64,000 nt of DNA from Mucilaginibacter sp. SMC90 (GTDB taxonomy: Bacteria; Bacteroidota; Bacteroidia; Sphingobacteriales; Sphingobacteriaceae). This document shows, in pieces, positions 1 to 64,000 of this stretch. The notes under the pieces were generated by a model. It was given only the letters and a program-made list of their open reading frames with translations, did no database searches and had not been told where the DNA came from. The translations under genes were made by a program, and so were the position numbers. The stretch covers positions 5,766,001-5,830,000 of the forward strand of contig NZ_CP094527.1 in the NCBI RefSeq assembly GCF_022811725.1, in the 5' to 3' direction. How positions within the stretch are numbered: the first letter of the stretch is position 1; each line of letters starts with the position of its first letter.

Positions 1-283
1 GCAACGAAGCCCGCGTTGGACAACAACGCGATGTATTATAAAACTGCCTGTAGCGGATGCCATTACCTGCCAGGTAATCAATATTAGGCGTATGAATTTC
101 GCCACCGTAACAGCTCAAATCCGAAAAGCCCATATCGTCGGCCAGGATGACCACAATATTCGGGCGTGGCGGTTTTGGTGTCGGTTTGTGCTGAACAGGC
201 TTATCAAAACCCGCAAATACGGCTACTGCAGCTATAGCACTTAGCGTTACTACTATCTTAATTTGATATTTTTTAACAATCAT
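1..283 (-). CDS. Sulfatase, N-terminal part (runs off window)
   Basis: Only the first 94 residues are inside the window; the gene continues past base 1. After a signal-like N-terminus ([20 protein letters not shown]) comes the metal-binding strand [20 protein letters not shown], typical of type I sulfatases. Next is the formylglycine signature CCPTRASL, with Cys87 as the residue to be oxidised in C-x-P-x-R; Thr replaces the more usual Ser or Ala and is allowed in the family pattern. It probably removes sulfate esters from a polysaccharide in the periplasm or at the surface. It lies just downstream of the SusD/SusC pair on the same strand and so belongs to PUL A. Substrate position cannot be told from this fragment. 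Family assignment is firm; exported location is likely. Confidence 0.9.
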
Positions 284-368
284 AATCTCTCCTGTATTTC
301 ATAATTATACTAAAAACCATCGGGATCGTAGTAATGAACTACAACCCCGATAGATTCATCTGTTGCAA

Positions 369-1832
369 TTAATAACCCGGATTTTGTACACAAAGCTTGT
401 TTGCGTCAATTTCTGTTTGCGGAATCGGGAACAAAAGTTTAACGTTGGTTACATTGGTTGCTGATATTCCTCGCGCGGTAGCCAGTGAAAGGAATTTTCC
501 CTGGCGAATCAGGTCTTCCCTACGTTTTCCTTCGCCCACAAATTCCCAGCCGCGTTCGCGTAAGATGGCATCACGAAAAGCGTCTTTCGTACCTGCATCG
601 GTTAATGATAATTCAGGTATACCAGCGCGGGTACGAACCTGGTTTATCAGCGCAAAAGCATCGGCTGTTGGCCCATTCAATTCATTGAGGGCTTCAGCAC
701 GGGTAAGCAGGATATCGGCATAGCGGATAATGGGAACATCGGCTCCGCCGTTATTACCTACCTGGCTATTATCCCAGTATTTAAAACAACGGGCATTATC
801 GTTCGGCAGCAGATCAACTGTTACGTTACTGTTGTTGATAAAAGACGTACAGATGGTGGCCAGGCGTTTATCAGCCGCTGCGTATGAACTTACAAATGCA
901 GTCCGCAACCGGTAATTGGTAGCAAAGATTGACATGGTTGACTTATAGGTGTAATTAGGGAATTGCGGGCTGCTTTTATATCCTACCGGCAACGCACCAC
1001 ACTGGTACCAGTTACTGTAATTGGTTTCATTGCGGCAAGGCAGTACCAGCAGCATTTCCTTATTCTGTTCATTTTCGGTACGGTACATATCTGCGTAAAC
1101 AGGGTAAAGAGCGTAATAGCCAAAGCTAATGATTGCCTGGCTTGCATCAGCTGCTTTTTGCCATTGTTTGGTATTGAGGTAAAATTTGGCCAAAATACCA
1201 TTGGCATTACCCTTGTTCAAACGACCAAAACTCGCTTCCTTACCCGGATCAGGCAAATCAGCTAATGATTGAGTAATCTCTGTTTCGATAAACGTTTTAA
1301 TATCCTGATCGCTTGCGCGGGCCAGGTCGCCGGGCTGCGTTGTAGATGTACGCAATGGTACCGGGCCAAAATAGCTGTATAAGAAAGCGTAAGCCTGTGC
1401 ACGGAGCACACGGGCCTCGGCTTTATAAAGCTTTTTGGTAGCATCTGCAGTACTAACGTTGTCTATATTTTCAATCACGCCATTGGCATCCCTTATAGAT
1501 GCGTAAGCCGGCCCCCAGATATCGGAAGCAAAAGTTGTAAGATTGGAAGTCCAGTTAAAGTTAATGATCTGCAATAGCTGTGCATTTTCAGCGCCGTCTG
1601 TATTATAGCCTACATCGGTACAATCCTCCGAATCATTGATCCAAAACCTTGAATTGGTTTGGTTTTGTTCATTAGCATAAGATGAATAAAGCAGCGAACG
1701 GATACCCGGTTCAGATGTTAAAACATTGCCGGGCGAAAATTCCGATTTGGGAGATACATCCAGCGCCTTTTGGCAAGATGATAAGTATAAGGCTGCAAAT
1801 AAGGGGAGTATATATATAATTTTCTTTTTCAT
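369..1832 (-). CDS. SusD/RagB-family glycan-binding lipoprotein (PUL A)
   Basis: This is a 487-residue outer-membrane lipoprotein that works as the lid of the SusC transporter and binds oligosaccharide at the cell surface. The lipobox ends in LSSC (Cys20). The middle carries TPR-like helices (AKLYKAEARVLRAQAYAFLY). The C-terminal part has the family segment RYADILLTRAEALNELNG, then RERGWEFVGEGKRREDLIR, and the common SusD ending CVQNPGY. The gene starts 21 bp after the SusC stop, so the two are co-transcribed and co-function. Length fits the family. The ligand is not readable from sequence, but flanking sulfatases suggest a sulfated glycan. Confidence 0.95.
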   Translation of the reverse strand: MKKKIIYILPLFAALYLSSCQKALDVSPKSEFSPGNVLTSEPGIRSLLYSSYANEQNQTNSRFWINDSEDCTDVGYNTDGAENAQLLQIINFNWTSNLTTFASDIWGPAYASIRDANGVIENIDNVSTADATKKLYKAEARVLRAQAYAFLYSYFGPVPLRTSTTQPGDLARASDQDIKTFIETEITQSLADLPDPGKEASFGRLNKGNANGILAKFYLNTKQWQKAADASQAIISFGYYALYPVYADMYRTENEQNKEMLLVLPCRNETNYSNWYQCGALPVGYKSSPQFPNYTYKSTMSIFATNYRLRTAFVSSYAAADKRLATICTSFINNSNVTVDLLPNDNARCFKYWDNSQVGNNGGADVPIIRYADILLTRAEALNELNGPTADAFALINQVRTRAGIPELSLTDAGTKDAFRDAILRERGWEFVGEGKRREDLIRQGKFLSLATARGISATNVTNVKLLFPIPQTEIDANKLCVQNPGY

Positions 1833-1853
1833 GATGGAGATTACTATGATGGC

Positions 1854-4800
1854 TTAGAATTGAGCATTAACACCGGCTGTAAATACCCGTGATAACGGAT
1901 AGGTATTGTAATCAATACGCAGCACGTTGTCGCCTATGGCGTTAGCTGCCGGATCAGAACCGGTGTATTTGGTAATCGTGAACAGGTTTTGCCCTGTTAT
2001 AAATACGTTAACATCCCTTACAAACTTCAGCTTAGAAACCGGAACTTTATAGTTTAACCTTACCGATTGCAGGCGCAGGTATGAGGCATCTTCTACCGTG
2101 CGGCTATTAACCTGAAGCTGCCCTTGTACGTCACCCGGCAGGAACGAAGGGTAAGCGTTAGTAGGATTAGTAGGTGTCCAGCGGTTCAGATAGGGCTCTG
2201 CCAGTTTGTTGCGGCGATAGTCTACGGGGTAGTAAGCGTCAACCAGGCTACTGTTTAACATTTTGCCGCCTTGCTGACCTTCTATAAAGATATCTAATGT
2301 TAAAGGCTTGTAGCTGATGCTGGCATTGAAACCATAATAAAAATCAGGCAACGATTTACCGATAACCACCCTGTCGTTGGTATTGATCACGCCATTGCCG
2401 TCCACATCATGATATTTCAGGTCGCCTGGCCTTACGCCCGCCTGCACTTTTGAAAAATCATCACCTTTTTGCCAAACGCCATCTACTATATAACCATAAA
2501 ATGATCCCAGAGAATAACCCGGTTTAAGGATACCTACCTGGCCTATGTTACCCGGTCCGCTGCTGATGAACTGCGATACCGGCCCCAGGCTAAGCACGGT
2601 GTTTTTAAGTGTGGTAATATTACCGCCAAGATCGATCCTGAACGCATCGCCTTTTACGGCTGTACCTTTTAACGAGAACTCAAAGCCCCTGTTGCGCATA
2701 CTGCCAACGTTACTTGTACGGGCAGCAAAGCCAGTACTTGGGGGCTGCGGCACATCGTATAAAAGATTATACGTTTTACGGTTATAATATTCGATGCTAC
2801 CTGTTAAACGGGAATCAAACAAGGCGAAATCAACACCGGCATCCAACTGGCGGGCCGATTCCCATTGCAAATCGGGATTTGAACTGCGGGTAGGTTGCAG
2901 TGTAGAAACACGTGCGCCGTTGAATACAGCATCCCTACCGGCCGAATAAGTAGAATAATAAATATAATTGGCATTAGGCTGGTTACCGGTAACACCGTAA
3001 CTGGCACGTAACTTCAGGTCGCTGATGGTTTTGTTATTTTTCAGGAAGCTTTCTTCATGAATACGCCAGGCTAAAGCTGCCGAAGGAAAATAACCAAACC
3101 GATTGTTTTGACCGAAACGGGCCGAACCATCAGCCCTGATAGATGCCGTTAACAAATACCTGTTTTTAAAGGAGTAATTTACACGGCCCAGGTATGAAAT
3201 CAGGATGTTTTCCTGGCTTCCGTTGCTTACGCCATTTAATGTGTTGTTACCAGTACCCAGCCCATTATAAGTCAAATCAGGCAGTGCAAATGATTGTGAG
3301 TTGGCAACAAGTGTACTTGAAGTATAACGCTCGTAAGTAGCACCCGCAACAGCAGTGATCCGGTTATCAGGATTAAAATCCTTGTTGAAGTTCAGGGTTC
3401 CTTCGGCAAGGTAATACCCTCTTTTGCCATCCCTTACATCGGCGTAACCATTGTATGACGCCCCGGTGATGGTAGTAGGATCTATCCAGTAATTGCGCTG
3501 GGCATCATTTAAATCGGCCCCTACCCTAACTTTGGCAGACAGTGAAGGGATAAAGAAATATTCGGCATAAATGTTTCCGAAAGTACGGTAGGTATCACCT
3601 ACACCATATTGCCCGTTAATAACGGCCAAAGGGTTATCCATGGGCGACATCAATGGCGAACGAAAATAGCTTCCATCGGTATTATATACCTGTGCAGTAG
3701 GGTCATAGTTTTGTGCCATGTAAAGTGCACTTCCGTTGTCGTTAAGCCCCACACCTGTGGCGTTGTAATTGTCGCGGGTATAGGAGGTTGTGAGGCTCAT
3801 ACCAACGGCATACTTGTGTGCCTCTGATGTTTCCAGGTTGATCCGGGCATCATAGCGGGAAGTACCTGATTTAAGCATGATACCTTCCTGGTTAAAATAA
3901 CCTGCTGATATAAAATAGTGTGTATTATCACTCCCCCCACTAAAAGACACATCATGCGACTGAATCGACGCTTTTCTGAGCAGCAGTTTTTGCCAGTCGG
4001 TATTCGCATTAGTTCCTGTTACTTTGGTGGTACTCAGGTTGCCTTCATCAATTATCGAGTTTATTACCTGAGTATACTGGTCGCCGGTCATGTAACGCTG
4101 CAGGTTTGCTGCATTCTGTTCACCAAAGGTGCCGTTATAGGCAACTTTTAATTTCCCGGAAGTGCCGCGTTTTGTAGTAATGAGCACTACGCCGTTGGCA
4201 CCACGTGAACCATATATAGCGGTTGCCGAAGCATCTTTTAAAATTTCGATCGAAGCAATATCAGATGGATTGAGTGAACTCAAAGCCGATCTGTTATTAG
4301 GGTTGCTTGTGGTACCGCCCGGACTTGCACCGCCAATAGCCACACCATCATTTGCCGGCAAACCATCTATCACGTATAGTGGATCATTGTTGCCGGTAAT
4401 AGAGGTGATCCCCCTCACCTGTACGCTCATGGCCGAACCTGGTTCGCCGCTTTTTTGGTACACTTGTACGCCCGATGAACGGCCAAGCAAAGCCTGCTGT
4501 ACGTTAAGATTAGTGGCCTTGGTTAAGTCGGATGCTTTAAGGGAAGTTACAGCTCCGGTAACATCACTTTTTCTGACGGTACCATAACCTACTACCTGTA
4601 CCTCGTTCAATGCCCGACTGTCGTCCTCAAGCTTTACATCAATGCTACGCTGGTTTTTTATGGCTACCTCTTTGCTCAGGTAACCTACGTAAGAAAATAC
4701 CAGGATCTGGTTACCCTCTGTAAGTTTAATACTGTAACGCCCCTGCGCATTAGTAACAGTTGCGGCGCCTCCGCCTTTTAAAGCAACTGTTACACCAATA

Positions 4801-4934
4801 AGCGACTCACCACTTTTGGCGGCGGTAACAATACCGGTAACTGTTTGCTGCGCATAAGCCCCGAAAGAGCTGATGAGCATGAACAGCAACAGTAGTTTCC
4901 GGGGCTTGTTTAAAAAAGTAAGAATTGTATTCAT
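1854..4934 (-). CDS. SusC/RagA TonB-dependent outer-membrane transporter (PUL A)
   Basis: A 1026-residue TonB-dependent transporter that imports glycan fragments together with the adjacent SusD. Order of parts: signal peptide ending FGAYAQ (about residue 28); CarboxypepD_reg-like domain (about 32-105, with GESLIGVTVALKGG); plug domain starting near VQVVGYGTVRKSDVTGAV with the segments YVIDGLPAND and ILKDASATAIYGSRGANG; then a 22-strand barrel ending in the aromatic-terminated FTAGVNAQF. There is no STN domain, so it is not of the sigma-regulating type. It is divergent from the hybrid regulator at 5218, which fits control by that protein. The intergenic region 4935-5217 should hold both promoters; I see no exact match to the Bacteroidota TAnnTTTG element there. 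Confidence 0.96.
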   Translation of the reverse strand: MNTILTFLNKPRKLLLLFMLISSFGAYAQQTVTGIVTAAKSGESLIGVTVALKGGGAATVTNAQGRYSIKLTEGNQILVFSYVGYLSKEVAIKNQRSIDVKLEDDSRALNEVQVVGYGTVRKSDVTGAVTSLKASDLTKATNLNVQQALLGRSSGVQVYQKSGEPGSAMSVQVRGITSITGNNDPLYVIDGLPANDGVAIGGASPGGTTSNPNNRSALSSLNPSDIASIEILKDASATAIYGSRGANGVVLITTKRGTSGKLKVAYNGTFGEQNAANLQRYMTGDQYTQVINSIIDEGNLSTTKVTGTNANTDWQKLLLRKASIQSHDVSFSGGSDNTHYFISAGYFNQEGIMLKSGTSRYDARINLETSEAHKYAVGMSLTTSYTRDNYNATGVGLNDNGSALYMAQNYDPTAQVYNTDGSYFRSPLMSPMDNPLAVINGQYGVGDTYRTFGNIYAEYFFIPSLSAKVRVGADLNDAQRNYWIDPTTITGASYNGYADVRDGKRGYYLAEGTLNFNKDFNPDNRITAVAGATYERYTSSTLVANSQSFALPDLTYNGLGTGNNTLNGVSNGSQENILISYLGRVNYSFKNRYLLTASIRADGSARFGQNNRFGYFPSAALAWRIHEESFLKNNKTISDLKLRASYGVTGNQPNANYIYYSTYSAGRDAVFNGARVSTLQPTRSSNPDLQWESARQLDAGVDFALFDSRLTGSIEYYNRKTYNLLYDVPQPPSTGFAARTSNVGSMRNRGFEFSLKGTAVKGDAFRIDLGGNITTLKNTVLSLGPVSQFISSGPGNIGQVGILKPGYSLGSFYGYIVDGVWQKGDDFSKVQAGVRPGDLKYHDVDGNGVINTNDRVVIGKSLPDFYYGFNASISYKPLTLDIFIEGQQGGKMLNSSLVDAYYPVDYRRNKLAEPYLNRWTPTNPTNAYPSFLPGDVQGQLQVNSRTVEDASYLRLQSVRLNYKVPVSKLKFVRDVNVFITGQNLFTITKYTGSDPAANAIGDNVLRIDYNTYPLSRVFTAGVNAQF

Positions 4935-5217
4935 ATGATTGGTTTTAAAAATTGAAAGCTCGATAAATAAGGATTAAAGTTTATATAGTCTATAGAAGTA
5001 GTATATTTTTATAATACATTCGCACCATAATGAAAACCCTGTATAGAGATTTCATTTAGTTGTTCAGGACGGCAATTTTAAGGTAAATTACAATGGCACA
5101 TCAGCACGGATGTTTAAATAAGCAGCACAAACGTTCATTTAATGCGAACGGAATCCGCGATTTTCTTTTTCTTAACCAGTACCCTGAAAATTCTTTCAAC
5201 TTTATGTCGGTATCACA

Positions 5218-8200
5218 ATGAAGAGAACCTTTTACTATTGCCTGCTGGTTCTTCTTATACCGTTCTCTTCTGTTTTTGGCCAGGATTTCAGTTTCAGGAA
5301 GGTGTCGGCTGATAACGGCCTTTCGCATAATACCGTTTATACTATTTTACAGGATGCAAAAGGTTTTTTATGGTTCGGGACCAGAGAAGGGCTAAACCGA
5401 TACGATGGTTATACGGTAAAAAACTACTTCATCAGCGGCAGCCGTCCCGGTTCATCAGCCAACCGCATCAGCTCCCTGCTTTATCTAAACAGTAATATAT
5501 ATATCGGCACAGACAACGGACTGTATCGCTATGACGAACAATTGGATAAGATTGATCTGCTACCATTAACTAAAATTCCGCTTTCGGTACAGGGAATTAC
5601 AGCCGTTGGTTCATCTGTTTACATAGGCACAAATAATGGCTTTTACCAAATCAAAGATGAAAAAACCATTCGCTTACCTGTTGCAAGCGGCCAGTCAATC
5701 ACCGCAGTAACCGCATTGGCAGGCAATCGCTTTCTACTGGCCGCCAGCGAACGATTATTTATTGCCGATAAGGCCGGGCGACACCTCAAAACGATAATTG
5801 CAGGCAGTACAGCCGGAGTAAAAGCTGATTTTACAATTTTCAATATTTGTCATGAAAAAAATAAAGACTGGCTATGCAGTAACCAGGGTTTGTTTATGCT
5901 TGATGAAAACAATTGGTCTTTATCAAAAATTAAGTTCACTGCTGATGAAAGTACAGAAAGTAACACAGTAAGAGCTATAAGCCGCTCTGTCGACAATAAG
6001 CTGATGATAGGCACAGAAAACGGCCTTTACGCATATGATGAAAAGCTTCAGCAATCGGTTAACTACGGACAATCATTTGATAACAATCCTAAAAAACTGA
6101 ACGATAAGGCCATCTATTCGGCATTTACAGCTAAAGACGGTTCGGTATGGCTGGGCACTTATTTTGGCGGAGTAAATTATATTCCCTCGGTGAGTTATGG
6201 CTTTGGGAGCATCCTCGCAAGCGAACAAAGCGGCCATCTTAACGGCAAAGCCGTAAGCCAGCTAATGGAAGACAAACATCATCAGATCTGGATAGCTACG
6301 GAAGATGGCGGAATTTCTTTATATAATACTGCTAAGCAAACATTTACAAATATCAATGTCCGCTCCAGCCCATTTTTCCTGAATATCAATAATGTTCACG
6401 CTATTTATGATGACAGGGCCGGAAGCATTTGGGCAGGCACTTTCCTGGGGGGCTTACACAGGTTTAATCTCCAAACTCAAAAAACAACCATCTACACCAA
6501 TCGCCCCGGCGATACCACCAGCCTGTGCAGCAATCAGGTGTATGCTGTATTAAGAGATTCAGTAGGTATTTTATGGATTGGTACACAGCACGGGTTAAAT
6601 ACTTTTGATTACCACACAAACCGCTTCAAACCATTTAAACCCGAACTGTTTACTAACGAATTTATTTATGATATAGCAGAGGGTAAGAGCGGTGAGCTTT
6701 GGTTTTGTACCCGTTGGGATGGCTTACTGCGATATGAACGAAAAACAGGTAAAATTACCCGTTACAAAGCTACCAGGCATAAAGGCGACCTGCCGGGCAA
6801 CCAGGTTATCAGTATTTATAAAGATAGCAGGCAAACCCTTTGGTTTGGTACACTTGACGGGGGCGTTTGTGCCTACGATCCCGCAAATGATAATTTTAAA
6901 GTATTAAATACCGACAACGGACTGCCCAATAATAACGTTTACGGCATACTGGAAGATGACGATCACCAATATTGGTTCTCTACCAACCATGGCCTGTCAT
7001 GCTACAATCCGCAAACCCATCAGTTTGTTAACTATGACAGCCGTTATGGGTTACCCAGTAACCAGTTTAATTTTAAATCTTTCCTTAAAAGCAGTGACGG
7101 TAACATGTACTTTGGCACAGTGCATGGCTTGTGTTATTTTAACCCGCAACTCATTAAGGCACAGCAGCCGCGCCGGGTCCCTTTAGTATTTACCGGCTTT
7201 CAACTATTCAATGATGTCCTTACCCCTGATGACAAAGGCCCCCTTCCCCGTCAGATAGATAACATGGAGGCTATTAATCTCGACTACGCTCAAAATATAT
7301 TCGGAATTAGTTATGCAGCACTTAACTACAGCAATGTGCGTGCTGTTAACTATGCTTATTACCTGGAGGGCTTTGAGAAAAAATGGAATTTTGTTGGTAA
7401 TAAAAGTATAGCTACATATACAAGCCTTCCGCCGGGCAAATACACATTTCACGTAATGGCGCTCGATGTGTCGGGCAAGGCTCTTGGCGAGCCACGAAGA
7501 TTGGTTATTCATATAGCGCCGCCGTTTTATCGTACCACCTTCGCTTACCTTATATACCTTGCACTAATTTTGGCGGCTATTGTTCTTTACACAAGGTTTA
7601 TTAGTTTTTTGAACGCCAAAGAACTGGAGATTCAACTGGAACGCCTCGAGAAAGAAAAAACAGCGGCACTCACCCAGCATAAGCTCAACTTTTTCACCTT
7701 CATATCGCATGAGTTTAAAACTCCGCTTACCCTGATCATCGCTTCGGCAGAAAAATTCATGGAGCGGCATAAAACCGGTAGCGGAAAAACTTCCGAATTA
7801 TCAGTTATCAAAAACAATGCATCCCGTTTGTTTAACATGATACAGCAGCTCATGGAGTTCAGAACAATCGAAACTGAGCACACTGCTATCAAATTAAGCC
7901 GAAATGACTTCGTGAAATTTGTGAAACATACTACCGAAGCTTTTAATACACTATCTCATGATAAAGGCATTCAACTAAATGTAACGGCCAGCACTGATAA
8001 TTACAACTGCTACTTTGATGCAGACAAGGTTGAAAAGATCATTTCCAATATACTGTCAAATGCCATTAAAAACACCGCCGAGGGGCAGATACATGTTGAA
8101 TTGAGCTTTGAAACCACGGCTAACGGATCTGTAAACAGCACTATCCTGATAACAGATACCGGTAAGGGTATGACAGCAACCGAACTGGAAAACATTTTTT

Positions 8201-9210
8201 TGCCCTTTTATAAAAGCGCCGACAGTAATACCGGCAGCGGCGTAGGAATGGCGCTGGTTAAAAGTCTTGTAGCCTACCTTGGCGGGGAGGTAACTATTAG
8301 TAGCTACCCCGGAAAAGGCACCTGTGTAAAGCTGGTTTTGCCAATTGAAGAGTTGACGGGTTCAGATGTCTATGAAGTAAAAGTTGATGACCACGAACCG
8401 GCTTTGCCCCCAACAGTAGTTAACCAGAGCAACGGAACAATCCATACAATTTTGGTTGCAGAGGACAACAGGGAATTACTGGCTTTTTTGGCCGACCACC
8501 TGGGTAGTAACTACAAAGTTATTCAGGCCTCTAATGGCCAAATGGCTTTAAACAAATTATTAAAACAAATACCTGACCTGGTGATCAGCGATATCAGGAT
8601 GCCCAGGATGGATGGTATTGAGCTTTGCCGCAAAATAAAAACCGACGAAACCTATAATCACATCCCCGTGATCCTGCTGTCGGATGCCACCCGCGAACAT
8701 ATTAAGATGGACGGGCTTGACGTTGGTGCCGACGCTTACCTTGCAAAGCCATTTAACCTGAAGGAGATGGACCTGATGATAGCCAACATGATCAAATCAA
8801 GGGTTAAGTTGCGGGAACAACTACTGGATATGAGCAAATTCGGACTGGATAAACTCCCCAGAAACAACAAAGACCAGGAGTTTTTGTCAAATCTTGGCGT
8901 GGTGCTGGAAGACTATTTTGCCGATCCTCAGTTTAGCGTGGAGCAAATGGCAAGCGAACTTCATATCAGTCGTACCCTGCTGCACCTCAATCTTAAAAAG
9001 ATCCTTGATAAAAGTGCCAATCAGCTCCTGAACGATTATCGTTTGAAAAAAGCAGTCCTGATGCTCAAAAAATCATTACCCATTAATGAAGTTGCTTATT
9101 ACTGCGGTTACAGTGATCCGAATTATTTTAGCCGGATCTTTAAAAAAACTTACGGCACAAGTCCTGGTTCGTTTCGCACCGAGCCGGAAAAATACCCGGA
9201 GATCTGTTAA
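5218..9210 (+). CDS. Hybrid two-component system regulator (HTCS)
   Basis: A 1330-residue one-protein signalling chain. A signal peptide (to about residue 21, SSVFGQ) leads into a periplasmic sensor built of Reg_prop beta-propeller repeats (FSFRKVSADNGLSHNTV, GFLWFGTREGLNRYDGY, and further WFGT/WIGT repeats to about 650). A Y_Y_Y domain follows, then one membrane helix near 775-795. The cytoplasmic part has HisKA (FISHEFKTPLTLI, His near 831), HATPase (NILSNAIKN, DTGKGM, GSGVGMALVKSL), a receiver domain from about 1077 (LVAEDNRELLAFL, acceptor Asp in VISDIRMPRMDG, Lys in AKPF) and a C-terminal AraC HTH (about 1225-1325). In this family the propeller binds an oligosaccharide and the HTH activates the neighbouring PUL. 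It is divergent from SusC and convergent with the sulfatase operon, so it most likely controls PUL A. Confidence 0.97.
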   Translation: MKRTFYYCLLVLLIPFSSVFGQDFSFRKVSADNGLSHNTVYTILQDAKGFLWFGTREGLNRYDGYTVKNYFISGSRPGSSANRISSLLYLNSNIYIGTDNGLYRYDEQLDKIDLLPLTKIPLSVQGITAVGSSVYIGTNNGFYQIKDEKTIRLPVASGQSITAVTALAGNRFLLAASERLFIADKAGRHLKTIIAGSTAGVKADFTIFNICHEKNKDWLCSNQGLFMLDENNWSLSKIKFTADESTESNTVRAISRSVDNKLMIGTENGLYAYDEKLQQSVNYGQSFDNNPKKLNDKAIYSAFTAKDGSVWLGTYFGGVNYIPSVSYGFGSILASEQSGHLNGKAVSQLMEDKHHQIWIATEDGGISLYNTAKQTFTNINVRSSPFFLNINNVHAIYDDRAGSIWAGTFLGGLHRFNLQTQKTTIYTNRPGDTTSLCSNQVYAVLRDSVGILWIGTQHGLNTFDYHTNRFKPFKPELFTNEFIYDIAEGKSGELWFCTRWDGLLRYERKTGKITRYKATRHKGDLPGNQVISIYKDSRQTLWFGTLDGGVCAYDPANDNFKVLNTDNGLPNNNVYGILEDDDHQYWFSTNHGLSCYNPQTHQFVNYDSRYGLPSNQFNFKSFLKSSDGNMYFGTVHGLCYFNPQLIKAQQPRRVPLVFTGFQLFNDVLTPDDKGPLPRQIDNMEAINLDYAQNIFGISYAALNYSNVRAVNYAYYLEGFEKKWNFVGNKSIATYTSLPPGKYTFHVMALDVSGKALGEPRRLVIHIAPPFYRTTFAYLIYLALILAAIVLYTRFISFLNAKELEIQLERLEKEKTAALTQHKLNFFTFISHEFKTPLTLIIASAEKFMERHKTGSGKTSELSVIKNNASRLFNMIQQLMEFRTIETEHTAIKLSRNDFVKFVKHTTEAFNTLSHDKGIQLNVTASTDNYNCYFDADKVEKIISNILSNAIKNTAEGQIHVELSFETTANGSVNSTILITDTGKGMTATELENIFLPFYKSADSNTGSGVGMALVKSLVAYLGGEVTISSYPGKGTCVKLVLPIEELTGSDVYEVKVDDHEPALPPTVVNQSNGTIHTILVAEDNRELLAFLADHLGSNYKVIQASNGQMALNKLLKQIPDLVISDIRMPRMDGIELCRKIKTDETYNHIPVILLSDATREHIKMDGLDVGADAYLAKPFNLKEMDLMIANMIKSRVKLREQLLDMSKFGLDKLPRNNKDQEFLSNLGVVLEDYFADPQFSVEQMASELHISRTLLHLNLKKILDKSANQLLNDYRLKKAVLMLKKSLPINEVAYYCGYSDPNYFSRIFKKTYGTSPGSFRTEPEKYPEIC

Positions 9211-9228
9211 GGATCCTTATTTCCGGCT
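9182..9228. terminator. Shared inverted repeat at convergent stop codons
   Basis: The stops of the HTCS gene and of the facing sulfatase gene lie inside a perfect 12-bp palindrome (TAAGGATCCTTA, 9208-9219), whose two ends are the two TAA stops. A further 9-bp inverted repeat, AGCCGGAAA at 9182-9190 and TTTCCGGCT at 9220-9228, encloses it. The symmetry could form a hairpin in both transcripts and act as a bidirectional terminator built from coding sequence. There is no long U-tract, so termination is an inference. Confidence 0.4.
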
Positions 9229-10740
9229 GCCCGCTGCCATTTCAAGCCTAAGCGCATCGGCCAATGCCTTTGTCTTGGCAGGCATTGAAGCTGCAAGGTT
9301 ATGTTGCTCGGCCGGATCGGTTTTCAAATTATATAACTGCGGATCTGCCTGCAAACCAGTGGGCACTTTTTTATTAGCGAGCCATGAGGGCGGTGCCTGC
9401 GTAACCGGGGCTATATATTTCCAGTTGCCTTGCCTGTAGCACATCGTAAAAGCCTCTTCTATCATTTCGGTACGTCCCTGCCTGGTGTTACCCAGCAATA
9501 CCGGTGATAGATCACGGCTATCCGGAGCAGCAGAATTGATAACGGGTACAGCAGCTAAAGCCGACAGTGACCGAAAGAAATCAACCTGACTTATAAGGGC
9601 ATCATTTACTCCCGGTTTAACTTTTCCTGGCCAGCTTACAATTAATGGCACCCGGGTACCGCCCTCGTAAGCACTATATTTTCCGCCCTTATAAATACCC
9701 GCCGCCTGGTGTTTACCAAGCTTTGATTCGGCATTGTCGGCGTAACCATCATCTATTACAGGGCCATTATCGCTTGTAAAAATAACCAGTGTATTGTTAA
9801 TCAGGTTAAGTTTACGAAGTTGATCCATTACCTGCCCGGTAATCCAGTCCATCTCGGCAATATCATCGCCACGCGGCCCCATTTGGGTTGCTCCCACAAA
9901 TTTTGCGTTAGACATACGGGGTACATGAACATTAGGCAGGGCAAAATACAGGAAGAATGGTTGGCTCCGGTTTGCCTCAATGAAATGCAATGCTTTTGCT
10001 GTGAGCACCTCTGAAAAATCCTCATCCTTCCAATAAGCACTATGACCACCACTCATGTAGCCTATACGGCTTACTCCATTTACAATAGTACCGCTATGCT
10101 GGGAATCAGCCTGCATTTTAAGCATTTCGGGATGCTGCAACCCAATAGGATCGTTACCTATAGGGTGATCATAACTTACCGATACAGGATCATTAAGATC
10201 AAGCTTTACCACATGATGGTCTTCTACAAAAACAGTTGGCACGCGGTCGGGAGTGGCCGGGATAATAAAGCTGTAGTTAAAGCCAATTTCCCGGGGGCCA
10301 GGACTAATACTATCGTTCCAGTTTGGATGGCCGGCTCCAAGGCCCAGGTGCCATTTGCCTATTGCTGCTGTAGTGTAGCCAGCCTGCTGCAGCATGCCCG
10401 GCATGGTTTGTTGCCCGGGGTTGATAATGAGCGGAGCATCGCCCGGCAGTATGGCTGCCTTATTGCGAAAAGCATAACTCCCGGTCAGGATGGCAAAGCG
10501 TGACGGGGTACAGGTTGAGGCCGAGCAGTGGCCATCCGTAAACCTGAGCCCTCCGGCAGCTAAGCGGTCTGTGTTTGGTGTTTTAACGCTGGTTGCGCCA
10601 TAGCAACTCAAATCGCCATAACCAAGGTCATCAACGTAAATAAATACAATATTAGGCTTGGCAATAGTTTTTGTTTGCGCCGATGCATTTGCAATAGCAA
10701 GCAGGCAGCAAAGCATCATCAGCGTATATCTTCTTCTCAT
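9217..10740 (-). CDS. Type I sulfatase (PUL A)
   Basis: A 507-residue exported sulfatase that hydrolyses sulfate esters, presumably on the PUL A polysaccharide. I place the start at 10740 (MRRRYTLMML), 4 bp after the upstream stop. A longer reading frame to 10785 would overlap the upstream gene and bury the signal peptide. Visible motifs are metal-binding NIVFIYVDDLGYGDLSCYG, formylglycine signature CTPSRFAILTG (Cys77), GKWHLG and FTSDNGP, all in the expected order. It is the third gene of a tight operon after the GH43-like and GH-A-like genes. Formylglycine formation needs a maturase (anSME) encoded elsewhere. Sulfate position on the sugar is not predictable here. Confidence 0.95.
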   Translation of the reverse strand: MRRRYTLMMLCCLLAIANASAQTKTIAKPNIVFIYVDDLGYGDLSCYGATSVKTPNTDRLAAGGLRFTDGHCSASTCTPSRFAILTGSYAFRNKAAILPGDAPLIINPGQQTMPGMLQQAGYTTAAIGKWHLGLGAGHPNWNDSISPGPREIGFNYSFIIPATPDRVPTVFVEDHHVVKLDLNDPVSVSYDHPIGNDPIGLQHPEMLKMQADSQHSGTIVNGVSRIGYMSGGHSAYWKDEDFSEVLTAKALHFIEANRSQPFFLYFALPNVHVPRMSNAKFVGATQMGPRGDDIAEMDWITGQVMDQLRKLNLINNTLVIFTSDNGPVIDDGYADNAESKLGKHQAAGIYKGGKYSAYEGGTRVPLIVSWPGKVKPGVNDALISQVDFFRSLSALAAVPVINSAAPDSRDLSPVLLGNTRQGRTEMIEEAFTMCYRQGNWKYIAPVTQAPPSWLANKKVPTGLQADPQLYNLKTDPAEQHNLAASMPAKTKALADALRLEMAAGSRK

Positions 10741-10744
10741 TTTA

Positions 10745-11938
10745 TTAGTGTGTGGCAAGGTGCGTACGCTTACCTTTATTAACAATATTTATAAAATCGG
10801 TGTACCAAAGCGGATTAGCCGCACAATCGCCATTAGCATCAGGAATAAGCGATTTACAGGCAAAAATAGGGTTAACAAACCACACTGCAGTATTAGGCCC
10901 AACGTTAGCCGGGGCCGACTGGCTCAAATACCCATATGTAGCAAGCACCACACCATATTTTTGAAAGTACCTGTAATAAGTTTCCATTACATGCGGAGTA
11001 AACCATTTTCGTGTGCCAAACAACTCTGCCCACTCGGTGCTGCTTACTTTTTTTGTGTTAGCTATACTGTACCACTGGTAAAGGTGCAAGGTATCTGCAT
11101 AGTGATATTTTTGCAAAAAGGCACGTCCGGCCGGATTATCCCCTATCGGTTCTGCCACATGCTGGTTATAAAGCCTGAACATGGAAAACTCCGGAACGAT
11201 AATTGGTTTTAATGGCATAATGGACCGCACAAAGTCAAGTGCACCGGCAATCTGTAAGGTATCTGCAATATGGAGATGTACGGCCAAACCGGCAATATCA
11301 TTATTTTCCTGCGCTAACTTGATGAGCCCGGTAACACCCGGCGTGTTTTGCTGCTTTGATTCAAATAAAGCAGGCAGCGAACCCACATAAATATCGGGTT
11401 TACGGTATTGCGGGTGTGCATTGTAAAACGGCAAGGCCACTTCCGTCAGCAGGCGCTCTGTAAATTTAACCAATGGCACATAACCTTCTTTATTCAGGTT
11501 AAGATCATCATTCTTTGTTTCGAGGTTAGGTTCGTTACCCAGCTTCAGGATATCGATATAGCCGCCCACGCGGGTAAGGATGGCTGTTACGGTAGCAAAG
11601 TATTTCTTTTCCTCTTCACTGCCCGGAGCGGGAATATTGAGGTTGTATTTTTTAAAATCCCAGCGAAAGCCAAACGCAACCTTATAACCAGCTTTTTTGG
11701 CTTCAATTACTTTTGCAAGGCCAATTTCGGTTGCAGGATCTTTTCGGCCGTTAATGTATTCAAAAATGTAAGGTGTTGTCCGGATCCATTCTACCGGTGT
11801 TTTTTTCAGGTAATTGATATCAATGATTTCGGGGTCATGATTGAAATTTGCACCTATCTCCTGCGCAACAGTATTTTGCCCCCAGGCAAGTGACAAGGCA
11901 GTAAAAACACACATTAGTTTTAACATAATTTTTTTCAT
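10745..11938 (-). CDS. Putative clan GH-A-like glycoside hydrolase, family not recognised
   Basis: A 397-residue exported protein (signal peptide to about residue 26, NTVAQ). It looks like a TIM-barrel glycosidase of the clan GH-A type. LKLGNEPNLE holds a candidate acid/base Glu136 after strand 4, and PIIVPEFSMFR holds a candidate nucleophile Glu250 after strand 7. The spacing of 114 residues is in the normal range. The segment before it (VEWIRTTPYIFEYINGR, GYKVAFGFRWDF) fits barrel strands 1-3. I cannot place it in a named family; GH39-, GH5- or GH30-like are all possible. It starts 9 bp after the GH43-like gene and ends 4 bp before the sulfatase, so all three should act on the same sulfated glycan. 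Confidence 0.6.
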   Translation of the reverse strand: MKKIMLKLMCVFTALSLAWGQNTVAQEIGANFNHDPEIIDINYLKKTPVEWIRTTPYIFEYINGRKDPATEIGLAKVIEAKKAGYKVAFGFRWDFKKYNLNIPAPGSEEEKKYFATVTAILTRVGGYIDILKLGNEPNLETKNDDLNLNKEGYVPLVKFTERLLTEVALPFYNAHPQYRKPDIYVGSLPALFESKQQNTPGVTGLIKLAQENNDIAGLAVHLHIADTLQIAGALDFVRSIMPLKPIIVPEFSMFRLYNQHVAEPIGDNPAGRAFLQKYHYADTLHLYQWYSIANTKKVSSTEWAELFGTRKWFTPHVMETYYRYFQKYGVVLATYGYLSQSAPANVGPNTAVWFVNPIFACKSLIPDANGDCAANPLWYTDFINIVNKGKRTHLATH

Positions 11939-11947
11939 AGTGCAGCA

Positions 11948-13114
11948 TTATTTTTGATTAGCATAAAACACTTTAGCCCGCTTGTCATCAGGCACCAGCT
12001 TTCCGTTAACCCATTTAACAGGTACCACTGCCGCACGACAGGTTACCGGAAACCTGGTCCCCATAACACCACGTGGGTTAAAAAATGTAGTAGACCACCA
12101 CTTTCCGTGTTTATCCTGAAAAATATTGTTGTGCCCCCCCTGTAATATGGCGGCATAACGGGGGCCATAAGGCCCGTATATATGGTCAGCCTCGGCTACA
12201 ACTACATCATAACTATAGAGGGTTTTATCTTTTTTTTCATCCCTCAGATAAGAATATGATCCATCCGGGCGCACAACTGACCAAACTGTTTGCAGCAACT
12301 GGTATTTACCATCATGCCTACTTAAGTAAATTCCCTCAATGTACGGTTCGGGGTTGTAAGGCGTTTCCTGCAGCTTTCTGAATGGCTCGTCAACGTCGCT
12401 GAGATCGTTCTTCATCCTTGCTATATAATGATCATGCCCCAGCAGGTACACCTTGTCATCTGTATCCTCAAAAATACTAAGGTCAATATTAGGAAAGATG
12501 GCGTGTGCGTTGTTGCCTGGGATATTTTCATATGGGCCTTCGGGTTTTCCGCTTTTACTAACCAGTACAAAGGAGCCCATACCACCGTTAAGACAAGCGG
12601 TTATTACCCATTTCTTTTGATGTTTCAGATAGTGTATTTCAGGTGCCCATAATGCACGGTACATCGAATCGAGCGTATCACCGTTTACCGATTTAGTGCT
12701 TTTAGGAATTGACCGACCAGCCTTTTGCCAGGGTGCAGCATCTCTATCGAATGACCAAATCAATCCCAATGCTTCCCAGGTATGCATATCTTTTGACCTC
12801 CAAAGATAAATACCGTCGTTATAGTCCCAGCAATGCACCTTTCCACCATGAAACTGACGGCCCCCGGCAGCTGTTGTGCCGGTAAGATAATACCAGCCAT
12901 CCGGCCCAAGAGTAATATAAGTATCGCGCAACCAGGTATCTAAAACAGGCTTCACAATTGAGGGGACCGTTAATGCAGGATTGCCTACCGGGGCAATTGG
13001 GTTGCTAAATTCAACAGTATAATTTTTTGGCGGTACCTGCGCAAATATCCAATTTGTACAAAAAGTAATCAGGAGGAAAAGAATACAACAAAATACGGGC
13101 AGCTTAATATTCAT
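11948..13114 (-). CDS. GH43-like five-bladed beta-propeller glycoside hydrolase
   Basis: A 388-residue exported enzyme (signal peptide to about 26, NWIFAQ) and the first gene of the GH43-like/GH-A-like/sulfatase operon. The triad of clan GH-F enzymes is visible: base Asp64 in WLRDTYITLGPDGWYYLTG, the pKa-modulating Asp211 in IDLSIFEDTDDKVYLL, and acid Glu260 in PYIEGIYLSRHDGKY. LWAPEIHYL at 156-163 is the usual second-blade motif. GH43 members release arabinose, xylose or galactose. The related GH117 family removes anhydrogalactose from red-algal galactans and shares the fold, so the exact family is open. The surrounding sulfatases suggest a sulfated substrate, by inference. Confidence 0.8.
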   Translation of the reverse strand: MNIKLPVFCCILFLLITFCTNWIFAQVPPKNYTVEFSNPIAPVGNPALTVPSIVKPVLDTWLRDTYITLGPDGWYYLTGTTAAGGRQFHGGKVHCWDYNDGIYLWRSKDMHTWEALGLIWSFDRDAAPWQKAGRSIPKSTKSVNGDTLDSMYRALWAPEIHYLKHQKKWVITACLNGGMGSFVLVSKSGKPEGPYENIPGNNAHAIFPNIDLSIFEDTDDKVYLLGHDHYIARMKNDLSDVDEPFRKLQETPYNPEPYIEGIYLSRHDGKYQLLQTVWSVVRPDGSYSYLRDEKKDKTLYSYDVVVAEADHIYGPYGPRYAAILQGGHNNIFQDKHGKWWSTTFFNPRGVMGTRFPVTCRAAVVPVKWVNGKLVPDDKRAKVFYANQK

Positions 13115-13514
13115 CTGTAGATTTTAAATCGGTTTATGTATGCAGGTACAGCAAATACATTTCATGCAATTTTAGCATGATGAGATTTCCGTTTTAAGGA
13201 CAGATGTTAAACTTTACGGGATTATTGTTCACAACTAAGCAAATACACAAAATATTTCAAGGCAAGGCTATTACAGACTTCGACGTTTGCAGGTAGTTTT
13301 TAGAATGACCAGGTGATGCAACCCGGAAAACATACTGAATTTTTGCTGTTGGGTGGGTGTACCCTGGTTTTGCTTTCAATAATTTTAAATAAAAAAAGCG
13401 GAGCAGAAAATATGTTTTTCTACTCCGCTTACCGTAAGATTTTTTTTGGCCCACTCTTAAACAGCAGGACATTTTTTATTGCAAAAAACTTGGTTAAATA
13501 TAATATTCTAACAA
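13115..13514. other. 400-bp intergenic region: PUL A operon leader and GAPDH terminator
   Basis: The left part (about 13115-13260) is the AT-rich upstream region of the GH43-like operon and should hold its promoter and the HTCS binding site. I find no exact TAnnTTTG match. The right part holds the terminator of the GAPDH gene. Short reading frames here on both strands have no recognisable content. Confidence 0.5.
13396..13430 (-). terminator. Rho-independent terminator of the GAPDH gene
   Basis: Read on the minus strand, the stem AAGCGGAG (13430-13423) pairs with CTCCGCTT (13403-13396). An inner A/T-rich extension follows across one mismatch, and there is a run of T after the hairpin (13397-13391). 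It lies 85 bp past the GAPDH stop, as expected for an intrinsic terminator. Confidence 0.85.
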
Positions 13515-14492
13515 TTATAATTCGGCAATAAGTTCAGATATACGGTTAGATATCCCCACTTCATTGTCATACCAGGCCACCACCTTTAATAGCTTTCCGA
13601 TAACTTTGGTCATTGAGCCGTCAACAATAGAGGAATGTGTATTACCTAATATATCTGACGAAACCAAAGGTTCCAGGGTATATTGCATAATACCCTTCAG
13701 TGAAGTTTCTGCATACCGTTTCAATACCTCATTGACCTCTGCTGCCGAAACTTCTTTTTGTAAATTAATAGAGAGGTCAACAATTGAACCGTCAATAACC
13801 GGAACGCGGTAGGAATAACCATCCAGTTTACCTTTGAGATTAGGTAATACATCTCCAATAGCTTTGGCAGCCCCGGTTGTTGTAGGTATAATGTTATATG
13901 CTGCGGAACGGGCACGACGCAAATCCCGGTGAGGCGCATCCTGTAAGTTCTGATCAGCAGTGAATGCATGAACGGTAACCATATAGCCCGATTCAATACC
14001 ATATTCCTTTTCAAGTACATGTAATACAGGGGCAATACTGCCGGTGGTACATGAAGCGGTTGAATAGATATGGTCATCACCGATCAGTTCATTATTTACG
14101 CCATGAACAATCGTCTTAACACCACCCGTTGCAGGAGCTGTGATCAACACCTTTTTGGCACCCGCCCTCAGATGCGCTTCTGCAGATTGCTTGTCGGTAA
14201 ATCTTCCGGTCGATTCGATCACGCCGTCGATCTCCAATTCAGCCCATGGCAATTTCTCCGGATCCTTTTCGCTCAGTAATTTGATATGCCTTCCGTTTAC
14301 AATGAGATGATCACCGTCTGAACCAACCTCCCCGCGGAAACGGCTATGCGCAGTATCATATTTTAACAAGTGCACAAGTGTCCCGATATCCGTTAGGTCA
14401 TTAATAGCCACTACCTCTATATTTGCTTTATCCTGTAAAGCGCGCAGGGTCATTCTACCAATCCTGCCAAATCCATTAATCGCGATTTTCAT
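13515..14492 (-). CDS. gap: Type I glyceraldehyde-3-phosphate dehydrogenase, variant active-site loop
   Basis: A 325-residue cytoplasmic enzyme of central glycolysis that oxidises glyceraldehyde 3-phosphate with NAD(P) and phosphate. The Rossmann motif INGFGRIG is at 5-12. The catalytic Cys148 sits in STASCTTGSIAPV and the base His175 in VHAFTADQNLQD. LRRARSAAYNIIPTTTGAAKA and WYDNEVGISNR complete the family pattern. Usual forms are SNASCTTNCLAP and WYDNEWGYSNR, so the Asn after CTT is Gly here and Trp-Gly-Tyr is Val-Gly-Ile. These are positions near the cofactor. It may be a second GAPDH with altered cofactor use rather than the main glycolytic enzyme. It has its own terminator and stands alone. 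Confidence 0.95.
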   Translation of the reverse strand: MKIAINGFGRIGRMTLRALQDKANIEVVAINDLTDIGTLVHLLKYDTAHSRFRGEVGSDGDHLIVNGRHIKLLSEKDPEKLPWAELEIDGVIESTGRFTDKQSAEAHLRAGAKKVLITAPATGGVKTIVHGVNNELIGDDHIYSTASCTTGSIAPVLHVLEKEYGIESGYMVTVHAFTADQNLQDAPHRDLRRARSAAYNIIPTTTGAAKAIGDVLPNLKGKLDGYSYRVPVIDGSIVDLSINLQKEVSAAEVNEVLKRYAETSLKGIMQYTLEPLVSSDILGNTHSSIVDGSMTKVIGKLLKVVAWYDNEVGISNRISELIAEL

Positions 14493-14583
14493 ATATTAAA
14501 AAATTATATTATAAAAAATTATGGCATAAGTTTTCCATTACGCTTGTGCTCATACCCAGCGTTTATAAAATATGCCGCTTTAA

Positions 14584-15648
14584 TTAAATTGCGTTAGCCG
14601 TATCTTCTACCTCTCTGGCTAAAAGGCTTTCAATGCCTGAATCTCGAAGCGATGTTCGGAAAGCCCGCCGGTAATCAGATGGTGTTGTATTTAAGTGTCG
14701 TAAAAATACCCGCCGCATAGATACCAAGCCACCCAGGCCACATAACTCTGCTATTTGTTCAAGTGATACATCCGAATCTTCTAAATATTTTCTTGCAGCC
14801 TCAATTCTTAGTTTTTCAACAAATTTGGCTGGTGGCATCCCTGTTTCCCTGTGGAAAATCCGGGTAAAGTTGCGGGTGCTCATATTCAACTGGTTAGCGA
14901 TCTGGTTCACTTCAAGTTTTTCACTCAGGTGCCCAACTATCCATTTTTGTGTTTTTTCACCAATGTGCTCCCGCTCATATATTGGTAACAGGCTGCCGAA
15001 TTGCGATTGAAACCCTGGCCTGCTTAAATAAAAAACTAATTTACGTGCTACACTGATAGCGATATCCTTGTTGTAATCCTGTTCAACCAGGGCTAATGAT
15101 AAGTCAATTCCTGACGATACCCCGGCCGATGTATAAACATGTCCATCTTTCGTAAAAAATGGGTTTGCATTAACTTTTACGTCCGGGTAAGTTTTACGTA
15201 GTCGCTCACTTGATTGCCAGTGTGTAGTTGCATTCCGGCCGCATAATATTCCGGCTTTTGCCAAAACAAAAGCTCCGCCGCAAATAGAAGCTATGCGGCG
15301 GGTATTATATTCGTTTCGCGTTGCTAACCAGTCATAAAACGGCTTTAAACCCGGTTGGCTTTCTTCTCTGGAATCATTGCCAGCTATGATCAGTGTATCA
15401 ATGGGTCCCTGGATATCTGCTATGAATAATTCGCAGGTGATGCTCATGCCGGCGGCGCTATCTAATTTTTTTCCCGCCGTGGGGGCTGCTACCTTAACGT
15501 CATAACCACCCGGAATACCGCGGCTTTCCAGGTACTTGTCAGCGTTGATAAAAACATCCGCGGGACCCGAAAAATTGAGCAACATGCTGCTGGTCATGGC
15601 TACAATGATGATCGTTTTTTTGTCCGGGTGCTCGGCTTCCTGATTCAT
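14584..15648 (-). CDS. GlxA-family transcriptional regulator (DJ-1/PfpI domain plus AraC HTH)
   Basis: A 354-residue cytoplasmic regulator. The N-terminal half (about 12-200) is a DJ-1/PfpI-type domain: TIIIVAMTSSMLLNFSGPAD and the nucleophile-elbow-like segment RRIASICGGAFVLAKAGIL with a Cys. The C-terminal AraC HTH (about 225-325) has VNQIANQLNMSTRNFTRIFH and LEQIAELCGLGGLVSMRRVF. Proteins of this form are usually activators that respond to small nitrogenous or stress-related ligands. It lies 91 bp upstream of the GAPDH gene on the same strand, separated by a very AT-rich stretch, so control of that gene is possible but not shown. Ligand unknown. Confidence 0.93.
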   Translation of the reverse strand: MNQEAEHPDKKTIIIVAMTSSMLLNFSGPADVFINADKYLESRGIPGGYDVKVAAPTAGKKLDSAAGMSITCELFIADIQGPIDTLIIAGNDSREESQPGLKPFYDWLATRNEYNTRRIASICGGAFVLAKAGILCGRNATTHWQSSERLRKTYPDVKVNANPFFTKDGHVYTSAGVSSGIDLSLALVEQDYNKDIAISVARKLVFYLSRPGFQSQFGSLLPIYEREHIGEKTQKWIVGHLSEKLEVNQIANQLNMSTRNFTRIFHRETGMPPAKFVEKLRIEAARKYLEDSDVSLEQIAELCGLGGLVSMRRVFLRHLNTTPSDYRRAFRTSLRDSGIESLLAREVEDTANAI

Positions 15649-15732
15649 AATTCAAATTTACTGCATTTATCAGATGTCTCAAAGGACATAAATTATACAG
15701 TTTTGGCCATAAATAAATGTAAAATTACTATT

Positions 15733-17214
15733 CTACATCAATGTCAGAACAACTTTGTAGGCCGTCTTTTTCTCCCAGCATGCTATCAACCAGGCTATAA
15801 AGCTCAAGGTAAAAATATCGTTATTTGCCGCATTGTTAAGCAGACTAAAAACGGCGTCTCTATATGCCGTTTCAAAAGAGACATCAGGTTTTAACAGGTA
15901 TTTTTCAACCAGCCTCAGAAACAACAGCACACGCTCTTCCGATGTTTTTAACAGATACTTCTTATACCGACGCCGGAAGCTGTTTAGTCGGGACATGGCA
16001 AGCTCTATACTGGAGAATTGTGCATGAACCAAAATTTCCATCAGGTTTTTTCGGATGGTCCATAACATGCCCATTTTCTTTTCATACCAGGCATCAGTAC
16101 GCGTTAGTAAAGTTAGCTGCTTCAAACTTCCCCGGTCATTAATCAGGGCTAAAAACATCGTCAGGCATATTCGTACATCCTCTATATCTTCCGGCTTAGA
16201 TCTATTGTTTGTTTTGGAGAGCGATTGCTGCAATAGCGAGATCGCATCGTTAGCCGAACCTGTAAAGAAAAGATTGAGTGCAGAAAGTAATTGATGACGT
16301 AAATAAAACAGTTCATGATAGCGGCTATCTGTTATCATTAAATCCATCATTTCCTTAAGGTAGGATGTACTTTGTGCAAACCCCTTGCGCCGCAAATGAA
16401 AGTTAGCAAAAAAATAAAGGATGGATATATGGTAAAAAAGATAGGACTGTTTTTTATATACCTGGCCCTGCATAAATTGATTTGTTCGGTAGATATAACG
16501 CTCTATCAATCCATAATTCTGCTGTATGGCCGCATACTCATTTGCAATGAACAGAATTTGGTAAATGGATTTATAAGTCATCAGATCCTGAACGGAAATT
16601 TTGTATTTCCTGATTGTAGCTACTATTAAGGCTGTCAGGTTAACGATTTTCCCTTTCAAATGTATTTCCTGCAGCTCCTGCCTCAAAAAAGCATAGGCTA
16701 TATTGAGTTTAGCCTCGCGTTGCATAAGCAACTGGTTCTGCATGAAGCGCGAGGTCAGATCTTCAAAGTTTTCAGATCCCGGCAAATGGGCATACTGTAA
16801 TTTCAGCAGCAAGAGCTCGTTTAATAAATTGAACTGCTCTAAATGTTCAGCCAGCTGTTCAGCTTTGTCCAAACATTTGAAAGCTATCCTGATCACATCA
16901 TTTTCCAGCAAGAAACGCCCCACCACCACCAGGCGCAATGCATCGTATGTGTCCGAATGACTACTTTCAAAAGTTTTCTGTGATAAAAATAGCAGCAAGT
17001 TATCCTGCAGTCTTTTACGTAAAGCATGGTATGCATCATTATTTTTTCCCGAATTGTAAAGCTTATTTAAGCCATCGATATCGTCAGTTTCTATCAAATC
17101 AAACAACTGCAAATTTTTCACATCGCCCCTTTTGTTTTTTTGCTGTAAAAACTGTTTGAAAAGCTTTTTATCGTTATTTCTGAGTAAATTAATTAACTCT
17201 GAAAGAGAGTCCAT
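15733..17214 (-). CDS. Large helical protein of unknown function
   Basis: A 493-residue protein read from MDSLSELINLLRNND at 17214. The frame is open 63 bp further to 17277, but that extra part is very AT-rich and reads like leader. There is no signal peptide or catalytic motif that I recognise. The whole length is rich in Leu, Lys, Gln and Tyr and is built of short amphipathic helix pairs (CLDKAEQLAEHLEQFNLLNE, HELFYLRHQLLSALNLFF), like a TPR-type helical-repeat scaffold. It faces away from the YiaA/B gene. It could be a cytoplasmic adaptor or a sensor part; I cannot tell. Codon use and base composition are a little more AT-rich than the neighbouring catabolic genes. Confidence 0.75.
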   Translation of the reverse strand: MDSLSELINLLRNNDKKLFKQFLQQKNKRGDVKNLQLFDLIETDDIDGLNKLYNSGKNNDAYHALRKRLQDNLLLFLSQKTFESSHSDTYDALRLVVVGRFLLENDVIRIAFKCLDKAEQLAEHLEQFNLLNELLLLKLQYAHLPGSENFEDLTSRFMQNQLLMQREAKLNIAYAFLRQELQEIHLKGKIVNLTALIVATIRKYKISVQDLMTYKSIYQILFIANEYAAIQQNYGLIERYIYRTNQFMQGQVYKKQSYLFYHISILYFFANFHLRRKGFAQSTSYLKEMMDLMITDSRYHELFYLRHQLLSALNLFFTGSANDAISLLQQSLSKTNNRSKPEDIEDVRICLTMFLALINDRGSLKQLTLLTRTDAWYEKKMGMLWTIRKNLMEILVHAQFSSIELAMSRLNSFRRRYKKYLLKTSEERVLLFLRLVEKYLLKPDVSFETAYRDAVFSLLNNAANNDIFTLSFIAWLIACWEKKTAYKVVLTLM

Positions 17215-17346
17215 ATAGTTATTTTGGTATGTATAAAGATATTGATATTGTAAAATTATATCGTCAGTAATTTTCAAATTCAGGTTTTTATATATCTTTT
17301 TTGCAGCCGAGATTTGATTCCATATTAATTACTAAAACAAAAAAAC

Positions 17347-17814
17347 ATGGAACCGCTACAACACAAAACAGAAGAAAATTCACCTAATGTAAAATATAAC
17401 GAAAGGGTCAGAAGCCCATTTAAGCCAACCGGCGCATTTATAGGGGCCTCCTGGTTTGCCTTGTTAACAGGAGTGGTGGGATATTGCATAGGCCTATGGA
17501 ATGCAAGTATACAGCTGAATGAAAAAGGCTACTATTTTACCATTTTATTATTTGGCCTGTTCGCTGTTATCTCAGTACAAAAAAGCGTGAGAGACAAGTC
17601 TGAAGGCATTGCAGTTACCGACCTTTACTATGGCCTGAGTTGGTTTGCAACTATTGCAGCAATGGTTTTGCTAACAATTGGATTGTGGAATGCAGACCTT
17701 GCCCGGAGTGAGAAAGGATTTTATGCCATGGCATTCTGCCTGAGTATGTTTTCGGCCATTGCTGTACAAAAAAACACCCGCGACGCAAAGATGCTTGAGG
17801 ATAAAGAGGTGTAA
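17347..17814 (+). CDS. YiaA/YiaB-family inner-membrane protein with two domains
   Basis: A 155-residue integral membrane protein with four predicted helices arranged as two copies of the YiaA/B two-helix unit. Copy 1 is FIGASWFALLTGVVGYCIGL plus the following YYFTILLFGLFAVISVQKSV. Copy 2 is SWFATIAAMVLLTIGLWNAD plus AFCLSMFSAIAVQKNTRD. Each copy carries GLWNA, then a short loop with EKG(Y/F)Y and VQK(S/N)xRD, which shows an internal duplication. In enterobacteria the family is poorly characterised and lies near envelope or stress functions. Here it is a single-gene unit with a strong terminator directly behind it. Function unknown. Confidence 0.9.
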   Translation: MEPLQHKTEENSPNVKYNERVRSPFKPTGAFIGASWFALLTGVVGYCIGLWNASIQLNEKGYYFTILLFGLFAVISVQKSVRDKSEGIAVTDLYYGLSWFATIAAMVLLTIGLWNADLARSEKGFYAMAFCLSMFSAIAVQKNTRDAKMLEDKEV

Positions 17815-17828
17815 CTTAGCGGTTACCT

Positions 17829-17861
17829 CCCCGCAGTGCCTTGCCTGGCAAGCCTGCGGGG
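17829..17861 (+). terminator. Strong intrinsic terminator after yiaAB-like gene
   Basis: CCCCGCAG (17829-17836) pairs with CTGCGGGG (17854-17861), with an inner stem CTTGC/GCAAG and a 3-base loop, followed by TTTATTTA. It begins 15 bp after the stop codon. Confidence 0.93.
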
Positions 17862-18138
17862 TTTATTTACGTAAATACGTTATAAGAGCCGCTATCAGCT
17901 TAATGTTATCTATTACCTTGTTCAAAAACAATCCCGGCAGGGTCAATTTTCAAGGCAAGTTGTCAATAAAATTGACAACTTTTTATAGCGAGGATTGATC
18001 ACACAACTCATGATTTACCATCTATATTTCAATAGATTAGCGTTCACAGGCTATCATCTAAAAGCTTGAACTTACCTTAAATAAACTATGCAAGAAGTTA
18101 TATTACTTGTCGAGATAACCTGAGAGACCCCGATGGCT
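17862..18138. other. Intergenic region with a second hairpin, otherwise empty
   Basis: Between the yiaAB-like terminator and the end of the small secreted protein gene I see no reading frame of note. The only clear element is the perfect hairpin at 17958-17980. Confidence 0.4.
17958..17984 (+). terminator. Second, perfect 10-bp hairpin with T-tract
   Basis: AGTTGTCAAT (17958-17967), loop AAA, ATTGACAACT (17971-17980), then TTTTT. It looks like an intrinsic terminator read on the plus strand. The only plus-strand gene upstream already has a terminator about 100 bp earlier, so this one may back it up or may end a short separate transcript. Confidence 0.6.
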
Positions 18139-18513
18139 TTATAGTGGGATATTCTTTTTCATGATAAAGACAATACCTGTAGTACCACCGGTTCCCGAAT
18201 AGGTTTCGGAGTACTCAAGTGTTTGAACGAGCTCAAATTTACTTTGAACCATAAAGTTTAAGATTGCAGCATATGATTTTTTACCTGTAAGCTTTTCAGA
18301 ATATTCCTTTCCCATCTTTAATTGTTCGGGAGTATCACCAAAATCAACCTGCACCTTTAGTTTTTTCGATAATAATTTGCCTTCAACTTGAATGTAAGCA
18401 TACGTACTCATCGCATTTCGCGCAATGATCGCACTACTATCAGGCTTTGTTTCCTGGGAAGATGCTTTCATTGAGAGTATAGTCAAAAGCAAAATGGGCA
18501 GTATAAGCTTCAT
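18139..18513 (-). CDS. Small exported protein of unknown function
   Basis: A 124-residue protein with a clear signal peptide (MKLILPILLLTILSMKASSQ). The mature part is about 105 residues, mixed alpha/beta, with the segments AYIQVEGKLLSKKLKVQVDF and SYAAILNFMVQSKFELVQTL and a Gly/Thr-rich turn (SGTGGTTG) before the C-terminal strand IVFIMKKN. No catalytic motif or lipobox is visible. The pattern (periplasmic, VQVDFGD at mid-protein, FELV later) is that of small Sphingobacteria proteins known only as hypothetical. It is monocistronic and its neighbours do not suggest a role. Confidence 0.8.
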   Translation of the reverse strand: MKLILPILLLTILSMKASSQETKPDSSAIIARNAMSTYAYIQVEGKLLSKKLKVQVDFGDTPEQLKMGKEYSEKLTGKKSYAAILNFMVQSKFELVQTLEYSETYSGTGGTTGIVFIMKKNIPL

Positions 18514-18959
18514 GTTTTTATTTTTTAATTTATACCAGCAAGGCTATTTTGTGAACAAAATAATGCGATTGCTTAAAGATCGGATATTAAAGGGTCATTC
18601 AACGCTTTGTTCCTGAAAATAAGACAGCGTGTTCCGTAACATTTCAACTACGTTAATTTACTGATTTACAAAATTGAAATTATGCTTTAATAATACAATT
18701 TGATAATCTAATTCGCGCGGAACTACCTGGTCAATCATGCCGTAATATCCAGCCAAGTGCTTAATCACCTATTTTCTTAATAATTGGCTAACGTTAACCA
18801 TACACAAAAATACACTCTTCTTAATTCGTTGTTTTCTTGATAATCAGGACCATACAGTAAATCCACTGCCGCGCATTTCAATCTGTAACAGGCATTATCC
18901 TTTGACGGCATAAACCAAATAAAGGGCCGCCAAAGGTTTACCATGCCAATCTTATTCAA
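18514..18959. other. 446-bp intergenic region without recognised content
   Basis: This is AT-rich sequence between the small secreted protein gene and the SDR gene, both on the minus strand. It must hold the promoter of the former and the transcript end of the latter. A 60-codon minus-strand frame at 18777-18959 ends next to the SDR stop and has no recognisable content. No RNA gene or convincing hairpin is seen. Confidence 0.4.
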
Positions 18960-19865
18960 TCACAGAACTACTTTAGCGGCCTGCTCGGAAAATGCCCAAA
19001 GTGCCCCACCTTTAACCGGGTCAGACGCTTGTGGTGAAATAAAGGCCGCTGCAGGGTAACCTTTTAATTCATCTGTTCCGTCGGGCCCATAATATCCTCC
19101 TGGTATTACATCTGCAAACGTGGCTGCGTATAAGGCAGGTAATGCCCCCTGCCAGGCAGGCATCAGCTCACCAAATTTTGCAAGGGCCGCCTCATAGCTT
19201 ATTTTATCCATATTCCGGGCAAGCGCGGTATTCGTTACCCCAGGATGAGCCCCAACAGAAATTACTTTGTCTCCCTGTTTATCAATCCTGCGTTGTAGTT
19301 CGATTACAAACTGGAGGTCTGCAAGTTTGCTGATCGCATATTCCCGAAAAGCGTCGTATCCTTTTTCTAACCTGAGATTATCAAAATCAACATCGGTTGC
19401 ATACTTGTGTGCGCCGCTGCTTAAAGTAACCACTCTTGCGCTGTCCGATTTTACAAGCATTGGATACAACCGAACGGTCAGCGCAAAATTCGCCAAATAA
19501 TTAACACCGAATTGCAGCTCAAAACCGTCCTTTGTTTTTGTTTGAGGCGGCACCATAACACCGGCATTGTTGATTAACACATCAAGATGATCATAGCTGC
19601 TCATGAATGCCTCCGTAAAAGAGCGAACACTGTCTAAGCTACTCAGATCTATGGGGATAAAGCCGAGCTTCCCGCTATTTACCAACTTGCTTCTTTCTAT
19701 TTCGATAATTGCGCTCTTCGCTTTTTCCTCGTCCCTCGAAGCAACGATCACCTCGGCCCCGGCATTATAAAAGGTTTTTGCCATTTCAAAGCCGATGCCG
19801 CTATTTGCCCCCGTGATAATTACGATTTTTCCGGATTGATCAGCAATATTTTTACTTGTCCACAT
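18960..19865 (-). CDS. Short-chain dehydrogenase/reductase
   Basis: A 301-residue cytoplasmic NAD(P)-dependent oxidoreductase of the classical/WW-oxidoreductase-like SDR group. I take the start at 19865 (MWTSKNIADQSGKIVIITG), where the Rossmann strand begins at the normal distance. A longer frame to 19949 would overlap the regulator. Motifs are TGANSGIG at 18-25, NNAG at 99-102, Ser in VVTLSSGAH near 150, and Tyr176-x-x-x-Lys180 in EYAISK. The ending AGVTNTAL-like loop is present as HPGVTNTALARNM. It follows the AraC regulator gene by 76 bp on the same strand and is probably its target. Substrate unknown. Confidence 0.93.
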   Translation of the reverse strand: MWTSKNIADQSGKIVIITGANSGIGFEMAKTFYNAGAEVIVASRDEEKAKSAIIEIERSKLVNSGKLGFIPIDLSSLDSVRSFTEAFMSSYDHLDVLINNAGVMVPPQTKTKDGFELQFGVNYLANFALTVRLYPMLVKSDSARVVTLSSGAHKYATDVDFDNLRLEKGYDAFREYAISKLADLQFVIELQRRIDKQGDKVISVGAHPGVTNTALARNMDKISYEAALAKFGELMPAWQGALPALYAATFADVIPGGYYGPDGTDELKGYPAAAFISPQASDPVKGGALWAFSEQAAKVVL

Positions 19866-19941
19866 AACATATGATTTTGCGGCAAAGCTCTCTAATAACG
19901 ACTGGCATTGGTTACCAAAATCAAAGCCATACCTACCCGGA

Positions 19942-20853
19942 TCAATCAAATTTCCGGCGGAATTCTTTTGGACTCACGCCTTCGCGATTTTTAAAGAAGC
20001 GGGAGAAATGTTGAGGTTCATCAAAACCAAGGTACCATGCAACACCAGCGATCGTCAATTTATTTAGGCTAAGCAATGTCTTTGCCTCGGCTGCTACCCG
20101 GTTAGCGATCAATGCAGAGGTGGTATGGCCGGTTACCTCTTTTAAAACTTTGTTAAGATGATTAGGATGGAGGTTCAATTGCCTGGCAAAATGAGCAGGA
20201 GTACGCAGTTTTAACCGCCAGCGCTTTTTACCTTCAGGATCATCAGGAAACTGGCGCTCCAGCAACTCATCAAATAATGCCCTTATACGGGTAGAAGCGC
20301 TTTGTCCGGAATGCACATAACCACCCGCAGGTTGATTTTTTTGTGCTTCATGGATAATCTGAACTATAAGTGTTTTGAGGTAGTCACCCAGATATTCATA
20401 TGCTCCGTTAATCTCCACCTCCAATTTTTGAAAAAATTGAAGAAAATTTTGATATTCATTTTCATCCAATGGGATAACAGCATTTTCAGATGCCCTGAAA
20501 GCAGGAAAATCATTTGGTGAGAAATTCGGTTTGAGAAAGTCTTCAGTAAATGCGCATACATAACCCGACTGCGCAGATCCTCCCGTTTCCCATTGATAAG
20601 GAAGCGCTGGATTGGTAAACACCAAAGCCGCATGTTCGATCTCAAAACTCTGATCAGCGTAATGAACGCAGCTTTTGCCCTTTACAATACTGATCTTGAA
20701 ATAAGTGCGCTTGTCATAACGGGCCCCTTTGTGTTGTTCGCTGATCAACGTATCTAAACGGAAGAAGAGCAGCCCTCGATCAAACTGCGCTTCAGTTACC
20801 GCGCCTGGACGCAGCAATTTTTTTAATGTATCTAATGGCAATAGACCAGGCAT
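19942..20853 (-). CDS. AraC-family transcriptional regulator
   Basis: A 303-residue DNA-binding protein. The N-terminal part (about 20-150) is a cupin-type ligand domain (FKISIVKGKSCVHYADQSFE, ALVFTNPALPYQWE). The C-terminal HTH pair (about 210-300) reads TPAHFARQLNLHPNHLNKVL and IAGVAWYLGFDEPQHFSRFF, ending in EGVSPKEFRRK. The ATG at 20853 is preferred over the TTG two codons upstream. It is encoded directly upstream of the SDR, the common arrangement for regulators of small redox genes in Bacteroidota. Ligand unknown. Confidence 0.93.
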   Translation of the reverse strand: MPGLLPLDTLKKLLRPGAVTEAQFDRGLLFFRLDTLISEQHKGARYDKRTYFKISIVKGKSCVHYADQSFEIEHAALVFTNPALPYQWETGGSAQSGYVCAFTEDFLKPNFSPNDFPAFRASENAVIPLDENEYQNFLQFFQKLEVEINGAYEYLGDYLKTLIVQIIHEAQKNQPAGGYVHSGQSASTRIRALFDELLERQFPDDPEGKKRWRLKLRTPAHFARQLNLHPNHLNKVLKEVTGHTTSALIANRVAAEAKTLLSLNKLTIAGVAWYLGFDEPQHFSRFFKNREGVSPKEFRRKFD

Positions 20854-21039
20854 ATGCAAATTTAATTATACACAGGCTACCGGACAGTCATTCTTGTTGT
20901 CAATTCATTTTTTTGACATTAACCTATCAATTAACAAGCGCAAAAGTCATTTTATTTATGACAGATGAACAATCTGCCCGGAAGGTCTGATATCAGGGAC
21001 ACGGCGAAGCGTTATATAATATTCGAAAAAAGCTAATCA

Positions 21040-22470
21040 TTATTGCTTTTTCAACCGGCTTATTTGTCGGTTTTCTTTCAAAGTTATACCAACGCAGTTT
21101 TTCCCTTCTTTGATAAACTCCAGTTCTATTGGCATCTCCATTATAAAAAATTTGCTTTGACTTTCGGGAATGATCTTAACCTTGCTGTGCCCCGGGGCTA
21201 TGGCATATAGTTGCCCCGATTCTTTAACTATCAGCAAAGTAAACTGAGGATTTAAGTAATAGCTACCGGTGTATGATTGCAGATCAGTATCAGGCACCTC
21301 TGCAATTTCCTTCGTTACTGATTGGTCAAGCCCTTTGAATTTATAAACCCGGCCCACACTGTTAATGATCTCTTTAATAATACCATCATTATCCCCGTTA
21401 GTCATCACGACTACTCCATTGCCGCCTTTCATGCTACCATAGTACTGGCAGCGAAAACCCGATGTAACGCCTGCATGTTGAAAATAGACTGCACCGTTTA
21501 GGGTATCAACAAACACGCCCAAGCCGGTACGATCATTATGATATGGCTGCAGCATCAGCCTGGCGCTTTCCTGCGTCAGTACTTTAGCTGCCGCTCCCTC
21601 ACAGGCCAGTTGTACTTCAATTATATATTTTGCCAAGTCGCCCGGGGTAGACCATAAACCTGCGGCGGCCAGCTCAGGATATGTCCGGTACCTGCCATAT
21701 ATTTCCTTTCCGTTAGCATAATGACCGGTGGCTATCTGATCAAATCCTGCTGGCTCCCCATACGTGCTATGTGTCATATCCAATGGCATTAGCACAGCCT
21801 TACGCATATAATCATCATAGGTTTGCCCGGTAATATCCATCACCGCCAGTTGTGAGATCAGCACGCCGCCGCCCGAGTAAACCATCTGCTTGCCCGGCTC
21901 TCTTTCTGCCTGTATTCGGGGCGTGTTTGCAGGTGGCCGGCCATTGAGTAGTTGAACTATATCCGGTAAGTTACTTCCCCGGTTATACCCGGGGAAACCC
22001 GGCACGTTAACACCCGCAGTGTGGCTTAGCAACTGCGCCATCGAAATCGTTTTTTCGCGGCTAATGCTGTCATACCGAAATTTCCAGCGCTGCAGGTAGC
22101 TATTGATATCGATGTACAGATCCAGTTTGTTTTCCTGCCGGAGTTTCATGATACCTACCGCATTGAGCGACTTGCTTACCGAGCCTGCCTGGAAAAGTGT
22201 TTGTTCTGTTACCGGTTTCCCTAAACTATCGCTGGTCGTACCATAACCTTTAACCCCGATAATTTTATAATTTTTGATGATGGCTATGCTTACACCAGGG
22301 ACATGATAATAAGCCATCCTGTCCGTTAACAACATGGGAGGATTGCCTTTTATCCGGATATTACCCACCAGGTTCTTCTCAACTTCCGCAAGCTTATCAT
22401 TTACAAACTGTCCATAAGCGGCACTGCCCGGTAATACAAGCAGTGCCAATATGCAAATTAATCTGTTCAT
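21040..22470 (-). CDS. Exported serine hydrolase of the class C beta-lactamase/DD-peptidase family
   Basis: A 476-residue protein with signal peptide (to about residue 21, GSAAYGQ) and a serine beta-lactamase-like domain. The nucleophile is Ser97 in QAGSVSKSL (S-x-x-K, Lys100). The second motif is Tyr198-Ser-Gly in MVYSGGGVLIS, where Gly replaces the usual Asn. The third motif is probably HAG in YFQHAGVTSGFR. LLSHTAGV near 148-154 is typical. A C-terminal beta-rich domain (about 395-476, from SYTGSYYLNPQFTLLIVKES) resembles the domain repeated in the two upstream genes. Likely a periplasmic peptidase or esterase rather than an antibiotic-degrading enzyme. Its start overlaps the preceding stop by one base (TAATG), indicating translational coupling. 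Confidence 0.9.
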   Translation of the reverse strand: MNRLICILALLVLPGSAAYGQFVNDKLAEVEKNLVGNIRIKGNPPMLLTDRMAYYHVPGVSIAIIKNYKIIGVKGYGTTSDSLGKPVTEQTLFQAGSVSKSLNAVGIMKLRQENKLDLYIDINSYLQRWKFRYDSISREKTISMAQLLSHTAGVNVPGFPGYNRGSNLPDIVQLLNGRPPANTPRIQAEREPGKQMVYSGGGVLISQLAVMDITGQTYDDYMRKAVLMPLDMTHSTYGEPAGFDQIATGHYANGKEIYGRYRTYPELAAAGLWSTPGDLAKYIIEVQLACEGAAAKVLTQESARLMLQPYHNDRTGLGVFVDTLNGAVYFQHAGVTSGFRCQYYGSMKGGNGVVVMTNGDNDGIIKEIINSVGRVYKFKGLDQSVTKEIAEVPDTDLQSYTGSYYLNPQFTLLIVKESGQLYAIAPGHSKVKIIPESQSKFFIMEMPIELEFIKEGKNCVGITLKENRQISRLKKQ

Positions 22471-23117
22471 TATTTCAGCTTAACAAAAGCGTCTTTTTCT
22501 TTTTGAACCAGGCCCGCTACTTTGTTACCGGCATCCCGGGTAAATTTAAGTGGCTCGCCTGTGGCATTAATAGTAAAACTATCCTTCCCTGTGGATGTAA
22601 TAGGACTGTTGATATTTTCTGCTGATGACGATGCCCATAATTTGCCATACCTTGCTGCTATTTCAACAGAAACAATTTTCCCATTATTGTTTAACTGATA
22701 TTTACCCAGGTAGTCCTCGTAATTCGCAGGACTAACCGTTTCTGTGGTTGATTTTTGCAGCTTTTTCCACACCGTACCATCGGGCATTTGTATTGCGCTT
22801 ATTTTTTTACCGCCATCACGTACAAAAGTGATGGGTATACCCATTTCCTCAACCATAAAGTCATCTTTTGAGGCATGCTTAAGGTTTAGTTGCTGCCCCG
22901 ATGTTAGATTGGTAGCTAATAATTTCCCATTAACCACCTCAAGTTCGTACTGCAAGGTGATGTTATTTTGTGAAGCTTCGTACCTCCCTGTGTATTCGCT
23001 AAGTGAATCTGCCTGGATTTTTTGCTGGGTTATTGATGGGTTTGCTTTTGCGTTTGTTGCCGAAAATAATACCCCAATTACAAATACCAATAGTGTGCTG
23101 ATTAAATACTTTTTCAT
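22470..23117 (-). CDS. Exported protein with two tandem beta-rich domains
   Basis: A 215-residue protein with a signal peptide (MKKYLISTLLVFVIGVLFSA, cleaved near NAKA). The mature part is two repeats of about 85 residues. Repeat 1 starts SEYTGRYEASQ and ends FVRDGGKKISAIQM; repeat 2 starts EDYLGKYQLNNNGK and ends KFTRDAGNKVAGLVQ. The pattern Y-x-G-x-Y ... NGKL(L/W)A ... (V/K)F(V/T)RD is that of the DUF3471-type domain often found at the C-terminus of class C-like serine hydrolases. The gene is coupled (TAATG) to exactly such a hydrolase. It may bind the hydrolase or its ligand; no enzyme motif is seen. Confidence 0.85.
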   Translation of the reverse strand: MKKYLISTLLVFVIGVLFSATNAKANPSITQQKIQADSLSEYTGRYEASQNNITLQYELEVVNGKLLATNLTSGQQLNLKHASKDDFMVEEMGIPITFVRDGGKKISAIQMPDGTVWKKLQKSTTETVSPANYEDYLGKYQLNNNGKIVSVEIAARYGKLWASSSAENINSPITSTGKDSFTINATGEPLKFTRDAGNKVAGLVQKEKDAFVKLK

Positions 23118-23148
23118 TTGCTGTTTTTGTTGATTATAGATTTATGAC

Positions 23149-23169
23149 AAGCGGTTGATCAATCCGCTT
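23149..23169. promoter_or_regulatory. Near-perfect inverted repeat between operon genes
   Basis: AAGCGG (23149-23154), the self-complementary TTGATCAA, one extra T, then CCGCTT (23164-23169). It lies in the 152-bp gap between the lipoprotein gene and the two-domain protein gene, so it could be an operator for an internal promoter or an mRNA-processing hairpin. Confidence 0.4.
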
Positions 23170-23269
23170 TGCAGCAACAAAAGAAGTATTATGGCACTTA
23201 CGCGTCTACTCAAATCGGGATTTGAGCATTGTTTTTTTGGCGGTTTATCTTTTTTTGAGGGATTGGCGT

Positions 23270-23917
23270 TTATTTACTGCGGGGCAGGATCTCCGTGTAG
23301 CCATTTTTGTAACGGATCTCGATTTTATCAATATCAGTTTTCCCGGCTTTAATACTTTTCACTGTGTATCCATCCGCAACAAACAGATTGCCGCTCACCG
23401 GATAAAGCTGTGATTTATCCCCCTTAGATGTAGTTAAAAAAGCATGATCGCCCTGAACTATAATCTGCTTATCGCCGTAATTGCCGGCAATTGACCGCAT
23501 AGGTCCCGGGGCAAGGTAACGGGCATGCAGTTTAGCGCTGTCGGCAAAAACCTGCCACTTTTGTTGCTGAAAAACACTTGAGTCGCGGTTAACCTTCCGC
23601 CAAAGCCCATCCCCCGTCATCATAAGGCCGTTGACCTGTTTATTATGCCCCCGGTTAAATTTTATAGACCAGCCAAAGCCTTTAACCATAAAATTATCGC
23701 CATTTAAATACCAGAGCGGTTTTTCATACTGATCCCACGAAGCAGTAATCACCAGTGCACCTTTCATCTCCGTAACATCTACATAATTGGTTTGCTCCTT
23801 TACAGTTTTCTGATACCTGCCAGTGTATACTTGCAAAACGGGTTTAGGGTTTGTGCAGCCCACAGCAAACCACCCTGCAATAAAAACGCCTTTAAATAAA
23901 CCCTTAAAACGATTCAT
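23270..23917 (-). CDS. Lipoprotein related to the downstream two-domain protein
   Basis: A 215-residue lipoprotein: the N-terminus MNRFKGLFKGVFIAGWFAVG ends in Cys21 of the lipobox AVGC. The mature part again looks like two beta-rich units. Unit 1 starts VYTGRYQKTVKEQ and includes SIKFNRGHNKQVNGLMM; unit 2 includes SIAGNYGDKQIIVQGDHAFL and KIEIRYKNGYTEIL. The same total length and the shared Y-x-G-x-Y and KFxR patterns suggest that this gene and the next are diverged paralogues. It overlaps the end of the membrane AraC gene by 14 bp, so the two are translated from one transcript. Confidence 0.8.
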   Translation of the reverse strand: MNRFKGLFKGVFIAGWFAVGCTNPKPVLQVYTGRYQKTVKEQTNYVDVTEMKGALVITASWDQYEKPLWYLNGDNFMVKGFGWSIKFNRGHNKQVNGLMMTGDGLWRKVNRDSSVFQQQKWQVFADSAKLHARYLAPGPMRSIAGNYGDKQIIVQGDHAFLTTSKGDKSQLYPVSGNLFVADGYTVKSIKAGKTDIDKIEIRYKNGYTEILPRSK

Positions 23918-25076
23918 GATTTACTTCGTTGTGTTCTGCAGTTGCAATATTGAACCGGTTATTTTGATAAGCACTGGGCGTAATTCCTGTGAACTGTTTA
24001 AAACACCTCTGAAAAGTTGCGATAGAATTAAAGCCGCAATCAAGGGCGATTGCTGCTATAGTATATTGACGCAGGCTATGATCGCCAAGCTTGTTCATGG
24101 CTTCCTGTATACGATATTCGTTTATAAAATCATTAAAGCTTTTACCTATATGCTGATTGAGCAAATTGGAAAGCTGTTTCTCGGATATGCCCAAACGCGC
24201 CGCCACTAAATCTACTTTCAGGGCCGGATTTAAGTACAGTTTTTCGCTTTCCATTAATGCTATAAGTCCTCGTTGATATTCGCCTGCATCGGTAGCCGCA
24301 AAATGAGATTTAGGTTGCGGCCTGTTATAGGCTATAACATCTTCGTTAGTCATTCTTTTTTGACGAATAAGGAGACGCATACCCAAATAATAAACCATTA
24401 CTATTGCCGGTAAATACAAGTAAGGCTTATTCCAGGCAGGCAACGCGGTTATAGATACCGATATAAACAGAATGGCAATTAAAGCAAAAATGAGATAAAG
24501 GAAGGTGCGTAACCATTTAAGATCGTCGCGCCGGAAGGTATCTATCCCTTCATTTTTCGATGCACGCGCCACTATCGTATAACTAACTATACTATAAGCA
24601 AGTAAAGAAATAAGTACCGGCAAATCAAAAATAACGCTGTGTTGAAAAAGAAAATTCTGCACCCTATCATCAGCATAAAATGCTGTTACACGCGGGATAG
24701 ACAGGATGCCGGTTTCGTATAATAAAAAAACAAATTGCGGACGGCAATCAAGTAATACAGGTAAAAAATGAAGGGTGCTTTTTAGCGTCAATTTTTTATT
24801 GCCCTGCACCAGGCTTCGCGTATAAAAATAGATCATCGGGCCCAACGCCATTTTCAATACAGGGATGCATGTACCCAGCATAGGAAAACGCCAAAACAGG
24901 TTTGAGGCAAAAAGCTCCATTGCAATGGTCGATTCGGCAATAATGAAGATAACCCCTGCTATCCATTTATAACTGTTAAAGTTTTTAGCATGATATAACA
25001 GAATAACCGACAGCAGTAACCCCTGCACAGCCAGCGAGATCAACAGTATATCGATTAAATTCAAGGCAATATTCAT
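23904..25076 (-). CDS. Membrane-bound AraC-family regulator
   Basis: A 390-residue protein with about seven membrane helices in the first 240 residues (ILLISLAVQGLLLSVILLYH, GPMIYFYTRSLVQG, FLYLIFALIAILFISVSITA, YLYLPAIVMVYYLGMRLLI). After a linker comes a C-terminal AraC HTH (about 285-375): VDLVAARLGISEKQLSNLLN and IAAIALDCGFNSIATFQRCF, ending in FTGITPSAYQ. Such proteins are thought to sense envelope or membrane signals and act on DNA while membrane-anchored. It is the first gene of the operon with two small exported proteins and the serine hydrolase, which it probably controls. It is divergent from the RND efflux operon, which it might also affect. Confidence 0.9.
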   Translation of the reverse strand: MNIALNLIDILLISLAVQGLLLSVILLYHAKNFNSYKWIAGVIFIIAESTIAMELFASNLFWRFPMLGTCIPVLKMALGPMIYFYTRSLVQGNKKLTLKSTLHFLPVLLDCRPQFVFLLYETGILSIPRVTAFYADDRVQNFLFQHSVIFDLPVLISLLAYSIVSYTIVARASKNEGIDTFRRDDLKWLRTFLYLIFALIAILFISVSITALPAWNKPYLYLPAIVMVYYLGMRLLIRQKRMTNEDVIAYNRPQPKSHFAATDAGEYQRGLIALMESEKLYLNPALKVDLVAARLGISEKQLSNLLNQHIGKSFNDFINEYRIQEAMNKLGDHSLRQYTIAAIALDCGFNSIATFQRCFKQFTGITPSAYQNNRFNIATAEHNEVNHESF

Positions 25077-25661
25077 ATCGCTAATGCCGGCCTGTTGGCA
25101 GGTTTGGGTTTTAAAAAACTAAACTAAGGAAAGATTTGCGTAGAAGGGCAATTTATATACACTTTAGCAACTAACATGAAAGATAGCCTGCTTAAGGCTC
25201 TTGCTTTAGGGGATTTGCCCCTTTTTCTTCAACTTACAAAACTTTATTAACCCCGCACACAAAACGAGTAACTATAAATTAATTCATTAACTATAAAATA
25301 TACCGCAAGAAAGCGACTATTTTTTCAAACCCATACCTTAACCGGGTTTATAATGGGGCGATGTCACCTATTGTTCAATTATTTTGGCAATCCCCTTTAA
25401 AATGAGCAGTTTTGAGAGTTAAATATTTTTAATCAAACGCAGAAGCCTGTTAAAAACGGTTTGATAAAATTATCGGTGCAACCTTTCCGAACCTGATTCG
25501 GTAGCAATCCCTATGTTACCAGGAATTGGTGGGCCCACCATGATGATATTTCTTTTTAAACGGCTTCTGAGCGAAAATCATCGCGAAAAACCGGATTCGA
25601 TCCATAAATGAATTTAAACCCAAGAAATACCATATCCAAAATGTTTACCCAATACAGTTTG
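25077..25661. other. Divergent intergenic region between membrane AraC gene and RND operon
   Basis: About 580 bp without a convincing gene; this is where both divergent promoters must lie. It holds a 14-bp perfect palindrome at 25527-25540 and a short inverted repeat CCGAA/TTCGG at 25487-25501. The efflux adaptor frame is open from 25608, but I prefer its start at 25662. Confidence 0.5.
25527..25540. promoter_or_regulatory. 14-bp perfect palindrome upstream of RND operon
   Basis: TGGTGGGCCCACCA is fully self-complementary and is GC-rich inside an AT-rich intergenic region, 122 bp before the preferred adaptor start. It is a candidate binding site for a dimeric regulator of the efflux operon or of the divergent AraC operon. 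Confidence 0.45.
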
Positions 25662-26861
25662 ATGAATTTAAAACCCGAATGGTTAATCAACAAAAAATCA
25701 CTGCCAAAAGCAATTTGTATCCTATCATTTTTGGTGATTGCAGCACTTTCATCATGTGGCAACGGGAAAGACAAAAACAGCGACGGGCAAGCCGAACAGG
25801 TGCTTGATTATAAGGTACTTGAGCTTCAGCCAAGGCAGGCCACGTTAAATGTTGATTATCCTGCCAGCTTACAGGGACAGCAAAACATTGAGATCCGCCC
25901 GAAGGTTGACGGCTATGTTGAGAAGATCTATGTAGATGAAGGCGCGTCGGTTACCAAAGGGCAGTTGCTTTTTAAAATAAGCGCTCCGCAATATGAGCAG
26001 GATGTACGTACTGCCCAGGCAGGGATTAAAACCGCTGAGGCCGACCTGGCCCTGGCACGGATGCAGGTTAATAAGGTAAAACCCTTGGTACAGCAGGATA
26101 TCATCAGTAGATACGAGCTGGAAACTGCCGAATACAATGAACAATCAAAAGCCGCAGCTTTAGCCCAGGCAAAAGCCGCACTTGTTAATGCACAGGTTAA
26201 TTTGGGTTATACTACCATTACAAGCCCTGTTAATGGTGTAATAGGCTCATTGCCACATAAATTGGGAAGCCTTGTAAGCGCAAGCAATACCGAACCATTA
26301 ACTACAGTTTACAATACAGCAAACGTATATGCCTATTTTGCCCTGAATGAAAAAGCGTTATTAGCCTTCACCCGCGATAGTTCTGATAAAACATCGCTTA
26401 GCGCCAAAATTGCAAAGTTGCCAAATGTATCATTGATATTGCCGGATAGCAGCATTTACGAACATACCGGCCGGGTTGAAACCATTAATGGCTTGATCAA
26501 TACGGCTACAGGCGCTGCCAACATGCGTGCCGATTTTGTTAATCCGCGCGGCGTGATCAGGAGTGGAAGCAGTGCTACGGTGCGGATACCTAATGTTATT
26601 AAAAATGCTATCCTGGTACCGCAATCTGCCACGTACGAATTGCAGAACAAACGTTTTGTATATGTGGTTGACGCGCAAAAAAAGGTTAAAAACACCGCGA
26701 TAGAGGTTATGAACAATACAGAGGGGCAGTTTTATGTAGCAACCGATGGTATCAAGGCAGGCGATGTGATCATATTGGAAAGCAGCGGCAATTTAAAAGA
26801 TGGCACTGTAATAAAACCGGCTCCCGTTAGCGCGCAAAGCGTTTATGGCGATACAAAATAA
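25662..26861 (+). CDS. RND efflux periplasmic adaptor (AcrA/MexA type)
   Basis: A 399-residue lipoprotein that links the inner-membrane pump to the outer-membrane channel. I choose the ATG at 25662, which gives a standard lipoprotein signal (LVIAALSSC, Cys32); the frame is open to 25608. Motifs are the lipoyl half NIEIRPKVDGYVEKIYVDEG (about 70-95) and its partner TTITSPVNGVIGSLPHKLGS (about 185-205), separated by a helical hairpin (AEADLALARMQVNKVKPLVQ). A beta-barrel follows, then a C-terminal segment with ILVPQSATYELQNKRFVYVV. It is the first gene of the operon, 38 bp before the pump gene. Confidence 0.95.
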   Translation: MNLKPEWLINKKSLPKAICILSFLVIAALSSCGNGKDKNSDGQAEQVLDYKVLELQPRQATLNVDYPASLQGQQNIEIRPKVDGYVEKIYVDEGASVTKGQLLFKISAPQYEQDVRTAQAGIKTAEADLALARMQVNKVKPLVQQDIISRYELETAEYNEQSKAAALAQAKAALVNAQVNLGYTTITSPVNGVIGSLPHKLGSLVSASNTEPLTTVYNTANVYAYFALNEKALLAFTRDSSDKTSLSAKIAKLPNVSLILPDSSIYEHTGRVETINGLINTATGAANMRADFVNPRGVIRSGSSATVRIPNVIKNAILVPQSATYELQNKRFVYVVDAQKKVKNTAIEVMNNTEGQFYVATDGIKAGDVIILESSGNLKDGTVIKPAPVSAQSVYGDTK

Positions 26862-26899
26862 ACTCAAAAAATCTTATCCAAAAAACATAAAGCAATACC

Positions 26900-29800
26900 A
26901 TGCTTAAAAAATTCATTGAGCGTCCTGTACTTTCAACCGTAATATCGGTGATCCTGGTTATACTCGGCGTACTTGGGCTTGCAACATTACCCGTATCACA
27001 ATACCCGGATATTGCGCCGCCTACCGTACAGGTGCAGGCCTTTTACAGCGGTGCCAATGCCGACGTAGTGCTTAAAAGCGTGATCATTCCACTGGAAGAG
27101 CAGATCAACGGCGTAGAGAACATGACCTACATGACCTCATCGGCCAGTAATGACGGTTCAGCATCTATTACCGTATTTTTTAAAGTAGGCACCAACCCCG
27201 ATCTGGCTGCGGTGAACGTGCAAAACCGCGTATCGCGGGCTACCAGCTTACTTCCTTTAGTTGTTACACAATCGGGCGTATCGGTATCAAAAAGTCAGAG
27301 CAGTGAGCTCATCATTTTTTCGTTATACAGCGAAAACAAGATCTATGATGAAACTTTTTTGCAAAACTATACCAAGATCAACCTTGTACCACAGATTCAG
27401 CGCGTAACCGGCGTAGGCCAGGCGCAAGTATTCGGTTCAAAAGATTATTCGATGCGGATTTGGCTTAAGCCGGATGTGATGTCGCGGTATAGTTTGGTAC
27501 CTGATGATATTACGGAGGCACTTAATGAGCAGAACATTGAAGCCGCCCCCGGTAAATTTGGCGAAAACAGCCACGAGCCATTTCAATATGTTTTACGCTA
27601 TAAAGGCCGCCTGCAAACGCCCAAAGAGTTTGGTGATATGATCATCAAATCGGTAGGGAACGGCGAGTTGTTACGCCTGAGCGATGTTGCCCGTGTTGAA
27701 CTTGGCGCACTTGATTATTCGTTTGTTGAGCAAACCAACGGTTTGCCATCAGTAGGTGTGGCCATCAGTCAAACCGCCGGATCAAACGCTCATGATGTGA
27801 TCAACGAGACCAAGAAAATAATTGACCAGGCTTCGCAAAAGTTCCCGGCCGGTGTCAAAATAGCCTACCTTGTTGATGCCAACGAGTTTTTGAACGCCTC
27901 GATAGAAAAAGTTATCAGCACCTTGATTGAGGCTTTTATATTGGTGTTTATTGTAGTGTTTGTTTTTCTGCAGGATTTCAGGTCCACATTGATCCCGGCT
28001 ATCGCCGTACCGGTAGCTATTATAGGTACATTCTTTTTCCTTAACCTGTTTGGGTTTACCATCAACCTGCTTACGCTATTTGCATTGGTACTGGCTATTG
28101 GTATCGTAGTAGATGATGCCATTGTGGTTGTTGAGGCCGTGCACGCCAAACTTGATCAAGGCTATAAATCGGCGCGGAAAGCCTCTGTTGATGCGATGAA
28201 CGAGATCTCCGGAGCCATCATTTCCATCACCCTTGTAATGTCAGCTGTGTTTTTGCCGGTTACATTCATATCAGGCTCTACCGGGGTATTTTATAAGCAA
28301 TTTGGTATAACGCTTGCCGTGGCCATTATCTTATCTGCAGTAAATGCCTTAACGTTAAGTCCGGCCCTGTGCGCACTGTTTCTGAAACCGCATGAAAAAG
28401 GCCAGCCCAAGCACGGTTTTATTAACAGGTTTTATGTTGCGTTCAATACCTCGTTCGATGTGGTAAGCGGTAAATATCAAAAATCGGTAAGCTTTTTGGC
28501 ACGCCGCAAATGGATCGTTATCGCCACTGTTGTGGTGTTTGCCGCCTTATTTGCGTTTTTGGTAAAAACTACCCCTTCCAGCTTTGTGCCTAATGAAGAC
28601 CAGGGGACGATATTTGCCGCCATTAGCCTTCCGCCGGCATCGTCAATGGAGCGCACCGAAGCCGTCGCGACTAAAATAGACAGCATCGGCCGTACCTTCC
28701 CCGAAGTAGAAAACTCGCTTAAACTGGTAGGATTTAACTTTTTGGCAGGATCGGGCAGCGCATACGCTATGGTGATCCTGAAACTTAAAGATTGGGACCA
28801 CCGCAAGCAAAAAAACCAAAGCCTTGAAAGTATCATCGGGCAGCTTTTTGCTAAAACCAGCGGACTGCGCGAGGCGAGCGTATTTTATTTTTCGCCTCCT
28901 ACCCTACAGGGTTTTGGTAACAGCGATGGCTTTGAGTTTCAGTTACAGGATAAAGGCGGCCATACCATTAATGAAATTTTTAAAGTAAGCAACGATTTTC
29001 AGGCCGCGTTGCGCAAACGTAAAGAGATCCAAAACCTGAACTCATCGTTTAACCCTAACTTTCCGCAATACCAGGTTGATGTAAACGTGGCCAAATGTAA
29101 AGAAGCCGGTGTTAGCGTGAACTCCGTACTGGGTACCCTGCAAGGCTATTACGGAGGTTTGTACGCGTCAAACTTTAACCAGTTTGGCAAGCAATACCGC
29201 GTTATGGTTCAGGCCGATTATGATTACCGCACCAACCAAACCGGGCTCAGCAAAATATTTGTGCGCAACAAAGCCGGGGAAATGGCACCTATTACCTCTT
29301 TTGTTACTTTACGCAGGGTGTTTGGGCCGGAGTCTATTTCGCGCTTTAACCTGTTTACCGCCATATCGGTGTCAGGATCTCCTAACCCTGGCTACAGCAC
29401 CGGCGACGCCATTAAAGCCATCCAGGAAACGGCAGTTCAAAACCTGCCTGCCGGTTACGACTATGAGTTTTCGGGCCTTACCCGCGAAGAATTAAGTACA
29501 GGCACACAATCGGCATATATATTCATCCTTTGCCTGGTGTTCGTTTACTTTTTACTGAGCGCCCAGTACGAAAGCTATATCCTTCCCTTTGCGGTGTTAT
29601 TATCGCTGCCGGTTGGTTTGGCAGGCACTTATATATTTGCAAGGATCTTTGGCATTGGCAGCAATATCTATTTACAGATCTCGCTTATCATGCTCATCGG
29701 TTTATTGGCCAAAAACGCCATCCTGATCGTAGAGTTTGCGCTCGACAGGCGAAGGGCTGGTATGGAAATTATCCCCGCAGCCATTGCCGGAGCCGAAGCG

Positions 29801-30061
29801 CGTTTACGCCCTATCCTCATGACCTCCTTTGCCTTCATTTTTGGTATCATGCCTTTGATGTTTTCGACCGGGGCAGGTGCTAACGGTAACCGTTCCATTG
29901 GCGCTGGTGCTGTAGGCGGTATGTTTGTGGGCACCGTGTTCGGCGTGTTTGTGATACCGGTGTTGTTCATTATATTTCAGTTATTGCAGGAACGTGTAAG
30001 TCCGCTCAACAAGCGTTACGATGAAGACGATGACACGCCCGAAACTACGCCTGCACCCTAA
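26900..30061 (+). CDS. RND multidrug efflux pump (AcrB/MexB type, HAE1)
   Basis: A 1053-residue inner-membrane proton/drug antiporter. It starts with the typical MLKKFIERPVLSTVISVILV helix and has 12 predicted membrane helices and two large periplasmic loops (about 40-335 and 565-870). The proton-relay acidic pair is in TM4 (GIVVDDAIVVVEAVHAKL) and the relay Lys in TM10 (LIGLLAKNAILIVEFALDRR). The FxGxG-like segment FVYFLLSAQYESYILPFAVL and the RPILMTSFAFIFGIMPLM stretch are standard for the HAE1 group, so lipophilic drugs, dyes, bile-like compounds or plant aromatics are likely substrates. It ends 13 bp before the channel gene. Confidence 0.97.
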   Translation: MLKKFIERPVLSTVISVILVILGVLGLATLPVSQYPDIAPPTVQVQAFYSGANADVVLKSVIIPLEEQINGVENMTYMTSSASNDGSASITVFFKVGTNPDLAAVNVQNRVSRATSLLPLVVTQSGVSVSKSQSSELIIFSLYSENKIYDETFLQNYTKINLVPQIQRVTGVGQAQVFGSKDYSMRIWLKPDVMSRYSLVPDDITEALNEQNIEAAPGKFGENSHEPFQYVLRYKGRLQTPKEFGDMIIKSVGNGELLRLSDVARVELGALDYSFVEQTNGLPSVGVAISQTAGSNAHDVINETKKIIDQASQKFPAGVKIAYLVDANEFLNASIEKVISTLIEAFILVFIVVFVFLQDFRSTLIPAIAVPVAIIGTFFFLNLFGFTINLLTLFALVLAIGIVVDDAIVVVEAVHAKLDQGYKSARKASVDAMNEISGAIISITLVMSAVFLPVTFISGSTGVFYKQFGITLAVAIILSAVNALTLSPALCALFLKPHEKGQPKHGFINRFYVAFNTSFDVVSGKYQKSVSFLARRKWIVIATVVVFAALFAFLVKTTPSSFVPNEDQGTIFAAISLPPASSMERTEAVATKIDSIGRTFPEVENSLKLVGFNFLAGSGSAYAMVILKLKDWDHRKQKNQSLESIIGQLFAKTSGLREASVFYFSPPTLQGFGNSDGFEFQLQDKGGHTINEIFKVSNDFQAALRKRKEIQNLNSSFNPNFPQYQVDVNVAKCKEAGVSVNSVLGTLQGYYGGLYASNFNQFGKQYRVMVQADYDYRTNQTGLSKIFVRNKAGEMAPITSFVTLRRVFGPESISRFNLFTAISVSGSPNPGYSTGDAIKAIQETAVQNLPAGYDYEFSGLTREELSTGTQSAYIFILCLVFVYFLLSAQYESYILPFAVLLSLPVGLAGTYIFARIFGIGSNIYLQISLIMLIGLLAKNAILIVEFALDRRRAGMEIIPAAIAGAEARLRPILMTSFAFIFGIMPLMFSTGAGANGNRSIGAGAVGGMFVGTVFGVFVIPVLFIIFQLLQERVSPLNKRYDEDDDTPETTPAP

Positions 30062-30074
30062 TTTACCTCTTACA

Positions 30075-31481
30075 ATGAATAAAAAAGTCATAAGATATAC
30101 CTGTTTGCCCGCCATATTGCTGTTTGCGTTATCGTCATGCCTGGTCAATAAAAAATACCGGCAGCCCGGCGTCAACACCAATAATTTATATCGCGACGTT
30201 ACTACAAACGATAGCGCTACGATGGCGGTGATGCCCTGGCAAACACTTTTTACCGATACTACTTTAAAAGCATTGATACAGGAGGGCTTAAATAATAACC
30301 TCGACCTGAAAAATGCCATCCAACGTATTGCCGAAGCACAGGCCACCCTGCTGCAAAGCAAAGGTGCGTTACTGCCCAACGTAAGCGCAAATGCTTCGGT
30401 AACCCGTTCCAAGCAATCAACCGCTGGGCTTAACTTCCCTACCGGCATCGGGTTTAATACACTAACTACCACTTACCAAGCTGGCTTAACCACCTCATGG
30501 GAGGCAGACATCTGGGGTAAACTAACCAGCGCAAAACGGGCGGCCTTTGCAGGCTACCTGCAAACCGATGCTGCTAAACGTGCTGTACAAACCCAGCTCA
30601 TAGCCGATATTGCCAATAATTACTTCCTACTACTGTCGCTTGATCAGCAACTGGAAATAACCAAAGAAACATTGGCAAACCGTATAAAAGATGTGGAGAC
30701 CATGAAAAAGCTGAAAGAAGGCGCGGTGGTTACCGGTGCGGCTGTGGTGCAAAGCGAAGCCAACCGGTACGCAGCCGAGGTATCCATCCCTGATCTGAAA
30801 CGCAGTATCCGCGAAACGGAGAACGCTTTGGATATTTTACTTGCCCGTGCGCCGGGGCCTGTAAACCGTACCAATCTTTCGGGCCAAAATATAACAGCAC
30901 CATTGCAAACGGGCGTACCCTCACAACTGCTTGCCAACCGCCCGGATGTACAGCAAGGCGAATACGCTTTCAGGCTCGCATTTGAAAACACCAATGTGGC
31001 CCGGGGCTATTTTTATCCCCAGTTCACGATTACCGCTTCGGGTGGTTTTTCAAGCTTGCAGCTGAAGGACTTTTTTGATCATTCGGTATTTTACAATATT
31101 GTTGGTGGTTTAACTCAGCCCATATTTAACCAGGGCATTAACAAGGCGCGCCTGCGTACTGCACAGGCACAGCAACAAGAAGCGCTAAACAGTTTCCAGA
31201 AAACATTGCTGGTGGCAGGCCAGGAAGTATCCGATGCGCTTTATGCCCATCAAACCGCCGTTGAAAAGCAGGATGCGAGAGCAAAACAAATTGCTGCCCT
31301 ACAAAAATCAGTTACGTATACGCAGCAGTTATTGCGCTTTAGTTCAGCTACAAATTACACCGATGTGCTTACTTCCGAACAAAATCTTTTATCAGCCCAA
31401 TTAAGCGGAGTGAATGATAAGTTACAGGAATTACAGGCAATAGTTAACCTTTACCGGGCATTGGGCGGGGGCTGGCGATAG
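30075..31481 (+). CDS. Outer-membrane efflux channel lipoprotein (TolC/NodT type)
   Basis: A 468-residue outer-membrane factor that completes the tripartite pump. The ATG at 30075 gives a proper lipoprotein signal (LPAILLFALSSC, Cys22); the frame is open back to 30021, inside the pump gene. Two OEP repeats are visible. The first contains IQEGLNNNLDLKNAIQRIAE and TSWEADIWGKLTSAKRAA; the second contains NRPDVQQGEYAFRLAFENTN and TQPIFNQGINKARLRTAQAQ. The LLANRPDVxxxE and SWExDxWGK motifs are diagnostic of the NodT group. No terminator is obvious after the stop. Confidence 0.96.
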   Translation: MNKKVIRYTCLPAILLFALSSCLVNKKYRQPGVNTNNLYRDVTTNDSATMAVMPWQTLFTDTTLKALIQEGLNNNLDLKNAIQRIAEAQATLLQSKGALLPNVSANASVTRSKQSTAGLNFPTGIGFNTLTTTYQAGLTTSWEADIWGKLTSAKRAAFAGYLQTDAAKRAVQTQLIADIANNYFLLLSLDQQLEITKETLANRIKDVETMKKLKEGAVVTGAAVVQSEANRYAAEVSIPDLKRSIRETENALDILLARAPGPVNRTNLSGQNITAPLQTGVPSQLLANRPDVQQGEYAFRLAFENTNVARGYFYPQFTITASGGFSSLQLKDFFDHSVFYNIVGGLTQPIFNQGINKARLRTAQAQQQEALNSFQKTLLVAGQEVSDALYAHQTAVEKQDARAKQIAALQKSVTYTQQLLRFSSATNYTDVLTSEQNLLSAQLSGVNDKLQELQAIVNLYRALGGGWR

Positions 31482-31698
31482 GGCGTTTTGCTGGTTTTGA
31501 AGGGTTGTAAACCTGGTAACCTATTACCTGAATTTTAAAGAGGACGCGGGATCAGGCTTCGTAATCAATAAGGTGAGCCTAATAGTAAGCGATACTTTAA
31601 CACCCGTACCTCCTTATATGTCATAAACCAATGCCGCCGCGTGATTCCGGATACCCGGACCAAAACAAAATATTTATTTTTAGGTTTATGAATGGATT

Positions 31699-34440
31699 AT
31701 GCATTTACAGGACAATGAGCAGTTAAACCAAGTGGTACAAAGTGCCCCGATTGGTATTTGTATACTTGACGCCGTTACTTTTGAAGCGGAATTGCTCAAT
31801 GACAAATTTCTGGAGATCGCCGGCAAACCCAAGGAGGCCATCATCGGCAAATGGTACTGGGAACCCTTTGCCGAAGCACGTGCTACTTATGAATCTGTAC
31901 TTAAAAATGTAGCCCAAACCGGCGAAGCATTTCATGCGAACGAGGCAGAACTCATGCTGATTCGTCATGGCGAGGAGGAAATGATCTTCGTAACCTTTGT
32001 TTATGCCCCGGTGTTGAATACCGCAGGCGAAGTAACCAAGATCGCAGTTTGGGTTTTCGAAAACACCAGGCAGGTGAAGGAGCGCAGGGCTATCATAGCA
32101 AGTGAGGAACGCCTCAGGGCCTTAATTACCGCCTCATCTGATGTGATTTACAGTCTGAGCGCAGACTGGGAAATTATGCGGGAACTGGACGGACGCGGCT
32201 TTCTGAAAGATACCCATAAGCCCATCAGTGGCTGGCGGACTCAGAACGTGCACCCGGATGATATGGAGATAGTCAACGCCACGATTGCTGAGGCCATCCT
32301 GAAAAAACAAATATTTCAACTGGAGCACAAGGTATTACGCGCTGACGGATCTCCCGGCTGGACATTTTCGCGGGCAGTCCCTATCCTGGACGAGCGCGGT
32401 GATATTGTAGAATGGTTAGGCACAGCCGCCGACATTACAGAACGTAAACGGATTGAAAACGCCCTGCGCGAAGCCAGGGAACAGGCCGACAAGCAAAAAA
32501 GGGTTTATGAAGCGATCACTTCGGGCACGCCCGACCTGATGTACGTTTGGGATCTTGATTATCGTTTCACCTATGTTAACAGTGCGCTGTTGGCGATGTG
32601 GGGAAAAACATGGGATACCGCGATAGGGAAAGGCCTCAGGGAAAATGGTTATGAGGAATGGCACGCCGCAATGCACGAACGCGAGATCGATGAGGTAAGG
32701 GCTACAAAAAAAGCCGTGCGTGGTGAAGTTGCTTTTCCTCATGCCACACTGGGTAAACGAACCTATGACTATATCTTAATTCCGGTACTTGATGAGGCAG
32801 GCGTAGTTGAAGCGGTAGCCGGCACTACGCGGGATATCACCGAACGTAAACTTTGGGAAGAAAAACTGGCACAGGCTTCGGAAGAATTGCAGGCGATCAA
32901 TGAAGAGATGGTGGCCGTTAATGAAGAACAGGCGGCCTCTAACGAGGAACTGATTGTTACCAACGAAGAGCTAACGGCGGTGCAACAACGCCTGGAAACT
33001 ACAAATCACGAGCTGGAGGCCAGTTCTTCGCGCCTGCGCATGGCTATCGAATCTACCCGGTTAGGCACCTGGGATTTTGATCCCCGGAGCGGGGCCCTCT
33101 ACTGGTCAAAGGAATGCCACGAGATTTACGGTTTGCCGCTTGATCAAACCCCTACATTTGCTACATTTTCAGAACATATTTACCCGGCCGATCACGATTG
33201 GGTACAGCAGCAAATACAAGACGCAATTAGCCCGGAAAAAGGCGGGCATTATGAACTCAGCTTCCGGATCATCCGGTTTGGAGACCGTCAAATCCGTTGG
33301 ATCAAGGTTCACGGCACCGTATACTTTGACCAGGGCGAGGCTGTGCGTTTCATTGGCACAGTGCTTGATATCACGGATATCAAAGCCGCCGAAGAGCAAA
33401 GCGCCAAGCTGGCGGCCATTATCCAGTCGTCAGACGATGCGATCATCAGTAAAACATTTGAAAGTAAGATCACCAGTTGGAACGCAGCAGCTGAACGCAT
33501 TTTTGGCTATAAAGCTGAGGAGATGATTGGCGAAAGTATTTATAAACTCATACCCGAGGAACTGCATTTTGAGGAACCGCAGATCCTGGAACGTTTAGGG
33601 TCGGGCAAGCGCGTACAACATTTCGAAACAAAAAGACGCACCAAAGATGGGCGGCTGATCGACGTATCGCTTACGATCTCGCCGGTTAAAGATTCTCGGG
33701 GAAATATCATCGGGCTTTCCAAGATAGCCCGAGATATCACTGAAAAGAAATTGGACGAAAACCGCAAAAGTGATTTTATCGGGATGGTAAGCCACGAGCT
33801 TAAAACACCCCTTACTTCGCTCAGCGCTATCATCCAGGTAACCAACGCCAAACTGAAGACCAGCGGAGATAGTTTTTTGATTAACGCCATGGAAAAAGCC
33901 AATCAGCAGGTAAAACGGATGGCCACCATGATAAACGGCTTCCTGAATATTTCCAGGCTGGAATCTGGCAAGATCCATATCGAAAAACAGCCTTTCGATA
34001 TCGGGACGCTGATAGCGGATATGATAGATGAAGCCAGCCTGACTGCCCGTACAGATCTCATCCGGTTTACTCGCTGCCCTTCTATAACGGTTAATGCCGA
34101 CCGGGACAAGATCGGCTCTGTGATCTCCAATCTTATCAGCAATGCCATCAAATATTCACCAACGGCGGCATCTGTCGAAATTACCTGCGCCACCAGTGAT
34201 GGACAGGTCATTGTCAGCGTAAGAGACGAAGGCATGGGGATCAAACCGGAAGACCTCGGTAAAATATTCGACAGGTACTACCGGGTGGAAGACACTCACA
34301 CCCGCCATATTGCGGGTTTTGGTATCGGCCTGTACCTGAGCTCCGAGATCGTTCAGCGCCATGGCGGCAAAGTATGGGCAGAAAGCCAACCGGGCGTGGG
34401 CTCTACCTTCTATTTCAGCCTGCCGCTGGAAACCGATTAA
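31699..34440 (+). CDS. Orphan sensor histidine kinase with five PAS domains
   Basis: A 913-residue cytoplasmic kinase with no signal peptide and no membrane helix. About five PAS domains are visible: about 8-125 (VVQSAPIGICILDAVTFEAE), 135-250, 265-385 (TSGTPDLMYVWDLDYRFTYV), 450-560 and 570-685 (QSSDDAIISKTFESKITSWN). Domains 2-5 end in the PAC pattern (ADITERK, DITERKL, DITDIKA, DITEKKL). Between PAS3 and PAS4 (about 395-445) lies a heptad-spaced coil with repeated NEE (AINEEMVAVNEEQAASNEEL). The kinase core has MVSHELKTPLTSL (His near 699), SNLISNAIKYSP, DEGMGIKPEDLGKIFDRYYR and GFGIGLYLSSEI. No response regulator is adjacent, so it must signal to a distant partner. The start 217 bp after the efflux operon leaves room for its own promoter. 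Confidence 0.95.
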   Translation: MHLQDNEQLNQVVQSAPIGICILDAVTFEAELLNDKFLEIAGKPKEAIIGKWYWEPFAEARATYESVLKNVAQTGEAFHANEAELMLIRHGEEEMIFVTFVYAPVLNTAGEVTKIAVWVFENTRQVKERRAIIASEERLRALITASSDVIYSLSADWEIMRELDGRGFLKDTHKPISGWRTQNVHPDDMEIVNATIAEAILKKQIFQLEHKVLRADGSPGWTFSRAVPILDERGDIVEWLGTAADITERKRIENALREAREQADKQKRVYEAITSGTPDLMYVWDLDYRFTYVNSALLAMWGKTWDTAIGKGLRENGYEEWHAAMHEREIDEVRATKKAVRGEVAFPHATLGKRTYDYILIPVLDEAGVVEAVAGTTRDITERKLWEEKLAQASEELQAINEEMVAVNEEQAASNEELIVTNEELTAVQQRLETTNHELEASSSRLRMAIESTRLGTWDFDPRSGALYWSKECHEIYGLPLDQTPTFATFSEHIYPADHDWVQQQIQDAISPEKGGHYELSFRIIRFGDRQIRWIKVHGTVYFDQGEAVRFIGTVLDITDIKAAEEQSAKLAAIIQSSDDAIISKTFESKITSWNAAAERIFGYKAEEMIGESIYKLIPEELHFEEPQILERLGSGKRVQHFETKRRTKDGRLIDVSLTISPVKDSRGNIIGLSKIARDITEKKLDENRKSDFIGMVSHELKTPLTSLSAIIQVTNAKLKTSGDSFLINAMEKANQQVKRMATMINGFLNISRLESGKIHIEKQPFDIGTLIADMIDEASLTARTDLIRFTRCPSITVNADRDKIGSVISNLISNAIKYSPTAASVEITCATSDGQVIVSVRDEGMGIKPEDLGKIFDRYYRVEDTHTRHIAGFGIGLYLSSEIVQRHGGKVWAESQPGVGSTFYFSLPLETD

Positions 34441-34518
34441 TTACCCGGATGTTATGGATATCGGGCGGATTAACTTTACTCCCAAATATGAACGGTTGAT
34501 GCAACGCTACCTTAACGA

Positions 34519-35454
34519 TTATCGGATAATTTCAAGTGGGGCACCTGCAGCTGGCCGGTAAAGATAGATGGGCAGTACAGTGACGAGGTCTTTAGTTTCA
34601 CCTATAATAACAGATTTGCCCCTGAATTCATTATCCGTCCTGACCAAAGCAACGATCCTTCCGTTTCCAAAGAATGCCATTTTGTATTTTTCAATCGGAT
34701 ACATGTTAGTGATCTCTTTGCTTTCTTCCAGCTTTGGCCAAAAAGTATCGTTCTTTTCTTTGGTTCCGGAAAAAAAAGCCTGAGAATTTTCAACTTGTCG
34801 TTTATACAGCATATCTGCTATAGTATAAACGTCATGTGTTTCATTCGCTTTCCGGTACTGCTCAAAAACAGCCAGCGTTTCTTTTTGTAGCTTTTGCGTA
34901 TCTTCCTTCTCCAGCAATACCCCATCGCTCCAGCCCTTTAATGTATACGGAACTTCGGCTTCAAATGTGCCTTTATATTCAGCATAAGGCAGGTTCGTCT
35001 GCGTGATATCCGGTGTTTCGAGGGTATACAAGGTTTTAAATGCCTCGGGATCCTGTTTACTATAATCTCCGATCTTCACTTTGATGTTCATTTTGCTTTT
35101 GTCGGTCAAAGCGGGTTCTGATTGATAATCGCCTTTCATAGCGGGATATAACCGGATGGTGATGGATTGCACGCCACTTTTCAAAATAAGATCAGACACC
35201 GGAAATACCGAACCGTTTATATCTCCTTCTTCTGTGTTGGTTAAGGCAGGCACATCGTTGATCAGGATTTGATAAGTACAGTGGTAGGCGCTGAAATCCA
35301 GAATAACCCTGGGGTTTTGATCATACATTTTTACCAGTTTATACATATTTTGCCATTCCTGTTTAATTTTTTCTTTGTTCAATGGCTTGTTATTTTGACT
35401 GCAGGATGTTGAGGCCATAGCCAGGAAAGAGGCTATAAAGATGATATATTTCAT
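34519..35454 (-). CDS. Lipoprotein of unknown function
   Basis: A 311-residue protein; the start at 35454 gives a clean lipoprotein signal (MKYIIFIASFLAMASTSC, Cys18), 10 bp after the upstream stop. The mature part has a beta-rich first half (VILDFSAYHCTYQILINDVP, QSITIRLYPAMKGDYQSEP) and a helical stretch (LEKEDTQKLQKETLAVFEQY), followed by a second beta part with VALVRTDNEFRGKSVIIGE and the end YLYRPAAGAPLEIIR. This resembles exported Sphingobacteria proteins that carry no known domain name. It follows the exported 210-residue protein and may form a two-gene unit with it. No catalytic motif is seen. Confidence 0.75.
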   Translation of the reverse strand: MKYIIFIASFLAMASTSCSQNNKPLNKEKIKQEWQNMYKLVKMYDQNPRVILDFSAYHCTYQILINDVPALTNTEEGDINGSVFPVSDLILKSGVQSITIRLYPAMKGDYQSEPALTDKSKMNIKVKIGDYSKQDPEAFKTLYTLETPDITQTNLPYAEYKGTFEAEVPYTLKGWSDGVLLEKEDTQKLQKETLAVFEQYRKANETHDVYTIADMLYKRQVENSQAFFSGTKEKNDTFWPKLEESKEITNMYPIEKYKMAFFGNGRIVALVRTDNEFRGKSVIIGETKDLVTVLPIYLYRPAAGAPLEIIR

Positions 35455-35464
35455 TTTATTTAGG

Positions 35465-36097
35465 TTAAGATTTACGTTTACCATGTAACAGGTTTTGCAG
35501 CTTCTGCGAGGTGTAACCACTTACCTTTTGATAACAGCCTGGGTTTGAAGTTTCATAAGTGGTTAGGATTTGCTGCCTAATTTGCCCAACAATGATAACG
35601 GGTATGTTTTTATCAGCCTTATTGAGCCGGGCCGCTGCAAGGATAAATGTATCGTTGTTAACCCAGGTTACTTCCTGTACACGTTGTGCGTAGCCGTAAT
35701 AAGCTATCCGCTTCCATTCGCTATCCCGAACATAGCCTAATGAAATGTTCTGTTCCACATCTGAGCCGGTGGTTATGAATTTCCCATTCTTTTTATCGAG
35801 TAAAAGGTAGCTGTAAATATCAATTGTGTAGCAGCCATTGGGCGATGTACTTAATGCAGCTTTATAACCGGGGTAAAATGCTGTTTTGCTTTTTGCTTTT
35901 ACAGAATTAATATTCTCAAATTTTTGAGCCTGTGCTGTTTGCTTGAAATCAGATAGCTTGAAATTGACGAATGTTTGTGTCCAGTTTTTGAGCGATCCGT
36001 TAAATGCGGTTTGATAGTTTATCAGGGATTGCGCATGAACGAACGATGGGAGGTTGAAAAGTAATAATAGCGTACAATATAAATAGCATTTGCTCAT
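35465..36097 (-). CDS. Exported protein of unknown function
   Basis: A 210-residue protein with a signal peptide (MSKCYLYCTLLLLFNLPSFV, cleaved after HAQ). I prefer the ATG at 36097 over one nine codons upstream because it starts the hydrophobic stretch properly. The mature protein has beta-propeller-like strands (GCYTIDIYSYLLLDKKNGKF, WKRIAYYGYAQRVQEVTWVN, NDTFILAAARLN) and a C-terminal tail rich in basic residues (LLHGKRKS). It is 10 bp ahead of the lipoprotein gene and probably co-transcribed. Role unknown. Confidence 0.7.
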   Translation of the reverse strand: MSKCYLYCTLLLLFNLPSFVHAQSLINYQTAFNGSLKNWTQTFVNFKLSDFKQTAQAQKFENINSVKAKSKTAFYPGYKAALSTSPNGCYTIDIYSYLLLDKKNGKFITTGSDVEQNISLGYVRDSEWKRIAYYGYAQRVQEVTWVNNDTFILAAARLNKADKNIPVIIVGQIRQQILTTYETSNPGCYQKVSGYTSQKLQNLLHGKRKS

Positions 36098-36258
36098 GGT
36101 TTCGGCTTGGTGTATCAACAACAAGCTTAGGCGAACATTGTTTACATTTGGTTATGCTATAATACCTGTAGGTTGTTCCGTTGCCTCACGCATTATTCTT
36201 TGATAATAAATTCAAAGACCGGGAGCTTTAGCAACAAGCATAACATACCCAACGCATG

Positions 36259-36675
36259 CTAATTTAATGGTATAGTTTCTACAGGCACATCCCAGTGCGC
36301 TATGACAAGTTCAAATCGTTGCTGTTCGGCTTTAAGATAGCTTTCCTGATCGGGAAAAAGTTGTTTTTTGTAAGGATCAACAATGCTGTAATCAAGTGCG
36401 AGGTGCTCTGTTTTAAATGTAAGGGTAACCTTAAAATCCCAGCGGGTATCCTCGCCGCTGTGCAACACCGGAGCTTCGGCTTTAATGCTCAGTACATCGC
36501 CTTTTTCCTGCAACTTTTTAAGCAGCCGGTAATGGTTCTTTTTCCAAAGCGCGATAAATTCTTCAGCATGCCCCCATTTTATTTTGTAATAATTTTCTAT
36601 GGTTAATGGCTTATCCTGAGCCCATAAACCCGTACTGAAAAACAACAGTATTGCTAAAAGTCTAAGTCCTTTCAT
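36259..36675 (-). CDS. Small exported protein, possible dimeric alpha/beta-barrel fold
   Basis: A 138-residue protein with a signal peptide (MKGLRLLAILLFFSTGLWAQ). The mature part (YYKIKWGHAEEFIALWKKNH, then a beta hairpin with WDFKVTLTFKTEHLAL, then FELVIAHWDVPVETIPLN) has the beta-alpha-beta-beta spacing of ABM/NIPSNAP-type dimeric barrels, which bind small hydrophobic ligands. This is inference from pattern only. It starts 30 bp after the 195-residue protein gene on the same strand. Confidence 0.65.
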   Translation of the reverse strand: MKGLRLLAILLFFSTGLWAQDKPLTIENYYKIKWGHAEEFIALWKKNHYRLLKKLQEKGDVLSIKAEAPVLHSGEDTRWDFKVTLTFKTEHLALDYSIVDPYKKQLFPDQESYLKAEQQRFELVIAHWDVPVETIPLN

Positions 36676-36705
36676 TTCCTGATTTTTTTAAACATATCGC
36701 CACTA

Positions 36706-37293
36706 TCAGGCATATTGTAATAATGGGTGCCGGCTACCTGCGTTTTGGCTGGTGCCCATATGTGAAAATGCCACTTTATAAAAACTGCCTATTATATAAT
36801 CGGCCAGCCTGATAGTATTGTTCCCTTCACCAAAATTGGTATCCGGATCACAAGAACTATTTGGATAGATCCTGAACCTGTCCGCAACCAGATCTGCCGG
36901 ATCAAAATAGAAATGTAAATTCAAACCACAGTCACCGATATTCAAAGCCGGCCCCAATTGCGATACGTTTGGCTCAATCACGGTCAATTGCGCTCCCAGT
37001 GAGCCCATAACGTATTGAAGCTGATCAAGCTGCAGAAGATATTGCAGGCCATAAGTAAGCCGCGCGTTGCCGTAAAAGCTAACAGCCAGCGAACTTCCCG
37101 ACATCTTTCTGATCAGCATTGAGGTTGGAGCATATAACGCCGATGGAACAAACCGCTTAAGATACCTTTCATTTTCAACACGGCTTTCACCAACCACTCT
37201 CAGGGCTGCCTGCCTCCGTGCGGGTGTTTCAAGTTCGGCAATGATCTCGATCTTATCAAATCCAGGATATTTTTTGACAGGGTTGCACAACAT
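36706..37293 (-). CDS. Protein of unknown function, no signal peptide
   Basis: A 195-residue protein without signal or membrane segment. The N-terminus (KIEIIAELETPARRQAALRV) is helical; the middle is mixed (RLTYGLQYLLQLDQLQYVMG, then TVIEPNVSQLGPALNIGDCG), and there is a beta-rich C-terminal half with FYFDPADLVADRFRIYPN and a Cys-containing turn (SSCDPDTNFGEG). I do not recognise the family. It lies directly downstream of a 44-bp perfect palindrome and of the PUL B transcript, so it may be co-regulated with that locus. Confidence 0.6.
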   Translation of the reverse strand: MLCNPVKKYPGFDKIEIIAELETPARRQAALRVVGESRVENERYLKRFVPSALYAPTSMLIRKMSGSSLAVSFYGNARLTYGLQYLLQLDQLQYVMGSLGAQLTVIEPNVSQLGPALNIGDCGLNLHFYFDPADLVADRFRIYPNSSCDPDTNFGEGNNTIRLADYIIGSFYKVAFSHMGTSQNAGSRHPLLQYA

Positions 37294-37342
37294 AGTTTAT
37301 TTGAATTGCTTTATTTAAACTCAAACTATTTGCAGCTAATAT

Positions 37343-37386
37343 AACAAATACACTATAAAATCTATAGATTTTATAGTGTATTTGTT
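37343..37386. promoter_or_regulatory. 44-bp perfect palindrome without spacer
   Basis: Two 22-base arms, fully self-complementary with the centre between 37364 and 37365. The left arm begins AACAAATACACTATAAAATC and the right arm mirrors it through GATTTTATAGTGTATTTGTT. It lies 49 bp upstream of the start at 37293 and 71 bp beyond the stop at 37458, both genes on the minus strand. It could be an operator for a dimeric or tetrameric regulator, a cruciform or an AT-rich hairpin terminator. Confidence 0.75.
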
Positions 37387-37457
37387 TAAGCCAAATTTTA
37401 CCTGGTGCTAAACCTGTTTCAATCAAGCTTTCAGGCTGGTTTCGCCTACTAAAATCT

Positions 37458-37997
37458 TTAAGATTTACCGTACCCGATATGTGCCAGTTGCTTTCCCATT
37501 TCCATGTAAGCTTCGTTTTCGGCCGGTGCCCAGGTGCCCAATCCGTCTACATAACGGTTGTACATGCAAAACGCCGCAGCTATTAAAACGGTATCGTGGA
37601 TCTCCTTATCGGTTGCCCCAAGGTCGCGGGCGGCTTTAATATCTGTTTCCTTTACGTTTTTGCCGCTGCCCTGTACTTGGTGTGCAATATTTAATAACGC
37701 TCTTAGCTTGTCTGAAACATCGGTATTGGGTAAACCGGCTTTGATCTCATCAATCAATCCTACACCTGCATTCAAATGCGCCGCGGCTGCCGCAGCATGG
37801 GATGTATGGCAAAAGTGGCATTGGTTACGGTACGATACCGATGCCGCTATGATCTCACGCTCCCCGCTGGTAAGAGTTGATGGCCCGCGTAGCAACGTTT
37901 CTGCAAGTAAAAGTAAAGGCTGCGCAGTTGCAGGGCTGTAATTCAATAAACCCACAATGCCCGGTAATTCTTCGTTGAGTAATTTAATATGTGCCAT
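37458..37997 (-). CDS. Carboxymuconolactone decarboxylase/AhpD-like protein 1
   Basis: A 179-residue cytoplasmic all-helical protein of the CMD/AhpD superfamily. The redox motif is Cys60-x-x-Cys63 in QCHFCHTSH with His67; an acidic relay residue lies upstream in SGEREII. This arrangement is that of AhpD-type disulfide reductases and of uncharacterised peroxidase-related proteins, not of true decarboxylases. It shares long blocks with the protein at 43894 (SDKLxALL, HDTVLIAAAFCM, NRYVDGL). It is the last gene of the SusCD/esterase operon, starting 83 bp after the esterase stop. Role in that operon is unknown; redox protection or conversion of an imported aromatic is possible. Confidence 0.88.
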   Translation of the reverse strand: MAHIKLLNEELPGIVGLLNYSPATAQPLLLLAETLLRGPSTLTSGEREIIAASVSYRNQCHFCHTSHAAAAAAHLNAGVGLIDEIKAGLPNTDVSDKLRALLNIAHQVQGSGKNVKETDIKAARDLGATDKEIHDTVLIAAAFCMYNRYVDGLGTWAPAENEAYMEMGKQLAHIGYGKS

Positions 37998-38080
37998 AAA
38001 TACTTATTTAAAGTGATTTTTGTTCATAAATCCGGAAAGTAAAATACAAACCGGATTTTATGTTTTTAGTACCGATAATG

Positions 38081-39547
38081 TTATTTTTTTAAGTTAAGTT
38101 CCTGGTATTTCTGCTGAAGAAATCGGTATCCGCTTGTCCTATATTCCGGAGTAGATACGGTAAAGTGGTCGCCGGGATAATAGGCAAACTCAAAACCAGC
38201 ATCCTTCGTTTTCATTTCTTTTTCCAGCAATACAACTGCATAATTCAATAAAAAATTATCCTGATTGCCTACCGACACCCTGATCTTACCCTGCAGGTCA
38301 TTTTTCAGTTGCTGCCAGTTTGTTTTCAGGTATAATGAGATATCATATTTTTTCCATTGCGCTACCGTGCCTGAATCAATTGAACCGCTGGCCTCATCGC
38401 AAAGTTCCCGGGGCTGTCCATCTGCTTTTTTTGCACTAAATACATAATTGAAGGAATGCATTTGCCCCCCGCGGTAAAGTACATGTTCCATGTTGTACAT
38501 GGTCTTCATCATGATCCAGGGGAAGCGACCCGCAATAGTGCCTGCTACCCGCAGTGAACTATCCTTTGCATAAAACATATTATTGTCCTTATACAGATCA
38601 ATCTCCTGAAAACTCCTGAAATCTACCGGATCGGGTGAACTCGACCAGCAAGCCGTAAATACTTTTGGGTAGTGTGTTTGCAGCCATAGTACTGTCCACC
38701 CGCCGCTGCTGTGCCCTGTAAGTAACCGGGCGGCATTGGTCCTGTAATTTTTTTCAACAAGGGGGATGAGCTCCGTTGTCAAAGCATCGCCCCAGGGGCC
38801 ATTATTTTCACTGTTAGCGTAAACGCTATGGCCCCCCGGGCAACGGCCATCTAAATAAACCCTGATACAAGCGGTAGTATCTATTGGCAAACCTGGATCA
38901 TTTTTGCCCGAGTAAGCGTGATAATCGCCCCCAAATCCAGATACCCAGTATAGCACCGGAAATTTCCTTAAAGGCTGATCATAATACTCTTTGGGTAGTA
39001 TAACAGCAGCATTTACCGTAGCCGGTCTTTTATAGAAGGCAGTAAGCAACGCAGACGGAGCCTTCAATTCTTTAACAAATTGCGTTTCCGTAAAACTTTG
39101 CTCCCCTATCACCTTGGCGCAAACAACGTTAAATGTTTGCCGTGTATCTTTGCCGAACTTTACTACCATAGGGCCGTTGTACATATTACCCGGGCTATCG
39201 CCAATAGAGGCTCCTCCCCCATTTCTGTCCCAAACTACCTGTACATGGTAAGAGCCTCTTTCTATTTCCGACAGTGCAACCGGGTAAAAAACGGCCGCAT
39301 CGTTAAATACTACTTTCTGGCCCGGCTTTACATCTTTTACCGAAATAAAAAAACAAGGAAACTTTTCCATTCCTATCATCCCGTCTTTAGGGCTGACAGC
39401 ATCTTTAGAAAGATATAAAAACACCCTGCCTGTAAAACTTCCGGCAGATGCATTTGCAGTATAGCTGGCAGTTATTTGCTGACTTATGGCCTGCAACGAG
39501 CAGGCACATAAGCAACAAAGGACCATTATTTTATGAAACATTTTCAT
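38081..39547 (-). CDS. Exported esterase, alpha/beta-hydrolase fold (PF00756-like)
   Basis: A 488-residue exported protein (signal peptide ends near LQAISQ). I take the ATG at 39547, 11 bp after the SusD stop. An N-terminal beta-domain of about 170 residues (SYTANASAGSFTGRVFLYLS, YHVQVVWDRNGGGASIGDSP) precedes an esterase domain. That domain has FPVLYWVSGFGGDYHAY, the nucleophile Ser in LLTGHSSGGWTVLW (near 278) and a likely catalytic His in YYPGDHFTV near the end. The two-part layout resembles Fes/IroE-type and feruloyl/acetyl esterases. It is the only enzyme with a clear hydrolytic role in PUL B. Confidence 0.88.
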   Translation of the reverse strand: MKMFHKIMVLCCLCACSLQAISQQITASYTANASAGSFTGRVFLYLSKDAVSPKDGMIGMEKFPCFFISVKDVKPGQKVVFNDAAVFYPVALSEIERGSYHVQVVWDRNGGGASIGDSPGNMYNGPMVVKFGKDTRQTFNVVCAKVIGEQSFTETQFVKELKAPSALLTAFYKRPATVNAAVILPKEYYDQPLRKFPVLYWVSGFGGDYHAYSGKNDPGLPIDTTACIRVYLDGRCPGGHSVYANSENNGPWGDALTTELIPLVEKNYRTNAARLLTGHSSGGWTVLWLQTHYPKVFTACWSSSPDPVDFRSFQEIDLYKDNNMFYAKDSSLRVAGTIAGRFPWIMMKTMYNMEHVLYRGGQMHSFNYVFSAKKADGQPRELCDEASGSIDSGTVAQWKKYDISLYLKTNWQQLKNDLQGKIRVSVGNQDNFLLNYAVVLLEKEMKTKDAGFEFAYYPGDHFTVSTPEYRTSGYRFLQQKYQELNLKK

Positions 39548-39558
39548 CCTGGTAAGTT

Positions 39559-40860
39559 TTATTGTTCGGTTACAGGTAATGGAAATTCGGGCCACACATC
39601 ATCTCCCGGCCTATCTATCGGTAAAGTGTTCAACAAGCTATACCGGCGAAGATCGACCCAGCGGTGCCCCTCAAAAAACAACGAATAACGGCGCTGGTTA
39701 AGCATTTCTGTTATCAAGGCCGACTTAGTGACAGCACCCGCATAGACCCCAAGCCCATGTCCCTGCCTGATGATATTAATTGCTTTTACCCCCTCTGTAA
39801 AATTATCTGATTGAATATTTGCCTCGGCATAAATCAATATCAGCTCTTCATTACGAATAATTGCTATTGGCGCAGTACTTGAGGTATACACCCAAACATC
39901 ACGGTTACCGGTGAGTCCGCTTAGCGACGCCGGATTAGCACGGAGCGCAGTTTTATTGATCCTGTCATCACCTGTGGCAATATTTGCTGCATAAGTTGGA
40001 TGCGCAACCCTGACTTCGCCGGTTTGATTTTGAGGGATAAATACCGGGTTGAGCTGATCGCCAAGGCCTGTACCGAATATATGGTAAACGCCCGTATTAA
40101 AATCATTGCTTAATTTCAGGAATGACCCGTTCAGATCAGTGAGCGCAGTTTGCCAGTTGCCCTGGTAAACGCTAACCCTTGCAGCAAGCGCCCTGTTAAA
40201 TTTAACTAAACCGGCGGCATCACTCAAAGTACCAAAACCAGCCAGCTGAAAGGAGATAGTAGCCCCGGTCAGATCTGTTTTTGCTGAATCCAGTAAAGAT
40301 GTAATAGCTTTTAACCCATCAGCATAACCTACAAAAGGGCCAAGCTTAGCCGGATTTGCAACATCCACCCTTATCCCGTGCGAATAAGTGAGGTTAAGGT
40401 TAAGCAAAAGCTGGTAAGCCTTTATAGTACGTGCAAAACCTATATAACCTTTCTTTTGCTCATTGCTGATATGGGTAGAATTGTTTGCCGCTTCGGCAAG
40501 TATATTACAGTTTTTCACAACCCGGTACTTAGCCGCCCAGGGGATAGTAATATAAAAATTGCTTCCGCTAAGGGTTGCATCATTGGCGCCAAGCAAATCA
40601 AGAACGTACCGCGGTTCCGAAACAGATAAACGGTAAATCTCCCGACCGATAACGCTTACATCATCGAGGTAAAAATTAAGCGAGGTCCTCATACCCGATT
40701 CTGTACCGCTAACCAGGTTATTAAGTTCACTTTGGGTGGCATTTCGTGTCAGGTCTTCAACCGTAGCATTGTTGAGGTTGCCGTAATCTTTTTTGCATGC
40801 CGTAAACAGGAGGCCGAATGCAAGGGCCAGTGTGCCGTATAATTTGATATGTTGTTGCAT
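39559..40860 (-). CDS. SusD-like lipoprotein (PUL B)
   Basis: A 433-residue surface lipoprotein; the lipobox is LLFTAC (Cys22). It is shorter than usual SusD proteins but has the family parts: NLNNATVEDLTRNATQSE near the N-terminus, AGFARTIKAYQLLL-like helix as GFARTIKAYQLLLNLNLTYS, IRNEELILIYAEANIQSDNF, and RRYSLFFEGHRWVDLRRYSL. It ends FPLPVTEQ instead of the common QNPGY. Together with the SusC 18 bp upstream it should capture the PUL B ligand. The ligand is likely small, given the absence of any glycoside hydrolase nearby. Confidence 0.93.
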   Translation of the reverse strand: MQQHIKLYGTLALAFGLLFTACKKDYGNLNNATVEDLTRNATQSELNNLVSGTESGMRTSLNFYLDDVSVIGREIYRLSVSEPRYVLDLLGANDATLSGSNFYITIPWAAKYRVVKNCNILAEAANNSTHISNEQKKGYIGFARTIKAYQLLLNLNLTYSHGIRVDVANPAKLGPFVGYADGLKAITSLLDSAKTDLTGATISFQLAGFGTLSDAAGLVKFNRALAARVSVYQGNWQTALTDLNGSFLKLSNDFNTGVYHIFGTGLGDQLNPVFIPQNQTGEVRVAHPTYAANIATGDDRINKTALRANPASLSGLTGNRDVWVYTSSTAPIAIIRNEELILIYAEANIQSDNFTEGVKAINIIRQGHGLGVYAGAVTKSALITEMLNQRRYSLFFEGHRWVDLRRYSLLNTLPIDRPGDDVWPEFPLPVTEQ

Positions 40861-40878
40861 AATGATTCCTTTTTTAAA

Positions 40879-43815
40879 TTAAAAATTGAATGAAACGTGA
40901 AGCGCCGCGCGTTTGCTTGATGGATAAGGATCTATATCCACGCCCGATGAAAAACCTGTGCCAAAATTTGATACCTCTGGATCATATCCTTTGTATTTGG
41001 TGATAGTGAAGTAATTATTCAATGATGCACCAACATTGATGGATTTTACAAAAGTTCCGGGAAGTTTATTGAACGTATAATATAGCCCGATTTCGCGGAA
41101 ACGCAGATATGTTGATGTTTCTACCGTTTGATGTGCATCAGACCCGATCTTCATCAACTGTGAAACCCCATATGGCACATGAGGAATGCTGCTCGGGTTA
41201 TCATAAGTAGCACTGGTACCTCCAAATACGTTCTGAAGGCTGGTAACATTCACGTTTTGACCTCCTTTTTTCCAATGGATCAAAAAGCGAAGGCTCAATT
41301 TATTAAAAAAGGTAACTTCGTTATAGGTATTCATCTGAAATGTAGGCTCGGTGTCGCCTAACACGCCTATCCCCTTCCCGTTGAGGCCAACAATCTGTGT
41401 TGCTGACTTACCCTGTTCTATCTGGAATGTACCTAACAGTACACCACCGGTTGAACCTAATTGTACCGGCGGTACAGTTAGCTTAGTAATCTTAGAACGG
41501 TTAAACCAAAAGTTTACCGAAGTATTCCAAACTACATCTTTTAAAGCAACAGGTTTGGCATTTAGCCCAAGCTCGATACCGTGATTGGTCAGGTTACCGG
41601 CATTTGTCCATTGTTGCGCATAGCCTGACGATGCCGGCGGGGTAGTCAGCAGCAGGAAATCCCTGATATTTTTATGATAATAGGTCAGTTCAAAGCCTAA
41701 GCGTCCTTTTAATAAACTGAAATCAATACCTGTTTCAAGCTCGGTTTGCCTTTCAGGCTTAATTGCCGGGTCGCCTTCCTGTGTATTAACCAACAAACCC
41801 GGATAGCCACCAATATTTGATACGCCCATCGAAGTAAATTTACTACCATAGGCCGGAACGTTATTAGCCTGGCCGTAAGCTGCACGCAGTTTGATATTAT
41901 CAAAAAGCCCCTGTTTGATAACGCCCAGATCAGTAAGGTTTACAGATAAGCCTGCTTTAGGATAAAAATAATATTTGGCTACATTGCCGTTATTGCTTGA
42001 CCTATCCAGCCGCAAACCTCCGGTTAAGGTGATAGCATTAGCTATTAATGCTTCTTCTTGTAAAAAAAAGCCCTGGTTAAGGTATTTGGTGCGCAGTTGC
42101 GTGGCATTTAAAGCGCCTGCCTGGTCAACGTTTGACTGGCCTGCTATAACCTGCGTAGCTACATTAAGCAGGTTATTATAATCGCCTGTTTCGCGCGTTA
42201 AGCCGCCTGAAGTAGTAAGCGATAAATTTGACGATGCCGTAAATGTGTTTACCAGCGAAAGTATAAAGTTGGTACTTAAGTTTTTTGTGGAGCCTTGTAC
42301 AGACATCCCTTTATTGATGGCTTCAAACTGTAAAATGCTCGGGAATAACGCGCTGGTTTGCAGGTTGTAAAAATCAATACCACCCCTGCCTATAAATTTG
42401 GTTACGCTGCTGTTGCTCTTTTGAAGCATAACATCCAGGTTGGCACCGGTGATGAACCTGTTCACCGATTCGTTATTCTGCATCAGCGCAATGGTTTGCA
42501 GCGGGTTGGATGCCGCAAAAGGATTGGCAGGATAATTTCCGTCTTTATCCGGGTGCAACTGGGCAAATCCCGGCGTTGAGGAAAGCGCAATCCCCGTGGT
42601 TACCCCTGCATTATCGTTACCAAACAATCCCCTGTCGGCAGATGAATTGATATAATTGGTGCTGATCCCTAATTTAATATTGTCTGAAACTTTGTGATCC
42701 AAATTCAACCTAACGCTGGTGTTTTTATAACCGGTGCGCTGAACCAGCCCGTTTTCATCTTTTTGGGCCACCGAAAAGTAAAACCCGGTTTTCTCGTTTC
42801 CACCGTTCATGGTTAGCACGGTATTTCTCAGGAATGGCGTATGATCATAAATTTCTTTTTCATAATCATAAATATGCCCTGCTGATTGCGCTGCCAGAAA
42901 CTGGTTGGTTAGCGTAGCTGAGTCGCCGGGTAAGGTAGCGGCAGTTTGTGCTGTAAACTTTCTAACACCTAATAATTTTATCGGCCTTAAAAATCCCACA
43001 TCCTGCGATAATGAAATATTTGTTTTGCCCTGCTTTCCCCTTTTGGTGTTGATGATCACTACCCCACCCGATGCTTTTGAACCGTAGATTGCAGCGGCGG
43101 AAGCGCCTTTCAATATCTCGATGCTTTCGATATCCTCTGCTCTCAGGTCGGCAATCCTGCTTGAGGGATTGTCCTGGTTGGATGTTGCACCGGTAGTGCC
43201 TGCAGATGTAACCGCATTTAAACCACCAGAAGTGGCCGTGTTATCCACAAAAACGCCATCTACAACATATAAAGGCTGTGTGTTGCCAAACACCGAAGTT
43301 ACGCCACGCAGCTTTACCGAGATACCGCCACCCGGGGCACCCGAGTTAGCATTAATATAAGCGCCGGGAATTTTTCCCTCCAAAGCGGCGTCAAAAGTTT
43401 GTGCGGGTGCTGTACCGTTTAATGTTTTAGCATTGATCACCGCCACCGCATTGGCCAGGTTTTTTCTTTTAACAGTAGTAGCCAAACCGGTAACAACCAC
43501 CTCGTCGAGGTTGGCAACGTCTCCGGCCAGTTTTACCTGGATGGTTGATAACCGCGATACGTCGATGGTTTGCGCCTTGTAACCTATGGCACTTACCGTT
43601 ATTATCGCATTGTTTGGAATGCTAATCGTGAATTTGCCGTTTGCATCAGATACTGTAACCAATGCATTATTTTTCAGGGCTATTGTTGCTCCCTGCACCG
43701 GGCCGTTTTTTTCGGTAACTACAGTTCCCGTTAATGTTTTAGTTTGTGCAAAAAGCAGCACAGGCATGGCTAATAAAAAAAACATGCCTGCAATAAATAG
43801 TAATTTTTGTCTCAT
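40879..43815 (-). CDS. SusC-like TonB-dependent transporter (PUL B)
   Basis: A 978-residue transporter from the ATG at 43815 (MRQKLLFIAGMFFLLAM, signal peptide ending LLFAQ). The frame is open eight codons further. It has a CarboxypepD_reg domain (EKNGPVQGATIALKNN), a plug with DEVVVTGLATTVKRKNLANA, PLYVVDGVFVDN and ILKGASAAAIYGSKASGGVV, and a barrel ending AALHVSFNF. No STN domain. It is followed by SusD and the esterase, and preceded by CMD-like protein 2 on the same strand. Confidence 0.95.
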   Translation of the reverse strand: MRQKLLFIAGMFFLLAMPVLLFAQTKTLTGTVVTEKNGPVQGATIALKNNALVTVSDANGKFTISIPNNAIITVSAIGYKAQTIDVSRLSTIQVKLAGDVANLDEVVVTGLATTVKRKNLANAVAVINAKTLNGTAPAQTFDAALEGKIPGAYINANSGAPGGGISVKLRGVTSVFGNTQPLYVVDGVFVDNTATSGGLNAVTSAGTTGATSNQDNPSSRIADLRAEDIESIEILKGASAAAIYGSKASGGVVIINTKRGKQGKTNISLSQDVGFLRPIKLLGVRKFTAQTAATLPGDSATLTNQFLAAQSAGHIYDYEKEIYDHTPFLRNTVLTMNGGNEKTGFYFSVAQKDENGLVQRTGYKNTSVRLNLDHKVSDNIKLGISTNYINSSADRGLFGNDNAGVTTGIALSSTPGFAQLHPDKDGNYPANPFAASNPLQTIALMQNNESVNRFITGANLDVMLQKSNSSVTKFIGRGGIDFYNLQTSALFPSILQFEAINKGMSVQGSTKNLSTNFILSLVNTFTASSNLSLTTSGGLTRETGDYNNLLNVATQVIAGQSNVDQAGALNATQLRTKYLNQGFFLQEEALIANAITLTGGLRLDRSSNNGNVAKYYFYPKAGLSVNLTDLGVIKQGLFDNIKLRAAYGQANNVPAYGSKFTSMGVSNIGGYPGLLVNTQEGDPAIKPERQTELETGIDFSLLKGRLGFELTYYHKNIRDFLLLTTPPASSGYAQQWTNAGNLTNHGIELGLNAKPVALKDVVWNTSVNFWFNRSKITKLTVPPVQLGSTGGVLLGTFQIEQGKSATQIVGLNGKGIGVLGDTEPTFQMNTYNEVTFFNKLSLRFLIHWKKGGQNVNVTSLQNVFGGTSATYDNPSSIPHVPYGVSQLMKIGSDAHQTVETSTYLRFREIGLYYTFNKLPGTFVKSINVGASLNNYFTITKYKGYDPEVSNFGTGFSSGVDIDPYPSSKRAALHVSFNF

Positions 43816-43893
43816 TGTTTTGGGTTTGGTTTGATACATCAGGATTTTAAATAAAAGGCGTTTACCAAGCTGTTCATATATTTTAAAACCAGC

Positions 43894-44445
43894 TTATTTT
43901 ACAACGGGAACAAGGCCTCCGTAACCACCTTCAACAACTTGTTTCGCCCTTGGCGGGTATGATGCCAGGTCTGTTGGGGTGTTTGTAGCAAGCCCGTCAA
44001 CATAGCGGTTAAACATGCAGAATGCCGCTGCTATAAGTACAGTGTCATGCACATCATTATCGGTTGCTCCTGCCGCCTTTGCTATTGCTATTTGATTGTC
44101 CGTTACAGATTTTCCGCCTTTTTGAACACTTGCGGCTACCGATAATAATGCTTTTAGCTTGTCAGAAATCCCGGCGTTTGCATAATCTCTGATCACATGG
44201 TTAACGAGATCATAATTTTCATCAAGATAGCAGGCTGCTATAGCACCATGCGAGTGCTGGCAATAAAAACAATTATTTAAATAGGAAACGTAGGTTCCAA
44301 TCAATTCCCTTTCGGCCATAGTTAGCCCATTGTTTGAACGTAAAAGGGTATTGGCCAATTGACCCAGCGGACCGGCAATATCTGGCCTGTATGCCAGCAG
44401 CGAACGCATGCCCGGCAAATTTTGATCTAAGCTTATGTGCGGCAT
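43894..44445 (-). CDS. Carboxymuconolactone decarboxylase/AhpD-like protein 2
   Basis: A 183-residue helical protein, paralogue of the one at 37458. The redox motif is Cys59-x-x-Cys62 in NCFYCQHSH with His66, after MAERELIGTYVSYLNN. The C-terminal block HDTVLIAAAFCMFNRYVDGL is almost identical in the two proteins. Here it is the first gene of the PUL B transcript, 78 bp ahead of the SusC start. Having two such proteins, one at each end of a SusCD/esterase operon, is unusual and suggests they are an integral part of its pathway. Confidence 0.88.
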   Translation of the reverse strand: MPHISLDQNLPGMRSLLAYRPDIAGPLGQLANTLLRSNNGLTMAERELIGTYVSYLNNCFYCQHSHGAIAACYLDENYDLVNHVIRDYANAGISDKLKALLSVAASVQKGGKSVTDNQIAIAKAAGATDNDVHDTVLIAAAFCMFNRYVDGLATNTPTDLASYPPRAKQVVEGGYGGLVPVVK

Positions 44446-44697
44446 TTTTATAATGTTGATTAAGTATCACACCATAGGCAAGCTCTGAACTGTTATATTA
44501 TACAGCAAGCCCCTTGATATGACGGGTAATAAATTCAGATTAAACTATCCGGTAAATATTTTTGCGATTACACAGTTGCAGGATATTTGCAACCATCAAA
44601 AGCAATGGCAAGCTGCGGGTTTGAATTAAACAGCTGCATCCGGCATCACATTGAGTTAATTCAACTGTATGCTAAGGCATTTCCGGAAAAAGTGGAG

Positions 44698-45246
44698 TTA
44701 AGAAAGAGATTTGGGTGGCTGCTCGGGGATTTCCAGCTTATGGCAGTTAAAACTGATCACAGGCTGTACCAGCCTTATGGCTAACATTTTAAATGGAGAA
44801 GTAAATTCAAATATTCCAAACACGAAGTGTACTCCGTCAACTACCTGTGCCTTGCCATAGGGCACATGTTCTTTTGCCGGAATCTTTAAATCACCTATAT
44901 CTTCAGCGTGAATGATATTTTGGGATGACAGGCGGGTTGTTTTGTAATTTGGGACACACATGAGGTAAATTGCATTCCGGGTAACCCGCATTTTCACGTA
45001 ATTATAAGCAGCATTGGCAAACTGAACCTGCCCGCTCACCTTCTGGTAATCAGACCATTCTGAAGCTATGGATATATTTACGGGGATCTTTACCTCAACC
45101 AGCTCATCTGTTTTGTAAAGGCCTTTACCAGTTTGTGCTGTAAAAAACTGATCTGCCTTATAATTCAAATAATTATAAACAATAAGCTGCCCTACCAAAC
45201 TGAACAGGTAAATATGAAGTACTAATATAACGGCAACCTTTTTCAA
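44698..45246 (-). CDS. Membrane-anchored exported protein of unknown function
   Basis: A 182-residue protein with one N-terminal hydrophobic helix (VAVILVLHIYLFSLVGQLIV), probably an uncleaved anchor or signal. The following periplasmic part has DELVEVKIPVNISIASEWSD, then NAAYNYVKMRVTRNAIYLMC, PNYKTTRLSSQNII, and a final segment with VHFVFGIFEFTSPFKMLAIR. Proteins of this pattern are known to me from Bacteroidota genomes near TonB-dependent metal receptors, but the name and role are not established. It stands alone here, with a 635-bp gap on one side. Confidence 0.75.
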   Translation of the reverse strand: MKKVAVILVLHIYLFSLVGQLIVYNYLNYKADQFFTAQTGKGLYKTDELVEVKIPVNISIASEWSDYQKVSGQVQFANAAYNYVKMRVTRNAIYLMCVPNYKTTRLSSQNIIHAEDIGDLKIPAKEHVPYGKAQVVDGVHFVFGIFEFTSPFKMLAIRLVQPVISFNCHKLEIPEQPPKSLS

Positions 45247-45881
45247 AAGCTCAACTTATAATTGGGTGACTAAATTTGCCACATATAATCAAGTAATCAA
45301 AATTATTTTATCATTATAATTTAAGTTTGTTGAGGTTTATTTACGCCGGGCAATAGGTTTAGGAAATTCCATGGCCTTTTTCGTCCGGTTTACGTCATAG
45401 GCTATATCGGGGGCACTGACCTTATCGGGTTATTGTACCGCCAAATCGTTGATCTCTGTTTTATCAGCCGCCGGGTTATAGAGAAGCCATATTAAATCCT
45501 TAATCACACACCAACTTCCAACAGGTTAACCGGGCATAACAGGCACTAAAATGCTTATCCAATTTTAATAAAGGTACCTGGCAGCGTTACTCATTGGATG
45601 AAAAAATTACGCTTAGCATAAAATGAAAACAAATAAATTTCTTGCATAAACATAAATTTGCTTTATTTTAATTTAATTTGAAACTTAAATTATGAGACCT
45701 TCCGGTTCTGTTCAGGATTTTTGTTACATCCCTCATGGGAGTTGACGATGCTATTTTACTCAAGTACGATAATGTTAAAGCTACATTTTACACATTTGCC
45801 TATAAAAGGTTTATTCAGCTTGATACAACAGGATTTTCAACCTGTAGAGGGCTACTTTTTTAGGTAATTTAACCAATCGCT
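45247..45881. other. 635-bp intergenic region ahead of the sigma factor gene
   Basis: A long AT-rich region between the membrane-anchored protein gene (minus strand) and the sigma factor gene (plus strand). It must hold both promoters. Short plus-strand frames exist (for example 39 codons at 45748-45867) but have no recognised content or start signal. No tRNA, insertion element or strong hairpin is visible. I find no exact TAnnTTTG element. Confidence 0.4.
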
Positions 45882-46460
45882 ATGATCAGTTATAATTCTC
45901 TAAGCGATTCAGAGCTAACAAATCTGCTTAAGTCAGATGATTCGCTGGCGTTTGCAGAAATATATGACCGCTACTTTGGCCTATTATATGTACATGCATT
46001 TAACAGAGTAAGAGACAAAGAAGAAGCAAAAGACGTTGTACAGGAATTATTTACTTTTTTATGGGCAAATCATGCCACTATCGAGTTCAAAACCAACCTG
46101 TCAAACTATTTGTATACCGCCACCCGTAACAGAATATTAAACCTGATAGGGCGTAAACAGATCCATGAAAGATACCGTTTAAAATTACCTGAATACATCA
46201 TTACCTCCGGATTAACCGACCATTTGGTAAGGGAACGTCAGTTAGCAGAAATAATTGAAAAAGAAGTTCAGGCATTACCTCCTAAAATGCGCGCCGTTTT
46301 TGAAATGAGCCGTAAATACCATATGACTTATAAGGAAATTGCAGAGCAACTGGATATTACAGAACAATCCGTTAGGAGCCATGTAAAAAATGCGCTTAAA
46401 ATTTTGCGGGTTAAACTGGGGATAATAGCTTTTCTGGCTTTTATTTTATTAAATAAATAA
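45882..46460 (+). CDS. ECF RNA polymerase sigma factor (FecI-like)
   Basis: A 192-residue sigma factor. Region 2 spans about 22-90 (AFAEIYDRYFGLLYVHAFNR, then KEEAKDVVQELFTFLWAN). Region 4 is about 125-178 (LPPKMRAVFEMSRKYHMTYK, EIAEQLDITEQSVRSHVKNA). A hydrophobic tail (KLGIIAFLAFILLNK) closes the protein, as in many Bacteroidota ECF factors. Together with the FecR-like anti-sigma 28 bp downstream and the STN-domain SusC it forms a cell-surface signalling chain: ligand at the outer membrane to SusC-STN to FecR to sigma to transcription of the susC/susD genes. Confidence 0.96.
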   Translation: MISYNSLSDSELTNLLKSDDSLAFAEIYDRYFGLLYVHAFNRVRDKEEAKDVVQELFTFLWANHATIEFKTNLSNYLYTATRNRILNLIGRKQIHERYRLKLPEYIITSGLTDHLVRERQLAEIIEKEVQALPPKMRAVFEMSRKYHMTYKEIAEQLDITEQSVRSHVKNALKILRVKLGIIAFLAFILLNK

Positions 46461-46488
46461 TTTTTTACCCCCCTGCCTGCCAAGCAAT

Positions 46489-47664
46489 TTGTCTATATCC
46501 AATAAGACAATATCTAAGCAATTGAGCCAAAAATTTAATGTTCAGGATTTACTAAGTAAGTATCATGCCGGCACTATAACCGATGATGAACGCATTTTAT
46601 TAGAAGAATGGTACATCAATTGGAAGCCAGAACGGCAAGATCTTTCTCATAGAGAAATTGAGCAAATGAAATCGAAAGTTTGGCAGTCGCTAAACGTTGA
46701 TGTTAAACCCGCTGCACCGGCGCGGTTATGGCCGCGAATAGCAGCAGCGGCTTCCATTATATTTTGCATATCAATTGCAGGCTATTTTGTTGTAAATCCA
46801 AAGCATCCGCACCCGCAAATCGCTGCAAAAATTCATAAGCAAGATATTGCACCTGGGGGTAATAAAGCAATCCTGACATTAAACAATGGCCTGCGGATCA
46901 ATTTGAACAGTCAGGTTAATGGAACAATTGCCAAACAAGGTAATGCTAAAGTTGTAAAAATGTCAAACGGGCAGCTGGCTTACGCTCCGGAAGCTGCGGA
47001 TGCTTCATCTGTAGTTTATAATACCCTGAGCACACCACGCGGCGGCAAGTACGACCTTGTTTTATCTGATGGCACAAAAGTATGGCTCAACTCAGCGTCT
47101 TCCATTACTTATCCCACGGTTTTTAAAGGTAAAAACCGTACGGTGAATATCACTGGCGAAGTTTATTTTGAGATCATCCATAACGCCAAACAGCCCTTTA
47201 TAGTAAATTTTAAAGGGAACACTGTTGAAGACATCGGTACTCAATTCAATATAAACGCTTATGATGACGAGCCGGTGATCAAAACCACAGTGGTAGAAGG
47301 TAGTATAAAATTATTAAAAGATTCAAAAAGTGTAACCCTCCACCCCGGACAACAAAGTATTACTTCTTTGTCCGGTAACGAAATAGAAGTGAGAGATGCC
47401 GATATTAATGAAGCAACCGCCTGGAAAAACGGCATGTTTAAATTTAAACAAGCTAAAATTGAAGAGGTTATGCGGCAGCTTTCGCGTTGGTACAACGTTG
47501 ATATTTCATACCCTTTTGGTATTCCGAAGACTGTATTTTCAGGAGAGATGATCAAAGATGCAAATGCATCGCAGATATTAGATATGCTTACTTATTTCAA
47601 AGTAAATTATGAGATCGTGCAGCAAACCAACGGCACGGGGAAGAAAATTATAATCAAGCCTTAA
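46489..47664 (+). CDS. FecR-type anti-sigma factor, TTG start
   Basis: A 391-residue inner-membrane protein. The cytoplasmic N-terminus (DLLSKYHAGTITDDERILLE, about 20-40) is the sigma-binding domain. A membrane helix follows at about 84-106 (AAAASIIFCISIAGYFVV). The periplasmic FecR domain is GGKYDLVLSDGTKVWLNSAS through GEVYFEIIHNAKQPFIVNFK, and the C-terminal secretin/STN-like part is FKFKQAKIEEVMRQLSRWYN. There is no ATG in frame between the upstream in-frame stop at 46450 and Met residues well inside the conserved domain, so translation very likely starts at the TTG at 46489. A weak start would keep anti-sigma below sigma level. Confidence 0.95.
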   Translation: MSISNKTISKQLSQKFNVQDLLSKYHAGTITDDERILLEEWYINWKPERQDLSHREIEQMKSKVWQSLNVDVKPAAPARLWPRIAAAASIIFCISIAGYFVVNPKHPHPQIAAKIHKQDIAPGGNKAILTLNNGLRINLNSQVNGTIAKQGNAKVVKMSNGQLAYAPEAADASSVVYNTLSTPRGGKYDLVLSDGTKVWLNSASSITYPTVFKGKNRTVNITGEVYFEIIHNAKQPFIVNFKGNTVEDIGTQFNINAYDDEPVIKTTVVEGSIKLLKDSKSVTLHPGQQSITSLSGNEIEVRDADINEATAWKNGMFKFKQAKIEEVMRQLSRWYNVDISYPFGIPKTVFSGEMIKDANASQILDMLTYFKVNYEIVQQTNGTGKKIIIKP

Positions 47665-47705
47665 CCTAATCAACTAACCAATTACTTACAACTAAACCTA
47701 AAAAC

Positions 47706-47729
47706 ATGAAAAATTATTACGTCAAATGA
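47706..47729 (+). CDS. Possible seven-codon leader peptide before susC
   Basis: An ATG at 47706 starts MKNYYVK followed by TGA, in the 210-bp gap between the anti-sigma gene and the STN-type susC. Directly behind it come hairpins at 47733-47749 and 47760-47787. It may be a translated leader linked to attenuation, or the relic of an older SusC start. Sequence alone cannot decide. Confidence 0.25.
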   Translation: MKNYYVK

Positions 47730-47732
47730 ACT

Positions 47733-47787
47733 AACCCGAAATCAGGGTTCTTAAAAGAGCGCAGAAGTGGGTCGAAGCACTTCTGCG
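47733..47787 (+). promoter_or_regulatory. Two leader hairpins upstream of STN-type susC
   Basis: Hairpin 1 is AACCC (47733-47737) with GGGTT (47745-47749). Hairpin 2 is CGCAGAAGTG (47760-47769) with CACTTCTGCG (47778-47787), a perfect 10-bp stem with an 8-base loop. Neither is followed by a proper T-tract, so a simple terminator is unlikely. A third small stem, GCCC/GGGC, lies at 47906-47919, just before the ATG at 47941. The set could control ratio or timing of SusC translation within the sigma/anti-sigma/susC/susD transcript. Confidence 0.5.
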
Positions 47788-47874
47788 GCAAAGTTTGAGT
47801 CAACCCTTCCGAATAAATCGGTAAAACAAATTGGAGTATTATCTTATGTGTTAACCCCAAACCTCACAAATGTA

Positions 47875-50800
47875 ATGAATTTTACAAGTGTCTTGATAGC
47901 GGTATGCCCAAAAAAGGGCTCGTCAATCTACAAACTTATTATGGTTATGAAACTAACCACTCTCCTTTTGATAATTACATTATTACAGGCAAGCGCTAAA
48001 AGCTATGGTCAAAAAATCAGCTTAAGCGAAAAAAATGCCCCTTTAGAAAAGGTATTATCTCAGATTAAAAAACAATCAGGTTATGTTTTTCTGTACACAG
48101 ACCAGGACCTCGTCAATACCTCAATTAGCGTTAACGTTAAAGAGGCCTCAATTGAAGAAACGCTAAACGCCTGTTTCAGGGATGCCCGCATAGGGTATAA
48201 GATTAACGGTAAAAACATCTTGCTGAGATCTATAGATTTAAAAACAGACGATTTACTGAACGGCCTGAAATTATCTATAAACATTAAAGGCAAGGTGTTG
48301 GACGAAACCGGAAAACCCCTGGCAGGTGCCAGCGTAAAACTTAAGGGCGGAAGCTTAGGAACGCAAACCGATGCAGAAGGCCGGTTTACTTTAAACAATG
48401 TTCCCGACGATGGGATCCTCCTTATCTCTTTTGTGGGATACGCATCACAGGAAGTACCTGCGAAAAAGAACCTGGACAATATACAATTAGCACCGCTTGC
48501 TTCAGATTTAAACCAGGTTGTTGTTGTTGGTTACGGAACTCAGAAAAAGGTTGTGGTATCCGGTGCGGTATCTGACGTAAAGGGTTCAGAACTCGCCAAG
48601 TCATCTTCCGTTAATCTTTCCAATTCCCTTGCCGGCCGCTTATCTGGTATAGTTGCTATACAATCCAGCGGTGAGCCTGGTGGTGATGGCTCTACTATCC
48701 GTATCCGTGGTATAAACTCCTTGTCGGGCGGCAATACGGATCCGTTGATCGTAATTGACGGAGTTCCGGGCCGGGCCGGCGGTATTGATAGGATAAACCC
48801 TAATGATGTAGAGAGTATTTCGATATTAAAAGATGCGTCCGCTGCAATATACGGTTCGCGGGCGGGTAACGGCGTAATCTTAGTTACCACCAAACAGGGA
48901 AAATCAGGCAAACCTCAATTTACCTATGATTTTTATTACGGCCTGCAGCGCCCCACCCGGACGCCTAAAATGGCTAATTCTCCGGAATATGCCGAAATCA
49001 TGAATGAACTGCAGATTTTCAATTCGGGTTTAAATCAAAGCAATTGGAGTGATGCCTGGCAAGCTTTAAAAACCACAGGTTCGTACACCCGGCCGGATAT
49101 TGACGGCACCATTAATGCAGCATTTTCGCCGGAGGCCATGCAGAAGTTTAAAGACGGGTCTGATCCACTCAGATACCCTAATACTGACTGGTTTGGCACA
49201 GTATTTCAAAATTGGTCGCCTCAGCAAAGACATAACCTGCAGGTTACGGGCGGCAATGAATATACCAAATACCTTGTTTCACTTGGCTATTTGAACCAGG
49301 ATGGATTTTATAAAAATTCGGCCACCCGGTACAAACAGTATGATATGCGGATTAATGTTGAATCTAAAATCAGCAAGTATATTACTACCGGGTTAAGCGT
49401 TACGGGCCGGGAAGAGAACCCTAATTATCCAACAGTTAGTGCTGCCAACATCTTCAGGTTTATCATGCGCGGAAGACCAACCGACGTTGCTATCTGGCCT
49501 AACGGCTCGGCAGGACCGGATATTGAAAACGGGATTAACCCCGTAGTGGCTTCTACCAACCAAACCGGGTATGATAAAAACACAAAGGATTACCTGCAAA
49601 CCACAGGCAAGTTAGAAATTAAGGTGCCCGGCGTGGAAGGGCTAAAGCTAACCGGTACGGCATCTCTGGATAAATATTGGGACCGTGAATCGGTATGGAG
49701 AACGCCATATCAGTTATACTCGTGGGATAAAACCACGCTTCAGGCTGATGGAAGCCCGCAATTGCAGGAAAAGAATTTTTACCCGGATCAGTTTCATACA
49801 CCAAACCTATCAGAGAAAAATATCAATGAGCTTGACATAAACCTAACAGGCATGGTCAATTATGATAGAAACTTTAACGGGCATGCTATATCATTAATGG
49901 CGGGTGTACAACGTCAAACTTCAAATAGCAGCGGCTTTAACGCATTTAAGACCAATTTCATATCATCGCAAATTCCGCAATTGTCATTTGGCCAGGAGTT
50001 AGGACAGGCAAATGGAGTTAACGATGTTTTCAAAAGCGCCCGTTTAAGCTATTTCGGTTCGGCTAATTATAACTACAAAGAGAAATACATCGCGCAATTC
50101 CTGTGGAGGGTTGACGGCTCGTATATCTTTCCTCCCAGCCACCGATTCGGCTTCTTTCCGGGTGTTTCAGCGGCATGGCGCGTTTCAGAAGAAAACTTCT
50201 TTAAAAACAACATTCCGTTCGTAAACAATTTCAAGTTAAGGGCATCCTGGGGCCGAATGGGTGCTGAAGCATATTATGGAGGGGCACTTAAAGAATATCA
50301 ATATTTAACTTTACTGGCTACCAGCAACAACATGTTTAACGGTCAACCTGTCAGCACTGTGTATGAAGGCACCGTTCCAAACTTTGATTTTACCTGGGAA
50401 GTAGCAAATAACACCGATATCGGGCTGGATGCCAGCTTCTTAAACAGCAGACTATCGGTAACATTCGATTATTTTTACAATCTGCGGTCAAATGTATTAG
50501 CGCCTAAAACAGGTTCAATACCAGGAAGCGCAGGTATCCCGGTGTATAATTTCCCTCCCGTAAATCTTGGCAGGCTAAAAAATACAGGTTATGATTTTAG
50601 TGTAACTTATAGTGACAGGGCCGGCGATTTTGGCTATAGCTTTGGCATAAACGGGGGCTATGCTAAAAATAAAGTGCTGTATTTTGATGAAACCCCTGGT
50701 GCACCAAACTGGCAACTTGCTACAGGTCACCCAACAGATGCATGGTTATTATATCAATATGACGGCGTTTTCAAAGATCAGGCTGAGATTGATGCAAATA

Positions 50801-51408
50801 AACTTGATTACAGCGGGCTGGGTATTTCAAATTCAAGTTTAAGGCCCGGCGACATGAAGTTTCAGGATGTAAACCACGATGGTAAAATTAATGGCGATGA
50901 TAAAGTAAGGATGGACAAAAATGGTACGCCTACTTTTACGGGTGGTGTTAATATCAACCTGCAATACAAAGGCTTTGATCTGAGTGTGCTTGTTCAGGGG
51001 GCTACCGGTGGTTTGCAAAAGATAGGTTTAACCGAATCAGGAAGCATTGGTAACTACCTGGAATGGTCATATCAAAAACGCTGGAGTATAGATCACCCAA
51101 GCAGCGTTTATCCGCGGCTATCTGATTCCAACAGCGGCGCTACTTACTTTACTACCAGCGCATCAGATAACACTTACTATGTAATTAACAGCAATTACAT
51201 TCGGATCAAGAACGTTGAATTAGGTTATACATTCCCAAAACAATGGATACAAAAACTGGGACTTAATTCTTTGAGGATTTATACCAACGGCATCAACCTC
51301 GCTACTTTCGATAAGATCAAAATATGGGATCCGGAATCCACCAATACCAACGGACAATATTATCCGCAGGCTAAGGTGATTAACATGGGTGTTAAAGTTA
51401 CTTTTTAA
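47875..51408 (+). CDS. SusC-like transporter with STN signalling domain (PUL C)
   Basis: A TonB-dependent transporter of about 1177 residues. I place the start at 47875 (MNFTSVLIAV); the ATG at 47941 (MVMKLTTLLLIITLLQASAK) is an alternative that begins just at the signal peptide. The frame is open back to 47767 without a better start. Parts: signal peptide ending SYGQ, STN domain (about 50-105; KNAPLEKVLSQIKKQSGYVF), CarboxypepD_reg (DETGKPLAGASVKLKGG), plug (QVVVVGYGTQKKVVVSGAV, LIVIDGVPGR, ILKDASAAIYGSRAGNG), barrel ending INMGVKVTF. The STN domain signals to the FecR-like protein encoded upstream. SusD follows 20 bp downstream. Confidence 0.95.
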   Translation: MNFTSVLIAVCPKKGSSIYKLIMVMKLTTLLLIITLLQASAKSYGQKISLSEKNAPLEKVLSQIKKQSGYVFLYTDQDLVNTSISVNVKEASIEETLNACFRDARIGYKINGKNILLRSIDLKTDDLLNGLKLSINIKGKVLDETGKPLAGASVKLKGGSLGTQTDAEGRFTLNNVPDDGILLISFVGYASQEVPAKKNLDNIQLAPLASDLNQVVVVGYGTQKKVVVSGAVSDVKGSELAKSSSVNLSNSLAGRLSGIVAIQSSGEPGGDGSTIRIRGINSLSGGNTDPLIVIDGVPGRAGGIDRINPNDVESISILKDASAAIYGSRAGNGVILVTTKQGKSGKPQFTYDFYYGLQRPTRTPKMANSPEYAEIMNELQIFNSGLNQSNWSDAWQALKTTGSYTRPDIDGTINAAFSPEAMQKFKDGSDPLRYPNTDWFGTVFQNWSPQQRHNLQVTGGNEYTKYLVSLGYLNQDGFYKNSATRYKQYDMRINVESKISKYITTGLSVTGREENPNYPTVSAANIFRFIMRGRPTDVAIWPNGSAGPDIENGINPVVASTNQTGYDKNTKDYLQTTGKLEIKVPGVEGLKLTGTASLDKYWDRESVWRTPYQLYSWDKTTLQADGSPQLQEKNFYPDQFHTPNLSEKNINELDINLTGMVNYDRNFNGHAISLMAGVQRQTSNSSGFNAFKTNFISSQIPQLSFGQELGQANGVNDVFKSARLSYFGSANYNYKEKYIAQFLWRVDGSYIFPPSHRFGFFPGVSAAWRVSEENFFKNNIPFVNNFKLRASWGRMGAEAYYGGALKEYQYLTLLATSNNMFNGQPVSTVYEGTVPNFDFTWEVANNTDIGLDASFLNSRLSVTFDYFYNLRSNVLAPKTGSIPGSAGIPVYNFPPVNLGRLKNTGYDFSVTYSDRAGDFGYSFGINGGYAKNKVLYFDETPGAPNWQLATGHPTDAWLLYQYDGVFKDQAEIDANKLDYSGLGISNSSLRPGDMKFQDVNHDGKINGDDKVRMDKNGTPTFTGGVNINLQYKGFDLSVLVQGATGGLQKIGLTESGSIGNYLEWSYQKRWSIDHPSSVYPRLSDSNSGATYFTTSASDNTYYVINSNYIRIKNVELGYTFPKQWIQKLGLNSLRIYTNGINLATFDKIKIWDPESTNTNGQYYPQAKVINMGVKVTF

Positions 51409-51428
51409 GGGATTTCAGATAAATCATT

Positions 51429-53327
51429 ATGAAAGGAATTGATATGAAAACGATAATTAAAAATAAAAATCTGTATATGCTTGTATTCATCATGCTTATG
51501 GGTACAGCTTGTAAAAAGGATTTTCTAAATGTAACACCTCCTAACCAGCTATCGGCCGATGTAGTTTGGAGCGATCCGGTATTAGCAGAGGCATACATGA
51601 ACGATGCCTACAAGGGCTTGCTAAGTGGCGGGTTATCAGAACAAATGCTCGCTTCGGTATCTGATGAGGCCCTGTTTAACCACACCGGCCGGGGCATTGA
51701 CATAGTTAATACAGGCAATGTTAGCCCTACTACTACCGGCTGGATTGATGACGCGTGGAACTGGGACAGAATGTACCTTTATATCAGGACCTGCAATACG
51801 GCCATCGATCGCCTGGTTAGTGGTAATAACAAAATTTCAGATCAGGCAAAAAAGGATCAATTTTTGGGCGAAGCATATTTTTTAAGGGCTTATTATTACC
51901 AACAATTATTACGTTTTTATGGTGGCATTCCCCTGATCACGAAGGTATATAACATTACCGACGACCTTAAGGTGAAGCGTAATACTTATGAAGAATGTGT
52001 AAACTTCATTATAAAAGACTGTGATGAAGCCAATAAGTTACTATCCGGTAAAACAATGGATCAGGGGCGCGGAACTGCACTCGCGGCGCTGGCTATCAAA
52101 TCGAGGGTATTGCTTTACGCGGCAAGCGATTTGCACGACAAGGTGAAGCTTACAGCGAAAGTTAGCGGTATTCCTGACCAAACTTTGCCGGTATTATGTT
52201 ATACAACAGGCAATCAGGCCGACAGGTACCGTTTAGCCCAGACTGCTGCTAAGGCAGTTATGGATGCTGATACCCGCGCAGGCTATAAACTTAATCTGTC
52301 AGCCCCGGCTTCAGCCGACCAGGGAACCATTAATTACGCAAGCATTGCCATGGGCGGAGGCAGTAAAGCTCCAAACATTGACCCTGCTGGCGCTTCGGAG
52401 ATTATTTTTGCCAAGTATTTCCTCTTACCCAATTATGCAGTGACCCCTAACCTTTATAATGGCCCAAATGGCTATCATAACTGGGGCGGTAATTCACCCA
52501 TTGGCCTTTTAGTTGATGATTATGACATGCAGGACGGTACGCCCTTCAGCTGGTCAAAACCGTCGGAAAAAGCAAATCCGTATCTGAACCGTGACCCTCG
52601 CTTTTATGCAACCGTTTTGTATGATGGTTCCGGCTGGAAACCTCGTGATAAAGTTTCGGGTAATGTTGATCCTGCTAATCAAATTCAAACCGGTACCTAT
52701 GATTTGATGATTGATGGAAAATTAACCACATTTAACGGGTTGGATACCAGGAATAGTTCGCTGGAAAACTGGAATGGCACCTACACCGGCTATTACTATC
52801 ATAAGTTTACCGATCCTGATCCTAATATCATAGATCAAAATATGCCTCAAACTATTCCGTGGCCATTTTTCAGGTACACAGAAGCCGTGTTGAATTATGT
52901 TGAAGCATCTATTGAACTTGGTGATACAGGCCCGGCAGTCACCTGGTTAAACAAGATCCGTTTCAGGGCAGGCATGCCTGCGGTTACGGCATCAGATCAA
53001 ACAGGGCTCAGAACAATTTATCGCCACGAACGCCGGATAGAAATGGCTTACGAAGAACAACGCTATCATGACGTTCGCAGATGGTTGATAGCTAATGAAA
53101 CTGTTGGCAGGAAGGTAACCATAGTAACCGTTGCAGGAAAATTCAAATCAGGCAAAACATTGGCTGCTCCATATCATTATGACTCATCGGTTTATGATTA
53201 CACATATACCCCATCTGAGTATAATGTACTGGAAAACAGAGCGTGGAATAATGCCCTTTACTTTAGGCCAATTACCCGCGATGAGATAAATAAGAATAAT
53301 TTGCTGGTACAAAACCCGGGATATTAA
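51429..53327 (+). CDS. SusD/RagB-family lipoprotein (PUL C)
   Basis: A 632-residue surface lipoprotein; lipobox LMGTAC (Cys28, or Cys23 if the ATG at 51444 is used). Family segments are LGEAYFLRAYYYQQLLRFYG, GTALAALAIKSRVLLYAASD, FRYTEAVLNYVEASIELGDT, RHERRIEMAYEEQRYHDVRR, and the ending NLLVQNPGY. It is longer than average, with inserts in the ligand-binding half. Gene order with the SusC is conserved and a terminator follows at 53405. Confidence 0.95.
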   Translation: MKGIDMKTIIKNKNLYMLVFIMLMGTACKKDFLNVTPPNQLSADVVWSDPVLAEAYMNDAYKGLLSGGLSEQMLASVSDEALFNHTGRGIDIVNTGNVSPTTTGWIDDAWNWDRMYLYIRTCNTAIDRLVSGNNKISDQAKKDQFLGEAYFLRAYYYQQLLRFYGGIPLITKVYNITDDLKVKRNTYEECVNFIIKDCDEANKLLSGKTMDQGRGTALAALAIKSRVLLYAASDLHDKVKLTAKVSGIPDQTLPVLCYTTGNQADRYRLAQTAAKAVMDADTRAGYKLNLSAPASADQGTINYASIAMGGGSKAPNIDPAGASEIIFAKYFLLPNYAVTPNLYNGPNGYHNWGGNSPIGLLVDDYDMQDGTPFSWSKPSEKANPYLNRDPRFYATVLYDGSGWKPRDKVSGNVDPANQIQTGTYDLMIDGKLTTFNGLDTRNSSLENWNGTYTGYYYHKFTDPDPNIIDQNMPQTIPWPFFRYTEAVLNYVEASIELGDTGPAVTWLNKIRFRAGMPAVTASDQTGLRTIYRHERRIEMAYEEQRYHDVRRWLIANETVGRKVTIVTVAGKFKSGKTLAAPYHYDSSVYDYTYTPSEYNVLENRAWNNALYFRPITRDEINKNNLLVQNPGY

Positions 53328-53404
53328 ACCATCCCGATTGCCCCAACCAAACCGGGTAACGAGCCAACTGCTTCGCAGCACGTGCGGCAAAATTGTAATT
53401 ATTA

Positions 53405-53435
53405 AAAAGGACCCTTTCTGCGGAAGGGTCCTTTT
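53405..53435. terminator. Intrinsic terminator after PUL C susD
   Basis: AAAAGGACCCTT (53405-53416), loop TCTGCGG, AAGGGTCCTTTT (53424-53435). A perfect 12-bp stem with A- and T-rich ends, 78 bp after the susD stop. It separates the sigma/susCD transcript from the alpha-galactosidase gene, which must therefore have its own promoter in 53436-53609. Confidence 0.92.
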
Positions 53436-53609
53436 AAAAAACATGTAGTATCAGCTTACTTAGGTGCATTATTAAAAATCGTGCGCCAATCCACACAATT
53501 CGTATCTATCGATGCCATTTGCGTTTGTTGTTAGCAGCAACCGTGCAGGTATCTGCATGAGCTTCTAACAGTAAAACCAAAACACCAAATTGTTGAAAAT
53601 TAAATATTT

Positions 53610-55829
53610 ATGAAAAAATCAATACTACTTGCCTTGTTGCTTGTTGTTTTTGCAACGGCTTCAGCGCAAAATATCCCTTTGCTTAAAGGGTGGAAGTTTA
53701 CCACTGGCGATTCACCCGAGTGGGCCAATCCTGCCTTTAATGATCAAAATTGGCAAGCCATCAATGTCCAAAAAAGCTGGGAAGCACAAGGCCATCAAAA
53801 TTATGACGGTTTCGGTTGGTACCGCCTGCATGTTGTAATTCCTTCATCATTGAAAGCCAGTGCCTATTTGAAGGATAGCCTGCGAATTGAATTAGGCCAT
53901 GCCGACGATGGTTATGCCGTTTACCTGAACGGACACCTGTTAAATCAAAATTTTAAAGGAGACAATATTCAAAAAGGGAGGTACGGCCCTTGTAAAGCAT
54001 TACTTGCTACCCAAAACCCTGCTATTCTTTGGGATAAAGACAACGTTATAGCCGTCAGGATCTTTGACACCGGCGGAGATGGTGGTCTGTATGGCGAACC
54101 TAAGCAGTTTAACGCCGAAATGCTGGATGTTGTGGATTACGCCCGGATTAATACAGATGGTGATTTCGATTATAGCGATCAAAAAAGTTTGAGTAAAAGC
54201 GTAAAAGTTGAAACTAACAGCCAATATCAATACAAAGGAAAACTGTATTTTACAGTCACCGACCCGGCAACGGATAAATTAATTTATAGTAAGACCGACG
54301 ATGCCGCCTTTGCCACCAAAAAGGCATTTGAGAAACGCTATGAACTTAAAGATCTGGCCCCAAAGTCCTATACACTAACTTATACGTTTATTGATGATCG
54401 TTCAGGAAAAAAACTGATCAAAACAGAACATGCGCCCTATATCTTAACGCCGGAAACAAGTAAAAAACCAAGGATCAACGGTGCCGATATTTATGGGCAA
54501 CAACCAGGGCACCCATTTCTTTATAAAATACCGGCAACAGGCGTGAAACCGTTAAAATTTGAAGTTTCCGGCCTTCCACAGGGTTTAACGTTGGATAAAG
54601 CCACCGGGGTAATCACTGGCACAGTTACCAAACGGGCGGCTTATCCTGTTCAAATTAACGTAAGTAACTCTTTAGGTGTAGCCAGGAAAAAATTCATCAT
54701 CAAAATAGGCGATGAAATTGGTTTAACACCCGCGTTAGGCTGGAACAGCTGGAATGCTTTTGGCCTGAGTGTAAATGACGCCCGGGTACGGGTTGCTGCA
54801 AAAAACATATCCGACAAATTGAGCGGACATGGCTGGTCATATGTAAACATTGATGATGGATGGGAAGCAGAAAAACGGGGAGACGACGGGGCGATTGTGC
54901 CCAATGAGAAGTTTCCGGACATGAAAGCTTTAAGCGATTACATTCATGGCTTAGGCTTAAAGTTTGGCATTTATTCGTCGCCCGGCCCCATGACCTGCGG
55001 CAGATACCTTGGCAGTTATCAGCACGAGGATCAGGACGCGCAAACCTATGCTAACTGGGGTGTAGACTATTTAAAATATGACTGGTGCTATTATGGCGAT
55101 ATAGCCCCTGCAAGCCCCACTATCGATGAGTATAAAAAGCCATACCAGGTAATGCGCGCATCATTGGATAAAACCAATCGGGATATTTTTTATAGCCTTT
55201 GCCAGTATGGTATGGGAGAAAGCTGGAATTGGGCAGGTGAAATTGGCGGCAATAGCTGGCGAACTACCGGAGACATTGTGGATACCTGGACAAGCATGAG
55301 CAGTATAGGCTTTAACCAACTGATGGCTTCCCCTCATGCGCGTCCCGGCCATTTTAATGATCCGGATATGCTGATAGTAGGCAAAGTTGGATGGGGCGAC
55401 AATCAGCACAACACCCGCTTAACACCCGACGAGCAATATACCCATATTAGCTTGTGGAGCTTGCTGGCATCCCCGCTTTTAATAGGCTGCGACCTTGGCC
55501 AATTGGATAGGTTTACACTTAATTTGCTCACCAACGACGAAGTACTCGCTATTAACCAGGACATTCTGGGCAAACAAGCGGCACGTGTACTAACCAAAGA
55601 CGATTATCTGATTTATGTAAAGGATTTGCATGATGGCAGCAAAGCAGTAGGTATTTTCAACATTTCAGATAACTACAAAAACATCACTGTCGATTTAAAC
55701 AATCTTGGCCTGGGGCATTTTACTACGATAAGAGACGTTTGGCGTCAGAAAAACTTAGCACTAAACAACAAGGCCCTAAAAACCGGTATACCATCACACG
55801 CAGTAACATTGCTTAAACTAAGCAATTGA
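53610..55829 (+). CDS. Exported GH27 alpha-galactosidase with N-terminal accessory domains
   Basis: A 739-residue exported retaining alpha-galactosidase (signal peptide to about 19, ATASAQ). First comes a galactose-binding-like beta-sandwich (about 20-170, NIPLLKGWKFTTGDSPEWAN, FGWYRLHVVIPSSL). A linker region follows, then an Ig-like putative He_PIG domain (about 310-370, LPQGLTLDKATGVITGTV). The GH27 barrel starts at about 377 (LGWNSWNAFGLSVNDARV). The nucleophile Asp is in YLKYDWCYYG (about 490) and the acid/base Asp in WRTTGDIVDTW (about 555). The C-terminal beta domain ends SHAVTLLKLSN. It removes terminal alpha-galactose from galactomannan, galacto-oligosaccharides or arabinogalactan side chains. 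It is downstream of the PUL C susCD genes but behind their terminator. Confidence 0.95.
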   Translation: MKKSILLALLLVVFATASAQNIPLLKGWKFTTGDSPEWANPAFNDQNWQAINVQKSWEAQGHQNYDGFGWYRLHVVIPSSLKASAYLKDSLRIELGHADDGYAVYLNGHLLNQNFKGDNIQKGRYGPCKALLATQNPAILWDKDNVIAVRIFDTGGDGGLYGEPKQFNAEMLDVVDYARINTDGDFDYSDQKSLSKSVKVETNSQYQYKGKLYFTVTDPATDKLIYSKTDDAAFATKKAFEKRYELKDLAPKSYTLTYTFIDDRSGKKLIKTEHAPYILTPETSKKPRINGADIYGQQPGHPFLYKIPATGVKPLKFEVSGLPQGLTLDKATGVITGTVTKRAAYPVQINVSNSLGVARKKFIIKIGDEIGLTPALGWNSWNAFGLSVNDARVRVAAKNISDKLSGHGWSYVNIDDGWEAEKRGDDGAIVPNEKFPDMKALSDYIHGLGLKFGIYSSPGPMTCGRYLGSYQHEDQDAQTYANWGVDYLKYDWCYYGDIAPASPTIDEYKKPYQVMRASLDKTNRDIFYSLCQYGMGESWNWAGEIGGNSWRTTGDIVDTWTSMSSIGFNQLMASPHARPGHFNDPDMLIVGKVGWGDNQHNTRLTPDEQYTHISLWSLLASPLLIGCDLGQLDRFTLNLLTNDEVLAINQDILGKQAARVLTKDDYLIYVKDLHDGSKAVGIFNISDNYKNITVDLNNLGLGHFTTIRDVWRQKNLALNNKALKTGIPSHAVTLLKLSN

Positions 55830-55842
55830 TTTACATTTTTTT

Positions 55843-55877
55843 TAAGAAACTTCCGGTTAAAAACCGGAAGTTTCTTA
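55843..55877. terminator. Bidirectional hairpin between convergent galactosidase genes
   Basis: TAAGAAACTTCCGGTT (55843-55858), loop of three A, and its exact complement (55862-55877): a perfect 16-bp stem. A run of T precedes it (55836-55843). It lies between the convergent GH27 gene (plus) and GH-D-like gene (minus) and probably ends the GH27 transcript. Confidence 0.85.
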
Positions 55878-56017
55878 TCATCAGTGATTGATATCCGTTA
55901 CTGGTACTTTACATCATGATCAACTTTCAGCGGAGTACTAATCAATTAATTTCAAGCTATTTAACTAATGAAAGATGAATTTTGTATAGAACCATTACCT
56001 TACAGCTAATTGCATTT

Positions 56018-57595
56018 TTAATGCTTTATAGGTTTGCAAACTAAAACCAAACCAGGGTCTGAAAGATCGCCTGCGGTCTTTGCCGAAAGCCCAACCTCTC
56101 TGATAATATCTCCGGAAAGAATAATTTTATTACCGCTAACAGTGATTCGCTTAGTTATATCAATAGGCGTATCACCTGCAAGGTCCTGTGCCCAAAACTT
56201 GTATCCGTGCCCAATGGCGTTAGGAAGAATGAAAGTCAATGACTGATAATCGCCAAATATGCCTATGGGCCTATCTAACCCTGGAATTTGTTGAACTACA
56301 CTAACACGCCTGCTGATATAACTACGGTTTAATGCGCGGCCAATTGTAGCAATAGCAATGGCCCCATTGGGATATCTCGACGATAAAACAAATGGTTGAT
56401 CCCCGGATTTCTCGACGATAACCGCAGGTGATAAACCACGGCTTATCCTGGCCGGGGCAGTAGCTTTCAAAGTATCGCCAACCTTAGCATCGCCCCAGGT
56501 GTCCCTGAACCCAACCACCCAGGTATCCTGCAACGCAATATTGTCTATATAAAAATCCTTTGATCCTACTTTAAACGGTATTGCTATACGATGCCAGCGT
56601 ACTCCGCGAACCACTTCATCTACCCGTAATTTTATGTCCCTGCCAACAGGAGGAAATGCAAAATCACGCTTTCCATCCGGAAGATCACCTTTAAAAGGGT
56701 GCCGCATTACCCCTATTGCACACCCCAAACCGGCGGCAATGTATGGCTCATCTTCACAATTGATAATAGTATTTGTATTAAGTTTTGAGCCATATGAAAC
56801 AAGATCAGCAATCCGTTGTATGGTAACCGGCTGAGCAATTACATTTTGAACATCATACGTTCTGTAAACATCGGCAAAGTTCAAAGACTCTTTGGTTATT
56901 GCATGTTCGATAGTTAAATGCGGTGCATAAGTTTTCCCTAACCGGGTTAACATTCCCCTCCACTCTGCGTTATGCTCCTGCCTTCCCCAGTCTACTTTCA
57001 AATAAGCAAAATCGGCTTTGTTGGCAGCTTGCATTCTTACCTTCCAGTAAGCTTCGGGGCTTAACTGGCTGATACCAGCCTCCTGTGCACTTATCCAGCC
57101 GCCGGCACCTTTCCAACCTGCTGCTTTTACGGCCTTAACAAATTTGCTAAGTCTTTCTTCCGCATTGCCTGTAAATGAAGGGAATCTGCTTTCATCCAAT
57201 TCGTCTAAGCCGATGTATTTGCTTTTACCCGAATTTTCGGATTTCGGAATGTCCCACGAATCGTCCATAACAAAAATCAGGTCCTTCCTGATTTTTGGAT
57301 AAAATTTTATCCATCCCTGATAAGTACTGTCGCCAAACAGGTTGCTTTCATTTAATGCCTGCCGCGTTGCTTCTGTAGAAGAGTAGCTGCATACATAACC
57401 CTGAATGTTCCAGGTGTTAAAATAATCGGTTGCTGCAGATGGCTTATCAGGAACCAGAGATTTCACTTTTTGTGCGTAGCTACATTCGTTAATACCAAAC
57501 AACGAGAGAACTAAAAGTGGGATTACATTTTTGATTATCACTATTATAGAAATTTTATTTCGACTATGCTGGCAGGTGAAGTATATCATGAGCAA
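56018..57595 (-). CDS. Putative clan GH-D-like glycoside hydrolase
   Basis: A 525-residue exported protein; a hydrophobic stretch near 18-40 (IIKNVIPLLVLSLFGIN, cleaved near CSYAQ) follows an unusual charged N-terminus. A later start such as the GTG within the IIVII stretch is possible. The TIM-barrel part has DLIFVMDDSWDIPKSENS, AAGWKGAGGWISAQEAG, the candidate nucleophile Asp in FAYLKVDWGRQEHN and a candidate acid/base Asp in DVYRTYDVQNVIAQP, in positions like those of GH27/GH36. The C-terminal part is beta-rich. The exact family is not clear to me; alpha-galactosidase or a related retaining enzyme is likely. It heads away from the GH35 gene on the same strand and faces the GH27 gene. Confidence 0.7.
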   Translation of the reverse strand: MLMIYFTCQHSRNKISIIVIIKNVIPLLVLSLFGINECSYAQKVKSLVPDKPSAATDYFNTWNIQGYVCSYSSTEATRQALNESNLFGDSTYQGWIKFYPKIRKDLIFVMDDSWDIPKSENSGKSKYIGLDELDESRFPSFTGNAEERLSKFVKAVKAAGWKGAGGWISAQEAGISQLSPEAYWKVRMQAANKADFAYLKVDWGRQEHNAEWRGMLTRLGKTYAPHLTIEHAITKESLNFADVYRTYDVQNVIAQPVTIQRIADLVSYGSKLNTNTIINCEDEPYIAAGLGCAIGVMRHPFKGDLPDGKRDFAFPPVGRDIKLRVDEVVRGVRWHRIAIPFKVGSKDFYIDNIALQDTWVVGFRDTWGDAKVGDTLKATAPARISRGLSPAVIVEKSGDQPFVLSSRYPNGAIAIATIGRALNRSYISRRVSVVQQIPGLDRPIGIFGDYQSLTFILPNAIGHGYKFWAQDLAGDTPIDITKRITVSGNKIILSGDIIREVGLSAKTAGDLSDPGLVLVCKPIKH

Positions 57596-57740
57596 AATAC
57601 AATTTCCGCACTATAATTTAAGCAGATCATTTGTATATTATACTATCAGATTAGCTTTATTCCAATTAACCCGCTAAAGTATCGCTATAATAAAAAGGTA
57701 TATAAACAATAAAAAAATCAGAAACAGCCAAAAAGAAAAA

Positions 57741-57758
57741 GGCTGTATTGCTACAGCC
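57741..57758 (-). terminator. Intrinsic terminator of the GH35 gene
   Basis: Read on the minus strand, GGCTGTA (57758-57752), loop GCAA, TACAGCC (57747-57741), followed by TTTTTCTTTTT (57740-57730). It lies about 105 bp past the GH35 stop, so the GH-D-like gene further on has its own promoter. Confidence 0.93.
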
Positions 57759-57863
57759 TCTTATAACTCCGCCTCATAAGTATGATTAGCAATTACGCTT
57801 CGCAAACCAAATGTGAGGGTTGCCTTTTTCCTTTAGTTTACTATCCTTGCAGATGCATAATTA

Positions 57864-59666
57864 TTACTCAAGGGTTTTAACCCCTTTTATAGTATTTGCA
57901 GCCGTGTCATGCAAGTCAAAAACAGTAACGTTATTTTCGCCTTTTTGCAGCCAGTTTGCAGGGCAATACAGATGAAACTGCGGGCCCGTGTTCCAATACC
58001 GGCCAAGGTTATGTCCGTTAACCCAAATCACACCTTTTTTAAAGTTACTCAGGTCCAGATAAGTATCTGCAACTGTTGTCAAATCAAATTTTCCTTTAAA
58101 AAATGTACCGTCATGAAAGCTTTTGGTATCATTGGTTTTAAGCTTAGTTATGAACTGATCATCCATAGGGAGTTTATAAATTTCCCAATTTGTAAGTGTC
58201 ATACCTTCTAACGTAACCCTGTCCGTGATGCCTTTACGATCTATCATGTACTGCGCAAAATTGATGTGCCCCATGTTTTCTACCAGGATATCAAGCTGCG
58301 GGTCTTTTACATCCGAAGGCGGTATTTTAACTGTCCATTTGCCGCCATCACGATAAATGGTATCCACCAATTTACCATTGAGCAATACAAGGGCATAGTC
58401 ATGTGGTTCGGTGATGGTAAGGGTTCCGCTTTTGCGGCCTACCAGCTTCGTTCTGTATAAAATAAAACCATAGTATTGGCCAAGTGCCTCCATAGGTACC
58501 GGCTGAGGTGATTTTACTGCTGCTGGCAATTCGTTCCAGATAGTGTTGACCGGTTTCATATCAAAAGCCGCAACTTCAGTCACAAGGGTTGGCTTTGGCA
58601 CATTGGGGATCTTATATTTTACATATTTAGCAATGAGGTTGCGCAAGGCGTAGTATTTTGAAGTAGGCTCGCCACGCTCGTTAACAGGCGCATCATAATC
58701 ATAGCTGGTAACATCGGGCTGAAACTGCGTAGGTGTAAATGCATTGGCACCGGCATTGAAGCCAAAATTAGTACCACCGTGTACTACATATAAATTAAAC
58801 GATTTCTTATGCTCAAGCAAGTAAGTAACATCTTTTACAATACCTTCATTGCCTGGCTTTTGCCATTTCTCTTTCCAGTGGGTTAACCAGCCCGGGTAGC
58901 TTTCACTGCTAAAGGACGGCACGTTGGGGTTTTGTTTTGCAGCCTGCTCAAAATCCGCATCGCTTGAGCCGCTGTCCAGTCCTATAGCTGCGCCGTCAAC
59001 ACCGCCCGCTTCAAGCATAAACGCCGTTGGGCCATCGGCAGTGTAAAATGGTACATTGATGCCATTTTTTACCCAAAGCTCCTTTAATGCGTTAACATAT
59101 TCCCGGTCATTAGCATAGCTGCCATACTCATTTTCTACCTGTACCATTATTATAGGGCCGCCATTGGTACATTGTAAACCTTTCACCTGTTCAGACAGCA
59201 CACCCACAAACCGGGTAACTTCGGCCATATACCGGGGATCCATGCACCTTAGCTTAATATCCGGAATTGTTAACAGGTAAGGGGGCAAACCGCCAAAATC
59301 CCATTCGGCACAAACGTAAGGACCAGGGCGCAGTAATACCCACATGCCCTCTTCCTTACAAATACGTATAAATTCGGCGATATCCCTATTCTCTGTTTTA
59401 AAGTCGAACACGCCTTTTTCCTGCTCATGATAATTCCAGAAAATGTAGGCAGCAATAGTATTACATCCCATGGCCTTAGCCATTTGAATGCGATGACGCC
59501 AATACATTTTAGGTATCCTGGCGGGGTGCATTTCGCCGCTGATGATTTGAAAAGGTTTACCATCAAGCAAAAAGTCGTTTTTACCTAATGAGAATATGTG
59601 TTTTTGCTGAGCTTCAGCAATACCCGATGTTAAAATAACAAGAACAAACAGGAGTATCTTTTTCAT
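57864..59666 (-). CDS. Exported GH35 beta-galactosidase
   Basis: A 600-residue exported enzyme (signal peptide MKKILLFVLVILTSGIAEAQ). The GH35 barrel starts FLLDGKPFQIISGEMHPARI, followed by CNTIAAYIFWNYHEQEKGVF and RPGPYVCAEWDFGGLPPYLL. The acid/base Glu180 is in VQVENEYGSY and the nucleophile Glu255 in SFSSESYPGWLTHW. The C-terminal half holds jelly-roll domains, including GVIWVNGHNLGRYWNTGPQF. It removes terminal beta-linked galactose and probably works with the GH27 and GH-D-like enzymes on the same galactose-rich glycan. The SusD/SusC genes of PUL D lie directly upstream on the same strand (78 bp gap). Confidence 0.97.
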   Translation of the reverse strand: MKKILLFVLVILTSGIAEAQQKHIFSLGKNDFLLDGKPFQIISGEMHPARIPKMYWRHRIQMAKAMGCNTIAAYIFWNYHEQEKGVFDFKTENRDIAEFIRICKEEGMWVLLRPGPYVCAEWDFGGLPPYLLTIPDIKLRCMDPRYMAEVTRFVGVLSEQVKGLQCTNGGPIIMVQVENEYGSYANDREYVNALKELWVKNGINVPFYTADGPTAFMLEAGGVDGAAIGLDSGSSDADFEQAAKQNPNVPSFSSESYPGWLTHWKEKWQKPGNEGIVKDVTYLLEHKKSFNLYVVHGGTNFGFNAGANAFTPTQFQPDVTSYDYDAPVNERGEPTSKYYALRNLIAKYVKYKIPNVPKPTLVTEVAAFDMKPVNTIWNELPAAVKSPQPVPMEALGQYYGFILYRTKLVGRKSGTLTITEPHDYALVLLNGKLVDTIYRDGGKWTVKIPPSDVKDPQLDILVENMGHINFAQYMIDRKGITDRVTLEGMTLTNWEIYKLPMDDQFITKLKTNDTKSFHDGTFFKGKFDLTTVADTYLDLSNFKKGVIWVNGHNLGRYWNTGPQFHLYCPANWLQKGENNVTVFDLHDTAANTIKGVKTLE

Positions 59667-59744
59667 TATAATGGGTATAGTTATAGATTGATCAGTATAA
59701 TATAACCGGAAAGGCGGTAAACCCTTCCGGTTGGACCGGAGTGT

Positions 59745-61331
59745 TTACCAGCCCGGATTTTGTACCAGTTGTTTATTCAGGTCAACCTCATTTTGAGGGA
59801 TTGGCCACAAGTAATCGCGGCTGGCATTGAACTGCCTTTTTTCAACAAGGATATGCTGTCCGTAATCTGCCCTTGATGAGTTGAAATAGTTAAGGATACC
59901 ATAGGCATTACCAGGCATTACACTTTCTGCTGTTTTCCACCTGCGGATATCAAACAAGCGGTTATCTTCCATCGGGAATTCCACATGTCTTTCGCGCCTT
60001 ACAGCAGCCCTTAGCTGGGCCTGCGTTGCGGCTTTGGCAGCTGTTAATGCAGGCATATTAACGCCGGTCCTTTGCCTTACTTTGTTGATGGCATCATAAA
60101 CAGACTGATCTATTGTACCTGCTTCTATTTTAGCTTCGGCATAGTTCAGTAATACTTCGGCATAACGGATCAATACGATATCGTTATAAGAGTTAGCATC
60201 GTAATTGCCCGATATTACTGTTGGAATGTATTTTTTATAATAGTAACCGCTAAACGAAGCGTTATTTTTACCCAAAGCATCGATCGAGTTAGGGCTGGTT
60301 ACATCTATAGTACTGCCGTTAACTACTGTACCTGGCACAACCACGGTAAGTTTAAGCCTTGGGTCGCGGTTATCAAATGGTTTTGCGGCATTATATAAAG
60401 GCGAATTATCGATAGTGTTACCGTCTGTACATTCATAATCATCAACCAGTTTTTGCAAAGGCACCACCTGCGACCAGCCACCGACAGTAGGCCCGCCAAC
60501 CCATGTAGCCGTTCCGTTGGCATAGGTATTGGCAATATACTGGCCTGCAAGAATTATTTCCGGACTGTTTTTATTGGTACCGTTGAATAAGCTCAGGTAA
60601 TCTCCGTCAATGCTATATTGAGTAAGGTCCATCACAGCTTTTGCAGCGGTTGCAGCTTCTGCGTATTGTGCATTATAAAGCAAAACGCGCGCTTTTAAAG
60701 CCAAAGCCGCGCCGCGGGTTATCCTTCCCTGGTCGGCAGTACCATAGCTAAGTGGCAAGTAATTAGCTACCGTATCTAACTCGGCAACTATAAACTTAGC
60801 TACATCTGCCTTGGGCGTTCTTGCAACATCAAACTCGCTGATAGCCTGTACGTGTGTAATTAGCGGCACATCGCCGTACATGCCTATCAACTGCTGGTAA
60901 GCGTAAGCCCTTAAAAAGCGCGATTCGCCAACAAGCCGTTTGTGCATATCATCGCTCATACCGGTTACTTTGTTAATGTTATCAAGCACGTTGTTGGCAG
61001 CCCCGATCATGGTATAAAAGTTTGACCAATAGTGACTGAAAACCCCGTTGCTGGCAGTTCCTGTACCATTGCCTGCGTATTGAATGTCATCAGGCCAGTT
61101 ACTCCATGAATAACTATCATCAGTAGCGCACGATAAAAATATCCTATCGGTAAAATCACCAAGATACCGATAGATATTATTCACAGCTTGAACCGCGTTA
61201 GTTTCTGTTTTCCAATAAGTTGTACCCGACGATGCATCTAAAGGCTGTTTATCAAGCAGGTCTTTTTTACAGGCCGAAAAACCTGTAGCTACAACAGCCA
61301 GCATTAATATAATATGTTGAATCTTTTTCAT
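59745..61331 (-). CDS. SusD/RagB-family lipoprotein (PUL D)
   Basis: A 528-residue surface lipoprotein; lipobox TGFSAC (Cys21). Family segments are LVGESRFLRAYAYQQLIGMY, ITRGAALALKARVLLYNAQY, IVLIRYAEVLLNYAEAKIEA, RRERHVEFPMEDNRLFDIRR, and the ending LNKQLVQNPGW. It begins 10 bp after the SusC stop. No sigma factor or hybrid regulator is seen next to PUL D in this window, so its regulator may be beyond base 64000. Confidence 0.95.
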   Translation of the reverse strand: MKKIQHIILMLAVVATGFSACKKDLLDKQPLDASSGTTYWKTETNAVQAVNNIYRYLGDFTDRIFLSCATDDSYSWSNWPDDIQYAGNGTGTASNGVFSHYWSNFYTMIGAANNVLDNINKVTGMSDDMHKRLVGESRFLRAYAYQQLIGMYGDVPLITHVQAISEFDVARTPKADVAKFIVAELDTVANYLPLSYGTADQGRITRGAALALKARVLLYNAQYAEAATAAKAVMDLTQYSIDGDYLSLFNGTNKNSPEIILAGQYIANTYANGTATWVGGPTVGGWSQVVPLQKLVDDYECTDGNTIDNSPLYNAAKPFDNRDPRLKLTVVVPGTVVNGSTIDVTSPNSIDALGKNNASFSGYYYKKYIPTVISGNYDANSYNDIVLIRYAEVLLNYAEAKIEAGTIDQSVYDAINKVRQRTGVNMPALTAAKAATQAQLRAAVRRERHVEFPMEDNRLFDIRRWKTAESVMPGNAYGILNYFNSSRADYGQHILVEKRQFNASRDYLWPIPQNEVDLNKQLVQNPGW

Positions 61332-61341
61332 CTCTGTTGCT

Positions 61342-64000
61342 TTAAAAATTTGCGTTTATACCAAAGGTGTAGGTTTTAACCTGCGGATAGTAGCGGTTAT
61401 CATTTGGCGATTCAGGATCGATATCGCTTGGCAGGCTGCTGAAGGTGAACAGATTTTGTCCTGATACATAAAGCCTTAGTTTGGAAAGACCAAGTTTGCT
61501 TATCAACGATGGCTTAAATGTGTAACCTAACTGTGCACTTTTTACCCTTAAATAAGCGCCGCTCCTGATCCAGAATGAAGAAGCCTGGTAGTTTTGGGTT
61601 GATGTTGTTAACCGTGGATAAGTAGCATCGGTATTGGTTGGTGTCCAGCTGTCTTGCTGAGCAGCTTTGAAGTTACCATCGGTACTTGTTGGGGCCCTTT
61701 GCATAACCAGGGTACTTACATCAATTTTTCCGACACCCTGTAATAAAGTTGAAAAATCGAAACCTTTATAGCTTGCAGCTAAGTTAAAAGCGTAGGTATA
61801 TCGCGGTATATCGCTGCCTAAGTAAACGCGGTCTTTTGAGTCAATTACGCCATCACCATTCTGATCTTTATACATCAGGTCGCCTGCGGCGGTACCTGCA
61901 GTTTGGGTAGCATGCCCGGCTACTTGCGCAGCAGACTGGAAAATGCCTTCAACCTTGTAACCATAATAAGAATGGAAAGGCATTCCGGTCATGAATCCGA
62001 ATGTATTGTTGTTGTTATCGGTGGTTAAGTAGTCAGTGCCTTTTAGGTCGGTTATCTTGTTTTTCACATCTGAGATATTACCCCCTACCGAGTATTTAAA
62101 ATCAGAACCGATAGTCCCTTTATAATTTACACTAAACTCATAGCCTTTATTGTTCATACTGCCTGCGTTTTGGTAAGAGGCGGTAAACCCTACAGTAGAA
62201 GGGATAGGCAGGGCGTATAAGATATTGCTGGTAGTTTTGTTGTAGTAATCAAAAGTAAAAGTCAGCTTGTTATCTAAAACACCTAAATCAAACCCAATAT
62301 CGGCCATTTTGGTAGTTTCCCAGGTCAATCCATTGTTTACATAAACACTTTGGCTGGCAGCTGTATTCAGAGTGCCGCCAAAAGGATAGCTACTGTTGTA
62401 ACTGAAAGTTGACTGGTATGGATAGTTAACCACCGCACTTGTTGTTGATAGTGGGTTATCATTACCTAACTTACCCCATGATCCTCTAAGTTTTAAATCC
62501 TGGATAGCCGAAAAATCTTTCATAAATTCTTCGCGGGCAATGTTCCAGCCGGCAGAAAATGAAGGAAACCAGCCGTAATTTGATCCTTTAGGGAAACGTG
62601 ACGAACCATCCCGGCGGATATTAGCCTCGAACAAATACTTATCGTCAAATGAATAATTTAACCTTCCAAAATAAGATACGAGCAGATATTCGGTAGCGGT
62701 ACCTGTGTTGGTAGAAGTACTGGCCGAGCCTGCATTGATCTCGGATAAATCATCATCAGGAATATCTTTTCTGAAAGCTGTAAGGTAATCATAGTTTTCG
62801 CTTAAGCGCGAAGCACCTGCTAAAACGCTCAGGTTATGTTTACCAAAGGTTTTCTTGTAATTGATCAAACCCTGGTAGTTTTGAAACCAATAACCGGTAT
62901 ACTCTTTAGTAATATCATTTTGCCCAACAGTCAGCGTGTTTTTGGTATCATACTGAATGTAATCAAAGGCTTTGTTATGAAGGCTATTGTAAGAGCTCTG
63001 GTAATTATCAGAAGCGGTACCGGTAAGGGTAAGCCCGTCAATAACCTGGTAATTTAATTTAAAGTTACCAATGAATAAGTTCTTTTTATAACTGTAAAGT
63101 CCGCCGTCATCCTGCAGCCTGAGCGGATTTTGCCCGCCGCGTAAGGTAGCCCAGGTTCCGTCGGTATACTGATTAACACTTAGAGGATTGGCGATAGCTG
63201 CCTGCCCGAACTGAAACCATGCAGATCCGGCTACGCCTTGTGGTTCCTGTTGCTTGGAGATATTAGCTGATATATCGGCGCTAAAATCCAAACGTTTGGT
63301 GATTTTGGTATCTGTGTTTAGCCTAACGGTAAGCCTGTCATAATTCATCTGTTTGATCAAACCGTCCTGATTGAAATAGTTGGTTGAAAAACGATAAGTA
63401 TTTTTCTCGCCGCCACCCGCAACCGAAAGGCTATGCTCCTGCTGAAAGCCGCTGCCAGTAAGGATATCCTTAAGCCAGTAGTTATCAGGATACAAATTCA
63501 AGTCGCGGTTAGGATTGTTATATTCGGCAATTTGCGCATCTGAATAAACCGCGCCGGCACCCGAGTTGGTATACATCAGGTTGGCCAGGCGCATAAACTC
63601 CTGAGCGCCCACAAATTTGGAGATCCTTGTAGGGTTTTGCCATCCAAAATAATCTGAATAATTAACCGCTGCTTTTCCCGATGTACCACGTTTTGTAGTG
63701 ATCAGTACCACACCATTAGCAGCCCTTACACCATAAATAGAAGATGCCGCAGCATCTTTTAACACCGAAACAGAGGCGATATCATTGGCGTCAACATTGT
63801 TGATATCGGTTTGTACACCATCAACCAATACGAGGGGGTTACTGTTGTTTAATGTTCCTATACCCCTGATACGTATAGTACCCTGATCTGCTCCCGGTTG
63901 CCCCTGGCTTTGGGTTACTGTAACACCCGATGCTGCACCCTGCAAAGCGGCCGACACCTGTCCTACCGGTTTCCAGTTAAGATCATTTCCGCTAACTGAA
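61342..64000 (-). CDS. SusC-like TonB-dependent transporter, 5' part cut off (PUL D)
   Basis: At least 885 residues of a SusC-type transporter; the frame stays open to the window end, so the signal peptide, carboxypeptidase-like domain and start codon lie outside. The visible part begins inside the plug (QVSAALQGAASGVTVTQSQG, then NPLVLVDGVQTDINNVDAND and VLKDAAASSIYGVRAANG). It continues through the barrel to YTFGINANF. A Val codon (GTG) at 63957 is not a true start, because the upstream codons in frame still encode plug sequence. It pairs with SusD 10 bp downstream. Confidence 0.95.
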   Translation of the reverse strand, partial: SVSGNDLNWKPVGQVSAALQGAASGVTVTQSQGQPGADQGTIRIRGIGTLNNSNPLVLVDGVQTDINNVDANDIASVSVLKDAAASSIYGVRAANGVVLITTKRGTSGKAAVNYSDYFGWQNPTRISKFVGAQEFMRLANLMYTNSGAGAVYSDAQIAEYNNPNRDLNLYPDNYWLKDILTGSGFQQEHSLSVAGGGEKNTYRFSTNYFNQDGLIKQMNYDRLTVRLNTDTKITKRLDFSADISANISKQQEPQGVAGSAWFQFGQAAIANPLSVNQYTDGTWATLRGGQNPLRLQDDGGLYSYKKNLFIGNFKLNYQVIDGLTLTGTASDNYQSSYNSLHNKAFDYIQYDTKNTLTVGQNDITKEYTGYWFQNYQGLINYKKTFGKHNLSVLAGASRLSENYDYLTAFRKDIPDDDLSEINAGSASTSTNTGTATEYLLVSYFGRLNYSFDDKYLFEANIRRDGSSRFPKGSNYGWFPSFSAGWNIAREEFMKDFSAIQDLKLRGSWGKLGNDNPLSTTSAVVNYPYQSTFSYNSSYPFGGTLNTAASQSVYVNNGLTWETTKMADIGFDLGVLDNKLTFTFDYYNKTTSNILYALPIPSTVGFTASYQNAGSMNNKGYEFSVNYKGTIGSDFKYSVGGNISDVKNKITDLKGTDYLTTDNNNNTFGFMTGMPFHSYYGYKVEGIFQSAAQVAGHATQTAGTAAGDLMYKDQNGDGVIDSKDRVYLGSDIPRYTYAFNLAASYKGFDFSTLLQGVGKIDVSTLVMQRAPTSTDGNFKAAQQDSWTPTNTDATYPRLTTSTQNYQASSFWIRSGAYLRVKSAQLGYTFKPSLISKLGLSKLRLYVSGQNLFTFSSLPSDIDPESPNDNRYYPQVKTYTFGINANF

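Follow-up and report, generated by a model that had tools for sequence, protein, structure and literature searches.

Sus-type polysaccharide utilisation loci (PULs) combine a SusC/SusD pair with a secreted esterase, as does the locus analysed here, but the cassettes to which this locus belongs have no glycosidase or lyase and carry two to five AhpD-like CMD proteins, together with orfU, an MFS carrier, a DUF3179 protein and a MetE-like enzyme. For the CMDs, a described counterpart is the AhpD-like RclX of Pseudomonas aeruginosa, which like them has four of the five residues used in catalysis by M. tuberculosis AhpD and whose loss by mutation makes cells sensitive to HOCl and HOSCN; its gene forms a single-gene operon next to rclR and, unlike the CMD genes, comes without a transporter, SusCD or esterase (PMC7950407). 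The AhpD/TIGR01926 peroxidase-related proteins of solved structure (2prr, 3c1l and 6k40) share the family and the residue set E-x11-C-x2-C-x3-H with the CMDs, but not their fixed multi-paralogue arrays with transporters, and the closest of them, 2prr (E 1e-14), has W, M, N and T where the CMDs have H133, Y148, D150 and G151. The MFS carrier of the second cassette in this genome resembles organic-anion carriers, its best profiles being AAHS and MhpT, with SLC22 also matching. It reaches 146 bits against the aromatic-acid carrier profile, so far under the cut-off of 418 that the match fixes neither direction nor substrate, and inspection of its first helix by eye showed no DGxD motif. No description of the whole arrangement was found in the open papers, which agrees with an earlier reading made from the letters alone (the sequence-only reading), and the cassette seems to be new as a fixed combination of parts that, orfU excepted, belong to known families.

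The window, the whole stretch of 64,000 nucleotides that was analysed, covers positions 5,766,001–5,830,000 of an 8.13 Mb genome in one contig, from a soil-dwelling bacterium that is in all likelihood a Mucilaginibacter. ORFs and family scans place a CMD, SusC, SusD, an esterase and another CMD in that order on the minus strand at 44445–37458, which bears out the five-gene order proposed earlier with matches to PF02627 (both CMDs), TIGR04056, PF07980 and PF00756. The features are as follows.

44698..45246, minus strand: orfU, 182 aa, no Pfam or NCBIfam match, homologues beside CMD cassettes in many genomes
43894..44445, minus strand: CMD_E, 183 aa, AhpD-like, with E47, C59, C62 and H66; PF02627; clade E (100/99)
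40879..43839, minus strand: SusC-like TonB-dependent transporter, 986 aa; TIGR04056; plug, barrel and CarbopepD_reg_2 domains
39559..40860, minus strand: SusD-like lipoprotein, 433 aa, LFTAC lipobox; PF07980 at 54 bits
about 38081..39547, minus strand: secreted esterase, N-terminal beta domain and CE1-type alpha/beta-hydrolase domain; PF00756
37458..37997, minus strand: CMD_A, 179 aa, AhpD-like, active-site residues as in CMD_E; PF02627
37343..37386, no strand: perfect palindrome of 44 bp, two 22-nt arms without spacer

The gaps of 78, 18, 11 and 83 bp given earlier are exact when the second ATG (M9) is taken as the start of SusC and MKMF as that of the esterase. The earlier list held these five genes but overlooked orfU upstream, and its range of 36706-44445 extended too far at the lower end. 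There the ORF at 36706–37293 lies beyond the palindrome and has neither a family match nor relatives at other cassette loci, so we rejected it as an operon member and set the limit of the locus at 37458. The palindrome stands 3' of CMD_A, the last CMD; a repeat search found its arms 100% complementary, and its RNA fold has a z-score of -5.7, with none of 200 shuffles equally stable. It is likely to mark the operon end as a bidirectional hairpin and may act as a terminator or regulator site. The Bacteroidota promoter consensus TTTG-N17–23-TANNTTTG had five matches in the window, a count expected by chance, and none in the locus, and the sigma-70 and terminator scans also gave results at chance level. 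An RND efflux system (membrane fusion protein, RND pump and TolC-like protein) lies about 6 kb from the locus, at 25608-31481 of the window; RND genes also occur near the CMD cassettes of L045 and L050 and, by eye, of L044.

The linkage of the CMDs to SusCD recurs across genomes and so withstands the check on conservation that the sequence-only reading had set for itself. The SusC protein scores 498 bits against TIGR04056 (cut-off 368), and among its orthologues at 64% identity or more whose loci were read, a CMD_E-type gene stands directly upstream on the same strand in 10 of 10, mostly at a spacing of 35–57 nt. The 10 loci are those of the window, G059, G040, G012, G051, Hufsiella arboris, the MAG SZAS-82, G171, G624 and G964; G059, G040, G012, G051 and G624 were found through their CMDs and are therefore not independent. 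When 301 genomes of the family were searched blind with SusD, four orthologues (at least 74% identity) came up, all four in CMD cassettes. More distant SusD relatives behave differently: none of the eight read among nine family members at 40–57% identity had a CMD neighbour, nor did any of 15 class-level genes read at 34–52%, one of which had been counted before. CMD pairing as a general trait of the SusCD family was accordingly rejected on some 20 SusCD pairs (SusD at 34–57%) without a CMD neighbour, among them L169 on an incomplete contig. Since the orthologues have the CMD and the distant pairs do not, the link is real and limited to one SusCD clade, and we are highly confident that these loci are conserved as a single functional unit.

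That the genes form a unit had also been proposed from the sequence, but too narrowly, as the locus in the window is a cut-down version of a larger cassette found across the phylum. The much longer loci of G059, G040 and G964 read orfU–CMD_E–SusC–SusD–(DUF3179)–esterase–MetE-like–CMD_D–MFS–CMD_B–CMD_C–(UnbV and PAP2)–CMD_A, and the window copy is without the MetE-like gene, CMD_D, the MFS carrier, CMD_B and CMD_C. In relatives, all five CMD clades thus occur together in one operon with the carrier, and the variable partners are a DUF3179 membrane protein, which carries YCTxCRxGR, a vanadium haloperoxidase homologue and the MetE-like enzyme. The last keeps an HxC...E...C pattern, which we take to be that expected of MetE zinc ligands; a weak search of the window's own genome, run without a positive control, found no MetE-like gene elsewhere.

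A second cassette was seen directly in the same genome, 3.6 Mb away (L039), in the order orfU–CMD_D–TonB receptor (922 aa)–MFS–CMD_C–CMD_B. Here a TonB receptor without SusD replaces the SusCD–esterase module while the CMDs and the carrier are kept. The same form, with small variations, occurs in 10 further genomes of the genus and in four from outside it, belonging to other genera or families (L131, L133, L135 and L138). A Spirosoma oryzicola plasmid carries it too, as judged from annotation and homology; L136, L139 and L140, which come from other classes, have the carrier and CMD arrays with a different TonB receptor, and L141 is cut. A blind search with the carrier in 295 genomes of the class gave five homologues, each within a CMD cassette. 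Such CMDs were present in 28 of 61 genomes of one genus sample, and the trait is therefore patchy.

The CMDs bracket SusCD as described earlier, and they are paralogous, with identity at 86 of 184 aligned columns and the shared block HDTVLIAAAFCM-x-NRYVDGL confirmed in both, but they are not a simple pair. A maximum-likelihood tree, proposed in the sequence-only reading and built from 123 CMDs, has five clades, and CMD_E and CMD_A are two members of this five-clade family, placed in clade E (100/99) and in clade A, which spans several families of the phylum. As the clades are separate, the two paralogues are old and did not arise by duplication at this locus; a recent tandem duplication was rejected, each clade extending across many genomes. 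The AhpD-type assignment also held: E47, C62 and H66 are found in 123 of 123 CMDs, C59 in 120 and the full set E-x11-C-x2-C-x3-H in 120, and H133, D134, N146, Y148, D150 and G151 are invariant. The fifth AhpD residue, the His before the second Cys that we take to be numbered H132, is not there, residue 61 being F in 98 and Y in 25 of the 123 sequences. Against TIGR01926 (cut-off 81.8), CMD_E scores 88.5 bits and CMD_A 81.7, falling 0.1 short; against the AhpD core domain TIGR00778 the window CMDs reach 20.3 and 22.9 bits, under the cut-off of 27.8. TIGR01926 AhpD-like proteins (CxxU) and DUF3179 proteins (UxxC/T) both include selenoproteins elsewhere (PMC13188914, PMC9312934), which lends independent support to redox cysteines. 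A candidate selenocysteine in a CMD of G272 was rejected, as the gene reads through without an internal stop.

The subfamily extends beyond the cassette. Proteins related at 50–58% identity are encoded in Streptomyces and Nonomuraea, where the loci read showed no cassette, and CMD_A alone is found beside aminotransferase-like or other unrelated genes, so that the CMDs have uses outside it. In six genomes of another class (L124-L129), a lone CMD_A adjoins aminotransferase-like genes, by eye of the ornithine/lysine type, and at L143:8199-8738 one lies between two short genes that by eye resemble nuoJ and nuoK of respiratory complex I. A plasmid of Streptomyces zaomyceticus (L208:1465-12546) has three CMD genes of the subfamily in an apparent biosynthetic cluster with a 2OG oxygenase, a cupin, metK, a cysteine synthase family gene and asnB.

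The esterase matches PF00756 with 66.5 bits (cut-off 22) and has the motifs GHSSGG, invariant in the three closest orthologues, and GDHF. Its AF2 model (pLDDT 83) joins a beta domain to a CE1-like domain on its C-terminal side. The nearest solved folds, those of the soil esterase 8z91 and of ferulic acid esterases from Bacteroides, share about 14–20% identity with it, a likeness that does not fix the substrate. The feruloyl ester suggested earlier had this distant CE1-type match as its sole basis and is neither supported nor excluded by the evidence. The esterase and SusCD are separable, as relatives of the esterase (56–62%) occur alone in G156 and G132 and L134 has CMD_E–SusC–SusD without it. 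The conserved upstream neighbour of the cassettes in many genomes, orfU, is modelled by AF2 with block means above 70 for residues 1-100 and as disordered after 104, a confidence too low for fold comparison; the model suggests a long N-terminal helix, likely a membrane anchor, then a beta meander, and the protein has a C-terminal PP.

Together, the inner- and outer-membrane transporters of the full cassette, the secreted esterase and the dithiol enzymes suggest that a small compound is imported and processed reductively, and the variable partners DUF3179 and MetE-like, as thiol or redox enzymes, count in the same direction. Our preferred but tentative reading (probability roughly 0.42) is that the cassette is an import-and-reduction operon for a small organic compound that undergoes thiol-dependent reduction in the cytosol. 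SusC and SusD would carry the compound or a conjugate of it across the outer membrane, with transport presumably inward, and the secreted esterase would cleave an ester of it. The product may then enter the cytosol through the MFS carrier in the fuller cassettes and, in the window genome, possibly through that of the second cassette, a cooperation that we infer for two non-adjacent loci. The CMDs, on which no signal peptide was seen and which are thus predicted to be cytosolic, would act on the product, or on oxidative damage arising from it, by dithiol/disulfide exchange at CxxC, the paralogues being specialised or hetero-oligomeric forms of one type of reductase. Their chemistry is probably reductive, and the substrate is most likely a small esterified, oxidised or electrophilic compound.

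The main rival, since P. aeruginosa depends on the AhpD-like RclX to survive HOCl and HOSCN, is a defence against oxidants or electrophiles in which the CMDs act as RclX does and are co-regulated with envelope transporters, without an imported substrate. The CMDs keep E, C, C and H as RclX does, with F or Y before the second Cys, and RND efflux genes lie near several loci. Vanadium haloperoxidase or PAP2 relatives occur at four related loci, G059 and three others, and would fit such a defence, but they are found in a minority of loci only. In G059 the PAP2 protein is clearly homologous (E 8e-119) to the vanadium-dependent haloperoxidase 4cit, presumably the Zobellia iodoperoxidase. Next to the cassettes, however, no RclR-like regulator gene was seen, the upstream neighbour being orfU, and a stress enzyme leaves the strict pairing with SusC/SusD, esterase and MFS unexplained, so we consider this defence a serious but rather unlikely account.

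Also unlikely is a small PUL of the ordinary kind that serves an acylated oligosaccharide, with the esterase removing the acyl groups, SusCD importing, glycosidases acting from other loci and the CMDs as accessory stress proteins. It would account for the SusCD pair, for the distant PDB relatives of SusD that include putative sugar-binding SusD proteins, and for a CE1-type fold like that of Bacteroides ferulic acid and acetyl xylan esterases. Yet no glycoside hydrolase, as the sequence-only reading had remarked, and no polysaccharide lyase is found inside the operon or among the recurrent cassette genes, and a glycosidase or lyase is absent from the cassette at all 10 orthologous loci; the second cassette, moreover, swaps SusCD–esterase for a SusD-free TonB receptor and still keeps the CMDs and MFS. 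The haloperoxidase homologues also raise an improbable variant of import and reduction, a phylum-wide system linking halogen oxidation to intracellular thiol chemistry: the secreted haloperoxidase-like enzyme of some loci and the TonB/SusCD importers would handle halogenated or hypohalite-derived organics, which the AhpD-like dithiol arrays and the MetE-like thiol enzyme might reduce or dehalogenate in the cytosol.

Uptake of a siderophore or other metal chelate, with the metal freed by esterase and reductase, would follow the known logic of TonB receptor, esterase, reductase and MFS, and siderophore and heme receptor profiles match the second-cassette TonB receptors below cut-off. The SusD-type partner speaks against it, as does the failure to recognise a periplasmic ferric reductase or an ABC importer; the match of the esterase to IroE is very weak (E 0.005), leaving the enterobactin-like substrate proposed earlier without specific support and its catechol reading neither supported nor excluded, and a CMD gene of Bacteroides thetaiotaomicron appears in an iron stimulon table as a single line only. 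We regard metal uptake as quite improbable. Aromatic catabolism with the CMDs as decarboxylases of the beta-ketoadipate type, suggested by their Pfam family name, by the likeness of the MFS to aromatic acid symporters and by an esterase fold near ferulic acid esterases, is very improbable, since the CMDs retain the dithiol site of AhpD and their match is to TIGR01926, for CMD_A just short of the cut-off, rather than to a PcaC model, the MFS is under its family cut-off, and sequence inspection with partial profile scans turned up no other beta-ketoadipate gene in the loci read.

If the import-and-reduction reading is true, TonB-dependent and SusCD uptake in Bacteroidota would also serve small reactive compounds overlooked by PUL annotation, and a widespread AhpD subfamily that has no assigned function and is akin to known selenoprotein families would gain a physiological context. 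As the cassette is compact and conserved, the substrate can be sought in one culturable strain. Several further genes accompany the cassettes. UnbV/ASPIC FG-GAP proteins of about 747 aa lie beside CMD_A, CMD_B or orfU in L055, L061, L062, L064 and L068, often with a small LTXXQ-like protein. Two loci, L086:4971-11395 and L051:2806-9695, share a block 3' of the cassette with DoxX-like and RidA-like proteins, a D-serine dehydratase/alanine racemase-type enzyme, an M19 dipeptidase and a GH63-type glucosidase.
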